Assembly (NCBI RefSeq): GCF_022565915.1
Contig: NZ_JAJOYX010000002.1
Coordinates: 318,293 to 382,292 of the forward strand
From: Nesterenkonia sp. LB17
Lineage (GTDB): Bacteria > Actinomycetota > Actinomycetes > Actinomycetales > Micrococcaceae
DNA length: 64,000 nucleotides
Reading direction: 5' to 3'
The notes beneath the pieces were generated by a model. That model ran no database searches. It was not told the DNA's origin and worked only from the letters and a program-made list of their open reading frames with translations. The translations under genes and the position numbers were made by a program. Positions 1-64,000 of this stretch are shown here, piece after piece; the stretch's first letter is position 1; every line of letters starts with the position of its first letter.

Positions 1-94
1 ACCCTCCGGGCCCCGGGGTATCTCGCCGCGGCGCAGGCGGCCCGCGGGGGGCGCCCGGGGGCGCCGCGTCGAGATCGGCTGTGGGGTGAGCGGC

Positions 95-1921
95 TCAGTG
101 TCGCTTGGCGCGGTGGGCGGCCTTCTCGTAGAGGTTCTCGACCACACGCTGGAAGTCACGCATGACCTCGGCCCGGCGGATCTTCAGCGAGGGCGTCAGG
201 TGCCCCGAGTCGATGGTGAAGTCATCCTCGAGCACGGTGAAGCTGCGGATGGACTCGGCCTTCGAGACACTTGCATTGGTGGCATCGATGACCTGCTGCA
301 GATGCTCCAGAACCTGGGGGTGCTCGGTGAGCTCGCTCATCGCGGTGTCGGGGTCGAGACCTTTGCTGCGCAGCCAGGACGGTATGACATCGCCGTCGAG
401 GGTGATCATCGCGCTGATGAAGGGCTTGCCGTCACCGACCACGACTACCTGGGAGACCAGCAGGTCTGCCCGGATGGCATCTTCGAGCTGCGCGGGGGCG
501 ACGTTCTTGCCTCCGGCGGTCACCAGGATCTCCTTCTTGCGTCCGGTGATGATCAGCCGACCCGCCTCATCTAGACGACCCAGGTCACCGGTGTAGAACC
601 AGCCATCGGCGGTGAAGGACTCGGCGTTGAGCTCGGGCCGGTTGCGGTACCCCCGGAAGACGCTGCTGCCCTTGACCAGCAGCTCGCCGTCGGACTCCAC
701 GCGCACGGCATTGCCTGGGAGCGGGATCCCGACGGTGCCGATCCGGTAGACCGAGGGGATGTTGCCGGTGACCGGGGCCGTGGTCTCGGTGAGTCCGTAG
801 CCTTCGATGATCTGGATGCCCACGCCGTTGAAGAAGTGGCCCAGCCGTTCACCCAGCGGGGACCCGCCGGAGAAGGCGTGGGTGACGTTGCCGCCCATCC
901 GGTTGCGCAGCTTCGAGTAGACCAGCTTGCTGAACACGGCGTGCTTGAGCCGGAGACTCAGCGGAACGCGGCCCTCGGCGGTGGCGCGCGACCAGTCCAC
1001 CGCCGCGTCGGCCGCGGCCTTGAAGATGCGCTTCTTGCCATCGCCTTCGGCCTTCAGCGCGGCGGCGTTGTAGATCTTCTCGAAGACCCGCGGAACTCCG
1101 AGCAGGAAGGTCGGCCGGATCACGCCGAGATCTTCGATGAGCTGCTTGATGTCGGGGGTGTGCGCCACCCGTCCGCCGGCGGCGATGAAGATCACCGAGA
1201 TGAACCGAGCGAAGACGTGGGCCATGGGCAGGAACAGCACCGTGGAGGAGTGTCTGCCGACGACGCCGTCCATGGCGGCAAGGGTCTGCAGGCTGTGGTC
1301 CACGAAGTTGCCGTGGGTCAGCTCGCAGCCCTTGGGTCGGCCGGTGGCTCCCGAGGTGTAAATGATGGTGGCGAGATCCTCACCGACGGCGGTGGCCCGG
1401 CGGCCCTCGAGGTCCTGGTCTGAAACAACAGCGCCGGCCTGCCGGAGCTCGTCCAGTGCGCTGGACTCGATGAGCAGCACCTCGGGGGTCTGCTGGAGTC
1501 CGGATCCCTTCAGGCCCTCCAAGATGGTCTCCCGATGCCCGGGCGTCTCAGCGAAGACCAGGCTGAGTGCGGAATCCTCGGCGATCCAGGCGATCTGTGC
1601 GGCGGAGGAGGTCTCGTAGACCGGGACCGAGACGGCGCCGGCGTACCAGAGCGCGAAGTCCAGCAGGCTCCACTCATACCGGGTCGCAGACATGATCCCG
1701 ACGCGATCGCCCAGCGTGACACCGCGCTGGATCAGGCCCTTGGCGAGAGCTGCGACGTCGGTGTGGAACGCGGCGGCGGTGACGTCCACCCACTCGCCGG
1801 CGGCGTCACGGCGCGTGAACAGGACGTTCTCAGGGTCCTCGGTCCGCTGCTGCTCCAGAAGATCGGTGATGTTCATATCGGCCGGCACATCGATGAGCGC
1901 CGATATCGCGGTTTCCTGCAC
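95..1921 (-). CDS. Long-chain fatty-acid--CoA ligase (AMP-forming, FadD15-like)
   Basis: A 608-residue member of the ANL (acyl/aryl-CoA synthetase) superfamily, expected to activate fatty acids with ATP to acyl-AMP and then acyl-CoA at the cytoplasmic face of the membrane. The P-loop-like AMP-binding motif YTSGATGRPKG lies at about residues 188-198, YGLTETTAPVTG at about 375, and GWFYTGDLG near 440, followed by a normal C-terminal swinging domain with TGRKKEILVTAGGKNVAP. Length matches the FadD15/long-chain subgroup (about 600 aa). The ATG at 1921 is the first start and the N-terminus aligns with family expectations. It is not in an obvious operon, so its exact chain-length preference cannot be read from context. 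Confidence 0.93.
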   Translation of the reverse strand: MQETAISALIDVPADMNITDLLEQQRTEDPENVLFTRRDAAGEWVDVTAAAFHTDVAALAKGLIQRGVTLGDRVGIMSATRYEWSLLDFALWYAGAVSVPVYETSSAAQIAWIAEDSALSLVFAETPGHRETILEGLKGSGLQQTPEVLLIESSALDELRQAGAVVSDQDLEGRRATAVGEDLATIIYTSGATGRPKGCELTHGNFVDHSLQTLAAMDGVVGRHSSTVLFLPMAHVFARFISVIFIAAGGRVAHTPDIKQLIEDLGVIRPTFLLGVPRVFEKIYNAAALKAEGDGKKRIFKAAADAAVDWSRATAEGRVPLSLRLKHAVFSKLVYSKLRNRMGGNVTHAFSGGSPLGERLGHFFNGVGIQIIEGYGLTETTAPVTGNIPSVYRIGTVGIPLPGNAVRVESDGELLVKGSSVFRGYRNRPELNAESFTADGWFYTGDLGRLDEAGRLIITGRKKEILVTAGGKNVAPAQLEDAIRADLLVSQVVVVGDGKPFISAMITLDGDVIPSWLRSKGLDPDTAMSELTEHPQVLEHLQQVIDATNASVSKAESIRSFTVLEDDFTIDSGHLTPSLKIRRAEVMRDFQRVVENLYEKAAHRAKRH

Positions 1922-2072
1922 GGAGTTCCTCCCGGTGTGGTGACGCGTTCTTCGGCGAGCGCTGCTGGTGATCCGGTGTTGACCACCGCCTTAGGAAGAA
2001 TATCCTGCCCGCGATGAGGTGTGCTCAGAGGCGAAATCCGGCGACGCCGTGTGAAGCGCCCGAGGGACGGTT

Positions 2073-2432
2073 TCAGACCGACGGCAGGTCCACGTGGTTC
2101 ATCGCGCCGTCCTGCAGGCGCAGCAGAATGCTGCGGGGTGCCCGGCCGGACGCATCCTGATAGCGGATGCTGAACGGCTCGCCTGCCACCAGGGTGATCG
2201 GAAGATCCAGCGGGTCCCGCTTCAGAGACTCGGCCAGGCTGTCACCCTCATTGAGGATGGCCACGACCTTCGCGTCCAAGCTGCTGGTCAGGGTGATGAC
2301 TCCGGGCTGATGTGACGCGGTGATCCGTGCGTCCTTGCCGGCGTGTCCCCGAGCGATGGCCACCACAACGGCAGCCACCGCCAATATCGCGATCGCGCCG
2401 GCGGCGAGCCAGTTCGCGGAGAGAAAGTCCAT
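2073..2432 (-). CDS. Small membrane-anchored protein of unknown function
   Basis: A 119-residue protein with one clear N-terminal hydrophobic segment (about residues 8-27, LAAGAIAILAVAAVVVAIA) followed by a soluble domain of about 85 residues predicted by eye to be mostly beta (ITLTSSLDAKVVAILNEGD..., PITLVAGEPFSIRYQDASG). This suggests a signal anchor with an extracytoplasmic or cytoplasmic beta domain. I do not recognise the family. It stands alone, downstream of nothing obvious and 150 bp from the acyl-CoA ligase on the same strand, so it could share transcription with it. Codon use is like the surrounding chromosome, so it is probably a real gene. Confidence 0.6.
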   Translation of the reverse strand: MDFLSANWLAAGAIAILAVAAVVVAIARGHAGKDARITASHQPGVITLTSSLDAKVVAILNEGDSLAESLKRDPLDLPITLVAGEPFSIRYQDASGRAPRSILLRLQDGAMNHVDLPSV

Positions 2433-2784
2433 GCCCCAACCCTACTCACCGTGCTGGGCTCCAAGGCAACCGGGCCCGATGGCAGCCGGGGCGACGAAGC
2501 CGATCACGGCAAGCCAGGCGCGGGAAGGAGATCTCTGGCTGCGTTGAGCGCGGAGTCATTTCGGTGCCCTGGTCTCCCACGCTTCGACCAGGAGCTCGGA
2601 GAGCTCATCGGCCTCCTCCTGCTGAGCCTCGCAGATGAGATCGCATGAACCCTCAAGGCTGATCTGCGGGGACGACTCCGGGCGGCGTGCTGCAAAAAAC
2701 TTGCAGCGAAGCGTGAACGAAACCGGGTCGAGCGGCGTAACCCCTAGAAACACTCCCATCCAGCGACCGAGGGGACGCCAGGAC
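2433..2784. other. Intergenic stretch with no convincing gene
   Basis: Between the small membrane protein and the 72-residue gene. The minus strand at about 2556-2665 reads like an acidic helix (ICEAQQEEADELSELLVEAWETRAPK), but I find no plausible start with a ribosome binding site, so I do not call a gene. Confidence 0.4.
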
Positions 2785-3003
2785 ATGAGCAGTCGAGCTG
2801 AACTCGAGGACCAGGCCCATTTCGCCCTGATGGACGTCAACAGGCACTGGTTGGAAGCACTCACCGCGGAGCAGGCAGGGGATCTGATCAGATCCCACTC
2901 CGCATTCGAAGACATGATCACTGCGGCGCGCGCAGGGAAAGCCGCACTCGAAGCCGTGGAGAGCATGGTCGAGGAGCGCCGAAGCAAGGAACACGCAGCA
3001 TAG
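2785..3003 (+). CDS. Small hypothetical protein (72 aa, helical)
   Basis: The ATG at 2785 follows a good purine-rich ribosome binding site (GAGGGGACGCCAGG), which favours this start over an upstream in-frame one at 2635. The product is short, charged and likely all-helical (MSSRAELEDQAHFALMDVNR..., ending MVEERRSKEHAA), with no membrane segment and no cysteines. I do not recognise a family. It lies alone between an uncharacterised gene and tRNA-His. The ribosome binding site and codon pattern support it, but it has no functional clue. Confidence 0.5.
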   Translation: MSSRAELEDQAHFALMDVNRHWLEALTAEQAGDLIRSHSAFEDMITAARAGKAALEAVESMVEERRSKEHAA

Positions 3004-3169
3004 GATCTGGCACCGGTGGGCAGTGGCGCGCTGTTCACCGCATAGAGACTTTTCCATCCGCGTACGCGTGCCGCGTGGACTTCACCGTTCCCAAGCTCCA
3101 CCGAGGCGCATGCTGACCCAGGAGCGCCAGGGTCTCGGCCCTCGGTCCGCCTTCGCGCGCGCAACGAAA

Positions 3170-3199
3170 AACGGCCCTGGTCGGATGACCAGGACCGTT
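3170..3199 (-). terminator. Rho-independent terminator of tRNA-His
   Basis: On the minus strand a 13-bp stem (AACGGTCCTGGTC / GACCAGGGCCGTT, with one G-U pair) with a 4-base loop is followed by TTTTCGT. It sits directly downstream of tRNA-His. Confidence 0.85.
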
Positions 3200-3202
3200 C
3201 CA

Positions 3203-3279
3203 TGGGGTGAGCGACGGGGCTTGAACCCGCGACCCTCGCGACCACAACGCGATGCTCTACCAGCTGAGCTACGCCCACC
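3203..3279 (-). tRNA. tRNA-His (GTG)
   Basis: The minus strand folds into a complete cloverleaf: acceptor GTGGGCG pairs with CGCTCAC, the anticodon stem TCGCG/CGCGA encloses the loop TTGTGGT with anticodon GTG, and the T-arm is GCGGG-TTCAAGC-CCCGT. The extra G at position -1 and C73 are both present, the identity elements of histidine tRNA, and CCA is encoded. Confidence 0.97.
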
Positions 3280-3384
3280 ATGTGGAGCCGAAGCCGGCTC
3301 CCGCACTCGCTGCTCATCAGCCTTGAACGCCTGAAAGCAACGCATGTCAGTCTACACAGACTCCGGCCGAATCCGGAAATCGGC

Positions 3385-3999
3385 TCAACTCTGCTTGAAG
3401 ACCGTCCGGCGGTAGTGCCGCAGCTCTTCGATGGAGTCCTGGATATCTCCGAGCGCCCGGTGGTTGCCGGTCTTCGCCGGCGCGGACTCCTTCGCCTGCG
3501 GGTACCAGCGGGAGGAGAGCTCTTTGATGGTGGAGACATCGATGAGTCGGTAGTGCAGGTGCTTCATCAAGTCCGGCATGGCCACACGCAGGAAGGCCTT
3601 GTCCGCGTGGACCGAGTTCCCGGCCAGGGGCGCCACACCCGCCTCAGGGATCCAGGCCTTCACATAGTCCAGGACCCGCTGCTCGGCGACCTGGACCGAG
3701 ACGCCGTTCTTGAGGTCCTCGAGCAGGCCCGAGGCGGTGTGCATCCTCTGCACGATCGGGGCCATCGTCTCCAGCCGCTCGGCCGGGTCCGGGCTGATGA
3801 CCACCTGGACCCCTTCACCGAGGATGTTCAGCTCGGCGTCGGTGACCAGCGCCGCGATCTCCACCAGGACATCGTGATCGGGATTCAGCCCAGTCATCTC
3901 ACAGTCGATCCACACCATCCGGCCCGCCCAGGAGCCACCCGGGCTCACCGGCACAGACGTGATGGATGAGGCGTTGGTCTCAGTCTCTTCAGAATTCAC
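3385..3999 (-). CDS. orn: Oligoribonuclease
   Basis: DEDDh 3'-5' exoribonuclease that degrades 2-5 nt RNA and nanoRNA or pGpG in the cytoplasm. The exonuclease motifs are in order: WIDCEMTGL (Asp32/Glu34 from the chosen start), GNSVHADKAFL, and HRALGDIQDSIEEL with the catalytic His and Asp. I chose GTG at 3999, preceded by AGAGTGAGAACC, giving 204 aa, close to the family's usual 180-215. A longer reading to 4143 would add about 48 poorly conserved residues and overlap the divergent glycosyltransferase gene. It is transcribed divergently from the mannosyltransferase cluster. Confidence 0.94.
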   Translation of the reverse strand: MNSEETETNASSITSVPVSPGGSWAGRMVWIDCEMTGLNPDHDVLVEIAALVTDAELNILGEGVQVVISPDPAERLETMAPIVQRMHTASGLLEDLKNGVSVQVAEQRVLDYVKAWIPEAGVAPLAGNSVHADKAFLRVAMPDLMKHLHYRLIDVSTIKELSSRWYPQAKESAPAKTGNHRALGDIQDSIEELRHYRRTVFKQS

Positions 4000-4069
4000 G
4001 GTTCTCACTCTACCGACAGCCCGCCAGGCGCCGGGGTGACAGCGACTGTGGGTGATAAATTCAAGGGCG

Positions 4070-5860
4070 ATGAGCGCTGAGGCTGGAGCCACCGAGAACA
4101 GCCCTGCACCGCGCGGTGCCGAGGGCGCCGTCGGGCTCGGCAACCCCGATCAGCGCCCCCAGACAGACCCCGATCCGCGCCCGCCGCGCAAGCGGGACAT
4201 CTGGCTGCACATCCTGCGGTCCTCCACCCGCCCCAAGAGCGTCTGGTCCCCGATGGTCGAAGGCCTGCTCGGGTCGATGCTGGTCCTCCTGGGCTCCTTC
4301 GGCGTCGGATGGCTGGTCAGCGTCTCCCCGCTGTCCCGGCAGCCGTGGATCATCGCGTACCGCACCGAGACGGTCGGCGTGGTCGTCGCCACGATCGCGC
4401 TGACCCTGGGCTGCTGGGTCATGCTGCGCGCCTGGCTGCGGCTGGGTCGGGTGCTGGAGAACCCCGATCAGAGCCAACAGTGGCCCACTCGCTCGCTGCG
4501 CACGGTCAACGCCGCCGTCGTGCTCTGGTCGCTGCCCCAGCTGGTCGCGCTCCCGATCTTCTCCCGCGACGTCTTCGCCTACCTGAATCAGGGCAGGCTG
4601 GTCCTGGCCGGTCAGGACCCCTACACCACGGGCGTCTCCACCCTGGACAACTGGTTCCAGCTGGGCACCGACATCCTCTGGGCCGAATCCGAGACGCCTT
4701 ACGGTCCGCTGTTCCTCTGGCTCGAGGCCGCGGTGATGAACATCGCCGGAGACAGTCCCGACCTTGCGCTGTTCCTCTTCCGGCTCGCCTGCGTGGGCGG
4801 GGTGGTCATGATGATGATATTCGTGCCCAAGCTCGCCCGGATCCACGGGATCGACCCTGCCCGGGCGCAGTGGATCACGCTGGCGAACCCGCTGCTGATC
4901 ATCAGCTTCATCTCCAGCGCCCACAACGACGCGATCATGGTCGGCTTCGCCCTGGCTGGCATCTACGCCGCGGCCCACAGCAGGGGAGTCCTCGCCACGC
5001 TGCTGGTGGTCGTCTCGATCGGGATCAAGCCGATCACCATCGTGCTGCTGCCTTTCATCGGGCTGCTCTGGGCCGGACCGGTGGCCTCCTGGTCACGGAA
5101 GTTCACCTACTGGTTCCTCACCGCTGGCATCGCCGCCGCCGTGATGATCACCATCGGCCTCATCCAGGGCTACGGCTTCGGCTGGCTCGCCGTCCTGGCC
5201 GGCACCGGCACCGGAAGCGTCTTCTGGTCCCCGATCGGGATCGCCGACGGCTGGCTCGGCACGTTGCTGCGCTCCTTCGGACTCGACAGCAGCTGGACCC
5301 TGGAGGTGTTCAAGATCGCAGGCCGGCTCCTCTCGGTGGCCGTGGTGCTGTGGCTGATGTTCCGCGGCAGTGAGAAGTTCATCGTCCAGCGGATGGTCTG
5401 GGCGTTCACCGCCCTGGTGGTGCTCTCACCGATCATCCAGCCCTGGTACCTGCTGTGGCTGCTGCCGCTGTTCGCGATCACCGGGATCCGCAAAGACTGG
5501 CAGTTCAAGTGGGTGGTGTTCACCATCGCCTTCTTCCTGACCTTCGGCGCCTCGGACCAGCTGTCCATCTACCAGTTCCTGCAGCTGGACGCTCAGATGC
5601 TCGCTCTCTCCGTCACGGTGTCCTGGATCTGCATCGTCTGGCTGGCCCTGCTGGACCGGCAGACCCGCTGGGTGGTCTGGGAGGGCTGGGGCCTGCCCGC
5701 GGTCCGCTGGGAATGGCCCCGACTGCGCGGCCGCCGATCCTCCCAGACCGACGACGGCGCACGGGCGAGCCCCGCCGCCCACGACGCCGCCACACCGGCC
5801 GACGCCGCCGCACCGGCCGCCGAGCCCGGGGGAGAGGAGACCGCTCCAGGTGCGCGCTAA
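4070..5860 (+). CDS. GT-C mannosyltransferase, MptA/MptB-like (first of pair)
   Basis: Polytopic membrane protein of about 596 aa resembling the polyprenol-phosphomannose-dependent alpha-1,6-mannosyltransferases that build the lipomannan backbone in actinobacteria. The GT-C signature FSRDVFAYLNQGRLVLAG has the catalytic-type Asp after the second membrane span and is followed by DPYTTG and ETPYGPL. A dozen or so hydrophobic spans follow, including VLSPIIQPWYLLWLLPLFA near the C-terminus. A disordered Ala/Pro tail ends the protein. The start is either ATG 4070 or in-frame GTG 4052. The downstream paralogue overlaps its stop by 11 nt, so the two are translationally coupled. The exact donor and linkage are inferred from family only. 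Confidence 0.85.
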   Translation: MSAEAGATENSPAPRGAEGAVGLGNPDQRPQTDPDPRPPRKRDIWLHILRSSTRPKSVWSPMVEGLLGSMLVLLGSFGVGWLVSVSPLSRQPWIIAYRTETVGVVVATIALTLGCWVMLRAWLRLGRVLENPDQSQQWPTRSLRTVNAAVVLWSLPQLVALPIFSRDVFAYLNQGRLVLAGQDPYTTGVSTLDNWFQLGTDILWAESETPYGPLFLWLEAAVMNIAGDSPDLALFLFRLACVGGVVMMMIFVPKLARIHGIDPARAQWITLANPLLIISFISSAHNDAIMVGFALAGIYAAAHSRGVLATLLVVVSIGIKPITIVLLPFIGLLWAGPVASWSRKFTYWFLTAGIAAAVMITIGLIQGYGFGWLAVLAGTGTGSVFWSPIGIADGWLGTLLRSFGLDSSWTLEVFKIAGRLLSVAVVLWLMFRGSEKFIVQRMVWAFTALVVLSPIIQPWYLLWLLPLFAITGIRKDWQFKWVVFTIAFFLTFGASDQLSIYQFLQLDAQMLALSVTVSWICIVWLALLDRQTRWVVWEGWGLPAVRWEWPRLRGRRSSQTDDGARASPAAHDAATPADAAAPAAEPGGEETAPGAR

Positions 5861-7493
5861 CCTCGTCTCCCGCAATGCGCTGCGCGCGCGCTCTTTCCTC
5901 GGCCAGTGGCCGCCGACCGCCTGGTTCATCGGCGGCGAAGAGGCCGCCGCCTCGCACACCGCCCGTCAGGGACTGCTCGCCTCGATCATGATCATGTTCG
6001 GCTCCTGGGGCGTGGGCTGGCTGGCGATGACCCCGCAGTCGCTGCTCGCGCTGAACCCGGTGCTGCTGCCGCTGCGCACGACGACGGCGGGCGTGGTCAC
6101 CTGCACGGTGCTGCTGGTCTTCGGCGCGCTGCTGCTCGTGCGGTCCTGGCTGCGCCTCTCCCAGCGGGTGGGGTCCTGGTCGGCGCGGGCGACCCCGGTG
6201 ATGCGCCGGACCCTGTTCATGTGGGCCACCCCGCTGATGTTCACGCTGCCGATCTTCTCCCGCGATGTCTACTCCTACCTGGCCCAGGGCCGGGTGCTGC
6301 ACGCCGGACTGAACCCCTATGAGCACGGCGTCTCCGAGCTCCCCGGATGGTTCATGGAGGGCGCGGACGGGCTCTGGGCGGAATCCCCGTCCCCCTACGG
6401 ACCGCTGTTCCTGGTGCTGGCGCAGGTCGTCTGGTTCGTCTCCGGCGGCGTCCCAGAGATCGCGATCCTGCTCTTCCGCGGCCTGTCCCTGATCGGGATG
6501 GCACTGATGCTCTACTGCATCCCCCGGCTGGCCAAGGCCTTCGGCTCGGAGCCTTCCTGGGCGCTGTGGCTGTGCCTGCTGAACCCGATGACCCTGCTGG
6601 TGTTCCTCCCGGCGGCCCACAATGACGCGCTGATGATCGGGCTGATGCTCGCCGGCACGCTCGCGGGGCTGCGCCGGAGACGGGTGCTGTGCCTCGTGTT
6701 GGTGGTCGCGGCGATCGCGGTGAAGCCCATCGCGATGGTGGTGCTGCCCTTCATCCTCCTGCTGCCGCTGCGCAGCACCGCCGCGCTGCGGCACCGTTTC
6801 CGAGAATGGGCCATCGGGGGCACCGCCGCCGCCGTGCTCCTGGTCGCCGGTGGCGCGGCGCTCGGGATCGGCCTGGGCTGGATCGCAGCCGCCCTGGGTG
6901 CTGGCGCCGCGGTGCTGCAGGCCGCCCCGGTGGGACTGCTCGGGATCGGCCTCGGTGCCGCGCTGCAAGCGCTGACCGGGGTGGACGCCGCCGTGGTGAC
7001 CGAGATCGTCTACACCCTGGCGCGCGCCGCGGCCGGCGCGATGCTGGCGTGGATGCTGCTGCGCCGCAACGTCGGCAACCCGGTCCTCTGGGCCGGCTAC
7101 GGGCTCACCCTGGTGGTGCTGACCTCCTCGATCATCCAGCCCTGGTACCTGCTCTGGCTGCTGCCGTTCTACGCGGTGGTCCACGTCTACCGCGGACGAG
7201 TCCTGGTGCTGGTGACCACGGTCTTCACGGTGATGGTGCTCCTCTCGATGGTCGGTCAGCTCTCGGTGGCGCAGTGGATCGATGCGGCCGCGATCTACAC
7301 CATCGCCATCGCCGTGGTCACCCTGTACCTGATCTATGTGGTCTTCCTGGACCCCAACACCACCGAGTTCTTCGACATGCGGCGGCGCTCCCAGCGCTGG
7401 AATGCACAGCACGGGTGGGAGCGGCTGAGAGGATTGACCCCGCCGCGCACCTCCTGGGCGGCCGAGGACATCTACGAGAAGGACACGACGTGA
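5850..7493 (+). CDS. GT-C mannosyltransferase, MptA/MptB-like (second of pair)
   Basis: A 547-residue polytopic membrane protein, clearly a paralogue of the preceding gene. It shares FSRDVYSYLAQGRVLHAG, NPYEHGVSELPGWF, SPSPYGPLF and the C-terminal SSIIQPWYLLWLLPFYAVV. The catalytic-type Asp of FSRD is kept. GTG at 5850 is inside the end of the upstream gene (11-nt overlap), and its own stop overlaps the start of the third gene (GTGA). As in mycobacteria and corynebacteria, two such enzymes could act as initiator and elongator of an alpha-1,6-mannan on the outer face of the membrane. This division of labour is inference. Confidence 0.85.
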   Translation: MRANLVSRNALRARSFLGQWPPTAWFIGGEEAAASHTARQGLLASIMIMFGSWGVGWLAMTPQSLLALNPVLLPLRTTTAGVVTCTVLLVFGALLLVRSWLRLSQRVGSWSARATPVMRRTLFMWATPLMFTLPIFSRDVYSYLAQGRVLHAGLNPYEHGVSELPGWFMEGADGLWAESPSPYGPLFLVLAQVVWFVSGGVPEIAILLFRGLSLIGMALMLYCIPRLAKAFGSEPSWALWLCLLNPMTLLVFLPAAHNDALMIGLMLAGTLAGLRRRRVLCLVLVVAAIAVKPIAMVVLPFILLLPLRSTAALRHRFREWAIGGTAAAVLLVAGGAALGIGLGWIAAALGAGAAVLQAAPVGLLGIGLGAALQALTGVDAAVVTEIVYTLARAAAGAMLAWMLLRRNVGNPVLWAGYGLTLVVLTSSIIQPWYLLWLLPFYAVVHVYRGRVLVLVTTVFTVMVLLSMVGQLSVAQWIDAAAIYTIAIAVVTLYLIYVVFLDPNTTEFFDMRRRSQRWNAQHGWERLRGLTPPRTSWAAEDIYEKDTT

Positions 7494-8920
7494 AGCTCCC
7501 CGGCTCCCGACTGCTCTGGCTGCTGCTGGCCGCCACCACCCTGGGCGCCGCGCTCTCCGTGGCGGCCGTGCAGTGGTGCCGGATCCACGGCTGGACCGAC
7601 CCCGATCAGCACATCCACATGTGCTACTCCGACTTCTCCCTGCTGTTCAGCCAGCGCGGGCTCGCCGAGGGACTCTTCCCCTTCGTCGATGACGTCCCGG
7701 CCGATCAGGTCATGGAGTACCCGGTGCTGCTGGTCATGGTCGCCGGGGTGCTCGCGCTTCTGGTCCCCGGAGAGGGCATCACCGACGAGCGGATCCTGGC
7801 GTTCTACGACCTCAACCACTTCGCGGTGATCCTCTGCTGGCTCGGCGTCGTACTGGCCACCGCGTACTCCACCGCAGGTCACCGACGCCAGGACGCGCTG
7901 ATGGTGGCCCTGGCCCCGGGGATCATCCTCTCGCTGTCGATCAACTGGGACATGTGGGCGGTCTTCCTGGGCGCCCTGGCGCTGCTGCTCTGGGGCCGCT
8001 CGCATCCGGTCTGGGCCGGGGTGCTCATCGGTCTGGGCGCTGCGATGAAGCTCTATCCGCTGTTCTTCCTGGGCGCGATCCTGGTGCTGTGTCTGCGCAG
8101 CGGGCGGCTGCGCTCCTTCGCGGCGACGACGATCGCCGCAGTGCTGACCTGGCTCGCGGTGAACCTGCCCTTCATGCTCCTGCAGTTCGAACAGTGGTCC
8201 ACCTTCTACCGCTTCTCCTCCGAGCGCGACGTCAGCTTCTCCTCGGTCTGGTTGTTCTTCAGCTGGCTGCCGCTGGACGGCGCCGGGTTCTCGCTGCTCT
8301 CCAACGGGCTCTTCCTGCTGTGCTGCCTCGGCGTGGCCTACCTGGGCTGGGCGGCTCCCACCCGGCCGCGGATGGCGCAGCTTTGCTTCCTGATCGTGGC
8401 CAGCTTCCTGCTGCTGGGCAAGGTGTACTCCCCGCAGTTCGTGATGTGGCTGATCCCGCTGCTGGTGCTGGCGCGCCCGAAGGTCCGCGGATACCTCGTC
8501 TGGCAGGCCGCGGAGGTCTACCACTGGGTCTCGGTGTGGATGATGAGCGCGAAGATCACCTCCGGCGGGGAGTTCGCCGGCGGCACCGAGCTCATCGACT
8601 GGGCCTACCACATCGGGATCCTGGCTCACATGGCCACCCTGATCTACCTGATGGTCCAGGTGGTCCGCGAGATCCTGGACCCCGAGAAGGACATCGTCCG
8701 CTCCCAGCCGAGGGATCGGGACCGGGCGGCCGCGAGAGCAGCAGCGACCGACGACGACGCGCGCAGCTCCCACCAGCGCACCTCCGCACCGCGCCATCCA
8801 GATCCGGATGGCACGGTGCTGGGGGAGACAGACCCGCTGGCCGGTGTCACCCGCGGGCGACCCGATGCGTTCGGGCTGCCCGGACTCGGCCGGACGACCT
8901 CCTTGAAGCTGCGCTGGTGA
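7490..8920 (+). CDS. GT87-family (DUF2029) membrane glycosyltransferase
   Basis: A 476-residue integral membrane protein beginning with GTG at 7490, overlapping the previous stop by 4 nt. N-terminal motifs CYSDFSLLFSQRGLAEGLFPF and MEYPVLLVMVAG are typical of DUF2029/GT87 mannosyl- or arabinosyl-type transferases. INWDMWAVFLGALALLLW and AMKLYPLFFLGAILVL occur in the usual order. The last 80 residues are Asp/Arg/Ser-rich and probably cytoplasmic and disordered. Together with the two MptA/B-like genes it forms a three-gene operon for lipoglycan assembly. It may add a branching or priming mannose (PimE-like role), but the substrate is not visible from sequence. Confidence 0.82.
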   Translation: MKLPGSRLLWLLLAATTLGAALSVAAVQWCRIHGWTDPDQHIHMCYSDFSLLFSQRGLAEGLFPFVDDVPADQVMEYPVLLVMVAGVLALLVPGEGITDERILAFYDLNHFAVILCWLGVVLATAYSTAGHRRQDALMVALAPGIILSLSINWDMWAVFLGALALLLWGRSHPVWAGVLIGLGAAMKLYPLFFLGAILVLCLRSGRLRSFAATTIAAVLTWLAVNLPFMLLQFEQWSTFYRFSSERDVSFSSVWLFFSWLPLDGAGFSLLSNGLFLLCCLGVAYLGWAAPTRPRMAQLCFLIVASFLLLGKVYSPQFVMWLIPLLVLARPKVRGYLVWQAAEVYHWVSVWMMSAKITSGGEFAGGTELIDWAYHIGILAHMATLIYLMVQVVREILDPEKDIVRSQPRDRDRAAARAAATDDDARSSHQRTSAPRHPDPDGTVLGETDPLAGVTRGRPDAFGLPGLGRTTSLKLRW

Positions 8921-8989
8921 CCCGCCGGCTGCTGCCGCGGGCCGCGCCGGCTGCGCCCGCTGGTCTCTTCCACGGCGGGGGAGACCCTG

Positions 8990-10009
8990 ATGCTTGACAT
9001 GCTCGCCGTCATCGGCCCGATGTTCCTGGTGATCGGCGTCGGTTTCGCCGCCGGATTCATCCCGCGCTTTCGCAGCGGGCAGGACCACCTCAACGGCTTC
9101 CTGTTCTACTTCGCGCTGCCCACCTTCATCTACACCGCGATGATCACCGCCCCGCCCACCGCCGGCTTCCCGCTGCTCGCGGTGGTCATCGTCGCCGTCG
9201 TGACCCCGCTGGTCTCCATCGCCCTGTACTACGGCAGCCGCCTCTTCGGCGTCCGCGGCCACGAGGGCGCCGCGGCGACCTCGCTGGCCGGCAGCTTCGG
9301 CAACGTCGGGTACTTCGGAATCCCGGTGTCGATCAGCGTGCTGGGCCCCGAAGCCGGCCTGGCCGCCGGGATCGTGCACATGATGCACAACCTGATCTAC
9401 CTCAACGGCTACCCGCTGGTCCGCACCGTCGTAGCTTCCCGTGCCACACAGACCGGGGACGCGCAGACCGGGGATGCGCAGGCCGGGCACGCGGAGCGGG
9501 CCGGCGGCATCGGGCACCTGCTGCGCACGCAGATCGGGCCGATCCTGAAGCGGGCGCTGCTGCTGAACCCGGTGTTCATCGCCATGGCGCTGGCGCTGCT
9601 GGTGGTCTTCAGCCCGCTGAGCCTGCCCGCGCCGATCAACGAATCGGCGAGCCTGCTCGGGCAGACGGCGGTCCCGCTGGCGCTGTTCTGCGTCGGCCTG
9701 GCGCTGCACCCGGCGATCGAGGGGATCCGCAGCGGGGGAGTGCCCAAGCGTCTGATCGGACTGGGCACGGTGGGCAAGATCCTGGTGCTGCCGGTGCTGA
9801 CCTGGCTGGCGGTGCTGCCCTTCTATGACCAGCTGGGACCGATCTGGGCGGGCACGCTGATCATCATCGCCGCGATGCCGTCGTCCACCACGGTCTATGT
9901 CTTCGCTCAGCAGTACGAGGGCGACGGCCGGCTGGCCGCCTCGATCCTGGTGACCAGCACGCTGGCCTGCCTGATCACGCTCCCGCTGCTGGCAGAGCTG
10001 CTGCTCTGA
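8990..10009 (+). CDS. AEC (auxin efflux carrier) family transporter
   Basis: A 339-residue polytopic protein with about ten hydrophobic segments, the first MFLVIGVGFAAGF. It has the AEC-type arrangement of two five-helix halves split by a hydrophilic loop at about residues 145-180. That loop carries a short repeat (TQTGDAQTGDAQAGHA). The helix-4 region GSFGNVGYFGIPVS and the later AMPSSTTVYVFAQQYEGD are characteristic of this family of small organic-acid or malate-type permeases. The start ATG at 8990 has a GGGGGAG ribosome binding site. The gene ends 35 bp inside the convergent cydC coding region, so the two 3' ends overlap. Confidence 0.88.
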   Translation: MLDMLAVIGPMFLVIGVGFAAGFIPRFRSGQDHLNGFLFYFALPTFIYTAMITAPPTAGFPLLAVVIVAVVTPLVSIALYYGSRLFGVRGHEGAAATSLAGSFGNVGYFGIPVSISVLGPEAGLAAGIVHMMHNLIYLNGYPLVRTVVASRATQTGDAQTGDAQAGHAERAGGIGHLLRTQIGPILKRALLLNPVFIAMALALLVVFSPLSLPAPINESASLLGQTAVPLALFCVGLALHPAIEGIRSGGVPKRLIGLGTVGKILVLPVLTWLAVLPFYDQLGPIWAGTLIIIAAMPSSTTVYVFAQQYEGDGRLAASILVTSTLACLITLPLLAELLL

Positions 10010-11657
10010 TCTTCCCCGCGTCGATCTCGTAGACGCTGCCCACATGGCGCAGCACCGCGCTGCGGTGGGCGATCATGATCACCGTCGCGTCGGTGGCCTC
10101 AGGCATCCGGCGCAGGATCTCGGCCTGGGTGAGCGGATCCTGGGCCGAGGTGATCTCGTCGAGGATCAGCACCGGGCTGCCCCGCAGATACCCGCGAGCA
10201 AGCGCCAGCCGCTGTGACTGACCCCCGGAGAGCCGGGCGCCCTCGCTGCCAAGCTGCGTGTCCAGACCTTCCGGCATCGCCTCGATATCGGCGGACAAGC
10301 AGGCGGAACGGCAGGCGGCAAGGATCTGCTCCTCGGTGGCCGCCGGGCTGCCCAGCAGCAGGTTCTCCCGGATGGTGCCGCTGATCATCACCGGGCGCTG
10401 CTCCACCACGGTGATGTTCGCGCGCAGCGCGGCCAGCTCGAGATCACGCACATCGGTGCCCCCGAGCCGCACCTCACCGGCCTGCGGGTCCCAGACTCGG
10501 GTCAGCAGCGAGGCCAGCGTGGACTTTCCCGACCCGCTGACCCCGACGACGGCGGCCACCTGCCCGGCTTCGACGTGAAGCTCCACGTCGCGCAGCACCT
10601 CTCGCTCGGTGCCGGGGTAGCCGAAGCTGACCCCGTGGAAGGACACCGAGGCGGCGCCGTCGCGCTCGGTGCTCACCGCGACGGGGTGGGTGGGCTCGGC
10701 GACCTCGCGCGTGCTCTCCTCGAGCTCGCGCAGGTTCGCCGCGGAGGCCAGCGCCGCAGGCAGCGAGATGCCCAGCGCCTCGATCGCGGCGAGCGCGGGG
10801 GCGGTGCCGGGCACCAGGGCCAGCACCAGCAGCAGCTCGGTGTAGCCGATCACGCCCTCCTGGGCCTGGGGCAGTCCCAGCAGCAGCAGGATGAACAGTG
10901 CGAGCACCTGCCAACCCTGACCGGCAGCCGCGCGCAGTCCCTGCAGCACCGAGGCGCCGCGGGAGCCTTCCCCGATCTGGGCGCCGATGTGGTCCACCCG
11001 CTGAGCCCGCTGTTCCTGGGCGCCGAAGATCGTGATCTCCTGAGCCCCGCGGAGGTCGTCGCTGATCTCCTGGGCCAGGGCGCCCCGCGCACGCACCTGA
11101 GCGGTGCTGTTGGCGCGTCCGCCGCGGCGACCGATGCCGATCAGCGCGGCAGCGGCCGCCAGGTAGATCAGCAGCAGCCCGAGTCCCAGCGCTGCGCCGG
11201 TCAGGTTCCAGGTGAGCACGACGGCGGCGGCGGGGATCAGCACCGCAGTCACCACCGGGGCCAGGGTGTGCGCGAAGAAGACCTCCACCCGGTCCACGTC
11301 ACGCGTGGCGGCTGAGAGCAGCCGGCCGCTCCCGCGGGAGGCGGTCACCGCCGGGGCCAGCGGGATCAGCTTCTCGTAGAGCCTGATCCGCAGCTGCTCG
11401 AGCAGCGCGAAGGCCGCGGTGTGCCCGGAGAGCTGCTCGGCGTAACGGGTCAGGCCTTTGGCCGCGGCCAGGGCGATCATGACCGCCACGACGGTCCCCA
11501 GCTGCGGGATGTCCTGGCCGTCGGCGAGACGGCCCACCAACCAGGCCGGATAGACCAGCAGAGCGGCGCCGCAGAGCAGGGTCAGCGTCCGGGCGAGGGC
11601 CGAGAGCGCGAGCAGCCCGGCGGATCCCTTGGCCAGCGTCAGCAGATGCATGATCAT
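9975..11657 (-). CDS. cydC: ABC transporter subunit CydC (thiol exporter for cytochrome bd assembly)
   Basis: A 560-residue half-transporter: N-terminal six-helix membrane domain (residues about 1-300) and ABC ATPase with Walker A GVSGSGKST, signature LSGGQSQRLALARGY, Walker B VLILDEITSAQD and switch IAHRSAV. CydDC exports cysteine/glutathione-type thiols to the outside and is needed for mature cytochrome bd. The start overlaps the cydD stop as ATGA, so it is translationally coupled to cydD. No cydA or cydB lies in the window on either side, so the oxidase genes must be elsewhere or absent. The Walker B reads DE-IT rather than DEPT, which is common in CydC-like subunits. Confidence 0.9.
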   Translation of the reverse strand: MIMHLLTLAKGSAGLLALSALARTLTLLCGAALLVYPAWLVGRLADGQDIPQLGTVVAVMIALAAAKGLTRYAEQLSGHTAAFALLEQLRIRLYEKLIPLAPAVTASRGSGRLLSAATRDVDRVEVFFAHTLAPVVTAVLIPAAAVVLTWNLTGAALGLGLLLIYLAAAAALIGIGRRGGRANSTAQVRARGALAQEISDDLRGAQEITIFGAQEQRAQRVDHIGAQIGEGSRGASVLQGLRAAAGQGWQVLALFILLLLGLPQAQEGVIGYTELLLVLALVPGTAPALAAIEALGISLPAALASAANLRELEESTREVAEPTHPVAVSTERDGAASVSFHGVSFGYPGTEREVLRDVELHVEAGQVAAVVGVSGSGKSTLASLLTRVWDPQAGEVRLGGTDVRDLELAALRANITVVEQRPVMISGTIRENLLLGSPAATEEQILAACRSACLSADIEAMPEGLDTQLGSEGARLSGGQSQRLALARGYLRGSPVLILDEITSAQDPLTQAEILRRMPEATDATVIMIAHRSAVLRHVGSVYEIDAGKIRAAALPAAGA

Positions 11658-13402
11658 CGGTCTTCACCTTCTCCTGCAGTGGCCTGCGCGTAGTAGCCCT
11701 CCTCGGCGAGGAGCTCCTCTGGGGTGCCCAGCGCCGCGGTGCGTCCGGCTTCAAGGACCAGGACCTGATCGGCCCAGCGGGTGGTGGCCAGCCGGTGGGC
11801 GATGATGATCAGCGTGTGGTCTCCGGCGAGGCTGCGCAGCGATTCGTCGACCAGTTGTTCGGCGCGCCGGTCCAGGTCAGCGGTGGGCTCGTCGAGGATC
11901 AGCAGCTTGGCCCCGGAGAGCAGCGCGCGGGCGATCGCGAGTCGGCGGATCTGTCCTCCGGAGAGCGAACCGCCGTCCTCACCGACCTGGGTGGCCAGTC
12001 CTCTGGGCTTTGCGGCGATCTCCGCGTCGAGGCGCGCCTGGGCGAGGACCTCCCAGAGCTGGCGATCGGTGGCGTCGGGACGGGCGAGGCGGAGGTTCTC
12101 CGCCACGGTGCCGGAGAAGATGAACGGCTTCTGCGGCACGGTCACCGCCGCCTGCTGCAGCGCCGCAGAATCGGCCGGCTGACCCTCGAGCAGCAGCTGA
12201 CCGGCCGCCGTCGGGATCAGGCCCTGCAGCACCGCGGCCAGGGTGGACTTGCCGGCTCCGGAGGGACCGACGACGGCGACGGCGGTGCCGCGCGGGACGC
12301 TCAGCGTGACTCCGCGCAGGACGCTGCTGCCGCCGCGGTCCACGCCGAGATCCTTCAGGCGCAGCAGTTCGACGGTCTCCGCCGCAGGTTGTGCACGCGC
12401 AGCTTCCGACGGGGCCTCAGCGACCGTCGTCGGGGTCGTCAGCGTCTGGGTGAACAGTCCCTGCTGGGTCCGTCCGGCCATCGCGACGTAGAAGGAGCGG
12501 CCGAGCTTGTCGATGGGTTCGTAGAGCATCGTGGCGAGCAGCACCACGGCGAGGAATCCGCCGGCGGTGATCGCACCGACGTCGAATCGCCACAGGGCCA
12601 GCCCGACCGCGGCGGTAATCATCACCAGCGAGAAGAGCGCGTCATTGACCAGGATCATCAGCTGGCTGCGCTTGAGCAGCGTCACCGCCTGGACCCGCAG
12701 GGCAGCGGCGGCCTCGGCCACGCTGCGCCGGCCGGCGTCTTCAGCGCCCAGCAGCACCAGCCCGCCGAGGGAGCGCAGCACCTCCTGGAACTTCGCGGTG
12801 GCCTGTCCGGCGAGGCGCCGGTAGGCGGCGGTGGGGCCGCGGAAGCGCGCCAGGAAGAACCGCACCAGCACCGGGACCAGCAGCACCAGGACCAGCAGCA
12901 CGACGGCGATCACCGGGTCTACGAAGATGCCCAGCATCAGCAGCACCAGGGCCGGGGCGGTGAACGCCGCCAGCGCCGGCCCCAGGAACTCCGCACGGTA
13001 TTCCGCGATGCGTTCCACCCCGCCGGTGAGCAGCTCAGCCTCACCCGTGCCCGGGCGGCCGCCGCCAGGGCGCCCACCGGGACCGCCGCCGCCGGGGCCA
13101 GCAGGTGGCCCTGACGGAGCGGCCGGGTCACGGCCCAGCGCGACCCGGATCCCGCTGGCCCGCCAGCGCTGTTCCTCGACCGCGCGCAAGCGAGGCGGCA
13201 CGGCGGCGGCGATTCCGGCGCAGATGATCGCAGCGGCGCCGGCGATCGCGCCGAGGACCAGCGCACCGGTGGGGTCCGTCTCGCCGAGCGCCGCATCCAG
13301 GACCTGGCCCAGGGCGAGGAACAGCGTGGCGAGCGCGATCGTGCGGATCCATTGCAGCGCGGCAGCGATCCACGCGCGGGGAGGCATATCTTGCAGAAGC
13401 AC
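11654..13402 (-). CDS. cydD: ABC transporter subunit CydD
   Basis: A 582-residue half-transporter partnered with cydC. The membrane domain runs to about residue 320 and the ATPase has Walker A GPSGAGKST, signature LSGGQIRRLAIARAL, Walker B LLILDEPTADLD and IAHRLAT. An unusual Gly/Pro-rich segment (PSGPPAGPGGGGPGGRPGGGRPG) interrupts the first half of the membrane domain at about residues 96-118, where other CydD proteins have a short cytoplasmic loop. GTG 13402 or ATG 13387 can start it, and neither has a strong ribosome binding site. Confidence 0.9.
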   Translation of the reverse strand: MLLQDMPPRAWIAAALQWIRTIALATLFLALGQVLDAALGETDPTGALVLGAIAGAAAIICAGIAAAVPPRLRAVEEQRWRASGIRVALGRDPAAPSGPPAGPGGGGPGGRPGGGRPGTGEAELLTGGVERIAEYRAEFLGPALAAFTAPALVLLMLGIFVDPVIAVVLLVLVLLVPVLVRFFLARFRGPTAAYRRLAGQATAKFQEVLRSLGGLVLLGAEDAGRRSVAEAAAALRVQAVTLLKRSQLMILVNDALFSLVMITAAVGLALWRFDVGAITAGGFLAVVLLATMLYEPIDKLGRSFYVAMAGRTQQGLFTQTLTTPTTVAEAPSEAARAQPAAETVELLRLKDLGVDRGGSSVLRGVTLSVPRGTAVAVVGPSGAGKSTLAAVLQGLIPTAAGQLLLEGQPADSAALQQAAVTVPQKPFIFSGTVAENLRLARPDATDRQLWEVLAQARLDAEIAAKPRGLATQVGEDGGSLSGGQIRRLAIARALLSGAKLLILDEPTADLDRRAEQLVDESLRSLAGDHTLIIIAHRLATTRWADQVLVLEAGRTAALGTPEELLAEEGYYAQATAGEGEDR

Positions 13403-13733
13403 GCCTCAGATCATTCCAGGTTCAGCGGGCCCCCGTGGGCCAGTGCAACATTTGCGAAGCGCCGTCCGATGCGCTGATCGAGCTGCCGTGATGCAGCCAC
13501 CGGGTGACGCCCCGGCCGGGACAGCAGTCAGCGCGGCGTCGGACTCCATCGCGATCAGCTCGGAGGCCTCGGTGCGGAGGTCCAGGTGAACGCCGCTGGG
13601 CTCAACGGACACGCGCTCGACACCGATCTGCGCCGACCGGTGCCGCGGATGACCTGATCTGGCTGAACAGGACCAATCGGCTGACCGGGGCTGTTCAACT
13701 TCTGTTAACCTTCCTGCTCGAGTGTGTGCGCAG
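13403..13733. other. Divergent intergenic region between cydDC and the chromate-type transporter
   Basis: About 330 bp that should hold divergent promoters. I see no gene and no clear operator. A short AT-richer patch at about 13690-13712 precedes the transporter. Confidence 0.4.
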
Positions 13734-14966
13734 ATGACTGAGCACGCAGAGGACGACGCCGGCCCCGCCGTCTCCCGACACCCCGGCACCGTGGCAGAGG
13801 TGTTCCTGGTCTTCCTGCGCCTGGGGCTGACCTCCTTCGGCGGGCCCGTGGCCCACCTGGCATATTTCCGCGAGGCCTTCGTCACCCGACGCCGCTGGCT
13901 CACCGAGAAGGCCTACGCCGACCTGGTGGGGCTGTGTCAGTTCCTGCCCGGCCCGGCGTCGAGCCAGGTCGGCATGGCGCTGGGCCTGCAGCGCGCCGGC
14001 TACCCCGGGATGATCGCGGCCTGGTTCGCATTCACCATGCCCTCGGTGGTGCTGCTGGTGGCGTTCGCACTGGGGGTCCAACACGCCGGGGACCTCACCG
14101 AGGCCGGCTGGATCGACGGACTCAAGGCCGCCGCGGTGGCCGTGGTGGCCCACGCGGTGCTCTCGATGGCCAAGGCGCTGACCCCGGACGCTCCGCGGGC
14201 GTCCATCGCGGCGGCCGCGATGGTGCTGGTCCTGCTGGTGCCGAATCCCTTCATCCAGGTCGTTGCGATTCTCGCCGCCGGGGTCATCGGGGCCCTCTGG
14301 CTGCGCCCCCCGGAGACCGGGCCGAAGCCCGAGGACGCGTTCACCGTGCGGGTCTCCCGACGTGCCTCCTGGACCGCGGGTGCGCTCTTCGCCGCGCTGC
14401 TGGCGGGCCTGCCGATCCTCGCCGCCGCCAGCGGCACCGGATTGGCGGCCATGGTCGACTCCTTCTACCGAGCCGGGGCGCTGGTCTTCGGCGGCGGCCA
14501 TGTGGTGCTGCCGCTGCTGCAGGCCGAGACCGTCCCCGCCCTGGTGGACCCCGAGGTATTCCTGGCCGGCTACGGGGCCGCGCAGGCAGTCCCCGGCCCG
14601 CTGTTCACCTTCGCCGGCTTCCTCGGCGCCTCCAGCACCGGCACGCCCACCGGCCTCGCCGGCGCCGCCGTCGCGGTCCTGGCCATCTTTGCGCCTGCCG
14701 CGCTGCTGGTCATCGCGGCGCTGCCATTCTGGGAGCGGCTGCGCAGCAACACGTCCGCGCAGAAGGCGCTGATGGGGGTCAACGCCGGAGTGGTCGGCAT
14801 CCTGGCCGCCGCGCTCTACACCCCGGTCTTCACCGCCGGGGTGCTCGAGGTGGGAATCGAGGCGCTGGTGCTCGCTGTCCTGGCCTTCGTGGCGCTGAAC
14901 AGCTGGCGGGTCCCGGCCTGGGCCGTGGTGCTCGCCGCGGGCCTGCTCGGCTGGGTGCTGCTCTGA
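13734..14966 (+). CDS. Chromate efflux transporter family (ChrA-like, two-domain)
   Basis: A 410-residue polytopic protein with both repeats of the long CHR family. Repeat one has FLRLGLTSFGGPVAHLAYF, RRRWLTEKAYADLVGLCQ and LPGPASSQVGMALG. Repeat two has YRAGALVFGGGHVVLPLLQ and GYGAAQAVPGPLFTFAGFLG. ATG 13734 is preferred over in-frame GTG 13722. The family exports chromate or related oxyanions, but many members of environmental actinobacteria have no proven substrate. There is no chrB or regulator next to it. Confidence 0.88.
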   Translation: MTEHAEDDAGPAVSRHPGTVAEVFLVFLRLGLTSFGGPVAHLAYFREAFVTRRRWLTEKAYADLVGLCQFLPGPASSQVGMALGLQRAGYPGMIAAWFAFTMPSVVLLVAFALGVQHAGDLTEAGWIDGLKAAAVAVVAHAVLSMAKALTPDAPRASIAAAAMVLVLLVPNPFIQVVAILAAGVIGALWLRPPETGPKPEDAFTVRVSRRASWTAGALFAALLAGLPILAAASGTGLAAMVDSFYRAGALVFGGGHVVLPLLQAETVPALVDPEVFLAGYGAAQAVPGPLFTFAGFLGASSTGTPTGLAGAAVAVLAIFAPAALLVIAALPFWERLRSNTSAQKALMGVNAGVVGILAAALYTPVFTAGVLEVGIEALVLAVLAFVALNSWRVPAWAVVLAAGLLGWVLL

Positions 14967-15064
14967 GACCCGGCTGACGGGAACCTGGATGTAGAGCAAA
15001 AGCGCAGGACCGAGAGGTACAGTTCTGAGGTACTTGACTGCTATGGCGAGGAGGACCCTGCCGC

Positions 15065-16225
15065 ATGCTGAGCTCCCAAGCTCGCGGGCTGAGTCGTCTC
15101 TATGCCCTCGACGTGGCGCGCGCCGCCGCGGTCTTCGGCATGATCATCGTCAATGTCGGTCCCTACAACACCGACGGATGGGCCTCCTGGATCGTACGGG
15201 CCCTCAATGGTCGCGCCTCCATCCTCTTCGTGGTGCTCGCCGGGATCGGCGTGACCTTTCTGGCGCGCCGCTCGCTGACCAAGGGCATCACCCGGCGCAG
15301 CACGCTGCTCTGGCGGGGCCTGCTGCTGCTGGCACTGGGCCTGGGACTGCAGACCCTGGAGCATGGGGTCAACGTCATCCTCACCACCTACGCGGCGCTG
15401 TTCTTCCTGGCGGCGTTCATGGTCAAGATGTCCACCCGCTGGCTGTTCTGGTCCGCGACCGCCTCTGCGCTGCTGGGACCGGTGCTCTGGATCCTCGCGC
15501 GGCAGACCACGCACTTCCACATCGAACCCGCCCAGATGGGGGACTCTCCGTTCCAGATCATCGGCGCGATCCTGGTCTCTGGCCCCTACCCGCTGGTGGT
15601 CTGGATCGCTCCGTTCTTCCTCGGGGTCTGGCTGGGCCGGCAGCCGCTGGGCAACGCGAAGCTCCAGTGGCGCCTGGTCTACCTGGGAGCCATCGCCGGG
15701 TTCGGCGCCTTCGGAGCCTCGGAGGTGCTGGTCCGGGTCCTCGGCGAGCCGGACACCACGCAGGTCGGCTTCGATCGGATGATCTCCGCGGTGGGACATT
15801 CGCAGATGCCGCTGTGGCTGATCAGCTCCAGCGGCACCGCGGTCATGCTGCTCGGCATCCTGCTGATCGCGGTGCCTCATTTCAACCAGGGCATCCGGCC
15901 GCTCGTCGTGGTCGGGCAGATGCCGCTGACCGCCTACACCGCGCACCTGGTGATCATCGCGCTCTTCATCTACCCCGGACCGCAGAAGCCGCTGGAGGGC
16001 TTCTTGATCAGCTGCGCGATCATGCTGGGGCTGATCCTCTTCGCCGTCGTGTGGATGGCCAACTTCCGCTACGGCCCGCTCGAGGCGCTGCTGCGGATGA
16101 CTCCCGCATTCCTGCGCGTCACCTACCGCCTTCCCGAACGTCACCGCCGCCGGCAGCTCGCGCGCCCCTACCCGCGCCGGGCGAAGCCGGGGGCATCCAT
16201 GGAACAGAAGCCGACGCCTTCCTGA
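15065..16225 (+). CDS. DUF418-like multi-pass membrane protein
   Basis: A 386-residue membrane protein beginning RLYALDVARAAAVFGMIIVN, the typical opening of DUF418/DUF1624 (acyltransferase-related, OafA-like fold) proteins. It continues with AGIGVTFLARRS, many hydrophobic spans and a basic cytoplasmic tail. ATG 15065 has a strong AGGAGG ribosome binding site. Similar proteins are thought to act on cell-envelope sugars or lipids, but no reaction is established for this group. The stop is 12 bp before the gamma-glutamyltransferase start, so the two may be co-transcribed. Confidence 0.78.
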   Translation: MLSSQARGLSRLYALDVARAAAVFGMIIVNVGPYNTDGWASWIVRALNGRASILFVVLAGIGVTFLARRSLTKGITRRSTLLWRGLLLLALGLGLQTLEHGVNVILTTYAALFFLAAFMVKMSTRWLFWSATASALLGPVLWILARQTTHFHIEPAQMGDSPFQIIGAILVSGPYPLVVWIAPFFLGVWLGRQPLGNAKLQWRLVYLGAIAGFGAFGASEVLVRVLGEPDTTQVGFDRMISAVGHSQMPLWLISSSGTAVMLLGILLIAVPHFNQGIRPLVVVGQMPLTAYTAHLVIIALFIYPGPQKPLEGFLISCAIMLGLILFAVVWMANFRYGPLEALLRMTPAFLRVTYRLPERHRRRQLARPYPRRAKPGASMEQKPTPS

Positions 16226-16237
16226 GGGAGACGAAAC

Positions 16238-18016
16238 ATGCAGCCGAAGAACCCCCTGTCGCACCGCGACGCACCGATTGACGTCCACGCACCGCCCCAC
16301 CTCCTTGAAGCGCCCCACACCGTGCGCCCCCGGACGCTGCGCAGGCGGGCTGCGAAGACCACAGCGCTGCTCGCCGCCTTCGGGCTGCTCGTCGCCTGCG
16401 CCACCGAGGAGGAGCCCCCACCGCCGCCCCCGCCGGCGCCCAGCGAGGAGCCGCAGGAGCCCACCAGCACCCCCGAACCGGTGGAGGACACCCTCACCCA
16501 GCAGGGAGTCAGCGCCGGGCATCCGCTCGCCGTGGACGCCGCAGAGCAGGTCCTCGCCGACGGCGGCAACTCCGTGGACGCGGCCATTGCCGCCGCCTTC
16601 GCCATGTCGGTCGTGGAGCCCTTCGCCTCTGGGCTCGGCGGCGGCGGCTCGGTGGTCATCGCCGGCCAGAACGGTGACCCGCTCTTCTACGACTACCGCG
16701 AGATGGTCGGGGTGGACGGGGAGATCCCCGAGACCGGCATCGGCGCACCGGGCTTCGTCGCCGGCATGGGACGCCTGCATCAGGAACACGGCAGCCTGGA
16801 CTGGGAGCGGCTGCTCCAGCCAGCCCAGCAGCTCGCATCCGAGGGCTTCGAGGTCTATGACTTCCTGGCCAGCCGGATGACCGAGGACCTCGGGCCCGAG
16901 GCCATCGAAGGGGTGGAACCCTTCGAGGTCGACGGCGAGGCGCTGGCCAGCGGAGACCAGCTGGTCCAGACCGAACTCGCCAGCACCTTGGAGACCCTCG
17001 CCGCGGAGGGCTGGGACTCCTTCTACACCGGCAGCCTCGCCGAGGAGCTGACCCAGGTCGAGGGCATCGATGCGCAGACCCTCGCCGACTACGAGGTCAC
17101 CGCCTCCGCACCGGTCTCCGGGGAGTTCGGCGACTACGAGGTGCTCGCCGCGGCGCCGGCGCTCCCCGGCCCGGCGCTGGTGCAGCTGCTCCAGATCGCT
17201 GAGGCCCAGGGCATCGCCGAGCTGGAACCGGGCTCTGCGGAGTACATCGAGACCCTCTCTGAGGCCTGGCTCGTCGCCGAGGAGACCGTGTTCACCCAGA
17301 TCGGCGACCCTGCCTTCGTGGAGGTCCCCGTCGAGGAGCTCACCGACGCGGCCGCCAACGCCGAGATCGAGGTCTCCGCCCAATCCGCCGCGCAGGATGC
17401 CGCCCAGGACTCGGAGGAGCAGCCTGCCCAGGCTCAGGCGGACGCTCCGCAGGATGCCAACACCACACACATCTCGGTGATCGATGACGAGGGCATCATG
17501 GTCTCGATGACCAACACCTTGACGAACTTCTGGGGCGCCGGGGAGGTCAGCGGAGGCTTCTACCTGAACAACCAGCTCAGCCGCTTCGAGGCGGTGGACT
17601 CCCCGGCGAACCAGCCAGAGCCCGGCCGCAAGTCGGTGACCTGGTCGATGCCCAGCATCGTCCTCGATGACCAGCAGCGACCCGTGCTGGGCATCGGCAC
17701 CCCGGGTGGACACCAGATCCTGAACATCATGGGCACCGTGCTCACCCAGTGGGGCCTGCAGGACGCGCCCCTGCAGGAGGCCGTGGACGGGCTGCGCTTC
17801 CGCCTCATCGAGGAGGACGAGCTTCTGGTCCTCGACGATGAGCCCGACGAGGAGACCCGGGAGGCCCTGGAAGACCTCGGCTGGGAGCTGCAGGTCTGGC
17901 CGGACGAATGGGGCGGCTTCGGCTCGGTCCAGGCGCTCGAGGTCGACTACGAGACCGGCGAGGTCACCGGCGCCGACGATGACCGGCGCGTGGGCAGCCA
18001 CACCGTCATCGACTGA
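16238..18016 (+). CDS. ggt: Gamma-glutamyltransferase, predicted lipoprotein
   Basis: A 592-residue N-terminal nucleophile hydrolase that cleaves gamma-glutamyl amides outside the membrane. The large-subunit motifs GHPLAVDAAEQVLADGGNSVDAAIA, PFASGLGGGGS and DYREM (glutamate-binding Arg) are present. The autoprocessing site is NTTHISVIDDEG with Thr409 as predicted nucleophile. A basic N-terminal stretch leads to AAFGLLVAC with Cys54 as a lipobox cysteine, then a Pro/Glu linker (residues 56-83), so the enzyme is probably lipid-anchored. The inserted acidic Ala/Gln segment at residues 380-406 just before the cleavage site is longer than usual and may be a linker. RBS GAGGGAG supports the start. 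Confidence 0.9.
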   Translation: MQPKNPLSHRDAPIDVHAPPHLLEAPHTVRPRTLRRRAAKTTALLAAFGLLVACATEEEPPPPPPPAPSEEPQEPTSTPEPVEDTLTQQGVSAGHPLAVDAAEQVLADGGNSVDAAIAAAFAMSVVEPFASGLGGGGSVVIAGQNGDPLFYDYREMVGVDGEIPETGIGAPGFVAGMGRLHQEHGSLDWERLLQPAQQLASEGFEVYDFLASRMTEDLGPEAIEGVEPFEVDGEALASGDQLVQTELASTLETLAAEGWDSFYTGSLAEELTQVEGIDAQTLADYEVTASAPVSGEFGDYEVLAAAPALPGPALVQLLQIAEAQGIAELEPGSAEYIETLSEAWLVAEETVFTQIGDPAFVEVPVEELTDAAANAEIEVSAQSAAQDAAQDSEEQPAQAQADAPQDANTTHISVIDDEGIMVSMTNTLTNFWGAGEVSGGFYLNNQLSRFEAVDSPANQPEPGRKSVTWSMPSIVLDDQQRPVLGIGTPGGHQILNIMGTVLTQWGLQDAPLQEAVDGLRFRLIEEDELLVLDDEPDEETREALEDLGWELQVWPDEWGGFGSVQALEVDYETGEVTGADDDRRVGSHTVID

Positions 18017-18039
18017 CCTGGGACCTGCCTGCATGATCC

Positions 18040-18086
18040 GGCCCGCGCCCCGCCGATGAGAGCGGCGGAGGGGAGCGGCGCGGGCC
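18040..18086. terminator. GC-rich inverted repeat between ggt and thiD
   Basis: A ten-base stem GGCCCGCGCC / GGCGCGGGCC encloses an inner CCGCCG/CGGCGG hairpin. There is no T-run, so it may be a factor-assisted terminator for ggt or a leader structure of thiD, which starts 16 bp downstream. Confidence 0.5.
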
Positions 18087-18101
18087 GATTAGCATGGAGC
18101 C

Positions 18102-18980
18102 ATGAGTCTCCCGTCACCGCGCAGCATCCCCAACATCCTCTCGATCGCCGGAACCGATCCCACCGGCGGCGCCGGCATCCAGGCGGACCTGAAGAGCTTT
18201 GCGGCGCACCGTGGATACGGCATGTGCGTGGTGACTGCGCTGGTGGCACAGAACACCCAGGGGGTGCGCGGCATCCACCTGCCCCCGGCGAGCTTCCTGC
18301 GCGCACAGCTGGATGCCGTGTCCGATGACGTGGCGCTGGACGCGATCAAGATAGGGATGCTCGGCACCGAGGAGATCATCACCACGGTGGCCGAGTGGCT
18401 GGACGCGCTGGGGCTCAGCGGGGATCACGACGACGCCGGGATCCGACCCGTGCTGGTGCTCGACCCGGTCATGGTCGCCACCTCCGGGGACCGGCTCCTC
18501 GACGCCGCCGCGGAGTCGGCGCTGATCCACTTCCTGCACCGGGCGGACCTGATCACCCCCAACGTGCCCGAACTCGCGCTGCTGGCCGGGACCGAGCCGG
18601 CGACCGACCCCGCGGGGCTCATCTCTCAGGCGCGCACCGTGGCGGATGCACATCAGGTGGTGGTCCTCGCCAAGGGTGGACATCTCGACGACGCCTCGGC
18701 GAAGGAGTTCGTCGTCGACACCCTGGTCTACCCCGGGCAGTCAGGAGCGCGTCAGGAGGAGGAGCAGTTCCTCTCGCCGCGGATCCACACGCAGAACACC
18801 CACGGGACCGGTTGCTCGGTCTCCGCGGCGCTGGCGACTCTCGCCGCCCGCGGCCACAGCTGGTCGACCGCGCTGCCGGTGGTCAAGGACTGGATGACGG
18901 CCGCGCTCCAGGACTCTGAACGCCTCGACGTCGGCAAGGGTCACGGCCCGATCCAGCACTTCGCGCAGCTCTGGCGCTGA
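18102..18980 (+). CDS. thiD: Hydroxymethylpyrimidine (phospho)kinase
   Basis: A 292-residue ribokinase-fold kinase that phosphorylates HMP and HMP-P in thiamine synthesis, with possible pyridoxine kinase side activity. Seen motifs: opening SIAGTDPTGGAGIQADLKSF, AIKIGMLGTEE, DPVMVATSGDRLL, LITPNVPELALLAGTEP, and the anion-hole motif HGTGCSVSAALATLAARG with the catalytic Cys/Asp region. It is longer than usual because of two short loops. No TPP riboswitch is visible upstream and no other thi gene is nearby. It is convergent with the alarmone synthetase gene. Confidence 0.9.
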   Translation: MSLPSPRSIPNILSIAGTDPTGGAGIQADLKSFAAHRGYGMCVVTALVAQNTQGVRGIHLPPASFLRAQLDAVSDDVALDAIKIGMLGTEEIITTVAEWLDALGLSGDHDDAGIRPVLVLDPVMVATSGDRLLDAAAESALIHFLHRADLITPNVPELALLAGTEPATDPAGLISQARTVADAHQVVVLAKGGHLDDASAKEFVVDTLVYPGQSGARQEEEQFLSPRIHTQNTHGTGCSVSAALATLAARGHSWSTALPVVKDWMTAALQDSERLDVGKGHGPIQHFAQLWR

Positions 18981-19023
18981 GCTTCCAGCGCGTACCTGCC
19001 GGCGTCGGGCTGGCGCAGATGCC

Positions 19024-20019
19024 TCAGCCCTGCGGCGTCTCGTGCGGTCCACCGGCGTGCTTGGCGATGTCTTCCCACTTCCAGGTGGTCCCCATCGCGT
19101 CATCCGAAGGGAACCAGGCCCCGGTGGTCGCGCGATCACGTGGAGTCGGCCCGGTGGCACCCTGACCCGAGACCGGCGCCTGATCCTTCAGCGCGGTGAC
19201 CCGGTCCCTGATCGAAGCCATCTGCTGATCCAACGCCGCGGCCTGGACCGCGGCGTCGCGCAGCTCATCGAGGATGTCGTCGGGCACCTCGCCGTCGTAG
19301 GTGTAATAGATCTTGTGCTCCAGCGAGGCCCAGAAGTCCATCGCCACGGTGCGGATCTGCACCTCCACGTAGACGAACTCGGTGCGGTTGGAGAGGAAGA
19401 CCGGCACCTGCACGATCACATGCAGGCTCTGGTACCCGTTGACCTTGGGCGTGCGGATGTAGTCCTTGACCTCGACGACCCGCAGGTCCGGCTGGCTGCA
19501 CAGCATCTCCGCGACCCAGTAGGCGTCTGAGACGAAGGAGCAGGTGATCCGGATCCCTGCGATGTCCCGGATGGAGTGCCGGATGCTCTCCAGGGTGGGT
19601 TCACAGCCATAGCGCTGCACCTTGTCCAGGATCCGGTCCAGGGATTTCAGCCGGTAGTTCACATGCTCGATGGGGGAGTAGTCGCGGGTGTGTTCGAACT
19701 CCTCGCGCAGCACGTTGATCTTGGTGAGCACCTCATCCATGCCGAACTTATAGTGCAGCTGGAACTCGGTGAGCTGCCGCCGGATGTCCACCATCCGCAC
19801 CGCCACGCCGTCACCCTCCTCTCCGGCGCTGCTGTGCAGCTCCGAGAGCAGCGCTCGGTAGACATCGGACTCGCTGCGCTGCGCCTTCTTCGCCAGCGGC
19901 GCCTGCTGGGCCAGGTCCTTGCCGGGCGGGACGCGGACCCCGGCGCTCAGCGAGACTCGGTCAGGGGCATCGACGGGCAGGAAATGGCTGTCAGTGGCAG
20001 GAGCGCGTCCAGCGGACAT
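19024..20019 (-). CDS. Small alarmone synthetase (RelA/SpoT synthetase domain only, RelQ-like)
   Basis: A 331-residue protein with the (p)ppGpp synthetase domain but no HD hydrolase, TGS or ACT domains. Key segments: RLKSLDRILDK, IRDIAGIRITCSFVSD, DYIRTPKVNGYQSLHVIV and VEVQIRTVAMDFWASLEHKI. These cover the Arg/Lys that bind ATP, the synthetase Asp, and the Glu of EVQIRT. The N-terminal 90 residues and C-terminal 60 residues are extensions, the latter ending in a disordered Gly/Thr/Pro segment. It probably makes pppGpp or ppGpp from GTP/GDP and ATP. It is monocistronic, on the opposite strand from nrdH. Confidence 0.88.
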   Translation of the reverse strand: MSAGRAPATDSHFLPVDAPDRVSLSAGVRVPPGKDLAQQAPLAKKAQRSESDVYRALLSELHSSAGEEGDGVAVRMVDIRRQLTEFQLHYKFGMDEVLTKINVLREEFEHTRDYSPIEHVNYRLKSLDRILDKVQRYGCEPTLESIRHSIRDIAGIRITCSFVSDAYWVAEMLCSQPDLRVVEVKDYIRTPKVNGYQSLHVIVQVPVFLSNRTEFVYVEVQIRTVAMDFWASLEHKIYYTYDGEVPDDILDELRDAAVQAAALDQQMASIRDRVTALKDQAPVSGQGATGPTPRDRATTGAWFPSDDAMGTTWKWEDIAKHAGGPHETPQG

Positions 20020-20364
20020 GGGGGAAGTTCTCCTAGGGGGTTTCAGGGGTTCACAGCGCGGGGCTGGGAGACGACGGTCACGGGACCGGTGATTCTGATT
20101 CTCGACCCTAGGTGCACTCTCTGTGAAGTCCCTCTACGGAATCGTTGTGATCGCCCAGACAGCTTCCGCCGACAGCCGCGAAGCCGCGATACTCTGCAGG
20201 ACCCATGTTTGGGCGGTATTGCTCGTCGATGGGATCCTGGATGAGACCCCAACCACAACATCTGGTGAATGATCGAGGGCGCAGACGCAACATCTTCCGA
20301 TTTCACGGTCCAGACACGCCGAGACACGCGGTGGTTCAAGAAACTTCTTCTCGGGAGTATCGAA

Positions 20365-20380
20365 CTCCACAGCTGTGGAG
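20365..20380. repeat. 16-bp perfect palindrome upstream of nrdH
   Basis: CTCCACAGCTGTGGAG reads identically on both strands. The half-site TCCACAG recurs 65 bp downstream, which suggests a regulator binding site family rather than chance. Confidence 0.5.
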
Positions 20381-20426
20381 GAAGAGCGGGTGAGGGCGCC
20401 GCTTCCGCGCCATTCCAGGGGAGTCA

Positions 20427-20449
20427 TGGTCCACAGGTCCTGTGGACAG
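20427..20449. promoter_or_regulatory. Inverted pair of DnaA-box-like sites
   Basis: TGGTCCACA (20427-20435, plus strand) and, on the minus strand, CTGTCCACA (20441-20449) each match the high-GC DnaA box TTGTCCACA at 8 of 9 positions and face each other. DnaA control of ribonucleotide reductase is known in other bacteria. Confidence 0.45.
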
Positions 20450-20474
20450 TCGGTGGAGAACTACACGGGTGCAA

Positions 20475-20522
20475 GTACATCATCTAGTGCCTGCTGATAT
20501 CGCCGAACCCAAGATGTAGTAT
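20475..20522. promoter_or_regulatory. Pair of NrdR-box-like operators
   Basis: Two 16-mers, GTACATCATCTAGTGC (20475-20490) and ACCCAAGATGTAGTAT (20507-20522), resemble the NrdR box acaCwAtATaTwGtgt (the second at about 12 of 16). They are 32 bp apart start to start, i.e. three helical turns, the usual geometry of NrdR operators in front of nrd operons. Confidence 0.6.
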
Positions 20523-20562
20523 TGAGGCATAGCCAAAACGTCACGTTTGAATCGGGGAGCCC

Positions 20563-20814
20563 ATGTCTGTCACTGTCTACACCAAGCCCGCCTGCGTCCA
20601 GTGCAACGCCACTTACCGCGCCCTGGACAAGAACGGCGTGACCTACGAGACCGTCGACATCACCCAGGATGCCGAGGCCCTCGAGCGGCTGCGCGGCCTG
20701 GGCTACATGCAGGCACCCGTGGTCATCACCGAGTCCGACCACTGGTCCGGATTCCGTCCCGACAAGATCTCCGAGCTGACCGTTCAGCACGCTGCGATCA
20801 GCTCGGTCGCCTGA
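20563..20814 (+). CDS. nrdH: Glutaredoxin-like protein NrdH
   Basis: An 83-residue thioredoxin-fold electron donor for class Ib ribonucleotide reductase, reduced by thioredoxin reductase. The active site CVQC is at residues 11-14 after [10 protein letters not shown], and the C-terminal WSGFRPDKI motif that identifies NrdH is present (residues 65-73). It is the first gene of nrdHIEF, 7 bp before nrdI, and lies behind the NrdR-like boxes. Confidence 0.95.
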
Positions 20815-20821
20815 TGCAGCC

Positions 20822-21250
20822 GTGAGCACCTCGGCGAGGCTGATCTACTTCTCCTCGGTGTCGAACAACACGCACCGATTCGTGGAGAAGCTTCAGCGCG
20901 GGGCAGGGGAGGTTGCGAGGCTTCCGCTGCTCACCAGAGATGAGACCCTCGAGGCGGAACAGCCCTTCGTCCTGGTCCTTCCCTCATATGGGGCCGACGC
21001 CGGCGAAGGCTCGGTGCCGAAGCAGGTCATCAAGTTCCTCAATGTTGAATCCAACAGGAACCTCCTGCGCGGAGTGATCGGCGCGGGCAACACGAATTTT
21101 CATGAGAGCTACTGCATCGCAGGCGACATCGTCGCCGCCAAGTGCGGAGTCCCTCATCTATACAGATTTGAACTGATGGGCACACCAGAAGACGTGGCCA
21201 CGGTCGAGATGGGATTGGAAGAGTTTTGGAAACAGCAACCAAGCCGCTGA
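20822..21250 (+). CDS. nrdI: Flavodoxin-like NrdI
   Basis: A 142-residue FMN protein that activates the dimanganese cofactor of Nrd[18 protein letters not shown] is the FMN phosphate loop, and the [17 protein letters not shown] segment is conserved in NrdI. GTG start at 20822. Its 3' end would overlap nrdE if the latter uses its upstream TTG. Confidence 0.94.
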
Positions 21251-21291
21251 ACGCGGCGAGCACCGCACAGACCCAGCACGGCAGGGACTCC

Positions 21292-23436
21292 ATGGACGCA
21301 CCGCTGGCCAAAGTCATGCCCGCCCAGTGGCAGGGACTGAGCTATCACGAGCTCAACGCCATGCTCAACCTCTACGGCCCCGACGGCGAGATCCAGTTCG
21401 AGGCGGATCAGCTCGCGGCCCGCCAGTACTTCCTGGACCATGTGAACACCAACACGGTCTTCTTCCACAACCTGGAGGAGAAGCTGGGCTACCTGGTCGA
21501 GAACGACTACTACGAGCCCGAGACCCTGGAGCAGTACTCCAAGGAGTTCACCAGGGCCATCTTCGACCGCGCCTACGCCGCGAAGTTCAGGTTCCCCACC
21601 TTCCTGGGCGCCTTCAAGTTCTACACCTCCTACGCGCTGAAGACCTTCGACGGTGACCGCTACCTGGAGCGCTACGAGGACCGCGTGACCATGGTCGCGC
21701 TGCACCTGGCCCGCGGCGACGAGCAGCTGGCGAACAAGATGGTCGACGAGATGATCTCCGGCCGCTTCCAGCCCGCGACCCCGACCTTCCTGAACTCAGG
21801 CAAGAAGCAGCGCGGTGAGCTGGTCTCCTGCTTCCTGCTGCGCATCGAGGACAACATGGAGTCCATCGCCCGCGCCATCAACTCCTCCCTCCAGCTCTCC
21901 AAGCGCGGGGGAGGCGTGGCCCTGTCGCTGACCAACATCCGCGAGAACGGCGCCCCGATCAAGCACATCCAGAACCAGTCCTCCGGTGTGATCCCGGTGA
22001 TGAAGCTTCTGGAAGACTCCTTCTCCTACGCCAACCAGCTCGGCGCACGCCAGGGCGCCGGCGCGGTCTACCTCAACGCCCACCACCCCGACATCTTCCG
22101 CTTCCTCGACACCAAGCGGGAGAACGCAGACGAGAAGATCCGGATCAAGACCCTCTCGCTCGGCGTCGTCGTCCCGGACATCACCTTCGAGCTCGCCAAG
22201 AAGAACGAGCCGATGTACCTGTTCAGCCCCTATGACGTCCAGCGCGTCTACGGGAAGGCGTTCAGCGAGATCTCGGTGACCGAGAAGTATCACGAGATGG
22301 TCGACGATGCGCGGATCCGCAAGACCAAGATCAACGCTCGCGAGTTCTTCCAGACCCTGGCCGAGATCCAGTTCGAGTCCGGCTACCCGTATGTGATGTT
22401 CGAAGACACCGTGAACCGGGCGAACCCGATCGCCGGACGGATCTCCATGTCCAACCTGTGCTCGGAGATCCTCCAGGTCTCAGAGCCCAGCGAGTACGCC
22501 GACGACCTGAGCTACTCGGAGATCGGCAAGGACATCTCCTGCAACCTTGGCTCGATGAACATCGCCAAGGCGATGGACTCACCGGACTTCGGGCAGACCA
22601 TCGAGACGGCGATCCGCACCCTGACCGCGGTCTCGGACATGTCCTACATCAACTCGGTCCCCTCCATCGCTGAGGGCAACCGGCGCTCCCACGCGATCGG
22701 TCTGGGGCAGATGAACCTGCACGGCTACCTGGCGCGGGAACGCGTCTACTACGGGTCCGAAGAGGGCATCGACTTCACCAACATCTACTTCTACACGGTG
22801 CTCTATCACGCCCTGCGCTCCTCGAACCAGCTCGCGATCGAGAGCGGCCAGAGCTTCGACGGCTTCGAGAACTCCCAGTACGCCACCGGTGAGTTCTTCG
22901 AGAAGTACACCGAACAGCTCTGGGCGCCGGCGACCGAGAAGGTCCGCACCCTGTTCGGCCACGTGGCCATCCCGACCCAGGCCGACTGGCTGGAGCTCAA
23001 GGCCTCGGTCATGGCCCACGGCATCTACAACCAGAACCTGCAGGCGGTGCCGCCCACCGGCTCCATCTCCTACATCAACAACTCGACCTCTTCGATCCAC
23101 CCGGTGGCCTCGAAGATCGAGATCCGCAAAGAGGGCAAGCTCGGGCGCGTCTACTACCCGGCGCCCTACCTGACCAATGACAACCTGGAGTACTACCAGG
23201 ATGCCTATGAGATCGGGTACGAGAAGATCATCGACACCTACGCCGCTGCGACCCAGCACGTGGACCAGGGCCTGTCCCTGACGCTGTTCTTCAAGGACAC
23301 CGCCAGCACCCGCGACATCAACAAGGCGCAGATCTACGCATGGCGCAAGGGCATCAAGACGCTCTACTACATCCGCCTGCGCCAGCTTGCGCTCGAGGGC
23401 ACCGAGGTCGACGGCTGCGTCTCCTGCATGCTGTGA
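21292..23436 (+). CDS. nrdE: Class Ib ribonucleoside-diphosphate reductase alpha subunit
   Basis: Catalytic subunit reducing NDPs to dNDPs. ATG 21292 gives 714 aa, close to the NrdE norm. In-frame TTG 21226 would add 22 residues inside nrdI. Visible hallmarks: [15 protein letters not shown] (active-site Cys), [25 protein letters not shown] (thiyl radical Cys), [12 protein letters not shown] and the C-terminal redox pair DGCVSCML that NrdH re-reduces. There is no ATP-cone at the N-terminus, as expected for class Ib. No inteins or insertions. Confidence 0.95.
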
Positions 23437-23460
23437 CCCTCGCGCCCACCGGGGCCGTGA

Positions 23461-24489
<1,029 letters not shown>

Positions 24490-24529
24490 TCCGCCCACCG
24501 GCTGACAGATCTCGCCAGACACACATCGC

Positions 24530-25324
24530 ATGACAGACACAGGGCCGCTCCAGGTCTACCGACAGCGCGCAAGCCACGGCGCCGAGGCTGACCTCGAGCT
24601 GGCCCTGACTCTGCTGCAGCGCACCCGCGCCGCGAAGGCCCTCCGCATCCGGGACTCTCAGAGCGACGGCGGGATCGCACCGTTGTTGCGGCTCTACCGT
24701 CCAGAACCCACGGTGGCCTTCGGACAGCGCGACCAGCGGCTGCCGGGATTCGCCGCGGCTGCCCAGGGCTGCCGCGAGGAGGGCTTCACTCCGCTGGTCC
24801 GTCGCGCCGGGGGTCGTGCGGCGGCCTATCATCCGGGTTCCCTGGTCATCGACCACATCGAGCCGGACCCCGATCCGATCCGTGCATCCCAGACCCGGTT
24901 CACCGAGTTCGGCGAGCTTCTGCGCGAAGCACTGGAGACGGCGGGGGTCTCGGCCCGCCTGGGACCCATCCCCGGCGAATACTGCCCGGGCGACCATTCG
25001 ATCCACGGCATCTCGAGGGTGGATCCTGACCTCAGGATCAAGCTCATCGGGACCGCCCAGCGGGTCATCAGCTCGGGCTGGCTCTTCTCCTCCTCGATCA
25101 TAGTCGAGGACGGAGCATCGATTCGTCGGGTGCTGTCCCGCGCCTATGCGGCTCTGGGGCTTCCCTGGGACCCGCTGACCGCCGGTGCGATCACCGATCT
25201 CGGCGTGGACACCACCGTGGAGAACATCGAAGCCGCGGTGCTCCAGGTCTACCGCCGGCACTGGTCGCTGGAAGAGATCGACGAACCCTCGCCGACCCCT
25301 CCCAGCGTCAATGCGCGCCGTTGA
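24530..25324 (+). CDS. Lipoate--protein ligase family protein (BPL/LplA domain)
   Basis: A 264-residue protein of the biotin/lipoate ligase fold. VRRAGGRAAAYHPGSLVID corresponds to the RRxxGGGAVxHxxGxL lipoyl-AMP binding motif, and RIKLIGTAQRVI carries the catalytic Lys region. The third Gly and the usual His are replaced (GGRAAAYH), so substrate choice may differ: it could be an octanoyl- or amidotransferase-type relative. It is 40 bp downstream of nrdF but on its own logically. It is convergent with the metallo-hydrolase. Confidence 0.75.
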   Translation: MTDTGPLQVYRQRASHGAEADLELALTLLQRTRAAKALRIRDSQSDGGIAPLLRLYRPEPTVAFGQRDQRLPGFAAAAQGCREEGFTPLVRRAGGRAAAYHPGSLVIDHIEPDPDPIRASQTRFTEFGELLREALETAGVSARLGPIPGEYCPGDHSIHGISRVDPDLRIKLIGTAQRVISSGWLFSSSIIVEDGASIRRVLSRAYAALGLPWDPLTAGAITDLGVDTTVENIEAAVLQVYRRHWSLEEIDEPSPTPPSVNARR

Positions 25325-25375
25325 TCAGTGCCCGCAGCTGATCACTCCCTGCGGCTGATCACCCTGCGCGTCCGA

Positions 25376-26032
25376 TCACTCTCCGCGATCGATCCATTCC
25401 TGCAGCTGCGGCGACTCGGCACCGATGGAGGTCGACGGGCCGTGCCCGGTGTTGACCACCGTCTCGGCCGGCAGCTCCTGGAACAGTCGAGTCCGGATCG
25501 ACTCGATGATCGTCTCGAAGCTGGAGTAGGACCGACCGGTGGCGCCGGGACCGCCGGAGAACAGCGTGTCTCCGGAGAACAGCACCGGTTGTGTTGCGCC
25601 GTCGGGGCCGGTCAGCGCCTCGGAGTAGAAGCAGGTGGACCCGGGGGAGTGGCCCGGGGTGTGGATCGCCACCAGGGTGGCGTCTCCCACGGTGAACACG
25701 TCGCCATCGCCGATGTGCACATCCGGCACGGTGCCCCCATGCACGGAGTCCCAGAGCATCTGATCCTCCGGGTTCAGATGGATCCTGCCGCCCAGGCGCT
25801 TCTGCACCTCCAGAGCCTGGCTGATGTGATCGTCATGCCCATGGGTCAGCAGGATCGCGCTCACGGCACGTTCCCCCACGGCCTTGGCCACGGCGTCGGC
25901 GTCGTGGGCGGGATCGATGATGATGACCTCGTTCGCATCGCCGATGATCCAGACGTTGTTGTCCACATCCCAGGTTCCGCCGTCGAGCGAGAACGTTCCG
26001 GAGGTGACGAGATTCTCAAAGCTGGTGCTCAT
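25376..26032 (-). CDS. MBL-fold hydrolase (probable S-formylmycothiol or glyoxalase II-type)
   Basis: A 218-residue zinc metallo-hydrolase with the core motif THGHDDHIS (HxHxDH) and downstream ligands HTPGHSPGSTCF, SGDTLF and VNTGHGPSTSIG. ATG 26032 is preferred because it follows AGGAATCCC. It begins 9 bp after the stop of mscR on the same strand. In actinobacteria this hydrolase commonly accompanies the mycothiol-dependent formaldehyde dehydrogenase and is thought to hydrolyse the S-formylmycothiol product. That substrate is inference from the neighbour. Confidence 0.85.
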   Translation of the reverse strand: MSTSFENLVTSGTFSLDGGTWDVDNNVWIIGDANEVIIIDPAHDADAVAKAVGERAVSAILLTHGHDDHISQALEVQKRLGGRIHLNPEDQMLWDSVHGGTVPDVHIGDGDVFTVGDATLVAIHTPGHSPGSTCFYSEALTGPDGATQPVLFSGDTLFSGGPGATGRSYSSFETIIESIRTRLFQELPAETVVNTGHGPSTSIGAESPQLQEWIDRGE

Positions 26033-26040
26033 GGGATTCC

Positions 26041-27150
26041 TCAATTCTGGGTGGAGGACTGAAGCTCGACGACCGAGCGCAGCACCTCGCCGCGGTTCAT
26101 CGTGTCGAAGGCTTCCTGGACCTGGTCGAGGCTGACGCGTTCGGTGACGAAGGCGTCGAGGTCGAGGTTGCCGTTGCGGTAGTGGCTCACCAGCATCGGG
26201 AAGTCCCGGGAGGGCAGGCAGTCGCCGTACCAGGAGGACTTCAGCGATCCGCCGCGGCCGAAGAAGTCGGCCAGCGGAAGCTCCAGGGTGTGTGAGGGAT
26301 CGGGAACCCCGACGAGCACCACCCGTCCGGCGAGGTCGCGGGCATAGAACGCCTGCTTGTACGTCTCTGGTCGGCCCACGGCGTCGATGACCACATCAGC
26401 GCCGAAGCCGCCGGTCAGCTCGCGGATGGTCTCGACCGCGTCGGACTCTTTCGAGTTGATGGTGTGGGTTGCGCCGAGGTCGGCCGCCTTGGCAAGCTTC
26501 CGGTCGTCCAGGTCCACGGCGATGATGGTGGTGGCCCCGGCCAGCTTCGCGCCGAGCACCGCGGCGGTGCCGACTCCGCCGGCGCCGATCACAGCGACAG
26601 ACTCGCCGCGCTTGACCTCGCCGGTGTTGATCGCTGCGCCGATTCCGGCCATGATTCCGCAGCCCAGCAGGCCCACGGCTGCATTGGACTCGGCGGGCAG
26701 GTCCTGGATCACGGTGCACTGTCCGGCGGCGACCAGGGTCTTCTCCGCGAAGGCGCCGATTCCCAGCGCGGCCTCCAGCGGGGTGCCGTCGGTGAGCGTC
26801 ATCTGCTGCTGCGCGTTGTGGGTGTCGAAGCAGTACTTCGGCTCGCCCTTGCGGCAGGCGCGGCACTCGCCGCAGACAGCTCGCCAGTTCAGGATGACGG
26901 TGTCACCGACAGTCACATTGGTCACGCCTTCGCCGATCTTTGAGACCCGGCCGGTGGCTTCGTGGCCCAGCAGGTACGGGAAGTTGTCGCCCACCTCGCC
27001 CTGCTGGTAGTGCTGATCGGTCTGACACACGCCGCAGGTGAGGACATCGACGACGACCTCACCAGCGATCGGGTCCGGCACGATGATCTGCTCGAGAACG
27101 GCGGGGCCGTTCTTCTCTTTGACGACGACGGCACTAACGGTCTGGGACAT
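26041..27150 (-). CDS. mscR: S-(hydroxymethyl)mycothiol dehydrogenase
   Basis: A 369-residue zinc-dependent medium-chain alcohol dehydrogenase (MscR/AdhE2 type) that oxidises the formaldehyde-mycothiol adduct with NAD+. Catalytic zinc residues appear in [12 protein letters not shown] and [10 protein letters not shown]. The structural-zinc cysteines are in [15 protein letters not shown] and the NAD-binding [18 protein letters not shown] follows. Strong length and motif match. It shows that the host uses mycothiol, hence an actinobacterium. Confidence 0.93.
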
Positions 27151-27237
27151 TGCCAGCTCCTAAATATCTGCAGGTCACACGTTCGGCGTGTCTTGCACGC
27201 CGGTTTCCACGATATCTCAGGAGCCCGACGGTGCTCC

Positions 27238-27849
27238 TCAGCCGGTGAAGACCTGAGGGAACTGCACGATGATGCTGCCCAGCACCACCAGGTAGATCAG
27301 CGCGATGACCACCCACCACCAGTCAGCGGAGAGCTTCTGCAGTCCGGTGCCCGCGGGCAGGGCGCCGGTGGCGATGTTGCGAGCGGTGACGACCACGAAC
27401 ATCGGGATGACCGCTGCCCAGACCACCATGCAGTAGGGGCAGAGCGCGCCGATGACGAACACCGCCTGGGACCACAGCCAGATGCAGAAGATCAGCGCGA
27501 AGGTCACGCCGGCCTGCAGCCCCAGCCAGTACCAGCGCGGAAGCGGGACCCGGCTCAGGATGGTCACGGCGACAAGGATCGCCATCGGGAAGCCGATCAC
27601 GCCCAGGAAGATGTTCGGGAAGCCGAAGCTGGAAGCCTGCCAGGAGTCCATCACGAGCCCGCAGGAGACCCAGGGGTTGATGTCGCAGGCGGTGGTGTAG
27701 TCAGCGTCGCGCCAGAGCTGGACGCGCTCATACATCAGCAGCCCGCTGGCCACCGCGGCGATGACCGAGGTCAGCAGCAGCCAGAGGCCCACCGATCGTG
27801 TGGAGGCGACGGCGGGACGAATCAGCTGCTCAGTCGGGTAAAGGGCCAT
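27238..27849 (-). CDS. Vitamin K epoxide reductase (VKOR) family protein
   Basis: A 203-residue four- to five-helix membrane protein. CDINPWVSCG provides the loop cysteines and ALCPYCMVVW the CxxC active site next to the quinone pocket. Bacterial VKORs re-oxidise a DsbA-like partner, passing electrons to menaquinone to form disulfides in exported proteins. No DsbA fusion or neighbour is visible. Confidence 0.9.
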   Translation of the reverse strand: MALYPTEQLIRPAVASTRSVGLWLLLTSVIAAVASGLLMYERVQLWRDADYTTACDINPWVSCGLVMDSWQASSFGFPNIFLGVIGFPMAILVAVTILSRVPLPRWYWLGLQAGVTFALIFCIWLWSQAVFVIGALCPYCMVVWAAVIPMFVVVTARNIATGALPAGTGLQKLSADWWWVVIALIYLVVLGSIIVQFPQVFTG

Positions 27850-28228
27850 GCGGGGATTCTACGCAAGATATCTGGAGGGGTATGCGATACTGAGTTGCAT
27901 CGGCGAGCGGACCACACCCGCAGACCGAGAAGGCTTGCACGCCATCACCTGGGCCTCAGCGATGCCGCTGTGAGAAACGGTCACAGCAGAGGCCGGGGAG
28001 TGATGAGCAGCCACTGGAAGGCCGCGCAGAGCGCGCTCCGAGAATGGGAGCAGCGCCCGGAAAGCCAGTGCAGCTAGGAACATAGGTTTGAGACAACATC
28101 AATAAGTGGAATGAGCAGGTCGCACCCTTTGTGAGAGCCAGGGTCAACGCGACCGGCTGAATCCACCTAAGCAGAGCCGCAGACGCGGTGAGTGTGGCAC
28201 CGTGGGAGCGGTCAGGAGCAACTCCATA
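27850..28228. other. Long leader region upstream of RNase E gene
   Basis: About 380 bp between the VKOR gene and rne, with no convincing gene. RNase E genes often have long autoregulated 5' leaders and this stretch could be one. I see no strong hairpin or promoter that I would stake a call on. Confidence 0.35.
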
Positions 28229-31200
28229 ATGTCCCACCCCGAGACCCCCGCAGACGACGCAGCGGGCAGCAACGACATCTTCAATCCCTTCAGTGCGCCG
28301 CAGCCGTCGCCGGAGAGCTCCGAGCCCTCCCGCAGCGCCGCAGAGGCGGAGTCGGCCCAGGAGCCCAGAGCAGCCGTTCAGGACGACGCCGTCAACGTCC
28401 TGTTCCAGGCGCCGGATCTGGCCACGGTCAAGCCACGGACCCCGGCGAAGACCCGCAGCGCCGACACCGAGGACTCCGACTCCCAGGACGAGGACCAGCC
28501 TGAGTCCGGATCACGCCGGCGCGGTTCGCGACGCAGCGGCTCCAACGCGGGAAGCCCGTCCAAGGACGACTCGGCTTCGCGCAGGGGCGACCGGTCCGCC
28601 AGTGATGGTGACCCCAGCTCTGGCGCCCAGGACCGTCCAGGACAGGACCGTTCAGCACAGGGCGGTGACTCGGCGAACAGCGATTCCCAGGGCCGCGACT
28701 CACAGAACAGCAGCTCCCAGGATGGGGACTCCGAGGACGACGAGTCCCAGGACTGGGATGCGCAGTCCGAGGACGACCAGGACGGTGACGGCCAGGGCCG
28801 TCGCTCGCGCCGCAAGCGTCGCCGCGGCGGTCGGAACAAGAACCGCAGCTCCGAAGACTCCAGCGACTCCGACTCGTCGGACTCGCAGAGCTCAGCGGGG
28901 GACTCCGCGGACCAGCGGGACTCTGCGCGGCAGAACGGCTCGAAGAACTCCGAGTCCAAGAACGGCGACTCCAAGGACGGCGAGTCCGGCGACGGGTCCG
29001 GTTCGCAGAGCCGCTCCGAGCGGGAGACCAGCTCCGCGGACGATGACGAGCCGGTGATCCGCAAGCGCCGTCGTCGTCGTCGCGGCAGCGCCGACCTGGA
29101 GGTCGAGTCCAACGAAGATGACGCCCACACCGTGACCCGGGTCCGCGCGCCGCGCGAGGCCGCTGAGGCTCCGGTCTCGGACAAGGTCACCGGGCTCAAG
29201 GGCTCCACCCGGCTCGAGGCCAAGCGGCAGCGCCGGCGGTCCTCCCGGGACACCGGACGCCGCCGGCAGGTCATCACCGAGGCCGAGTTCCTGGCGCGCC
29301 GCGAGTCCGTGGACCGCAAGATGATCGTGCGCCAGCGCGGCGAGCGAATCCAGATCGGCGTGCTCGAGGACGGCGTGCTCGCAGAGCACTACGTCTCGCA
29401 CACCACCCAGGATTCGCTGATCGGCAACGTCTACCTCGGCAAGGTCCAGAACGTGCTGCCCTCCATGGAGGCCGCCTTCGTGGACATCGGCCGCGGCCGC
29501 AACGCCGTGCTCTACGCCGGTGAGGTCGACTGGGCCGCGTCCCGTCTGAGCGGAGGCCCGCGCAAGATCGAGAACGCGCTGAAGTCCGGGGACTCGGTGC
29601 TCGTCCAGGTCACCAAGGACCCGGTCGGACACAAGGGAGCCCGGCTGACCAGCCAGATCTCGCTGCCCGGTCGCTACCTGGTCTTCGTGCCCGGCGGTTC
29701 GATGACCGGCATCTCGCGGAAGCTGCCCGACACCGAGCGCGCCCGGCTGAAGAAGGTCCTCAAGGACCACATGCCCGACAACGCCGGCGTGATCGTGCGC
29801 ACGGCTGCGGAAGGCGCCTCCGAGGAGGAGCTGACCAACGACATCAACCGGCTGCGCTCGCTCTGGGAGCAGATCCAGCGCCAGTCCGATGACAAGAAGG
29901 TGCTGGCACCGGAGCTCTTCTACGCCGAGCCCGACCTGACCATCAAGGTGGTCCGTGACGTCTTCAACGAAGACTTCTCCTCCATGGAGGTCCAGGGTGA
30001 CGAGACCTGGGACAACATCGAGGCGTACGTCACCTATGTGGCTCCGCACCTGCTCGACCGGCTCCAGCAGTGGATCCCGGAGGAGCAGCAGGCCGACGAC
30101 ATCTTCTCCCACCACCGGATCGACGAGCAGCTGAACAAGGCGCTGGACCGCAAGGTCAACCTGCCCTCCGGCGGCTCGCTGGTCTTCGACCGCACCGAAG
30201 CCATGACCGTGGTCGACGTCAACACCGGCAAGTTCGTCGGCTCCGGCGGCAACCTCGAGGAGACCGTCACCAAGAACAACCTCGAAGCCGCCGAAGAGCT
30301 CGTCCGGCAGCTGCGCCTGCGCGACATCGGCGGGATCATCGTGGTCGACTTCATCGACATGGTCCTCGAGGTCAACCGCGATCTGGTGCTGCGCCGACTG
30401 GTCGAGTGCCTGGGCCGAGACCGCACCAAGCACCAGGTCGCTGAGGTGACCTCGCTGGGTCTGATCCAGATGACCCGCAAGCGCATGGGCACCGGCCTGC
30501 TGGAGGTCTTCTCCGAAGACTGCGAGCACTGCGCTGGACGCGGCGTGATCACCCACGCCGAACCGATCGAGCACGGTGGATCCTTCACCTCGCACGGGGA
30601 CCCGCAGAAGGCCCGGGCGCCGAAGAAGCGGCGCAAGGCCAAGGGTCGCCGCCCCGAGGATGACAACGACTCCCAGCAGTCCACCCCCGAGGTCAGTGCC
30701 GAGGAGAAGGAGCGGCAGGAGAAGGCCCGCCAGGCACTGGCCCAGGTCGCCGCGGCCACCGCGTCGAAGCACGCCGAGGAGGAGCAGCGCTCCACCGGGG
30801 ATCGCGACAAGAACACTGACGCCGGTGCCGAGCAGGGCTCCGCGAAGAACGCCGAGACGGGTGCTGACCGCAACGACGGCGACCGCTCTGCCGAGAACGC
30901 TCAGTCCGGCTCCACGTCAGGGTCCCGTCCGGCACGCCGCAGGGGACGACGCAGCGCCAGCCAGCCCGCTGGCAGCGCGGGGTCGAGCACTCCGGCTGAC
31001 TCCGGCGCAGCTGATTCCGGTGCAGCGAAGACCGACAGCGTGAAGACCGGCACGGCCAAGTCCGACGCCGCGGCAGCGGCTCCGGCCGAGGCCTCCGGCG
31101 AGAAGGTGCTCAAGATCGGCGGCGAGGAGGTTCCGCTTCCGCGCGCCGAGAAGCGCGAGCAGAAGGCGCCCGCCTCCGCAGGCGCCTCCAGCCAGGACAA

Positions 31201-31474
31201 GCAGGCCTCGCTCGACACCCTGGGTCAGGCGCTGGACTCGCGTGAACCGCGCAGCCCGGCACCGGCCCGTCGCCGTCGTCGTGCCGCCGGATCGGTCCAG
31301 GGCGCCTCCGGCGAGGTGCAGCAGATCGCCGCCGCGCAGAAGCCTGAGGGCAAGACCTTCTCCTCGGCGCAGGCCGAGCAGGGATCTGCCGAGACCGCGA
31401 CGAAGAAGCCGGCGACTGAGCCGGTGATGCTCGGCGTAGGGGTCAAGGCCGAGGAGATCTCCCGCCCCGAGTAG
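28229..31474 (+). CDS. rne: Ribonuclease E/G with long disordered arms
   Basis: A protein of about 1080 residues with the catalytic core in the middle. Residues about 330-780 contain the S1 domain (YLGKVQNVLPSMEAAFVDIGRGRNAVL), the DNase I-like catalytic region (FDRTEAMTVVDVNTGKFVG, IIVVDFIDM with the Mg2+-binding Asp) and the zinc link CEHCAGRG. The first ~320 residues are Ser/Asp/Gln/Arg-rich with repeated SQDGDS-like units, and the last ~300 are charged Ala/Lys/Glu low complexity. This is typical of actinobacterial RNase E, whose arms bind RNA and degradosome partners. ATG 28229 follows AGGAG at 12 bp, and GTG 28202 is an alternative. Confidence 0.93.
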   Translation: MSHPETPADDAAGSNDIFNPFSAPQPSPESSEPSRSAAEAESAQEPRAAVQDDAVNVLFQAPDLATVKPRTPAKTRSADTEDSDSQDEDQPESGSRRRGSRRSGSNAGSPSKDDSASRRGDRSASDGDPSSGAQDRPGQDRSAQGGDSANSDSQGRDSQNSSSQDGDSEDDESQDWDAQSEDDQDGDGQGRRSRRKRRRGGRNKNRSSEDSSDSDSSDSQSSAGDSADQRDSARQNGSKNSESKNGDSKDGESGDGSGSQSRSERETSSADDDEPVIRKRRRRRRGSADLEVESNEDDAHTVTRVRAPREAAEAPVSDKVTGLKGSTRLEAKRQRRRSSRDTGRRRQVITEAEFLARRESVDRKMIVRQRGERIQIGVLEDGVLAEHYVSHTTQDSLIGNVYLGKVQNVLPSMEAAFVDIGRGRNAVLYAGEVDWAASRLSGGPRKIENALKSGDSVLVQVTKDPVGHKGARLTSQISLPGRYLVFVPGGSMTGISRKLPDTERARLKKVLKDHMPDNAGVIVRTAAEGASEEELTNDINRLRSLWEQIQRQSDDKKVLAPELFYAEPDLTIKVVRDVFNEDFSSMEVQGDETWDNIEAYVTYVAPHLLDRLQQWIPEEQQADDIFSHHRIDEQLNKALDRKVNLPSGGSLVFDRTEAMTVVDVNTGKFVGSGGNLEETVTKNNLEAAEELVRQLRLRDIGGIIVVDFIDMVLEVNRDLVLRRLVECLGRDRTKHQVAEVTSLGLIQMTRKRMGTGLLEVFSEDCEHCAGRGVITHAEPIEHGGSFTSHGDPQKARAPKKRRKAKGRRPEDDNDSQQSTPEVSAEEKERQEKARQALAQVAAATASKHAEEEQRSTGDRDKNTDAGAEQGSAKNAETGADRNDGDRSAENAQSGSTSGSRPARRRGRRSASQPAGSAGSSTPADSGAADSGAAKTDSVKTGTAKSDAAAAAPAEASGEKVLKIGGEEVPLPRAEKREQKAPASAGASSQDKQASLDTLGQALDSREPRSPAPARRRRRAAGSVQGASGEVQQIAAAQKPEGKTFSSAQAEQGSAETATKKPATEPVMLGVGVKAEEISRPE

Positions 31475-31524
31475 CCAGCGGGCCGGGCCTGCTCCACCCG
31501 CTGGGTGGATCGGGCTCGGCCAAC

Positions 31525-31553
31525 TTGCTGTCCCAGGGGTCCTCGCGTAAGGT
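31525..31553 (+). promoter_or_regulatory. Probable sigma70-type promoter for rplU-rpmA
   Basis: TTGCTG and TAAGGT are separated by exactly 17 bp, about 130 bp before rplU. A short hairpin (TTGGTG/CACCAA, 31560-31578) follows in the leader. Confidence 0.6.
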
Positions 31554-31683
31554 TGACCCTTGGTGTTATAAGCACCAACATGTCTTCCGCGCAGATCGGC
31601 GGAGAGTCTCTGCAGAGAGAATTCACCGCTGATATGCGCGATTGGTTTAGTCCGAAATGATCATCGAGAGAAGTGAGTCCCAA

Positions 31684-31992
31684 GTGGTGTACGCGATTGT
31701 CCGCGCTGGCGGCCGCCAGGAAAAGGTTTCCGTTGGAGACCTCGTGACCGTTGACCGAGTTCCGGGCGCGGCAGGCAGCACCATTAAGCTGCCGGCAGTG
31801 ATGCTGGTGGACGGGGACAAGGTCACTACCGCAGCAGATGAGCTCGCCAAGATCTCGGTCGAGGCCGAGGTCCTGGAGAACTTCCGCGGTAAGAAGATCG
31901 TCATTGAGAAGTTCAAGAACAAGACCGGCTACCGCAAGCGCCAGGGTCACCGTTCTGAGCTCACCCGCATCAAGGTGACCTCGATCGCCTGA
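31684..31992 (+). CDS. rplU: 50S ribosomal protein L21
   Basis: A 102-residue ribosomal protein starting at GTG 31684 ([20 protein letters not shown]), the standard L21 start. The upstream in-frame ATG at 31657 would add nine unconserved residues. The typical [21 protein letters not shown]-terminus binds 23S rRNA. It is followed by rpmA 52 bp downstream. Confidence 0.97.
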
Positions 31993-32044
31993 GGCGATCA
32001 AGGTTCGCAGTTTCCCCGTTCTTCCCGAGAGGTAGGCAGACCCA

Positions 32045-32299
32045 ATGGCACATAAAAAAGGTGCGAGCTCGACTCGCAACGGCCGCGATTCCAACGCCCA
32101 GTACCTGGGCGTGAAGCGCTTCGGCGGTCAGAACGTCTCCGCTGGTGAGATCCTGATCCGCCAGCGCGGCACCAAGTTCCACCCCGGCGTCAACGTCGGA
32201 CGCGGTGGCGACGACACCCTCTTCGCACTCGCAGAAGGCGCCGTCGAGTTCGGCAGCCGTCGCGGTCGGAAGGTCGTCAACATCGTCCCAGCAGCCTGA
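32045..32299 (+). CDS. rpmA: 50S ribosomal protein L27
   Basis: An 84-residue protein with the canonical N-terminus [24 protein letters not shown] and the body [22 protein letters not shown]. It lines the peptidyl-transferase centre. There is no Firmicutes-style cleavable prosequence. It lies in the conserved rplU-rpmA-obgE order. Confidence 0.98.
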
Positions 32300-32330
32300 T
32301 CCAGGCCTGCACAGACGTTTCGCACGTAAA

Positions 32331-32372
32331 GTCGAGGGTGGGCCCACTTGATGGGCCCACCCTCGACTTGTC
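32331..32372 (+). terminator. Strong hairpin terminator between rpmA and obgE
   Basis: A perfect 16-bp stem GTCGAGGGTGGGCCCA / TGGGCCCACCCTCGAC with a 5-base loop, followed by TTGTCTT. It probably ends most rplU-rpmA transcripts and attenuates read-through to obgE. Confidence 0.85.
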
Positions 32373-32406
32373 TTAAGTCAGAATTTTCTTCAAGGAGTCT
32401 CCAGCC

Positions 32407-34077
32407 ATGGCACATTTCGTCGACCGAGTGGTCCTCCACACCACGGGCGGTAACGGTGGCCACGGCTGCGTCTCCGTGCACCGCGAGAAGTTCAAGCCCC
32501 TCGGCGGGCCCGACGGCGGCAACGGCGGCGACGGCGGCTCCGTGGTCCTCGTGGTCGACCCGCAGACCACCACCCTGCTGGAGTACCACCACCGTCCGCA
32601 TCGCCACGGCGAGAACGGCGGCGTCGGCCAGGGCGACCTCCGGCACGGCACCCGCGGTCCCGTGCTGGAGCTGCCCGTGCCCGAGGGCACCGTGGTCAAG
32701 GACCGGGACGGCCGGGTCCTCGCCGACCTCGTCGAACCCGGTGCCCGCTACACGATCTCCGAAGGCGGACAGGGCGGTCTCGGCAACGCCTCACTGTCCT
32801 CGAAGAAGCGCAAGGCCCCCGGCTTCGCCCTGCTCGGCACCCCCGGTGAGGCGAACGACATCGTCCTGGAGCTGAAGTCCGTCGCGGACATCGCCCTGGT
32901 CGGATTCCCCTCCGCCGGCAAGTCCAGCCTGATCGCCGCGATGAGCGCCGCGCGGCCCAAGATCGCTGACTACCCCTTCACCACCCTGGTGCCCAACCTG
33001 GGCGTCGTCGAAGCCGGTGAGACCCGGTTCACCGTGGCTGATGTGCCCGGACTGATCCCCGGCGCCGCCGAGGGCAAGGGCCTGGGACACGAGTTCCTGC
33101 GCCACGTGGAGCGCTGCGCCGCGCTGGTGCACGTGCTCGACTGCGCCTCGCTGGAGAGCGACCGCGATCCGCTGGGCGATCTCGACGCCATCGAGGCCGA
33201 GCTCGCCGCCTACGCCCCGGACAAGGTCGAAGGCGCCGGCGGCACCGAGGACAACTCCTCCAACGCGGTTCCGCTCAACGAGCGCCCACGCCTGGTCGCG
33301 CTGAACAAGACCGACCTGCCCGACGGTGCCGCGATGGCTGAGATGGTGCGCGCCGAGCTCACCGGCCGCGGCTACCGGGTCTTCGACGTCTCCGCACTGA
33401 ACCGCGACGGACTGCGCGATCTCGGCTTCGCCATGGCCGAACTGGTCCTCGAGGCGCGCGCCCAGCGCGAGATCGAACCCGCCCCGGTGCCGGTCACCGT
33501 GCGGCCACGCGCGGTGAACCGCAAGCAGTTCACCGTCACCGCGGAGTCCAAGGGCGGCGAGCCGCTGTGGCGCGTGCGCGGGGACAAGCCCGAGCGCTGG
33601 ATCCTGCAGACCGACTTCGGCAACGACGAGGCCGTCGGCTACCTCGCCGACCGCCTGGTCGCCGTCGGCATCGAGGACGAGCTCTTCAAGCAGGGCGCCA
33701 AGCCCGGCGAGGCCGTGGTCATCGGCTCCGAGGAGGACGGCGTGGTCTTCGACTGGGAGCCCACCATGGCTGCCGGTGCCGAGCACCTGGGCGGTCCTCG
33801 CGGCACCGATCTGCGCCTGGACGACCATTCCCGGCCCACCCGTGCGGAGAAGAAGCAGGAGCAGGCAGACCGCCGCGCCGCGAAGGTCGCCACCCGCGCC
33901 GAGATGGACGTGGAGTACCGCTCCCAGGCCGGCGCGCCCACCAAGCGCAAGGACGACGGCGCGCCCACCAGCGTCACCGATGAGGACGGCGTGGAGATCT
34001 TCTACCCGCACGGCAATCCTGACGACCTGCAGGACGAGGGCTTCGGCACTGATGAGGCGGAGGCCGACCAGCGATGA
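32407..34077 (+). CDS. obgE: GTPase ObgE/CgtA
   Basis: A 556-residue ribosome-associated GTPase. The glycine-rich Obg domain (residues 1-158, for example [16 protein letters not shown]) is followed by the G domain with G1 [10 protein letters not shown]3 [10 protein letters not shown]4 NKTD and the OCT domain specific to Gram-positives (about residues 355-435). A charged tail of about 120 residues is extra. ATG 32407 has RBS AAGGAG. The stop overlaps proB by 4 nt (ATGA), giving translational coupling. Confidence 0.95.
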
Positions 34078-35228
34078 GCACGCCCCGGCTGACCGAATCG
34101 ATGGTCACCGCCCGCACAGACCTGGTCAACGCCAGGCGCGTGGTGGTGAAGATCGGCTCCTCCTCGCTGACCACCCTTGACGGGGGGATCTCCGTGGACG
34201 CGCTGAATCGGCTGGTCGCGGATCTGCAGGTGCTGCGTGCGCGCGGCACCGAGGTCGTGCTGGTCTCCTCCGGTGCGATCGCCGCGGGCCTGGCCCCGCT
34301 GGGTCTGGGCACCCGGCCGGCCGACCTCGCCACCCAGCAGGCTGCGGCGGCCGTCGGCCAGGGGCTGCTGCTGGCGCACTACACCCGGGCCTTCGCCCAG
34401 TATCAGACCACCGTCTCGCAGGTGCTGCTGACCGTGGAGGACCTGATGCGGCGCACCCAGTACACCAACGCGCTGCGCACCCTGGAGAAGCTGCTCAGCC
34501 TCGGAGCGGTCCCGGTGATCAACGAGAACGACGCGGTGGCCACCCACGAGATCCGCTTCGGCGACAATGACCGGCTCGCCGCGCTGACCGCGAACCTGCT
34601 CCGCGCGGACGCGCTGATCCTGCTCTCCGACGTGGACGCCCTCTACGACGGGCCGCCGGAACAGGGCGGCTCACCGGTCTCCCATGTCTCCGGTCCCGAG
34701 GACCTGACCGGGGTGACACTGGGCCGCCGCGGGAAGGCCGGCGTCGGCACCGGGGGCATGGTGACCAAGGTCGAAGCCGCCCAGATCGTCGCCTCCAGCG
34801 GCATCCCGGCGCTGCTGACCTCCGCGCCGAACGCCCGCCGGCTCTTCCACGGCGAAGACGTGGGCACCTTCTTCGAGGCCAGGGGACGACGCCGCGGCGC
34901 CCGGTCCGCCTGGATCGCCCACCTGGCCCACCCCAAGGGCCGGCTGAGCATCGACGACGGGGCTGTCGCCGCCGTCGTCGAAGGTCGACGCTCACTGCTG
35001 CCGGCCGGGATCCTCGCCCTGACCGGGGACTTCGAGGCTTCGGACCCGGTGGAGATCACCGACCGGGCCGGCACCGTGCGGGCCAGGGGACTGGTGGGGT
35101 ACTCCTCCACCGAGCTCCCGCAGATGCTCGGGCGCTCCACCGCCGAGCTGGGCACCGACCTGGGGCCGGAATATGAACGTGCAGTGATTCACGCAGATGA
35201 CATCGTCCGCATCGAGACTAGGCTGTGA
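34074..35228 (+). CDS. proB: Glutamate 5-kinase
   Basis: A 384-residue enzyme making glutamyl 5-phosphate for proline synthesis. The kinase domain includes [48 protein letters not shown] and the proline-feedback region. A C-terminal PUA domain (residues about 290-384) is present. It starts inside the obgE stop and ends on proA (GTGA/ATG), forming an obgE-proB-proA operon. Confidence 0.95.
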
Positions 35229-35230
35229 GC

Positions 35231-36634
35231 ATGGCAGACCAGCAGAAGACCCAGCAGCCCGAGACCAGCTCCGCGAAGGACGACTCCGAGGAGACGGTGA
35301 AGGACGTCCCGGGTGAGACCCCGAAGGACGTCCCGCAGGAGGTCGCCGACGGCATCAGCGCAGTCGCCGAGCGCGCCCGCGAAGCATCCCGGGGTCTCCG
35401 CGGCCTCGACCGCGAGCACAAGGACCGGACCCTGGCTGCAGTGGCCTCCGGCCTTCGCGAGTCCGTCGTCTCCCTCACCGAGGCGAATCATGAAGACCTC
35501 GAGCGAGGCCGCGAAGCAGGACTCAGCCGCTCGCTGCTGGACCGGCTGGCGCTGAGCCAGGAACGCATCGAGGCCCTCGCCGCATCCGTCGAAGAGATCA
35601 TGGGCCTCAGCGACCCCGTCGGTCGGGTGCTGCAGGGCCGCACGCTGCCCAACGGGCTGCGCCTGACCCAGGTCAGCGTTCCGCTCGGAGTGATGGGAGT
35701 GATCTACGAGGCCCGCCCCAACGTGACCGTGGACATCGCAGCCCTCGGGCTCAAGTCCGGCAACGCCGTGATCCTGCGCGGCGGGTCCGCCGCGCAGAAG
35801 ACCAACGAGATGCTGCTGGCGATCATCCGCGACGCGCTGCGCACGACCGCGGTGCCCGTCGACGCGGTGCAGTCCATCGACAGCTTCGGACGCGAGGGTG
35901 CCACCGCGCTGATGACCCAGCGCGGCTCCGTCGACGTGCTCATCCCGCGCGGAGGCCGGGAACTGATCCAGCACGTGGTGCAGAACTCAAGAGTGCCGGT
36001 GATCGAGACCGGTGAGGGCAACGTGCACATCTACATCGACGCCCACGCCGACGCGGAGACCGCACGCAACATCGTGGTCAACGCCAAGACATCGCGGCCC
36101 AGCGTCTGCAACGCCGCCGAGACCCTGCTCCTGCATGTCCACGCCGCCGAGGCCGGCCAGGAGGTCCTGCGCGGGCTGCTGCGCAGCGGCGTGAACCTGC
36201 ACGTGGACGCGCGTGCCCGCGAATGGCTGCCCGCCACCCAGCCGGAGAGCCTCACCGAGGATCCGGTGAAGTTCGGCACCGTCACCGAGGTCACCGAAGA
36301 CGACTACGCCACCGAGTACCACGATCTGGAGATGGCCGTCGGAGTGGTGGACTCACTCGATGACGCCATCGCCCACATCACCCGCTTCTCCACCGGGCAC
36401 ACCGAGGCGATCGTCACCGACTCGGTGGCCAACGCCGACCGGTTCGTCGCCGAGGTCGATGCCGCGGCCGTGATCGTCAACGCGTCCACCCGCTTCACCG
36501 ACGGCGGGCAGTTCGGCCTCGGTGCGGAGGTCGGCATCTCCACCCAGAAGATGCACGCCCGCGGGCCCATGGGGATGGCCGAGCTGACCACCACCAAGTG
36601 GATCGTCCGCGGCGAGGGCCAGGTCCGCGCCTGA
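35231..36634 (+). CDS. proA: Glutamate-5-semialdehyde dehydrogenase
   Basis: A 467-residue NADPH-dependent enzyme reducing glutamyl phosphate. VMGVIYEARPNVTVDIA, AVILRGGSAA, the catalytic Cys in SRPSVCNAAETLL, and FGLGAEVGISTQKMHARGPMG identify it. ATG 35231 is adopted, and GTG 35225 overlapping the proB stop is equally possible. An N-terminal extension of ~40 acidic residues (DVPGETPKDVPQE) precedes the core. Confidence 0.95.
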   Translation: MADQQKTQQPETSSAKDDSEETVKDVPGETPKDVPQEVADGISAVAERAREASRGLRGLDREHKDRTLAAVASGLRESVVSLTEANHEDLERGREAGLSRSLLDRLALSQERIEALAASVEEIMGLSDPVGRVLQGRTLPNGLRLTQVSVPLGVMGVIYEARPNVTVDIAALGLKSGNAVILRGGSAAQKTNEMLLAIIRDALRTTAVPVDAVQSIDSFGREGATALMTQRGSVDVLIPRGGRELIQHVVQNSRVPVIETGEGNVHIYIDAHADAETARNIVVNAKTSRPSVCNAAETLLLHVHAAEAGQEVLRGLLRSGVNLHVDARAREWLPATQPESLTEDPVKFGTVTEVTEDDYATEYHDLEMAVGVVDSLDDAIAHITRFSTGHTEAIVTDSVANADRFVAEVDAAAVIVNASTRFTDGGQFGLGAEVGISTQKMHARGPMGMAELTTTKWIVRGEGQVRA

Positions 36635-36688
36635 TTCCCGTACACTGGGGATCGATAAATCCACGTTCATCCCACCTGAGGGAGAAGC

Positions 36689-36868
36689 ATGTTCAACCTG
36701 CACGTCATCGCCACAGTTCTCGGCGCCGAGGAGCCCAGCGCGCTGCCGATCGAAGCGCACTGGTTCGGCATCATCATGTTCGTCCTGCTGATGTTCCTGC
36801 TGCTGATCACCATGAGCTTCGCCGATAAGGGCCGCCAGCTGCCCGCGGCACCGCACAGCGATCACTGA
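36689..36868 (+). CDS. Small single-pass membrane protein (59 aa) between proA and nadD
   Basis: Begins [19 protein letters not shown] after a clear GAGGGAGAAGC ribosome binding site and has one transmembrane helix ([19 protein letters not shown], residues about 26-44) followed by a short Lys/Arg/His tail. A gene of this kind sits at this spot in related actinobacteria, as I recall. It has no known function. A TACACT -10-like element lies about 40 bp upstream. Confidence 0.8.
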
Positions 36869-36873
36869 CCCTC

Positions 36874-37524
36874 TTGGCGCAACGTCACCCGCGCGTCGCG
36901 GCGACCTCTGAGCGTGCTCCAGGTCCGCTGCGACTGGGGATCATGGGTGGCACCTTCGACCCGATCCATCACGGTCACCTGGTCGCGGCCAGCGAGGTGG
37001 CAACAGAGTTTTCCCTCGATGAGGTCATCTTCGTCCCCACGGGGGAGCCGTGGCAGAAGGCGGGCCGTGAGGTCGCGCCCGCTGAGCATCGCTACCTGCT
37101 GACCGTGGTCGCCACGGCCGCAAATCCTCGTTTCACCGTGTCCCGCGTGGACATCGACCGCGGGGGAGCGACGTACACCATCGACACCCTGCGCGACTTT
37201 CGCGAGATGTACCCCGATGCTGAGCTGTTCTTCATCACCGGTGCCGATGCGATGGCCCAGATCATGTCCTGGAAGAACGTCGATGAGCTCTGGGAGCTCG
37301 CGCACTTCGTCTCGGTGACCCGTCCCGGGTACATCTCCGAGGACTTCGGCCGGACCGATGAGATCTCCCTGATGGAGATCCCGGCGATGGCGATCTCCTC
37401 CACGGACTGCCGCGAACGCGTCCGCGCCGAGAAGCCGGTCTGGTACCTGGTGCCCGACGGCGTGGTGCAATACATCGCCAAGCACCGGCTGTACCAACCA
37501 GATTCAGCGGACCCCGCGCGTTGA
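36874..37524 (+). CDS. nadD: Nicotinate-nucleotide adenylyltransferase
   Basis: A 216-residue nucleotidylyltransferase that makes deamido-NAD from NaMN and ATP. The signature [19 protein letters not shown] is near residue 22, and the second motif [11 protein letters not shown] near the C-terminus. The TTG 36874 start is the only reasonable one, 5 bp after the small membrane gene stop. Confidence 0.93.
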
Positions 37525-37651
37525 GTGCTCCGCACCCTCACGCCTCGGCATACGATGGACATCGGTGCTCCACCGTTGAGACCGATTTGATCCAGGGCAA
37601 CGTCCCTACTCGGGCAGCACTGTCTGGCCGGGGACTTCAGGAGGCCGCACG

Positions 37652-38620
37652 ATGACCGCAGAGAACACCGAGCTGAACGACGCGTCAGACGGCGAAGATC
37701 TGCGCGCCCGGTACCTTCCGGTCTCCCGCAAGGAGCTGCGCCGTCAGCGCGAAGCTGAGCTCGCCCAGAAGCGCACCGGAAAGCGTCGTGCGCCGAAGCG
37801 GGTCATCGACGGGGTCTCAGCCGACGCGACCGCGCCGGAGAGTGGCCTTGGATCCCCCGAGGCCGCTGAATCCCTCAACGACGCCGAGCCCGGCGCCGTC
37901 GGCGGGTCCGGCACAGCCCCCGCGTTCACGACCGGTTCCGAGTCCACCAGCGGATCCAGCTCCAGCACAGCGCCTGCCGCCGCCTGGGAATTCTCCCTCC
38001 CAGCGCCTTCCACCCAGGACTCCACACCCGTTTCGGCAGCCGTGGCGGCTGCTGAGGCTGACCACTCGGAATCTCAGCAGCCTGAAGAGGCCGAGTTCTT
38101 CGGTGCCGAAGAGGGTGAGACGCCTGAGGATCGGGCAGAGACCGACTGGTCCGAAGCTGATCTCGCGGCCGAGGACAGGATCGCGGAGCTGCGGGAGCTC
38201 ACCCAGGCCGTGGTCGCCGCCGATGATCCAGACCGAGTGGATCCCGAGCTGCTGAAGAAGCAGCAGGCCCTCGCAGCCCGGGCGATGCAGGCCAACCAGG
38301 AACGGCTGCGCAGGGAACAGGTCGAGGCGGACCGGGATGATGAGGAGCGGCGGCGTCCTCTGCGGCCCGAGTCCGACGTGATCACGCGCAAGACCCTGCG
38401 GGCTCACCTGGAATCTGATGAGCCCGCGGAGCCGACCGTCTACGCGACCGGATCCATCGAACCGATCCAGGCGCGCGGAGCCCACGGTCTCGAAATCGAC
38501 GCGATGGTCGAACACAGCACACGTCAGGGAGCGCGTCAGTCCATGATGGGCTGGCTTGTGATCATTCTCGCCCTGCTGCTGATCATCACGGTCGGTGTTG
38601 TACTCTCATTCATCCTCTAA
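37652..38620 (+). CDS. C-terminally anchored, largely disordered protein
   Basis: A 322-residue acidic protein. The first ~60 residues include a basic patch (RKELRRQREAELAQKR), the middle is Ser/Ala/Glu low complexity, residues about 170-230 look coiled-coil-like (RMQ-NQERLRREQVEADRDDEE), and the end is a single membrane span (MGWLVIILALLLIITVGVVLSFIL). It has a strong AGGAGG ribosome binding site. It lies between nadD and rsfS, where related actinobacteria also carry such a protein. Possibly a cytoplasmic domain tethered to the membrane. Function unknown. Confidence 0.8.
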   Translation: MTAENTELNDASDGEDLRARYLPVSRKELRRQREAELAQKRTGKRRAPKRVIDGVSADATAPESGLGSPEAAESLNDAEPGAVGGSGTAPAFTTGSESTSGSSSSTAPAAAWEFSLPAPSTQDSTPVSAAVAAAEADHSESQQPEEAEFFGAEEGETPEDRAETDWSEADLAAEDRIAELRELTQAVVAADDPDRVDPELLKKQQALAARAMQANQERLRREQVEADRDDEERRRPLRPESDVITRKTLRAHLESDEPAEPTVYATGSIEPIQARGAHGLEIDAMVEHSTRQGARQSMMGWLVIILALLLIITVGVVLSFIL

Positions 38621-38631
38621 GCTTGGACGTC

Positions 38632-39003
38632 ATGGCTATCACCGAACTAGTGCTCTCTGAACTCCGCACCGCGGCCTCTGCGGCTGCGGACAAACTCGCG
38701 ACAAACATCGTCGGGCTGGACGTGGGGGAGCGGCTCGGCATCACCGACGCTTTCCTGGTCTGCTCGGCACCTTCTGAACGGCAGATCGGCGCCATCGTCG
38801 ACGAGGTCGAGCGCCAGCTCAAAGAGGTCCACGACTCCTCACCGCTGCGCCGTGAAGGCCGCGGCACCGGTACCTGGGTGCTGCTGGACTACGGACACAT
38901 GGTCGTCCATGTCCAGCATGAAGAAGAACGCGCGGTCTACGGCCTCGACAGGCTCTATGCCGATGTTGCCAAGGTCGACCTGCAGCTTCCTGATGCACCG
39001 TAG
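38632..39003 (+). CDS. rsfS: Ribosome silencing factor RsfS
   Basis: A 123-residue protein of the RsfS/YbeB/Iojap family, which binds L14 and blocks subunit joining when nutrients are scarce. The diagnostic stretch LGITDAFLVCSAPSERQIGAIVDEVE and GTWVLLDYGHMVVHV..EERAVYGLDRLY are intact. ATG 38632 is used, and a TTG 9 bp upstream is possible. Confidence 0.95.
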   Translation: MAITELVLSELRTAASAAADKLATNIVGLDVGERLGITDAFLVCSAPSERQIGAIVDEVERQLKEVHDSSPLRREGRGTGTWVLLDYGHMVVHVQHEEERAVYGLDRLYADVAKVDLQLPDAP

Positions 39004-39067
39004 GTAGGGGCGCATAGCCCCAGGTCAGCGGCTGGGCCAGGCAATTCTCCGGAAGTTGGACGCCGAT

Positions 39068-39097
39068 TTGCGCAGCGATTCGGGTTCACAGTACAGT
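39068..39097 (+). promoter_or_regulatory. Probable promoter of tRNA-Ala
   Basis: TTGCGC and TACAGT are separated by 18 bp and end about 45 bp before the tRNA. Confidence 0.5.
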
Positions 39098-39141
39098 AGG
39101 GGAGTTGCCGCGGCGCAGTTGCTGAGCCGGGGTGGTGATCT

Positions 39142-39217
39142 GGGGGTATGGCGCAGCTGGTAGCGCGTCCGCATGGCATGCGGAAGGTCAGGGGTTCGAA
39201 TCCCCTTACCTCCACCA
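39142..39217 (+). tRNA. tRNA-Ala (GGC)
   Basis: Complete cloverleaf: acceptor GGGGGTA pairs with TACCTCC, the anticodon arm TCCGC-ATGGCAT-GCGGA has anticodon GGC, and the T-arm is AGGGG-TTCGAAT-CCCCT. CCA is encoded after A73. The expected G3-U70 pair of alanine tRNA is present. Confidence 0.97.
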
Positions 39218-39227
39218 GAGCGAAGCA

Positions 39228-39260
39228 GGTCCGGAGTCCAACAGGACTCCGGACCTTTTT
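39228..39260 (+). terminator. Rho-independent terminator of tRNA-Ala
   Basis: A 12-bp perfect stem GGTCCGGAGTCC / GGACTCCGGACC with loop AACA, followed by TTTTT. Confidence 0.92.
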
Positions 39261-39408
39261 CGTATGCCTGCATGCCTCCCCGCTGACCTGGCTGTTCTCT
39301 CCGCGCCAAGCCGGCGCGCCGGGACCTGAGACGTGTCCTCGGTGAGGAGTAGGCTGGTGTCGATCGTCACAGCTGTCTCAGATCACAGCCAACCTCGGAG
39401 GTTTCCCT

Positions 39409-40398
39409 ATGCAGCATCGTGTCCTTGGCCGCACCGGTCGCGAAGTATCCACCATCGGTCTCGGCACCTGGCAGTTCGGCGGGGACTTCGGTCGCGTCGA
39501 GGAAGCCGACGCCTACGCCGTCATGGATGCCGCAGCTGAGCAGGACGTCACCATGTTCGACACTGCAGACGTCTATGGCGACGGCCTCAGCGAGCAGCTG
39601 ATCGGCACATGGCTGGGCAAGAACCCTGAATGGACCGGACTGGTCGCCACCAAGATGATCCGCCGCGCGGAAGAACCCAGCCTCGAACACGCCACGGCTG
39701 AGAACTTCCAGGCCTGGATCGACCGCTCCCGGAAGAACCTCGGAAGAGACACCCTGGACCTCGTCCAGCTGCACTGCCCCAACGATGATGTCTTCAGCTC
39801 AGATGCCGTCTTCGACCGCCTGGATGCCCTCGTGGAATCCGGCGCCATCGCCCACTACGGCGTCAGCGTGGAGACCACTGACCAGGCCCTGAGCGCCATC
39901 GCCCGCCCAAATGTGGCCTCGGTGCAGATCATCCTCAACGCCTTCCGGCAGAAGCCGCTGGAGGCCGTGCTGCCGGCCGCACAGGAAGCCGGAGTGGGCA
40001 TCATCGCGCGCGTCCCGCTCGCCAGCGGACTGCTCAGCGGACGCTACACGAAGGACACCACCTTCGAGGAGACCGATCACCGCAGCTACAACCGCTCCGG
40101 TGAGGCCTTCGACATCGGGGAGACCTTCTCCGGGGTGGACTTCGCCACCGGGGTCGAGGCGGCCGCGGAGTTCTCTGAGCTGGCCAAGCAGGAGGGGCTG
40201 AAGCCGACGACGGCGGCCCTGGCCTGGGTCGTCCAGTCCTCCGGCGTGAGCACCGTCATCCCCGGGGCGCGAAATGCCGAGCAGGCCCGCCAGAACGCGC
40301 AGGCCGGTGGAGCGCCGAAGCTCTCCGAAGACTTCCGGGCAGCGGTGAGCAGGCTCTACGCCGATAAGATCGCGCCCTCGGTCCACGCCCGCTGGTGA
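39409..40398 (+). CDS. Aldo/keto reductase
   Basis: A 329-residue TIM-barrel NAD(P)H oxidoreductase. The catalytic tetrad is visible as DTADVYG (Asp/Tyr), LVATKM (Lys) and LVQLHCPN (His), with C-terminal NADPH-binding STVIPGARNAEQ. Starts at ATG 39409 with GGAGGTTTCCC upstream. Substrate unknown, and the neighbouring SDR-like and catalase genes suggest a stress role. Confidence 0.92.
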   Translation: MQHRVLGRTGREVSTIGLGTWQFGGDFGRVEEADAYAVMDAAAEQDVTMFDTADVYGDGLSEQLIGTWLGKNPEWTGLVATKMIRRAEEPSLEHATAENFQAWIDRSRKNLGRDTLDLVQLHCPNDDVFSSDAVFDRLDALVESGAIAHYGVSVETTDQALSAIARPNVASVQIILNAFRQKPLEAVLPAAQEAGVGIIARVPLASGLLSGRYTKDTTFEETDHRSYNRSGEAFDIGETFSGVDFATGVEAAAEFSELAKQEGLKPTTAALAWVVQSSGVSTVIPGARNAEQARQNAQAGGAPKLSEDFRAAVSRLYADKIAPSVHARW

Positions 40399-40459
40399 AG
40401 ACCGCGGGGCGTGCGCTGAACTGAGCACCCAGACCAGATACCACCGAGCAGGAGGACCT

Positions 40460-42058
40460 ATGCGCATCGCCGTCATCGGAGCCACGGGCAACGTCGGAAC
40501 AGCGGTGCTGAGGCACCTGAGCAGCCGCACCGAGGTGGACAGCGTGCTGGGGATCGCACGGAGACTCCCCGACACCGACGCCGCCCCGTATGCGGACGCG
40601 CAGTGGCATCGCGCGGACATCCAGTACAGCGAGGTCGTGCCCGAGCTGGCCGAGGCGCTCTCCGGCTGCGACGCCGTGATCCATCTGGCCTGGCTGATCC
40701 AGCCCAACAAGGAGCGCACCCTGCTGCGCCGGGTCAATGTCGACGGGACCCGGCACGTGCTGGAGGCCGCGGCCCAGGCGGGGGTGCGCCAGGCCGTCGT
40801 CGCCTCCTCGGTCGGGGTGTACTCCCCAGCCGAGGATGACGTCGCGCACGATGAGCAGTGGCCCACCGAGGGCATCCCCGGGTCCCACTACAGCGAGGAC
40901 AAGGTGGCCCAGGAGCGCGTCATGGACGAGTTCCTGCAGGCTCATCCTGACTTCTCACTGGCCCGGTTGCGACCCGGGCTGGTCTTCCAACGCGAAGCCG
41001 GCTCCGAGATCCAGCGCTACTTCGCCGGAAAGCTGGCACCGGTGCAGCTGCTGCAGCTCTTCCGACCTGCGGTGGTTCCGGTCCCCGGCGGCATTCGCAC
41101 CCAGGCTGTGCACGCCGATGACCTGGCTGCCGCCTACGCACAGGCCGCGATTCTGGGGGCACAGGGCGCATTCAACATCTGCGCCGATGACCTGCTCGAC
41201 GGGGACGCCATCGCGAAGGTCGTCTCCGGTGAGAAATCCCCAGGAATCGCGCTCCCGCTGCCGGCTGCTGCGCTTCGTCCGATGATCAAGGCCGCCCACC
41301 GGGCCGGGATCCTCCCGACGGATGAAGGCTGGCTGGACATGGGCCGCCACGTGCCGGTGATGGACAACTCCCGGGCGAAGAAGGAGCTCCACTGGGCACC
41401 GGAGCATTCCGGTGCCCAGGCACTGGAGGAGCTCGTCCAGGGCATGGCCGCCGGGGTCGGCGCCCCCTCGGCGCCGCTGCGCCCCCGGGACCTCGACGCC
41501 GCGGACCGGCCGGAACTTCCATCTGCTGAGCACGAGCTGGGCGGAGAGGTCGACGCGCTGCTGCTGCGCCAGTACATGTCCGACCATCTTGCCGGAGCCA
41601 CCGCGGGAACGAATCGGATCAAACGCATGGCGGCCGACTACGTCGACACACCGGTGTTCCCGCAGATCTCCGAGGTGGCCGAGGCGATCAGGCGCGAACG
41701 CGGCTTTCTGGTCAAGCTCATCCAGCGTCAAGGCTTCTCGACTCCACCCGGGTCCACCACCATCGCGTGGCTGGGGGAGCGGGTGGGACGGCTCAAGCCC
41801 AACGGCAGACCACCGGGCGGCCGATCGCCCTCCACGCTGGTGCTCGAAGCGGAGATGATGATCACCGCGGTCACCGGCAAGCTTCACGGGTGGTCTGTGA
41901 TGAAGGACCACGCCCACGCCCTCGGGGTGGATCCGCAGGTGTTCCAGGGGTTGATCGAGGATGCCGAGGCCCAGCGCGAGCAGCTGGAGACCGTCCACGA
42001 ATACGCCCGGCACCGAGCCTTCCGCAAAGACCGCGACACGTTCGAGAAGACACGCTGA
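40460..42058 (+). CDS. SDR/NAD-dependent epimerase fused to a helical domain
   Basis: A 532-residue two-part protein. Residues 1-320 form an extended SDR (Rossmann GATGNVGTAVLRHL, WLIQPNKERTLLRRVNVDG, and SSVGVYSP plus YSEDK, the catalytic Tyr/Lys pair). Residues about 355-530 are a separate mostly helical domain (EVDALLLRQYMSDHLAGATAGTNRIKRMA, QISEVAEAIRRERGFLVKLI) reminiscent of four-helix-bundle proteins, which I cannot name. The fusion is continuous in one frame and has normal codon use, so it is unlikely to be an assembly error. It follows the aldo/keto reductase at 61 bp. Confidence 0.82.
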   Translation: MRIAVIGATGNVGTAVLRHLSSRTEVDSVLGIARRLPDTDAAPYADAQWHRADIQYSEVVPELAEALSGCDAVIHLAWLIQPNKERTLLRRVNVDGTRHVLEAAAQAGVRQAVVASSVGVYSPAEDDVAHDEQWPTEGIPGSHYSEDKVAQERVMDEFLQAHPDFSLARLRPGLVFQREAGSEIQRYFAGKLAPVQLLQLFRPAVVPVPGGIRTQAVHADDLAAAYAQAAILGAQGAFNICADDLLDGDAIAKVVSGEKSPGIALPLPAAALRPMIKAAHRAGILPTDEGWLDMGRHVPVMDNSRAKKELHWAPEHSGAQALEELVQGMAAGVGAPSAPLRPRDLDAADRPELPSAEHELGGEVDALLLRQYMSDHLAGATAGTNRIKRMAADYVDTPVFPQISEVAEAIRRERGFLVKLIQRQGFSTPPGSTTIAWLGERVGRLKPNGRPPGGRSPSTLVLEAEMMITAVTGKLHGWSVMKDHAHALGVDPQVFQGLIEDAEAQREQLETVHEYARHRAFRKDRDTFEKTR

Positions 42059-42211
42059 ACCACTAGTTCTGAACTACTCGTAATAACTTCTTGATCTTGC
42101 TAAGCTCAGAGAGTCCACCCCATAAGCCTGCCCGCCTCATGTCGGGCAAGTGAGGGTCCTCTTCAGTCCATGAGACGCAGGGGACCTCGCTGCAGCGAAA
42201 AGGAGAGCGAA

Positions 42212-43891
42212 TTGGCACAGACCGATCCGATCCTGACCACTCGACAGGGTCACCCTGTCACCAATAACCAGAACCAGCGCACCGTGGGCAACCGCGGTCC
42301 CGCCACGCTGGAGAACTACCAGTTCCTCGAGAAGATCAGCCACTTCGACCGGGAACGCATCCCGGAGCGTGTGGTCCACGCCCGTGGCTTCGTGGCCTAC
42401 GGCGAGTTCGAGGCCACCGGCATGATCGGCGACGAGCCGGCGTCGAAGTACACCCGCGCCAAGCTCTTCCAGGAGGCCGGCAAGAAGACCGACCTGGCGA
42501 TCCGCTTCTCCACCGTCATCGGCGGCCGTGACTCCTCAGAGTCCGCCCGGGATCCCCGCGGCTTCGCTGTGAAGTTCTACACCGAAGACGGCAACTGGGA
42601 CCTGGTCGGCAACAACCTTCCGGTGTTCTTCATCCGCGATGCGATCAAGTTCCCCGACGTCATCCACTCGCTGAAGCCGGACCCGATCACCTTCCGCCAG
42701 GAGCCCAACCGCATCCTGGACTTCATGGGCCAGACTCCCGAGTCGATGCACATGCTGACCCACCTCTTCAGCCCCCGCGGCATCCCGGCGACCTACCGCC
42801 ACATGGAGGGCTTCGGCGTCAACACCTACAAGATGGTCAACGCCGAGGGCGAGACCGTCCTGGTGAAGTACCACTTCCACCCGCGCGCCGGCGTCGCCTC
42901 GATGACCGAGGCAGAGTCTGCCAAGGTGCAGGGCCAGGACCTCGGCCACGCCTCGAAGGACCTCTTCGAGTCCATCGAACGCGGCGAGTTCCCACAGTGG
43001 GATGTCCACGTCCAGATCATGGAGGATCACGAGCACCCCGAGCTCGGCTGGGATCCGCTGGATGACACCAAGATCTGGCCCGAGGACCAGTTCCCGCTGC
43101 GCAAGATCGGCGTCATGACGCTGAACCGCAATGTGGGTGACCACCACAACGAGAACGAGCAGATCTCCATGGGCACCGGTGTCCTGGTCGACGGCCTGGA
43201 CTTCTCCGATGACAAGATGCTGGTCGGTCGCACCTTCTCCTACTCGGACGCGCAGCGGTACCGCGTGGGACCGAACTACCTGCAGCTGCCCGTCAACCAG
43301 CCCAAGGGCCGCGACGGCAAGGTCTACACGAACCAGCGCGGCGGACTGATGTCCTTCGGCAACGACGTGCATCCCGAGCAGAACCCGCACGTGAACTACG
43401 AGCCCTCCATCCACAATGGACTGCACGAGTCCCCGGAGCCGCAGCCGAACAACGCTCCGGCCGTCGGCGGACAGCTGGTGCAGGAGAACCTCGATCGCCG
43501 CAATGACTACCTGCAGGCACGCGGTCGCTACAACACCATGATGGACTGGGAGCGCGATGAGCTGATCAACGTGCTCACCGGCATGCTCGAGCAGTCCGAG
43601 CGCGACGTGCAGGAGCGCATCGTCTGGCACTTCTTCATGATCCACGATGACTACGGTCAGCGGATCGCGAAGAACATCGGCCTCACCGTGGAGGATGTGT
43701 CGCACCTGTTGCCGTTGGCGGTGCAGAACTTCACCGAGGAGGAGGAGCAGCGCCTCGCCAACCTCGGCAACAATGGCGACACCATTGACCCCGAGCAGTG
43801 GGGCACCTGGACGGCGTCCGTCGAGAACCGCCAGGCCTCGGCCGAAGACGTGCTCGCCGGCAACCTGGGAAGCCCCAGCTACAGCAAGTGA
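42212..43891 (+). CDS. katA: Catalase (monofunctional heme)
   Basis: A 559-residue heme catalase. [13 protein letters not shown] carries the distal His, [23 protein letters not shown] the distal Asn region, and [14 protein letters not shown] the proximal Tyr ligand. The TTG start at 42212 has a textbook AGGAG six bases upstream and removes 14 non-conserved residues from the longer frame. It is longer than the small-subunit (480-aa) clade, with a C-terminal helical extension and no class-I glutamine amidotransferase-like domain. Confidence 0.95.
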
Positions 43892-43912
43892 TGCTGCACA
43901 AGAACTGAGCGT

Positions 43913-43971
43913 CAGCTGAGACGGCAATGGCCGGGAACCCGACGGGTTTCCGGCCATTGCCGTCTCAGCTG
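43913..43971. terminator. Shared bidirectional terminator hairpin
   Basis: A 28-bp stem with one G-U pair and a three-base loop (GAC) occupies most of the gap between katA (plus) and the convergent Rho-N gene (minus). It starts CAGCTGAGACGGCAATGGCC and ends with its complement. There are no T-runs. Confidence 0.75.
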
Positions 43972-43994
43972 GCCTGCTGGTCCCGCTGAGAACC

Positions 43995-44252
43995 TCAGTG
44001 GTTGCGCAGCGCGTCGATCAGTTCAGGCTTGTTCATCTTCGAGTACCCGGTGAGACCGAGCTCCCTGGCCCGATCCTGCAGCTGCGCCACGGTCCGGTCC
44101 TCGTAGTTCGACGCCTCCCCGCCCTTCTCGCCTTCGCTGCCGCGGCCTTCCTTGGCAGCCGCGTTGGCGATGCGAGCGGACTTCTCCTTGGAGTTGCCCT
44201 CCTCGCGGAGGCGTTCGTAGAGCTCCTCATCCTTCACGCTTGATCGTGCCAT
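43995..44252 (-). CDS. Rho termination factor N-terminal domain protein
   Basis: An 85-residue protein. The first 45 residues are a charged, Ala-rich helix ([28 protein letters not shown], a stress-type KGG-like region). The last 35 residues match the Rho N-terminal SAP-like domain ([29 protein letters not shown]). Such proteins accompany general-stress genes in actinobacteria and may bind nucleic acids. It precedes the SDR and zinc dehydrogenase in the same direction. Confidence 0.85.
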
Positions 44253-44298
44253 GGAGAAAATCCTTCCGTCGGCTCATGCTGGACTCAGGTGCTGCGGC

Positions 44299-45189
44299 TC
44301 AGAAACCCTTGCCGCCGGTGACCGGGATGACCGAGCCGGAGACGTAGGAGGCCTCCTCGCTGGCGAGATAGACGTACGCCCCGGCGAGCTCCGCGGGCTG
44401 CCCTGGGCGGCCCAGGGGAGTGTCCTGACCGAATTGAGCGACGCCGTCGAACCCGGTGGCCGGGATCAGCGGAGTCCAGATAGGGCCCGGTGCCACACCG
44501 TTGACGCGGATGCCCTTCTCGGCCAGCTCCGCTGCCATCGACTCGATGAAGGCGACCTGGGCAGCCTTGGACATCGCGTAGTCGAAGAGCACGGGCTTGG
44601 GGCCCACCGCCTGGATGGAGGTTGTCACGATGATCGAGGCCCCGGGGTTCAGATGGGGCACCGCCTCACGGGTGATCACGATATGCGCGATGAGGTTCGT
44701 CTCGAAGACCTTGCGCACCTCAGCGGTAGGCGTCGAATCGACGCCGTCACGGGCCCGCTGGTAGGCGGCGTTGAGGATCAGCACGTCGATCCCGCCGAGG
44801 TCTTCGACGGCGCGGCGCACGATGCCCACGGCGCTCTCCTCGTCGGTGATGTCCACCGGGTAGGTGGCGCACTGACGGCCGGCCTCGCGCACGTGCTGAG
44901 CGGTGACCTGGGCGTCCTCCTCCTCCTCTGGGAGGTAGGCGATGGCGATGTCCGATCCCTCGCGGGCGAAGGCGATCGCGACGGCGCGGCCGATGCCGGA
45001 ATCGCCGCCGGTGATCAGGGTCCTGCGCCCCTTGAGCCGTCCGTGGCCGACCCAGCTCGCTTCGCCGTGATCCGGCTCCGGACCGGTCTTGCCGGTCAGC
45101 CCGGGCTGGTCCGGCTGCTCCTGCTCGGGGAGGTCGCTGTGACGGTACTTCGTCCGGGGGTCCTGCTGGGTGTATGGATCGCTCGTCAT
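44299..45189 (-). CDS. SDR family oxidoreductase (YhdF/YghA-type general-stress SDR)
   Basis: A 296-residue classical-type SDR with an N-terminal extension of about 40 residues containing DPRTKYRHSDLPEQEQPDQPG, typical of stress SDRs. NAD motif TGGDSGIGRAVA, catalytic Ser and YAMSKAAQ (Tyr/Lys), and PGPIWTPL are present. Substrate unknown. Confidence 0.9.
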   Translation of the reverse strand: MTSDPYTQQDPRTKYRHSDLPEQEQPDQPGLTGKTGPEPDHGEASWVGHGRLKGRRTLITGGDSGIGRAVAIAFAREGSDIAIAYLPEEEEDAQVTAQHVREAGRQCATYPVDITDEESAVGIVRRAVEDLGGIDVLILNAAYQRARDGVDSTPTAEVRKVFETNLIAHIVITREAVPHLNPGASIIVTTSIQAVGPKPVLFDYAMSKAAQVAFIESMAAELAEKGIRVNGVAPGPIWTPLIPATGFDGVAQFGQDTPLGRPGQPAELAGAYVYLASEEASYVSGSVIPVTGGKGF

Positions 45190-45251
45190 GACTGATGTCC
45201 TTCGAGAGAGGTGTGTCCGGCAGGCAGCCGGCTCAGGTTGGTGGCCGCCGC

Positions 45252-46439
45252 TCAGACTGCTGACCTGGTGGGATCCAGGACGACCTTGATGCAGCCGTCT
45301 TCCTTCTTCTGGAACATCTCGTAGGCGCCGGGAGCGTCGGTCAGCGGCAGCGTGTGCGTGATGAAGTCGTCCACAGCCAGGGGATCTGCGGGATCTTCGA
45401 CCAGCGGCAGGATCTTGTCGACCCAGTTCTTCACGTTGGCCTGGCCCATCTTCACGGTGATCTGCTTGTCGAACATGGTGATCAGTGGAAGCGGGCTGGC
45501 GGCGCCGCCGTAGACGCCGCTCAGCGAGATCGTGCCGCCGCGGCGGACGAGCTCGATGGCCGAGTACAGGGCAGCCAGGCGATCCACGCCGACGGTCTGC
45601 ATCATGGCCTTGCCGAGGGCGTCGGGCAGGAACTGCGCGGAGATCTGGGCTGCCTTGGCGATGGGGGAGCCGTGGGCTTCCATGCCGACCGCATCCACGA
45701 CACCGTCGGGGCCGCGGCCGTCGGTGGCCTCGCGGATCTGGTTCAGCGATTCCTCGCCGGTGTCGAAGACCATGACGCCGTGGCGGGCGGCCATCGCGCG
45801 GCGTTCGGCCACGGGATCGATGGCGTAGACCTTCATGCCCTGGTGCTTGGCGATGCGCGCCGCGAACTGGCCGATCGGGCCGAGTCCGATGATCGCGATG
45901 CTGTCACCGCTCTTGAGTCCGGTGTAGGCCACGCCCTGCCATGCTGTGGGGATGACGTCGGAGAGGAAGAGGTAGCGGTGGTCGGGCAGCTCGTTGCCGA
46001 CCTTGATCGGGCTGTAGTCCGCGTGGGGGACTCGCAGGTATTCGGCCTGGCCGCCGGGGACGGCGCCGTAGAGCGCGGAGAAGCCGTAGAGGGCGGCGCC
46101 CATGCCCTGCTCGCGGACCTGGGTGACCTCACATTGGGTCTGCAGGCCGCGCTGACACATGAAGCAGCTGCCGCAGGAGATCTGGAAGGGGATGACCACT
46201 CGGTCACCGACGGCGAGGTTCGAGTCGGGACCCGCCTCGACGACACGACCCATCGGCTCGTGGCCCAGGATGTCGCCGGGGGTCATGAACGGGCCGAGCA
46301 CCTCATAGAGGTGAAGGTCCGAGCCGCAGATCGCGGTGGAGGTGACCTCGATGATCGCGTCGTTGGTCTGTTGGATCTGTGGATCCGGGACGGTCTCCAC
46401 ACTTACCTTGTTATGGCCCTGCCATGTCACTGCTTTCAC
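45252..46439 (-). CDS. Zinc-dependent alcohol dehydrogenase, formaldehyde dehydrogenase-like (FdhA type)
   Basis: A 395-residue medium-chain dehydrogenase. CGSDLHLYEVLGPFMTPGDILGHEPMG holds the catalytic zinc ligands. CGSCFMCQRGLQTQC gives a structural-zinc Cys cluster, and IIGLGPIGQFAARIAKHQG is the NAD(P) fold. It belongs with glutathione-independent formaldehyde dehydrogenase-like proteins, distinct from mscR above, so the genome may have two formaldehyde routes. Confidence 0.88.
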   Translation of the reverse strand: MKAVTWQGHNKVSVETVPDPQIQQTNDAIIEVTSTAICGSDLHLYEVLGPFMTPGDILGHEPMGRVVEAGPDSNLAVGDRVVIPFQISCGSCFMCQRGLQTQCEVTQVREQGMGAALYGFSALYGAVPGGQAEYLRVPHADYSPIKVGNELPDHRYLFLSDVIPTAWQGVAYTGLKSGDSIAIIGLGPIGQFAARIAKHQGMKVYAIDPVAERRAMAARHGVMVFDTGEESLNQIREATDGRGPDGVVDAVGMEAHGSPIAKAAQISAQFLPDALGKAMMQTVGVDRLAALYSAIELVRRGGTISLSGVYGGAASPLPLITMFDKQITVKMGQANVKNWVDKILPLVEDPADPLAVDDFITHTLPLTDAPGAYEMFQKKEDGCIKVVLDPTRSAV

Positions 46440-46575
46440 GTCGCGTCTCCTCAGAAGTTCTTCTGCGCGGCATATCTGGGAGAGATGTCATTCTTCACTC
46501 CCGGAATCACCCTTACAGGGTCCACGTTATCGACTACCACCTGGCAGTGAGCTGGACATGAACCCCACGTTGGCC

Positions 46576-46998
46576 TCAGCGCGTCACGCCGCGACGCGTG
46601 GGTCGGCCAGTGAGCAGACCACTGACCAGGCGTCTGCCGAGCAGCAGGGTGCCCAGTACGCCGAGCGCCACCAGGATGAAGGACCATTCCGCGCCGCCGC
46701 CGCCGCAGAGCACGCGCACAGTCATGCCCAGAGCCACGGTGCCGAGGATCACGACGACGGCGTCCGGCCAGAGCCGCGAGGGGCTGCGCCAGAAGCGCAC
46801 TGCCAGCGAGCTGACCAGCAGTGCGAGCAGGAACGGTGCAGCGGTGCCCCACACATCGCTGAAGGCCAGTCCGGTCTCGTGGGAGCGATTGCCCGTGGCG
46901 GCGAAGGCAAGCACAAGCAGGCCGTCCAGCAGCAGGAGCAGCCAGGGGAGTGCGGCATGGCGGGTCGGCGCTGCCTGCGGGGAGGGGGAGGAGTGCAT
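46576..46998 (-). CDS. DUF3054-like membrane protein
   Basis: A 140-residue protein with four hydrophobic segments (WLLLLLDGLLVLAFAAT, AAPFLLALLVSSLAV, AVVVILGTVALGMTV, FILVALGVLGTLLLG) and GNRSHE between spans one and two, as in the DUF3054 family. Function unknown. It is adjacent to the cyclodeaminase-like gene on the same strand at 15 bp. Confidence 0.75.
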   Translation of the reverse strand: MHSSPSPQAAPTRHAALPWLLLLLDGLLVLAFAATGNRSHETGLAFSDVWGTAAPFLLALLVSSLAVRFWRSPSRLWPDAVVVILGTVALGMTVRVLCGGGGAEWSFILVALGVLGTLLLGRRLVSGLLTGRPTRRGVTR

Positions 46999-47013
46999 GG
47001 ACCGAGTCTAGGA

Positions 47014-47676
47014 CTATGCCTCTGCGTGCGTCGGGGCTGCCCGATCATCTATCGAGGCGGTGCAGGCATCGATGCGGCTGATCGCGGTGGTCAGCGTTTC
47101 TACGGTGGCCCAGAGGTCGGGGTGCTGATCCTGGATCTCCTCGAGTGTGGAACCTGAGGACTTCAGGGTGGCCAGATCGAAGCTGGCGTTGGTGCGTGCA
47201 CCCGCGACGGCGGCCCGAAGTGCCCCGAAGGCGACGACGACGTCGGCGATCACGGCTCGCTTGCCATGTTCTGCCAGCCAGGACAGGTCGTCGATGGCCG
47301 AGACGGCGTATTCGCCGAGTTCTGCGGAGGTCTGCGCCGCACCGATCGCGGCCTCACGGATGGCCTTCTCGCGCTTCGGTCCCCGCTCCAGCTTGAAGGC
47401 TGCGCCGAAGGCGTGGGAGGCGGTGGCGTCGTCGTCGGCCAGCTGCAGGGCGGTCTGCCGAAGATCGCCGGCTCGGGCGAGGATGGCGGCGAGCGTGTCC
47501 CGCCGTTCTGGATCGGCTTCGGTGTACCCGGCGACCATGGAGGTCAGCGACGCGGCGATGGCAAGCATCGTCCCGGCCCCGGCGCCGCCGCCCGGGGATC
47601 CGGTGGACTGGGACAGGCCTTGGGTCCATTCGGCGACCGTCGAGCGTTGCGTGGTGATCTCTTCCGCATCAGTCAT
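47014..47676 (-). CDS. Cyclodeaminase/cyclohydrolase family protein
   Basis: A 220-residue helical protein related to formimidoyltetrahydrofolate cyclodeaminase (FTCD C-terminal) and methenyl-THF cyclohydrolase FchA. SPGGGAGAGTMLAIAASL is the folate-site glycine motif and AVIADVVVAFGALRAAVAGARTN the conserved helix. Acts in one-carbon folate metabolism by family. The partner gene is not nearby. Confidence 0.82.
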   Translation of the reverse strand: MTDAEEITTQRSTVAEWTQGLSQSTGSPGGGAGAGTMLAIAASLTSMVAGYTEADPERRDTLAAILARAGDLRQTALQLADDDATASHAFGAAFKLERGPKREKAIREAAIGAAQTSAELGEYAVSAIDDLSWLAEHGKRAVIADVVVAFGALRAAVAGARTNASFDLATLKSSGSTLEEIQDQHPDLWATVETLTTAISRIDACTASIDDRAAPTHAEA

Positions 47677-48312
47677 GGGTCGAGTCTGTCCTACGACTGG
47701 TAGGAATGAAACGCAGGCTGCAGGGGAGTGCAGGTCCAGGCAGAGGTGGAGTGGGCCGAGAGCTCCCTGTCATCGACTCATGTCGATCCCGCTCAATACG
47801 GGTATCCGTAAATCTAATTTATAGACATTATCTTCACTGCTAACTCAGTGTAGAAACTAGGATCGCTGGTCTCGACTCATGACAAGTCGACCGTCGTCCC
47901 ACCGGGGACCCTCTCGCATCTGCGCGCCGACATGGTGACTTACGCAGCGTGATTGCTGAGCGCAGAGCAACTCGTGATCCGCCTGCTGGCCGAGCCGGTC
48001 GATAACGGCGCCACCGTCGATGATGTCGCTGCAGCACCAAGCCTGTCGCGCGCCGATGCTGAGACGCTGATCGCAGGCTCAGACTCACCGAACCCGGACT
48101 CAGCTGAGTCGCTGCTAGGCACCCGAGCGATGAGGACGGTGGGTGCGGGGAGGAGGAGGCATGTGACCGTTCGCACTATAGATGGCGTAGATGACCAGTA
48201 GTTATGCGAGCATAAACGCTTCAGCTTCCTTCACGGCTTCGCACTCAACTTGGCTTAAGAGGAATCTTCACGCTCGAGTGTTGAGTGCAGCTTGAGCACC
48301 CCGCATCCTGGG
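47677..48312. other. Gene-poor boundary of the accessory region
   Basis: An AT-rich patch at about 47790-47880 contrasts with the flanking chromosome. A plausible 82-residue reading frame at 47953-48201 (plus) begins MLSAEQLVIRLLAEPVDNGAT and has ordinary composition. It has no clear ribosome binding site, so I do not call it a gene. Confidence 0.35.
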
Positions 48313-48333
48313 TGAAGTGCCCCGGGTTTGATG
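48313..48333 (+). repeat. IS3-family-like left terminal repeat
   Basis: The stretch starting TGAAGTGCCCCGGGTTTG lies 40 bp before a transposase OrfA-like start and resembles the terminal repeat of IS3-group elements. No matching right end is nearby. Confidence 0.5.
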
Positions 48334-48352
48334 CAACATCCCTTTAAGTTGA

Positions 48353-49447
48353 ATGGATGTAGCCATGCCTCGTCGAATCGACCCCGCTCTGAAGGAACGC
48401 GCAGTCCGATTGGTGCTCGATCACCAATCCGAATACTCCTCCCGCACCGCCGCAGTTGAAGTCATCTCCACACAGGTCGGTGGAACTTCCTGCCCCGCAC
48501 GCAGCCACAGTCGACGGTCCCGCGGAACGGCTGCGCCATCGTTCATTCCCGCACACACCATCTCACGGTGCACACACGTCTCAGACCTTCCGAAGCCGGA
48601 TCCAGACGTGAACTACCAGCACCCACTCAATAGCGAGTACGTGGTTCTCAGTGGGGAAATAGGCGAGCATGACCGTGACCACTGGTCCGATCGACTGGCC
48701 GCCGTTGGCGCCCAGCCCCAGTTGAATATCACCAAGAAGACCACGTTGGTCGTCATTGGAGCTAAGGCAGGAAAGGGCAAAGCATCGGACGTAGAGACAC
48801 GACGCACTGCAGGTCAACCCGTCCGCACCATCCCAGGCGATCGCCTCATCCACCTTCTGGACGACGTCCAGCACTTGGAGACCCCCGAGTACCTCAGCGC
48901 GCCCGACATCGTCCAGCAATCGGACTTAGCGACTGACTCATCACGAGTCGAGGACCGTGAAACGCTTCGTCGAGAACCTCTGCCTGCTGGCCAGCCCGAC
49001 CCCATCCTCGAGACTCCGTCCCCTCGACAGCCAGAGGCGAGCACCCCGATCGACACGCCGTCACACGTTGGTTTGGCATCAGGCACGGACTCTGACTCGA
49101 GGACCTTTCAGCGTTGGGACGGCCCGCCGGGGAGCCACCCCGAAGGATGGACTCTGGCGATGCAGCATCGAGGGCGTCCGCGCCGGATCACCACATCTCA
49201 GCTGAATCGGAACCCCACCGGGACACTCAAGCAGGTCGGCGCTGCCGCGGGGATCATCTTTGCGAGCTTCATTGCAGCCGTGATTCTCACGCCACTACTT
49301 GGCCCAATAGCGCCCCTGATGTTCATCGCGGGAATCGTCTACGGCATCGTCTACCCGATCAAGTCTGCTCGAGCGGACAGGCTGCGCTGGCAATACTGGT
49401 CCAGCCGCCCTGAGCCGCGGATGGTTCTGCTCGCATACTCCCGTTGA
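48353..49447 (+). pseudogene. Chimeric frame: IS3 OrfA fragment joined to a BRCT-domain membrane protein
   Basis: A 364-residue continuous frame. The first ~43 residues (MDVAMPRRIDPALKERAVRL, then TAAVEVISTQVG) match IS3-family transposase OrfA, then the similarity stops. From about residue 80 a BRCT-like domain follows (EYVVLSGEIGEHDRDHWSDR, ITKKTTLVVIGAKAGKGKASDVE, RTIPGDRLIHLLDD), then a disordered linker and two C-terminal membrane helices (AAGIIFASFIAAVILTP, GPIAPLMFIAGIVYGIVY). The natural 5' end of the BRCT gene is missing, so this is best read as an insertion that truncated it. Expression from the transposase start cannot be excluded. Confidence 0.65.
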
Positions 49448-49624
49448 GTCTCCTGGAATGTCGACTTTCGCCATGCCCACTGTCTTCCACAAGCGCTCTT
49501 TGGAGACGGTGGGCAACGCACGTCTGGTCGAGGTTGACGAGGCGCAGCAACAGATGACGGTGCCTAGGTATGGCGGTGGAGCGCCGTGTTTGGTGAGAAT
49601 GAAGATCCACCGAGGGGAGCGATC

Positions 49625-49930
49625 GTGGTCAGTGGCAAGGAGCAGTACGACGGGAAGAGTACGGCAGAGATGTTCGACATCTTGCGGCACGAGATCCTCG
49701 CAGCGCGATTGAAGGTCACTCTCGACAGAGAGCTCAACCGGCCGACCTCCGTCAGGGTGAGGAGACTGGCCGCAATGAAGCTGCCACCGGTGGACTGGAC
49801 GCGGTCTAAGGAAGATATTCCGCAGTGGGTGCACTGCGGTTGCTGCTCGAAGAGCCTAGGGGGACAGCCCGCGAAAACACGCCGGTCTCTGTTTCGACGT
49901 TTCCGGCCATGGCGTGCTTTATTTCGCTAG
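49625..49930 (+). CDS. Short protein with one HigA-type N-terminal repeat, probably decayed
   Basis: GTG 49625 follows a strong GAGGGGAG ribosome binding site, giving 101 aa. Residues about 16-52 (MFDILRHEILAARLKVTLDR, then MKLPPV) match both ~38-residue repeats of the HigA-like protein at 51383-52129. After KEDIPQW the similarity breaks. A second repeat-like stretch (ALRLLLEEPRG) then appears in the next forward frame at about 49828, which points to a frameshift. I read it as a decayed relative or fragment. Confidence 0.5.
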   Translation: MVSGKEQYDGKSTAEMFDILRHEILAARLKVTLDRELNRPTSVRVRRLAAMKLPPVDWTRSKEDIPQWVHCGCCSKSLGGQPAKTRRSLFRRFRPWRALFR

Positions 49931-50372
49931 CTCCCTGGAAGGCGCGTTCGCGGAGACCCGGGCCCGGTTCCGACCATCACCAGTCATCAGAAAACACGGG
50001 GCAGAAAAGATTCACACCTAAGGAGGGTCGGGGGAGTGCCGTGTGGCTGGCGAGAGAAGCGCACGATCGAAGAAGCGGTCCTCAGCAATCCCTTGCCATT
50101 CTTGGATGTGGGGAGTCCCCACACCGACTAGGTGCTCACCACTGCCATGGCAGCAGAGCTAGTCGACCTGGGGAGGGGAACATTGACGTGGCCAGTGTCC
50201 GCTGACGCAACCGGCTGCTCACCCGGGCCGTCGCGTCGTGGGCCTTTGATCAGCGCGATGCCGCTGGCAGCGGTGCGCACCGCGGAGAGGCAGGCAGATT
50301 GTCGAGGGCCCTCGTGGGCGTCCAGACCGAGCGCTAGAATTCGCTGACTGGATTGTCCGGTCGCAACGGAAG
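49931..50372. other. No convincing gene
   Basis: About 440 bp between the repeat gene and the antitoxin-like gene. Mixed coding-like traces in several frames suggest decayed sequence. Confidence 0.35.
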
Positions 50373-50777
50373 GTGCGGGACATGGTGGAGATGAGACACA
50401 AGGACTCCGCTCAAGAGAAGCTCGACCTTCTGAATCAAGACCCGCAGACTCAACTTCTCACTGCGGGTGAGATGGCGGACTACGTAGACAAGGCCCGTAA
50501 CTGGCCCTCGGATGCTGCGCGCAAGGGTCGACTGATCTCAGTCAGGCACGCTGGGAAGACCTACTACCCTGCCTTCCAGATCGACCCGGTGCATCGAGAG
50601 CCCTGGGGGTGGGTCTCGACCATGGCGAGGATCCTGACGAACGAGGGGGTCAGTGGCCGGTCTTTCACCATGTGGGCGGCGACACCGTCACCGCGCTTCG
50701 GCGGCGACACCCCGGCGATGCACACCCGCGACCCGGACTTCATGCCCAAGGCAGCAGCGGACCTCGCTGAGCTATGA
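50373..50777 (+). CDS. MbcA/Xre/ParS-like antitoxin-domain protein (orphan)
   Basis: A 134-residue protein. Residues 29-70 look like a small DNA-binding region (LLTAGEMADYVDKARNWPSDAARKGRLISV), and residues about 75-134 resemble the toxin-binding half of MbcA/Xre/ParS antitoxins (WVSTMARILTNEGVSGRSF, then TPSPRFGGDTPA). Such antitoxins neutralise RES-domain NADases. No intact RES gene follows: the 430 bp downstream is coding-like but interrupted. Domain assignment is by eye and should be checked. Confidence 0.55.
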   Translation: MRDMVEMRHKDSAQEKLDLLNQDPQTQLLTAGEMADYVDKARNWPSDAARKGRLISVRHAGKTYYPAFQIDPVHREPWGWVSTMARILTNEGVSGRSFTMWAATPSPRFGGDTPAMHTRDPDFMPKAAADLAEL

Positions 50778-51382
50778 GCCTTCTCCCTGCCATTCGGCAC
50801 CGCCGGCCCGGGCGGTGCGCACCGCTGAGGCCCACACCTCGGCGTCGACGAGCAGATATCGCGCATCGAGGTTGCCGAGCGGACGCTTCTCGGGCGGAAG
50901 CTCGCGCAGAGCGGAGATCTCATCGAGCCGGCTGCCCTAGGGCTCGGTCACGAGGCCAAAGAGATATTGGTTGTCCCACGCCCCGGCGGTGGTGACGCTC
51001 AGGACTCGCTCAGCCTGGAGCAACTTCGCTTCCCGGACGGCCCTTGGTTACCACTCGATGCGCTCAAGGTTAGCCAGCAGCGACGCATCGTCGAGGCTGT
51101 CCTAACGATGTGCACTCAGGGTGGTATCGATGTGCCCTCGGGCTGGGGCCAGGGTCGTAGTGGTCTGATACCGGCACCACCCCGACGTGCAGCCCCCAGC
51201 AACCTGTAGAACTTGTAGAACTTGTGGAGACTGTAAAGGAAAAAAACGTTGCTTCGAGCAACTACATACTGAGGGGCGGCGCCAGGAGGAGGGTTTCTTC
51301 TGGGTGTCAGGGGGGGCGTCGGTGAATGAGTCTCACCTTAAACCCCTGCGCAGGCTCAGCAGGGCTCGGGTGCAGCTTCTCG
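50778..51382. pseudogene. Interrupted coding remnant downstream of the antitoxin
   Basis: In the antitoxin's own frame, after its stop and another stop at 50826-50828, an open stretch to 51209 reads GVDEQISRIEVAERTLLGRK, then LIEPAALGLGHEAKEILVV and LEQLRFPDGPWLPLDALKVS. It looks like real protein but has no start with a ribosome binding site. It is not recognisably a RES domain. Probably a decayed partner gene. The last ~170 bp hold nothing I can name. Confidence 0.35.
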
Positions 51383-52129
51383 TCAGCTCAGCGATCCGCC
51401 ACCAGTGGCGCGGTCGTAGGTCGCCTGGAGGTTCATCCAGAAGCGCTCTGAAAGATCGAAGCGCTGCGCGAGCAGCGTGGCCACCTCAGCGGTGATGTCT
51501 TGGGCGCCCTGAGTGATCGAGGTGAACTGCGCCGGGTTGAGACCGAGTTCTTGAGCCACCTGCTCCGGTGCCAGCCCGAGGGGCTTGATGAACTCCTCTA
51601 ACAGGATCACCCCGGGGTGGATGAGATGTGTCGAGGGTTTCACGGCGCCATTCTGTGGGTTGTTGGCCTCGTCATAGCGCTGCGCACGCTCGAACTCAGC
51701 GCGGTCGGGGAGCTTCATCTTGGCCAGGCGCAGCACGGGGGCCGGGGTGGGGTGCCCCAGAGACTCGTCCAGAGCCAATCTGATCTCAGCCATGAGGATG
51801 TCGCGATGCAGAAGTTTCAGAGCCACCACCCGAGGAAGCTCTGGCCCGTACTGCGCATGTGCCAGGTCGCGCTGGGAGGGGACCTTCATCTCGGCCAACT
51901 CCCGCACGGTGCCCTGGTGGGGTCGGCCGAGCTGCTCATTCAGCGCGAAGGTGACATGCGCAGACAGGATGTGCCGGCGTAGCTCGTTCATGGCCAGCCA
52001 TCGCTCGGTGGGATTCTCTGGTCGCTTCACCAGATCAGTATCACGCGGGGGATCGGCACTGTGAAGAGGGGGTGTCGACTCAGTCTCCGGAGGAAGGGGG
52101 GCGGTGATTGATTGACTTCCGTCACACAT
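51383..52129 (-). CDS. HigA-family antitoxin with duplicated N-terminal repeat (orphan)
   Basis: A 248-residue protein. Residues about 171-237 are a HigA-type HTH domain (HPGVILLEEFIKPLGL, ELGLNPAQFTSITQGAQDI, DLSERFWMNLQATYD). Residues 46-84 and 103-141 are two copies of a helical repeat with consensus LRxxILxAxxxxALDexLGrP...V..LAxMKvP. The first ~40 residues are Pro/Ser-rich. There is no higB toxin next to it, while ordinary HigA proteins are 90-110 aa. The start at ATG 52129 is uncertain: Met47 at 51991 is an alternative. A single-repeat relative lies at 49625. Confidence 0.72.
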   Translation of the reverse strand: MCDGSQSITAPLPPETESTPPLHSADPPRDTDLVKRPENPTERWLAMNELRRHILSAHVTFALNEQLGRPHQGTVRELAEMKVPSQRDLAHAQYGPELPRVVALKLLHRDILMAEIRLALDESLGHPTPAPVLRLAKMKLPDRAEFERAQRYDEANNPQNGAVKPSTHLIHPGVILLEEFIKPLGLAPEQVAQELGLNPAQFTSITQGAQDITAEVATLLAQRFDLSERFWMNLQATYDRATGGGSLS

Positions 52130-52440
52130 GGTTGCAGATGGAATGTAGTGGGCCGCGTCGAACGCGTTTCACTTCGACGGCGCGATCGCTGCGACCAGAG
52201 CTGGAGGCCACCCATGCTATGGGTGCTCACCGTAGGTCGATGGCTACACCGCCGCGGGGTCTCCCGGGGTGTCTCACTTCTAAGGGTGAGGACCAGCGTT
52301 GCCGGTCGCAGTTGACCCGGGCGTACTTGCCTGGGTACATGGTCCACCTCGATGCGAAGAAGCTCGCCAGGATCCCCGACGGTGGCGGCTGGCCGGCCCA
52401 TGACCGCGGCGCCGGGGCGACATGGTGGCCCGTGCGTACT
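52130..52440. mobile_element. IS481-type transposase fragment
   Basis: On the plus strand, about 52318-52430, the reading RAYLPGYMVHLDAKKLARIP, then GGWPAHDRG matches the first catalytic-Asp region of IS481-family DDE transposases (GELVHVDVKKLG..PDGGGW). No intact transposase exists around it. The frame runs on in phase into the PspC gene. The rest of this stretch holds no gene. Confidence 0.6.
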
Positions 52441-52695
52441 ATGGAAGGCATGGAAAAACTCTTTGAAACTATTCGTAGGCTCGGTTTCCGGCGTGGACCT
52501 GGCCGCGTCGTCGCAGGCATCGGGGGAAGCCTGGCCGAGACGTTCGGACTCAACGTGTGGTTGGTCCGCTTGCTGATCTTCTTGTCCTTTTTGCTTCCCG
52601 CGTTGGGAGTCGGAGCGTATCTGTTGGTGTGGGTTCTGACGCCCTGGCAGGACGGCAGCATCCCGTTGGAGCGCGCCTTAGGAGGCCGCCGCTAG
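52441..52695 (+). CDS. PspC-domain protein (small)
   Basis: An 84-residue protein (ATG 52441, or Met4 at 52450) with the PspC fold: FRRGPGRVVAGIGGSLAETFGLNVWLVRLLIFLSFLLPALGVGAYLLVWVLTPW, i.e. a basic helix then two membrane-inserting segments. PspC proteins respond to envelope stress. The upstream frame is fused to an IS481 fragment, so the insertion may have brought or altered its promoter. Confidence 0.78.
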   Translation: MEGMEKLFETIRRLGFRRGPGRVVAGIGGSLAETFGLNVWLVRLLIFLSFLLPALGVGAYLLVWVLTPWQDGSIPLERALGGRR

Positions 52696-52951
52696 ACGTG
52701 AACCTAACCACGTCACGACGGTGAGAGATCGTCCGGTGTCATCGAAACGACCGTGTCTCGGAAAACTGTAGGTTTATAAGACATCTATGGGTGCGGGTCG
52801 ATTGACGGTTTGCATTTCGACCGCGAGGTCGGAGCGACTCAACGGACGAAAGTGGAATCCAGGACTACCCGTCGGTGGTGTGGAGATACGATTTACCTAA
52901 CGACCGACTAAAAAATGAGTCAATACCAGCGGATGACGTGGGAGCTTAACG

Positions 52952-54760
52952 GTGGACACCTGGATCGATCAGTTTCTGGCAGCTTTCCCGGACCGCACGG
53001 ACGTGGCAGACGCAAATTCGACTGCGTTCGACTTCTCGATCGACAGAATAAACATGGCCGGGGGTGAATCGGTCCCAATACAACGAGCCGGCGTCACGGC
53101 TATCGTAGGCTCGAACAACGCAGGCAAATCGACGCTTCTTCGCGAAATCTCGGAGTTGATCTCCCATCGTCGAGGATCAGCCGAACGACCCCGAGTAGCC
53201 GTCGAGTCCCTAAACGTGACTCGACGAGGAACCACTGCGGATGCAATTTCTTGGCTCGGACAGAACGCGAGTTTCGTTGTTCAGGACCATCAATCCGGGT
53301 TTCATCGGGCAGAGACGGGGATACTGGATCCGGCCACCATTCAGTACAACTGGACGCACTCTTCCGCAGGTCTTGGTGGACTCGCGGGATCCGTCGTGTT
53401 CTACGGTGACGCTCAGCGGAGATTTAATATCGGGGGTGCCGCCGAGATGCGTGACTCCCATACGGACCCGCCCGAGCATCCCATCCACTACTTACAGGAC
53501 TCGAAAGAACTTCTCGAGAACGTCAGTGCAATCTCCCAACAGATATTTGGCAAGCCACTGACGTTGGACACTCTGGGTCGAACCATACGCCTACGCGTCG
53601 GCGAGACAGAGATGGAACCACCTAGGATTGACGATATTTCGGCAGAGTATCGAGAGCGCGTAGCCGCCTTGCATCCCCTGGATGCCCAAGGCGATGGTAT
53701 GCGCAGTCTCATGGGACAGCTGTTGCCAATAATTACTGCAGCGTACAAGATTGTCATAATTGATGAACCAGAAGCGTTCTTGCACCCGCCGCAAGCTCAT
53801 GCTCTCGGAGCCGAGCTGGGACGTATTGCCGTAAGTACTGGTCTACAAATAATTGTCGCCACCCACGACCGAAGTTTTTTAACCGGTTTGCTCGACTCTG
53901 GTGTAGATGTTTCAGTAGTTCGGTTGACCCGCGGTGATGGGCCCGCGCGGGGTAGCCGACTCGACTCGAATCAGCTTAGAGATCTTTGGGCGGATCCAGT
54001 GTTGAAGTACACGAATGTACTGGATGGCTTGTTCCACCGATTAGTAGTCGTCGCAGAAGCTGAAGGCGACTGCGCGTACCTCGCGGCTGCAGTGGAGACT
54101 GGTGAGCCGAGGGAAGACAGCGTTCCGCGCAACGAAATTTTGTTTGTTCCAACGGGGGGCAAGGATGGGATGGCCAAGGTCGCAGCGGCGCTAACAGCGG
54201 TAAACGTTCCAGTTGTCGTTGCACCGGACCTGGATATGCTGGCGGATGTATCAAAGCTTAAGGCTCTCGTTGAATCATTAGGTGCCGAATGGACTACTGA
54301 GATGTCTGACGCGTGGCGTCTGGCGACGGTGAACCTCAACACTAGCCGAGAGCCCGCGACTGTTAACGATGTTCTTGTGTCAATAGAATCTGCTTTGCAT
54401 GCGAGTCGCGGAGAGAAGTTCAGTGCTGAGCACAAGAAGACTATAAGTGCGCTTTCCCGCACTAAAGATTCGCCATGGTCTGCCGTAAAAGAGCATGGAA
54501 TGTCTGCTTTTAAAGGTGAATCATACACGGCGGCGCAAAAATTGCTCGCTCTTTTGGATGAGGCTGGAGTGGTGCTTGTCCGCGAAGGGGAGCTCGAAGG
54601 ACTTGCGCCAGAGGTCACCGCAAGGAAAGGGCTGCCTTGGCTTCAAGCTGCTTTGACGGATGGACAGCAGAGTAACCAAGTTACACAAGCACACGTGAAA
54701 AGAATTCTCAATTCCGGAGTGTTTAAAATTAGAAATATTGTGAATAGAGCTGCAGAGTAG
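52952..54760 (+). CDS. OLD-type ATPase with TOPRIM-like nuclease domain
   Basis: A 602-residue protein. The ABC-type ATPase covers residues 40-330: Walker A GSNNAGKST, signature-like QGDGMRSL, Walker B IVIIDEPEAFLHPP and THDRSFL. A TOPRIM-type module follows: LVVVAEAEGDCAYL (metal Glu), then VFVPTGGKDGM and VVVAPDLDML (DxD). This is the OLD/GajA architecture used in phage defence. GTG 52952 is preceded by GGAG. GC falls at its 3' end and codon use is unlike the neighbours, suggesting transfer. There is no GajB-like helicase or AriB next to it, so it is a stand-alone OLD (class 1) protein or a solitary effector. Confidence 0.85.
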   Translation: MDTWIDQFLAAFPDRTDVADANSTAFDFSIDRINMAGGESVPIQRAGVTAIVGSNNAGKSTLLREISELISHRRGSAERPRVAVESLNVTRRGTTADAISWLGQNASFVVQDHQSGFHRAETGILDPATIQYNWTHSSAGLGGLAGSVVFYGDAQRRFNIGGAAEMRDSHTDPPEHPIHYLQDSKELLENVSAISQQIFGKPLTLDTLGRTIRLRVGETEMEPPRIDDISAEYRERVAALHPLDAQGDGMRSLMGQLLPIITAAYKIVIIDEPEAFLHPPQAHALGAELGRIAVSTGLQIIVATHDRSFLTGLLDSGVDVSVVRLTRGDGPARGSRLDSNQLRDLWADPVLKYTNVLDGLFHRLVVVAEAEGDCAYLAAAVETGEPREDSVPRNEILFVPTGGKDGMAKVAAALTAVNVPVVVAPDLDMLADVSKLKALVESLGAEWTTEMSDAWRLATVNLNTSREPATVNDVLVSIESALHASRGEKFSAEHKKTISALSRTKDSPWSAVKEHGMSAFKGESYTAAQKLLALLDEAGVVLVREGELEGLAPEVTARKGLPWLQAALTDGQQSNQVTQAHVKRILNSGVFKIRNIVNRAAE

Positions 54761-54882
54761 TAAATGTAAAAGCTACTAAAAAAGTATGGTAAGAATCCAA
54801 TATTAAATTGTAAATGCGTTACTGGAATGAAATCCTTCGTCGCTAGTTCTTTCGAATGCCTCGCAACCTTTCTCCTAGAGGT

Positions 54883-55464
54883 TTACCCGTCTGGTTGTGC
54901 GCGCTGGAGCTCTCGGTAGATCGTGGCGCGGGAGACATCGAAGAGCTCCGCCAGCTCGGACTGAGTATGAGTTCCAGCTGCATGGGTGGCGAGTAGGTGC
55001 TTGCGCTTCGAAGGTGAGAGCTTGGGCTGCTTCCCACGTAGCCGCCCCTTGGACTTTGCGATCGCCATCCCTTCTCGTGTGCGCGCCCGAATCAGATCGG
55101 CCTCGAACTCGGCCACCATGCCGAGGACGTTGAAGAGCAGTCGGCCCACCGCATCATTTGGATCGTAGAGACTGGCCCCGATGCTCAGCGTCACCCCTTT
55201 GGTGGTGAGCTCGTCAGCGATGTTCCTCGCATCCGGCAGCGACCGGGCGAGTCGGTCGAGCTTGGTCACCACCAGTGTGTCCCCAGAGCGGACGGCGGCG
55301 AGGGCTTCACGGAGCCCGGGGCGGGTTCGGTTGGTGCCGGTGAGTCCGTGGTCGACGTAGACCTGATCGGGGTCAACGCCGAGTCCGATGAGTCCTTCGC
55401 GTTGGGCGGTGAGGTCTTGTCCGGTGGTCGAGACCCGGGCGTATCCGAGCTTCAGTCCAGTCAT
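54883..55464 (-). CDS. Serine recombinase (resolvase/invertase family)
   Basis: A 193-residue recombinase of the Pin/Tn3-resolvase group. Catalytic Ser in GYARVSTTGQD (residue about 12), arginines in LDRLARS and RLLFNVLGMVAEFEADLIRART, and a C-terminal Hin-like helix-turn-helix (THTQSELAELFDVSRATIYREL). Such genes sit alone in actinobacterial islands and promote element resolution or DNA inversion. I did not find a convincing invertible repeat pair or res site next to it. Confidence 0.9.
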   Translation of the reverse strand: MTGLKLGYARVSTTGQDLTAQREGLIGLGVDPDQVYVDHGLTGTNRTRPGLREALAAVRSGDTLVVTKLDRLARSLPDARNIADELTTKGVTLSIGASLYDPNDAVGRLLFNVLGMVAEFEADLIRARTREGMAIAKSKGRLRGKQPKLSPSKRKHLLATHAAGTHTQSELAELFDVSRATIYRELQRAQPDG

Positions 55465-55679
55465 GGTGTCTAGTGTTCCAGATAAGGGACCTTCACAGGG
55501 CTTTTAATCGGGCGGGGTATACGTGCATCCGGAGCCCAGTGTCTGTATGGGCTGGTTTCGGGGTGGGGAAGTGCCCGGTGAGCGACCGGCTTACGGGCAT
55601 TCGTTGAGGGCACCGACTTTCGTGAACGGCAAAGCTTTTCCCTCCCCAAGATCAGTCGGATGCTCACGAGGAGAACCCA

Positions 55680-56588
55680 TTGAACAACGCGAGTGACAAT
55701 CGTTCCGTCTTCGTTGTGCACGGTCGCAATGAGCTGCTCCGAAAATCGATGTTCGACTTCCTACGGAGCATCAATTTGTCACCGATGGAGTGGACATCTG
55801 CCGTTGAGCTCACCGGCGAGGGGTCGCCCTACATCGGGCAGATCCTCGATGCAGCCTTCGACCACGCGACCGCTGTGGTTGTCCTTATGACACCGGACGA
55901 GGTGGCGTACCTGCAGCCTCGCTACGGCAATAGCGACAACGACCAGGAAACTCAGCCTGCGCCACAAGCTCGCCCCAATGTGTTGTTTGAAGCGGGGATG
56001 GCTTTGGGGCGTGACCCCAAGCGCACTGTTCTCGTGGAAGTAGGGGAAGTGCGTCCTTTCAGCGATGTTGCTGGACGCCACGCAATCAAACTATCGAACG
56101 CTCCTGCGACCCGTCAGGCTCTGGCGAACCGGCTTCGAACGGCAGGCTGTGCTGTCGATCTCCATGGTACGGACTGGCACACGAGCGGGGACTTCGCTGC
56201 GCCACCTCCTCCCGGCGACGGCCTCCAACTCGGGCGTCGAATACCAAGCAGCACTACCGCGAGGAAAGCAGTCGACTTCGATCTGAAGTACTTCATTAAG
56301 GGTGGCAATCGTATGGACAAGCTACAGGTGATCAACCGAGGCACGGAGATCGCCTACGACGTCACTCTGGCAGTGCCTGAGAACTCAGCGCTGGATCTGC
56401 GGTCGACCGATGTCGGGCCAATCACGAAGATCCCGGGTGGTGGCCGTTCTGTCACCGTTGACGTCTTCAATACGGGACGCATGCTGTCCGGTTCGCAAGG
56501 GGAGGACGCCTTCGACGTCACCATCACAGCCCGTGCCGAGGGTGGCGAGCAGGTAACCCAGGATGTTTTTCTCGATCTGAACGGATGA
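55680..56588 (+). CDS. TIR-like (CAP12/PycTIR-type) effector with C-terminal beta domain
   Basis: A 302-residue protein. Residues 7-160 match the TIR-like nucleotide-binding domain (VFVVHGRNELLRKSMFDFL, AVVVLMTPDEVAYLQPRYG, and the NADase-type glutamate in RPNVLFEAGMALGRD). A Pro-rich hinge at about 173 leads to a C-terminal beta-rich region (residues 200-302, DKLQVINRGTEIAYDVTLAV, then FDVTITARAEGG), Ig-like or CARDB-like by eye. TIR effectors of this type deplete NAD+ on phage infection when triggered by a sensor. TTG 55680 has GAGGAG seven bases upstream. Its stop overlaps the next gene as ATGA. Confidence 0.8.
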   Translation: MNNASDNRSVFVVHGRNELLRKSMFDFLRSINLSPMEWTSAVELTGEGSPYIGQILDAAFDHATAVVVLMTPDEVAYLQPRYGNSDNDQETQPAPQARPNVLFEAGMALGRDPKRTVLVEVGEVRPFSDVAGRHAIKLSNAPATRQALANRLRTAGCAVDLHGTDWHTSGDFAAPPPPGDGLQLGRRIPSSTTARKAVDFDLKYFIKGGNRMDKLQVINRGTEIAYDVTLAVPENSALDLRSTDVGPITKIPGGGRSVTVDVFNTGRMLSGSQGEDAFDVTITARAEGGEQVTQDVFLDLNG

Positions 56589-57061
56589 TGACGATGGATG
56601 ATGAGTTTCAAATTCCGGTGAGTCTGCCACTCGACAGTGACGGCTTCCTGCGTCGCGAGTGCCCAAGCTGCGAACGGGAGTTTAAGTGGTTCAGTCACGC
56701 CGAGGACGATGAGAATGCCGAACTTGTCGCGCAATACTTCTGTCCACTATGTGGTGTCGCAGCAGGTTCCGATTCATGGTGGACCCACGCGCAGCTTGAG
56801 TACGGCTTCGGCAGCGCTAGTGGGGCGATTGACCAGGCTGTACAGGATAGTTTGGCGGACGCATTCAAGGGCATCAAAGGCATGAAACTTGAGCCCAACT
56901 CGTCATTCAGCCTTGATTTTGAGACCCCAGCTGCATTGGTCGAGCCCGACGACATGGTTATCGTCGAACCGCCCTGCCATCCCAATGAGCCGGTGAAGGT
57001 CCCTGAAGCTTCCGCGGAACGTGCTTTTTGTCTGATCTGCGGTGCACAGTTCGCAGCGTAG
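56585..57061 (+). CDS. Zinc-ribbon protein coupled to the TIR-like gene
   Basis: A 158-residue protein with three CxxC pairs: CPSC (residues about 26-29), CPLC (about 54-57) and CLIC (near the C-terminus, before GAQF). It therefore has two or three metal sites and an acidic linker between. The opening is DEFQIPVSLPLDSDGFLRRE. Family not recognised beyond zinc ribbon. Start ATG 56585 overlaps the TIR stop by 4 nt, so the two are translationally coupled, which argues for a shared pathway such as sensing, regulation or a defence partner. Confidence 0.75.
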   Translation: MMTMDDEFQIPVSLPLDSDGFLRRECPSCEREFKWFSHAEDDENAELVAQYFCPLCGVAAGSDSWWTHAQLEYGFGSASGAIDQAVQDSLADAFKGIKGMKLEPNSSFSLDFETPAALVEPDDMVIVEPPCHPNEPVKVPEASAERAFCLICGAQFAA

Positions 57062-57246
57062 GTGGGGACAACCTGCTCGTCGTCCGGCAGAGGAGCGGTT
57101 TACGAACGATGGACCATTTCATTCCACAGTGAGGCCACCATCTGACGCTCGAGTAGCGCAAATGGCCTTCTGTATGTGTGAACTACCGACCAGCACTGGC
57201 GGCAGGGCTTTCACGCGTCCGGAACTCCCGCCGTCATCCGGCACGA

Positions 57247-57423
57247 TCACCACAGATAGGACTGGCTGACGTCGTAGCCCAGACCCTCGAGGTAGGTATT
57301 GAGCTGCTGTTGAGCGTCGGCACGATTCCGGAAGCCAGCGAAACTGAATCCGCTCATGTCGGCATCCTCGGGGACTTTAAAGATCATGGCGGTTCCGAAG
57401 GCGGGAACGCTGATATGGGCCAT
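57247..57423 (-). CDS. Small protein of unknown function (58 aa)
   Basis: Begins MAHISVPAFGTAMIFKVPED after an AGGAATCCC ribosome binding site and ends AQQQLNTYLEGLGYDVSQSY. A compact alpha/beta composition without membrane segments. No family recognised. On the opposite strand to its neighbours. Confidence 0.55.
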   Translation of the reverse strand: MAHISVPAFGTAMIFKVPEDADMSGFSFAGFRNRADAQQQLNTYLEGLGYDVSQSYLW

Positions 57424-57802
57424 GCTGGGATTCCTGTCTGTTTGGGCTCTAGCTGCTCGAACCCATTCTGAGTGGCGCCCTTCACCATACGGGTCTGCTG
57501 TGGCAGCTTCACCCGATGTTGTCGTTCTCGTGGCGCTTCGTGTCGTGGTTACGTAGCGTAAAGCCGATCGTCTTCCGGGCGGCCTGCACATCTCGCAGGG
57601 CCGATTGGTCTGGGGTGGATGCGGAGCGCCCGACTTAGCCTGGGCGTATGGATCTCTTCTTTTGGTCGCGGTACCGTTCCTCGTCATGTTTACCGCCACT
57701 TGGTTCCCGCTGAGGGCGTTCGTTCGACGGAATGCCACTCAGGTGCGGTGAGGGATCCTCTTGCGGGGCCCAGTTCAGTGCTGTGGCTGGCACACTGGCC
57801 GC
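57424..57802. other. No convincing gene
   Basis: About 380 bp between the small minus-strand gene and the ATPase. No clear promoter, hairpin or reading frame. Confidence 0.35.
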
Positions 57803-58525
57803 ATGGCCTTCGAGCGGTTCCCAATCCGAAGACTCACCGAGAATCCGTCCAACATACTTGATCGGCAGAGTTGGCCGGCGACGTTGGCGCCTGTTGCGAC
57901 GATCCTTGATCACGGACTGGATCTTGGCTTAGCTACGGTTCTGGTGGGTGAGAACGGGTCCGGTAAGTCGACCATCATCGAGGCAATCGCGTTAGCCTAC
58001 GGGCTCTCCCCCGAGGGAGGCTCGACCGGAGCCCAGCACACCACGCGTTCTACAGAGTCGGTACTCGCGGATCACCTCCACGTGGTCCGCAACGCCGGCG
58101 CTACCCGACGCGGATACTTCCTCAGAGCCGAAACCATGCATAGCTTCTATACCTACCTCGAGTTGAACCCCAGCACGAGCCGGGCGGACGTTCCTTTTCA
58201 CGAGATGTCCCACGGTGAATCGTTCCTCGAACTCGTGGGTGATCGGTTTCGCGGTTCGGGTCTGTGGGTCCTCGATGAGCCAGAATCAGCACTGTCCTTC
58301 TCTGGTTGCCTGGCGTTGCTCAGCGTGTTGAAAGAACGCGTGGCGGCTGGGGATTCACAGGTGATCCTTTCGACGCACTCACCGCTACTGGCTGCCTTGC
58401 CCAATGCGCAGATCCTCGAAGTGGGCAGTTGGGGTCTGCGTCCTCGACAGTGGGAGGATCTCGACCTGGTCGCGAGCTGGCAAGCTTTCCTCGCTTCGCC
58501 CGAGCGCTACCTGAGACACCTCTAG
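57803..58525 (+). CDS. AAA family (RecF/ABC-like) ATPase
   Basis: A 240-residue protein opening MAFERFPIRRLTENPSNI. Walker A VGENGSGKST, signature-like MSHGESFLEL, Walker B GLWVLDEPESALSFSG and switch ILSTHSPLLA. Stand-alone actinobacterial predicted ATPases of this type are common, with no proven role. Near 58.0 kb it is next to other island genes and could be a resident gene or a defence partner. ATG 57803 fits the family start. Confidence 0.85.
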   Translation: MAFERFPIRRLTENPSNILDRQSWPATLAPVATILDHGLDLGLATVLVGENGSGKSTIIEAIALAYGLSPEGGSTGAQHTTRSTESVLADHLHVVRNAGATRRGYFLRAETMHSFYTYLELNPSTSRADVPFHEMSHGESFLELVGDRFRGSGLWVLDEPESALSFSGCLALLSVLKERVAAGDSQVILSTHSPLLAALPNAQILEVGSWGLRPRQWEDLDLVASWQAFLASPERYLRHL

Positions 58526-58907
58526 CTGAATCACCACCCCCGTGCCTCATCTGACAACCTCATCTGTACGCTGAGGGATCCTCTACCGTGCGCATCCTTC
58601 TCGCAGCCCAGCGCTGCCCGCTTGCTAGCTTCAGGGAGCGCCCAGGCCACGAACACTGCTTGTCCAAGAAGGCTCTCTAGTGTCGTGACTACCTCTTGAA
58701 GGTGCGAGTGATTCAGTAAACCCCGCGTCCGGAAACAGTGTCCCCTCACACTCCGGCCGCGGGGTTTGCGCATTCCTGGTGCAAGGGTTCGATCTCAGCG
58801 CCAGGAGCGAGAGGCACTCCTATTAGTGCCCGCTACGGGATCTCCTTGCGTGCGACCGCAACCTCGCGACGATCAAGAGGAAATCGGTACACGCGGTAGT
58901 GACTGCT
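58526..58907. other. Intergenic stretch with an inverted repeat
   Basis: About 380 bp without a gene. A long imperfect hairpin (AAACCCCGCG / CGCGGGGTTT, 58718-58767) lies here and could terminate transcripts from the ATPase or from the convergent gene. Confidence 0.4.
58718..58767. terminator. Inverted repeat, possible terminator
   Basis: A ten-base outer stem with an inner TCCGGA/TCCGG-like stem. The right arm ends in GGGGTTT. It lies between two convergent genes. Confidence 0.5.
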
Positions 58908-60050
58908 CTAGCTCATGGACTGTTCCGGTTCGGTCGAAGACAGATGGTTCAGCGTGAGATCGATGAGGTCTACGAGGTCCTGGGCTGAGACGCGTGAGAA
59001 ATCGATGTCGCTAATTGCTTGGAACCTCAGTGCACCGTCACCGTAGAACGCCGGTGTGGTTCTGCGTCGCGTGTTCCTGCCGCCGTCCTTCATTGGGGCT
59101 CCTTTGAGGCCGTGGACTATGACGGCTTCCCAATCGCCCCGTGCTGTCGGACGGCTAGATTTCCCTCGGGACAGCGCTTCTCCGAGGTCAGAACGATCCT
59201 CCGTGAGTCGGACGTGGAGAGCCTGGTGGTCGATGTCGTGCTCCATGCTGTGGGCTAGGTCGTATGCGGCGCGGCGGACTTCCTCGTCTTCTTTATGCCC
59301 CGGGCGAGGGTCGAAGTCCACGCCGAAGCGCAGTTCACCTCCGGGCTTGTTGTCCCGCCATCGGACCTCGGCGATGAAGGTTCGATCCTCGCCTTCGCCT
59401 CGGATCGGGGCCCACGCCTTGATAATCGGAAGGCCGCCACCGCTGGTCACCCCAGCGACGGCCATGTACCCACGTGAGTGGAGCTCCTTCACAAGACGCC
59501 GGGTGACGACACGGGCGAGGAACTTCTGCTTCAACTCATCGAGTTGCAAGCCACCTTCGGCTGCGCCAGTCTCGAGCACCCCAGAGATTATTCGGTCCCA
59601 TTCCTTCAAGAGCGTGGCTGCCTCACGCGCGAGGGAGCGTGCGAGCTCGTCCTGAGAAGACTCCCATCCGCTGAACAGACTGCTCAGACTCAAGAACTTC
59701 CAGCGGTCGGAGACCTCTGATAAGCGCACCTCATCTGCGCCGAGTGCCGCCAGGTAGAGATCGAGATCCGGATCCAACGCTTCGTATTTGTCTTGCTGTT
59801 GGGCAGACATCAGATGGCCAAGCTTCACTTCAATTACTGCGCTCTTCGAGCCGGCGGTAAGCAAAAGGTCGGCGTTGTTAGCGGCAGATACCTCCCGAAC
59901 GAGGTCGTCTGGGACGAACCCGACGAGTGGTTCCCAAGGGGCCGGGTCACGGTCACTCAGGAACTGAATGAGGTCTGACACGTTGGTCTCTTGGGCCAGA
60001 AGGCGTTCGAGTCCTCTTCCACGCACCCATGGTGCTCCGGTTCTCTCCAT
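58908..60050 (-). CDS. PD-(D/E)XK nuclease superfamily protein
   Basis: A 380-residue protein. NADLLLTAGSKSAVIEVKLGH with Asp, then ExK, and QQDKYEAL is the PD-(D/E)XK core at residues about 59-90. The rest, with a Trp-rich motif (RDPAPWEPLV) and mixed alpha/beta composition to the C-terminus, is not recognised. Such proteins occur as restriction-like enzymes in actinobacterial islands. It is a single gene, transcribed towards the ATPase. Confidence 0.75.
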   Translation of the reverse strand: MERTGAPWVRGRGLERLLAQETNVSDLIQFLSDRDPAPWEPLVGFVPDDLVREVSAANNADLLLTAGSKSAVIEVKLGHLMSAQQQDKYEALDPDLDLYLAALGADEVRLSEVSDRWKFLSLSSLFSGWESSQDELARSLAREAATLLKEWDRIISGVLETGAAEGGLQLDELKQKFLARVVTRRLVKELHSRGYMAVAGVTSGGGLPIIKAWAPIRGEGEDRTFIAEVRWRDNKPGGELRFGVDFDPRPGHKEDEEVRRAAYDLAHSMEHDIDHQALHVRLTEDRSDLGEALSRGKSSRPTARGDWEAVIVHGLKGAPMKDGGRNTRRRTTPAFYGDGALRFQAISDIDFSRVSAQDLVDLIDLTLNHLSSTEPEQSMS

Positions 60051-60369
60051 AGAGAGGATTGTGGCACGACAGACTCAGGTGTCACGCAGCTGGTGATGAC
60101 TACCCGATCCGGGCGAGACTGCGCAGGCCACCCTCGACCGCGAGAACTCCCGTATTTTTGCCGGGGGAGAGGTGTCTCATCCACCGTCTTGCAACCCAAG
60201 GGTTGGAAGACGCTAGGCGGGTTTGGTGCAGAAGGAAGTGATGGACCCGCGCGACTAGCGCGTGCTGGTTCAACAGGAGGGGCGAGGTCGTGCTGAGAGT
60301 GGAGAACTTGAGCGTCATCGGTGTGTTGGAGCTACCCATCCGCTGATGGGTAGCTCCGACGAATGCCGA
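60051..60369. other. No gene, hairpin at 3' end
   Basis: About 320 bp with nothing coding that I can support. Ends in the 13-bp hairpin at 60328-60357. Confidence 0.35.
60328..60357 (-). terminator. Hairpin downstream of the 39-aa gene
   Basis: A perfect 13-bp stem GGAGCTACCCATC / GATGGGTAGCTCC with loop CGCT, without a T-run. Lies 13 bp after the stop of the small minus-strand gene. Confidence 0.6.
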
Positions 60370-60489
60370 TCAGCCCTTTCCGAGTGTTGAGCCGGCCTTG
60401 GACTTCACAGCCTTGCTTGTTGAATTGGACGCAAGCTTTGCTCCCGCCTTCGAGAGCATCGACTTCGATGGTTTGCTGCCTTTTCCCAC
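60370..60489 (-). CDS. Very small basic protein (39 aa)
   Basis: Begins GTG GGA AAA (MGKGSKPSKSMLSKAGAKLA) after a GGGAGGTAAGTCA ribosome binding site and ends KSKAGSTLGKG. It is Lys/Ser/Ala-rich. Small proteins of this composition recur in bacterial genomes, in my recollection often near toxin-antitoxin or restriction genes. Function unknown. Too short to be sure without comparison. Confidence 0.5.
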   Translation of the reverse strand: MGKGSKPSKSMLSKAGAKLASNSTSKAVKSKAGSTLGKG

Positions 60490-60719
60490 TGACTTACCTC
60501 CCGTCGCTTAAATAGATTCGAGTACCAGTACTGCCTCTGTCTCGATCCGAGTGGATCCGTGAGGGCGGTGGCCGCCGACTTTGCTGACCGCAGCCTTGTA
60601 TTGACCAAGTTACTCGTATACAGTGATTCACACAAGGGGTGACGAGATGAAGCCGAGTAATTGAGTGGTTGATAGGCTAGCGTGGACCTGGCGCTATTCG
60701 GCTGGGTTAGGTGGATCTG

Positions 60720-61019
60720 TTGCGCATCGCCTTTGAAGATGACGAGCTTCGACGGATGGCTGAGGATGCTGCCTACGCACCAAAGCGGTGGGGTCCAGAG
60801 CTGGTTAGGGCCTACCGACGGAAAATTCAGGTACTTCACGCGGCTTCTGACGAACGTGATCTGCGCGCGATGCGTTCCCTCCGACTGGAGCAGCTCAGGG
60901 GGGACAGAGCTGAGACGTCTTCTATCCGAATCAACAAGCAGTTCCGACTTATCATCAGGTTCAGAACCGATGACGATGGGCGCGTCGTGACCGTCATTGA
61001 AATGGTCGACTACCACTGA
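60720..61019 (+). CDS. higB: HigB/RelE-type toxin
   Basis: A 99-residue protein (MRIAFEDDELRRMAEDAAYA, then LRAMRSLRLEQLRGDRAETSSIRIN, QFRLIIRFRTDDD). The RelE/HigB fold and the basic residues in RSLRLEQLRG fit a ribosome-dependent mRNA endonuclease. TTG 60720 is preferred because AGGTGG lies five bases upstream, and in-frame GTG 60711 is the alternative. It precedes higA by 14 bp, as expected for the inverted higBA order. Confidence 0.85.
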   Translation: MRIAFEDDELRRMAEDAAYAPKRWGPELVRAYRRKIQVLHAASDERDLRAMRSLRLEQLRGDRAETSSIRINKQFRLIIRFRTDDDGRVVTVIEMVDYH

Positions 61020-61033
61020 GAGAAGGTGAAGTC

Positions 61034-62137
61034 GTGAGCACTCCGATCATGGCGGAGGCATTTCCGGCAGGGGAGCACCTTGCTGAGGAGCTTGAGGCGC
61101 GTGGGTGGACCCAGGCTGATTTCGCCGAGGTGCTGGGGCGACCGACGCAGTTCGTGTCCGAGATCATCTCCGGCAAGAAGGAAATCACTCGGGAGTCTGC
61201 GGCACAGATCGCGGCAGCCTTGGATACCTCGGTTGAGTTCTGGTTGAGCCTTCAAGACTCCTACCTGCTCTGGAAGCAATCCCAGAACGCGCAGACCCGT
61301 GAGAATCTTGATGCGGTCAAGATGCGCGCGCAGCTACGAAAAAAGGCCCCAATCTCGCTGCTCCGGAAGCGTGGGTACATCAAGGCCACGGACCTTGAGG
61401 GTCAGTCGCGTGAGGTCGATCGTCTCCTCGGAGAAACTGTGCCTTTAAAGTGGGCGGCTCGGCGGAGCAATGAGGACGAGACAGTTACTGTCCTACAGCG
61501 CGCCTGGGTCGCCTGCGTGAAGCTGAGTGCCACCTCGCTCACCGTCCCGACCTACGACCGTGAGGCCTTTGAGAATCTTGCCTACAAGCTCTCGGGGATG
61601 GCTTGTGAGCCGGAGGCGTTCTCAGATTTCCAAGCTTTGTTCGCCGAGGTCGGAGTGAAGCTCGTCTACGTGGAAGCTTTCCCTGGCGGCAAGCTCGATG
61701 GTTGTGCAATGTCGGTGGACGGGACGCCAGTCATAGGGATCTCGGGGCGCGGCAAGCGACTCGATATTGTCCTATTCACGATCCTGCACGAAGTCGCACA
61801 CGTCCTTGAAGGTCACCTAAACGACGACGGAGTGCCGATCCTCGACGACCTCAAAAGTAGCGACGTAAAGGATGCCACCAAGAGTGAGCTCGATGCGGAA
61901 GGAAAGGCCGATCAACTCGCTAGCGTTCTCGCCATACCGGGTGATCTCCCCGTCATCCCTGAACGCGTGAGTTCCTCATGGGTCCGTGCGCAGGCGGAAC
62001 AATTAGGTGTACACCCCATCGTTGTCGTTGGTCGGCTTCAGAATGGTGGGCGTTTGTCGTGGAAGACAACGCTGGTGCGTGATGCACCGACTGTGACGGC
62101 ACACATCGAGCGTTGGGCCGCATTGAGTCCAGTCTGA
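61034..62137 (+). CDS. higA: HigA-type antitoxin fused to an ImmA/IrrE metallopeptidase domain
   Basis: A 367-residue protein. Residues 14-77 are the HigA HTH (HLAEELEARGWTQADFAEVLGRPTQFVSEIISGKK). Residues about 200-300 are an ImmA/IrrE-type peptidase domain with the zinc motif HEVAHVLEGH (TILHEVAHVLEGHLND), then a helical C-terminus. Such fusions are known HigA variants that may self-cleave or be processed to release the toxin under stress. GTG 61034 with RBS GAGAAGGTGAA. It precedes the methyltransferase genes, so the higBA module may protect or regulate the restriction system. Confidence 0.88.
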   Translation: MSTPIMAEAFPAGEHLAEELEARGWTQADFAEVLGRPTQFVSEIISGKKEITRESAAQIAAALDTSVEFWLSLQDSYLLWKQSQNAQTRENLDAVKMRAQLRKKAPISLLRKRGYIKATDLEGQSREVDRLLGETVPLKWAARRSNEDETVTVLQRAWVACVKLSATSLTVPTYDREAFENLAYKLSGMACEPEAFSDFQALFAEVGVKLVYVEAFPGGKLDGCAMSVDGTPVIGISGRGKRLDIVLFTILHEVAHVLEGHLNDDGVPILDDLKSSDVKDATKSELDAEGKADQLASVLAIPGDLPVIPERVSSSWVRAQAEQLGVHPIVVVGRLQNGGRLSWKTTLVRDAPTVTAHIERWAALSPV

Positions 62138-62341
62138 TTTGGCCGCCTAAGGGAAGCTATCTCGTCGTCAATGAGGTGAATGTGGCGCCAGCTGTAGCTC
62201 CGAGATCACCCGCTGAGACCTACGCAGCCGGGGGACGACGTACGACCAGGCCGTTGAGGTCACAGATTTTCTCTACGTCGACCGCAGGACCGTTTATCGT
62301 ATTGTTCAAGAGATGGCCAAGCACAAGCTGAAGGAGCGACA
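62138..62341 (+). pseudogene. Broken small HTH gene remnant
   Basis: A frame ending VTDFLYVDRRTVYRIVQE, with stop at 62342-62344, reads like a helix-turn-helix. It has no start codon after the previous in-frame stop. The preceding ~50 codons (PAVAPRSPAETYAAGGRR) lie in the other frame, so a one-base shift near 62230-62250 would join them. The stop of this frame overlaps the next gene's ATG. Confidence 0.45.
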
Positions 62342-62989
62342 ATGAGCCTCAAGGAGGCAGAGAGCCTGGTCAAGTCCAAGCAGCGGGTCGCCGACCACGG
62401 TGAGGTATTCACACCCGCATCGATGGTTGTGGAAATGTTGAACCTTGTGAAGGGTGAAACAGGACGTATCGACGCGCGGGTCCTGGAGCCGGCATGCGGC
62501 TCGGGAAACTTTCTGGTTCCGGTTCTGCTTCACAAGCTCGTCACCGTGCAAGTCAGGTACGGTAAGAGCCAGTTCGAAAAGCGGCATTACGCCCTATTTG
62601 CACTGATGTGCACCTACGGCATTGAGCTTCTGTCCGACAACGCGCAGGAGTGTCGTGACAATCTCTGTGCCGTGTTCAACAGCTTCCTGGACGTCGACAG
62701 GGACAACGAATGGGCGCGAGTCGCCCGCTGGGTCCTTGAGGCCAACATCGTCCAGGGCGATGCGTTGACCATGACTCTCCCCGATGGTGAACCGATCACC
62801 TTCCCTGAGTGGGGATATCTCGGTAAAGGTAAGTTTCAGCGTCGGGACTTTCGCTACGCAGATCTCACGCAGCGGGCCTCGTTCGAGGGGACCTTGTTCG
62901 GAGAGATCGCTGAAGAAGACCTTTTCACAGCGGTTCGAACTCACCCGATCATGACTGTTCACCAGATCGCCAAGCAGGTGGCCATATGA
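62342..62989 (+). CDS. DNA adenine methyltransferase, SAM-motif subunit
   Basis: A 215-residue protein. Motif I RVLEPACGSGNFLVPVLLHK, a motif II-like YGIELLSDN and GDALTMTLPD follow the N-6 adenine-specific methylase order, but there is no NPPY (motif IV) anywhere in the protein. It opens LKEAESLVKSKQRVADHGEVFTP, the usual N-terminal region of restriction-modification M subunits. RBS AAGGAG at five bases. Its stop overlaps the next gene by 4 nt, so the two probably make one enzyme. Confidence 0.82.
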   Translation: MSLKEAESLVKSKQRVADHGEVFTPASMVVEMLNLVKGETGRIDARVLEPACGSGNFLVPVLLHKLVTVQVRYGKSQFEKRHYALFALMCTYGIELLSDNAQECRDNLCAVFNSFLDVDRDNEWARVARWVLEANIVQGDALTMTLPDGEPITFPEWGYLGKGKFQRRDFRYADLTQRASFEGTLFGEIAEEDLFTAVRTHPIMTVHQIAKQVAI

Positions 62990-64000
62990 GTCAGGCGCCC
63001 TTGGCGCTTCAGGCCTATAACCCCGATGTCCTGACCTGCATTGCCAACCTTTCCAACGATGAGGTCTTCACCCCGCCCGAGATGGCCAGCAGGATGCTTG
63101 ACGTGCTTGCCACGGCCTGGGCGGAGGCTAACCACGGTGCCGATCTGTGGGCTGACCCCACGGTGACCTTTCTTGACCCGTTCACCAAGTCCGGCGTCTT
63201 CCTCCGCGAGATCGTCCGCCGTCTTACCGAGGGTCTGACCCCCACAATTCCGGACCGAGAGCAGCGTGTGGACCACATCCTCACGCGGCAGGTCTATGGC
63301 ATCGCCATCACGGAGCTAACGGGATACCTCGCCCGACGCAGCGTCTACTGCTCCAAGTACGCCAACGGGCCGCACTCGGTGGCCCAATCTTTCACCACAG
63401 AGAACGGGAACATTTGGTTCCAACGCACCGAGCACACCTGGGGCGGCGGCAAACGCGAGTTCTTGACGGATTCGCTCACCGGTGAGGAGATCGCCGTCTA
63501 TGCCAAGCGGAGGTGTACATACTGCGGGGCCGGTGAAGAAGACTATGGGCGTGGCAACGGGTTAGAAACCCATGCTTACGCTCTCATCCACACAGACGAC
63601 GCCAAGGCTCGCATTGCTGAGCTGTTCGGAGAAGACATGCAGTTCGACGTGATCATCGGTAACCCCCCGTACCAGCTCAGTGACGGCGGGCATGGCTCTT
63701 CAGCGGCCCCGATCTACCAGAAGTTTGTGGAGAAGGCCCTCGAGCTCGACCCCCGATTCGCGGTTTTCGTCACCCCCTCACGCTGGTTCGCCGGCGGGAA
63801 GGGGCTTGATGAATACCGCAGGAGAATGCTTGGCGACCACCGCATGAAGAGCATTGTCGACTACCCCAAGCTCTACGAAGCCTTTCCTGGAGTAAAGATC
63901 CGAGGTGGTGTGTCTTATTTCCTCTGGGATCGCGACTACAACGGCCCCTGCACCATCCAAACAATATGGGACGGCCAGCCGGTCGGCGACCCCGTTTCTC
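62986..64000 (+). CDS. Eco57I-like methyltransferase subunit (NPPY-bearing), partial
   Basis: Runs off the window end (338 codons seen). ATG 62986 lies inside the upstream stop. It starts with a second FTPPEMASRMLDVL region and a degenerate motif I FLDPFTKSGVFLREIVRRL (DPFTKSG for DPACGSG). It then has a Cys-rich zinc-like insertion CTYCGAGEEDYG and the intact motif IV FDVIIGNPPYQLSDGG, followed by YQKFVEKALELDPRFAVFVTP. It resembles the Eco57I-type restriction-modification methylase domain proteins. A helicase or endonuclease is expected downstream, outside the window. Confidence 0.85.
   Translation, partial: MSQAPLALQAYNPDVLTCIANLSNDEVFTPPEMASRMLDVLATAWAEANHGADLWADPTVTFLDPFTKSGVFLREIVRRLTEGLTPTIPDREQRVDHILTRQVYGIAITELTGYLARRSVYCSKYANGPHSVAQSFTTENGNIWFQRTEHTWGGGKREFLTDSLTGEEIAVYAKRRCTYCGAGEEDYGRGNGLETHAYALIHTDDAKARIAELFGEDMQFDVIIGNPPYQLSDGGHGSSAAPIYQKFVEKALELDPRFAVFVTPSRWFAGGKGLDEYRRRMLGDHRMKSIVDYPKLYEAFPGVKIRGGVSYFLWDRDYNGPCTIQTIWDGQPVGDPVS

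Follow-up and report, generated by a model that had tools for sequence, protein, structure and literature searches.

A conserved TIR and double zinc-ribbon gene pair in Nesterenkonia sp. LB17, a candidate two-gene defence module

The TIR-STING proteins of CBASS (CAP12/SfSTING) are NADases that act as filaments with c-di-GMP, and residue D110 of SfSTING completes the active site of the adjacent TIR, as passages of PMC9402430 describe. According to passages of PMC12847820, the TIR NADase SpbK of Bacillus subtilis acts when clustered on phage portals, to which its own N-terminal domain binds. Thoeris (ThsA/ThsB) also includes a TIR protein within a two-gene unit. Two candidate systems modeled in PADLOC bear on the present locus as well: PDC-M14, made up of M14A and M14B, and PDC-S35.

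We analysed a 64,000-nucleotide stretch of DNA from Nesterenkonia sp. LB17 (the window), in which a TIR gene is directly followed by a gene for a zinc-ribbon protein. The TIR protein resembles CAP12/SfSTING in its PF10137 homology, its TIR fold and the spacing of its active-site residues, but has a predicted ear-like beta-sandwich in place of the STING domain, a zinc-ribbon partner, and a genome in which no SMODS nucleotidyltransferase (PF18144) was found. The first-pass annotation had stated that no cyclase accompanies the TIR; this agrees with the genome-wide search, which covered SMODS only, and with the Pfam matches of the six neighbouring genes, none of which is a cyclase. Unlike SpbK, the TIR is here proposed to be controlled by a second protein.

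The resemblance to PDC-M14 lies in the zinc-ribbon protein, a member of the M14A family, and in the arrangement as two adjacent genes. However, the TIR lies upstream, whereas M14B lies downstream of M14A in the three loci seen. In PADLOC neither the TIR nor five neighbours matched M14B, and PDLC04448, one of six M14B models, had no match genome-wide. The TIR itself matches the C-terminal part of five PDC-S35 models (best E=2e-19), but these have about 80-130 extra positions before the matched part, while the additional domain of the present protein lies C-terminal to the TIR. Full-length membership in PDC-S35 was rejected, as the best model is matched only at positions 114-259 of 264. Thoeris was likewise rejected: the TIR has no match to the Pfam family ThsB_TIR, and no SIR2, macro or ThsA-like gene occurs among the six neighbours, SIR2 and macro being features of ThsA. 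No description of the TIR/zinc-ribbon pair was found in the literature, judged by titles and the starts of abstracts. The earlier suggestion of a possibly undescribed module with an unfamiliar partner therefore stands for the pair but not for its parts, since both proteins score on PADLOC candidate models (PDC-M14A and PDC-S35).

The two genes and their products

Both open reading frames are found on the forward strand where the first-pass annotation had placed them. The upstream gene (55680..56588) begins with TTG, four bases after a sequence resembling a ribosome-binding site (GGAGAA, 55670..55675, same strand), and encodes 302 residues: a predicted effector of the TIR NADase type with a C-terminal beta-sandwich, called TIR-ear below. 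Its only Pfam match is PF10137, at residues 10-139, with 89.4 bits against a cut-off of 24.7. The TIR domain spans residues 8-155 (55701..56144), and the TIR of SfSTING is the nearest solved fold. The predicted NAD-cleaving motif R98-P-N100-V-L-F-E104 (55971..55991) is invariant in alignment A6 (63 rows), as is D129 (56064..56066). The spacing of R98, N100 and E104 is identical to that of R78, N80 and E84, residues named in passages of PMC9402430, and D129, by approximate spacing, is a candidate counterpart of SfSTING D110; all four SfSTING residues were mapped by spacing rather than by residue-level alignment. E104, in the sequence RPNVLFEAG, is kept in 94 of the 96 proteins from the beta-domain search, and the remaining two are gapped at this site. 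A TIR with a conserved NADase-type glutamate, on which the first-pass annotation had staked its reading, is thus what we find. The predicted NADase site is intact, and the protein probably cleaves NAD.

A linker (residues 156-195, 56145..56264), modeled in part with low confidence (pLDDT below 50 at 186-193), leads to the ear-like beta-sandwich (residues 196-302, 56265..56585), where the zinc-ribbon protein is proposed to dock. The model places beta strands at 200-299, so the C-terminal beta domain that had been read from the sequence is borne out. This part has no Pfam match, and no STING domain was found after the TIR. With a mean identity of 37%, as compared to 67% for the TIR and 53% for the zinc-ribbon protein, the beta domain changes faster than any other part of the pair.

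The downstream gene (56585..57061, forward strand) encodes a protein of 158 residues from its first ATG, or 155 residues from the ATG at 56594. It has no match to any Pfam family above its cut-off but belongs to the PDC-M14A family: residues 4-154 match positions 1-149 of the 152 in PADLOC model PDLC04447 (E=5e-18). The search for relatives gave 874 homologues at E<=0.01 among 899 candidates. In the best 120 of the 874, C26, C29, C53, C56, C131 and H132 are kept in every row, and C149 and C152 in 119, with one row gapped. Conservation of the zinc ligands at this level excludes a chance open reading frame. The three CxxC motifs first reported are correct but incomplete, because Cys131-His132 supplies a fourth ligand pair and thereby completes two zinc ribbons, the first (C26, C29, C53, C56) at 56642..56767 and the second (C131, H132, C149, C152) at 56945..57055. 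The predicted model (mean pLDDT 79.7) shows a ribbon, a helix pair (residues 68-94, 56786..56866), a low-confidence stretch and the other ribbon. Distant members may lose ligands: Asp replaces C152 in L039, and H132 varies in A5.

The four-base overlap reported for the two genes holds if the first ATG is used, the shared bases being ATGA. However, the database copy of the protein (P0001, 155 aa) starts at the third ATG, 56594, and many homologues of similar length do likewise, which gives a spacing of -4 or +5 bp, depending on the start. Gaps between the two genes fall between -11 and +13 in 41 of 45 rows (two rows being duplicates). The larger negative values belong to L023, L026, L027 and L031, where the first-start reading frames probably begin too early.

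Conservation of the pair and the role of the beta domain

Species-representative contigs, scanned once by pattern, yielded 45 zinc-ribbon loci from named genomes. In 35 of these a TIR gene of this type directly precedes the zinc-ribbon gene on its strand, broken in three cases (L014, L032 and L035); the other ten (L033 and L038-L046) have no PF10137 TIR directly upstream. Relatives of the zinc-ribbon protein occur in 11 of 72,556 plasmid records, and the seven with a TIR plus beta domain upstream are all of the actinobacterial ones. After removal of identical copies, there are 43 distinct loci in which a TIR and a beta domain form one reading frame beside a zinc-ribbon gene. The conserved TIR neighbourhood that the first-pass annotation had treated as decisive is therefore present, at 35 of 45 loci and in seven of 11 plasmids, and the pairing is conserved in many actinobacteria. 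At L015:4954-7210, the zinc-ribbon gene stands between two TIR genes, the second of which is truncated in its C-terminal part. An otherwise actinobacterial pair is also found at L011, on a contig filed as Vibrio cholerae 35D that is possibly a contaminant.

The family is nevertheless of low prevalence, as seen in profile searches over 394, 396 and 251 genomes, some of them drawn twice. Within the class, five of 394 genomes match: three with a PF10137 TIR, G047 with no clear effector, and G246 with a short remnant that has no TIR within 9 kb. Within the phylum there are seven among 396, namely G000, two with the zinc ribbon by AbiJ-like proteins, two with it by M14B, and G481 (partial) and G604 (weak, with a stop codon), both without a sensible partner. 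In the phylum of G754, four genomes out of 251 match: one has a Ymh pair, two have kinase loci and one has a fusion.

The association was also counted from the TIR side. A search with the TIR alignment found matches in eight genomes of the class (394 searched) and in 39 of a set of 392 built around a Streptomyces genome. The counts that follow cover the 39 loci obtained, with flanks of about 1.5 kb; nine further Streptomyces-centred matches came without loci. A zinc-ribbon gene adjoins six of the seven TIRs that have the beta domain (L089, L090, L091, L098, L099 and L100) and none of the 31 distinct TIRs that lack it (L102 repeats L092). When the window (L089) and the centre genome (L098), present by construction, are removed, the counts are four of five and zero of 31. 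Three of the positives (L090, L091 and L100) duplicate pairs that the zinc-ribbon searches had already given, or the genomes of such pairs; L099 is new. Fisher's test gives 2.5e-6 for six of seven and 8.5e-5 for four of five, values that are not proper probabilities because the loci are related and the profile derives mostly from zinc-ribbon-linked TIRs. The one exception, also new, is the intact beta-domain TIR of L101/L128 (L128:5976-6866, reverse strand), around which 12 kb contain no zinc-ribbon gene.

Pairwise distances of the beta domain and the zinc-ribbon protein correlate at 0.936. The partial correlation is 0.58 once the TIR is removed, as compared to 0.28 for TIR and zinc ribbon once the beta domain is removed. 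Furthermore, no beta domain was found at any of the 25 loci whose zinc-ribbon protein has another partner or none. Taken together, the counts from the TIR side, the distance correlations and these 25 loci make the beta domain the likely docking site of the zinc-ribbon protein.

A different division of labor would have the beta domain itself sense the cue, with the zinc-ribbon protein serving only as a folding or scaffold subunit. The low identity of the beta domain would suit this, as sensing parts often change fast. However, the zinc ribbon also occurs with partners that have no detected beta domain, at the 25 loci just described and in the TIR_2 fusions described below, which points to a separate function for it, and we regard this division as improbable.

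Partners of the zinc-ribbon family

Outside the PF10137 pairs, the family keeps varied company. In 23 proteins of the L042 type, all with listed TIR Pfam domains, the zinc ribbon is fused in front of a TIR_2 domain, and in 19 of the 23 the zinc-ribbon part aligns by profile to the family of the window with an hhalign probability of 100. A Ymh (PF09509) protein is encoded directly downstream of the zinc ribbon in L033 and L039, an Abi_C/AbiJ-like protein with a 4-bp overlap accompanies it in L062 and L063, and PDC-M14B lies downstream in L064, L066 and L078. Three further fusions (L077, L079 and L081) have no Pfam HEPN match, but their C-terminal part bears RHLL(S/A)H, which we take to be a motif of the HEPN type. 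A protein kinase gene converges on the zinc-ribbon gene, tail to tail with reading-frame ends that meet or overlap, in L043-L046, L075 and L076; the kinases of the last two were recognised by eye. On an archaeal plasmid (L080), the upstream protein matches PDC-S05, has no Pfam match, and is phospholipase-D-like by eye only. L038 has a GGDEF protein downstream, and L040, L041 and L050/L060 show no clear effector beside the zinc ribbon.

In a tree of 59 zinc ribbons, ten partner labels (one of them 'none') require 11 changes, where the minimum is 9 and the mean of shuffled labels is 25.3, so partners appear to be swapped rarely and then kept. The PF10137 TIRs and the TIR_2 fusions lie in separate parts of this tree, in which single placements are unsure because stars mark only nine of its 56 inner branches and a number of rows are long. 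According to passages of PMC3710099, some HEPN proteins carry a fused zinc-ribbon domain, and a particular type of zinc ribbon stands before AbiJ-NTD5/TIR proteins. Zinc ribbons near such effectors are thus known in general.

The varied partners allow a broader reading, which we advance tentatively, at somewhat less than an even chance: the zinc-ribbon family (PDC-M14A in the wide sense) would be a general infection-sensing control protein that applies one principle of trigger recognition to at least six kinds of effector. These would be PF10137 TIRs through the ear, TIR_2 by fusion, several HEPN-type proteins, M14B, kinases and, possibly, the archaeal phospholipase-D-like protein.

The same gene pairs could instead be toxin-antitoxin units, in which binding of the zinc-ribbon protein to the beta domain would keep an otherwise constantly active TIR in check until loss or sequestration of the zinc-ribbon protein, during infection or plasmid loss, releases the enzyme. 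A small partner gene directly after a predicted toxic enzyme, copies on plasmids, and relatives adjoining HEPN-type proteins all fit such units, as do L014, L032 and L035, where the zinc-ribbon gene is retained beside a broken TIR, the pattern that earlier loss of the toxin would leave. However, the intact TIR-ear of L101/L128 stands without a zinc-ribbon gene, which counts mildly against an obligatory antitoxin, and the one-chain TIR_2 fusions in 23 proteins fit a regulatory domain at least equally well. We consider the antitoxin explanation rather unlikely, and a zinc-ribbon protein that serves as infection sensor is more likely.

Island setting and proposed control of the TIR

GC content is 67.5% in the first 30 kb of the window vs 59.2% in its last 16 kb, a drop that suggests an acquired island around the pair. 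The neighbours of the pair are a serine resolvase, an OLD-like ATPase and a short AAA protein, and matches above the Pfam cut-offs to GmrSD_N, Mrr_cat and TniB occur right of the window. The resolvase (54883-55464) lies left of the TIR. The ATPase (52952-54760, forward strand) matches PADLOC model Old at E=2.8e-20 and has an OLD-like TOPRIM domain below the Pfam cut-off. The short AAA protein (57761-58525) adjoins a 380-aa protein (58908-60050, reverse strand) with no Pfam or NCBIfam match. At 60711-62137 (forward strand), a small reading frame, HigB-like by eye, precedes a protein that scores over the NCBIfam HigA cut-off and also matches PADLOC PD-Lambda-2_B (E=4.7e-30). A restriction-type cluster occupies 62342-63999 and, beyond the window, L129:20-7080, with a methyltransferase-like reading frame (PADLOC MTase_II, E=2e-8), the GmrSD_N and Mrr_cat matches and a large reading frame that is helicase-like by eye. 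Farther right, the TniB-like ATPase (L129:10926-13997) has neighbours that look TniQ- and TniA-like by eye. The island may be a Tn5053/Tn7-like transposon with defence cargo.

The setting of the pair elsewhere was sampled with 74 of the 236 neighbouring genes from 34 loci, against 74 control genes from ten stretches. At 1e-12, 53 PADLOC models were matched in the neighbour sample vs 7 in the control, a count of models and not of genes. Each of the neighbour models listed matches one or two genes, and many belong as variants to a shared family (RmrA, MTase_III). In the control, by comparison, one model can match as many as three genes (mad3, mad8), so the difference at the level of genes may be small. 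The proposed defence-island setting thus gains from the acquired island with its restriction-type genes and from the model counts, but the latter are a rough measure.

Plasmid copies and an island with transposon genes would also suit a function outside defence, such as plasmid or island maintenance, or a stress response in NAD metabolism. However, Abi_C/AbiJ-like and Ymh proteins are among the partners of related zinc ribbons, and the sampled neighbours match more candidate defence models than the control genes do, by the same rough measure. We find a role of this kind improbable.

Our preferred reading, to which we give about an even chance, is that of a two-gene defence module in which a TIR NADase is controlled by the zinc-ribbon protein through the ear. 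A NAD-cleaving TIR of the CAP12 kind would be inactive while its TIR domains are unassembled. The ear-like beta-sandwich, which replaces the STING domain, would bind the double zinc-ribbon protein as control subunit. Upon infection this subunit would recognise a cue, for which a phage protein or nucleic acid is the likeliest candidate, and gather TIR-ear molecules, so that TIR domains stack, NAD+ is cleaved and the cell is stopped. Because neither a STING domain nor a SMODS nucleotidyltransferase was found, the trigger probably enters by another route; most simply, it would be supplied by the zinc-ribbon protein bound to the ear. The fusions and the exchange of partners would suit a control subunit, the same family presumably having been recruited elsewhere to control other effectors, including a different TIR and HEPN-type proteins.

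To our knowledge, TIR NADases need a signal that virus is present, and the source of that signal is not known for many bacterial TIRs. Here a separate protein probably gives the signal. With about 155 residues it is small enough for direct study, and natural fusions and one natural exception are available for comparison. Its target, once found, could explain several candidate systems together, PDC-M14 included, and would reveal how one defence effector is exchanged for another while the control part stays constant. If the general sensor reading is true, several apparently unrelated two-gene defence systems rest on a single principle of trigger recognition, and the zinc-ribbon protein may be a reusable control switch for defence against viruses.
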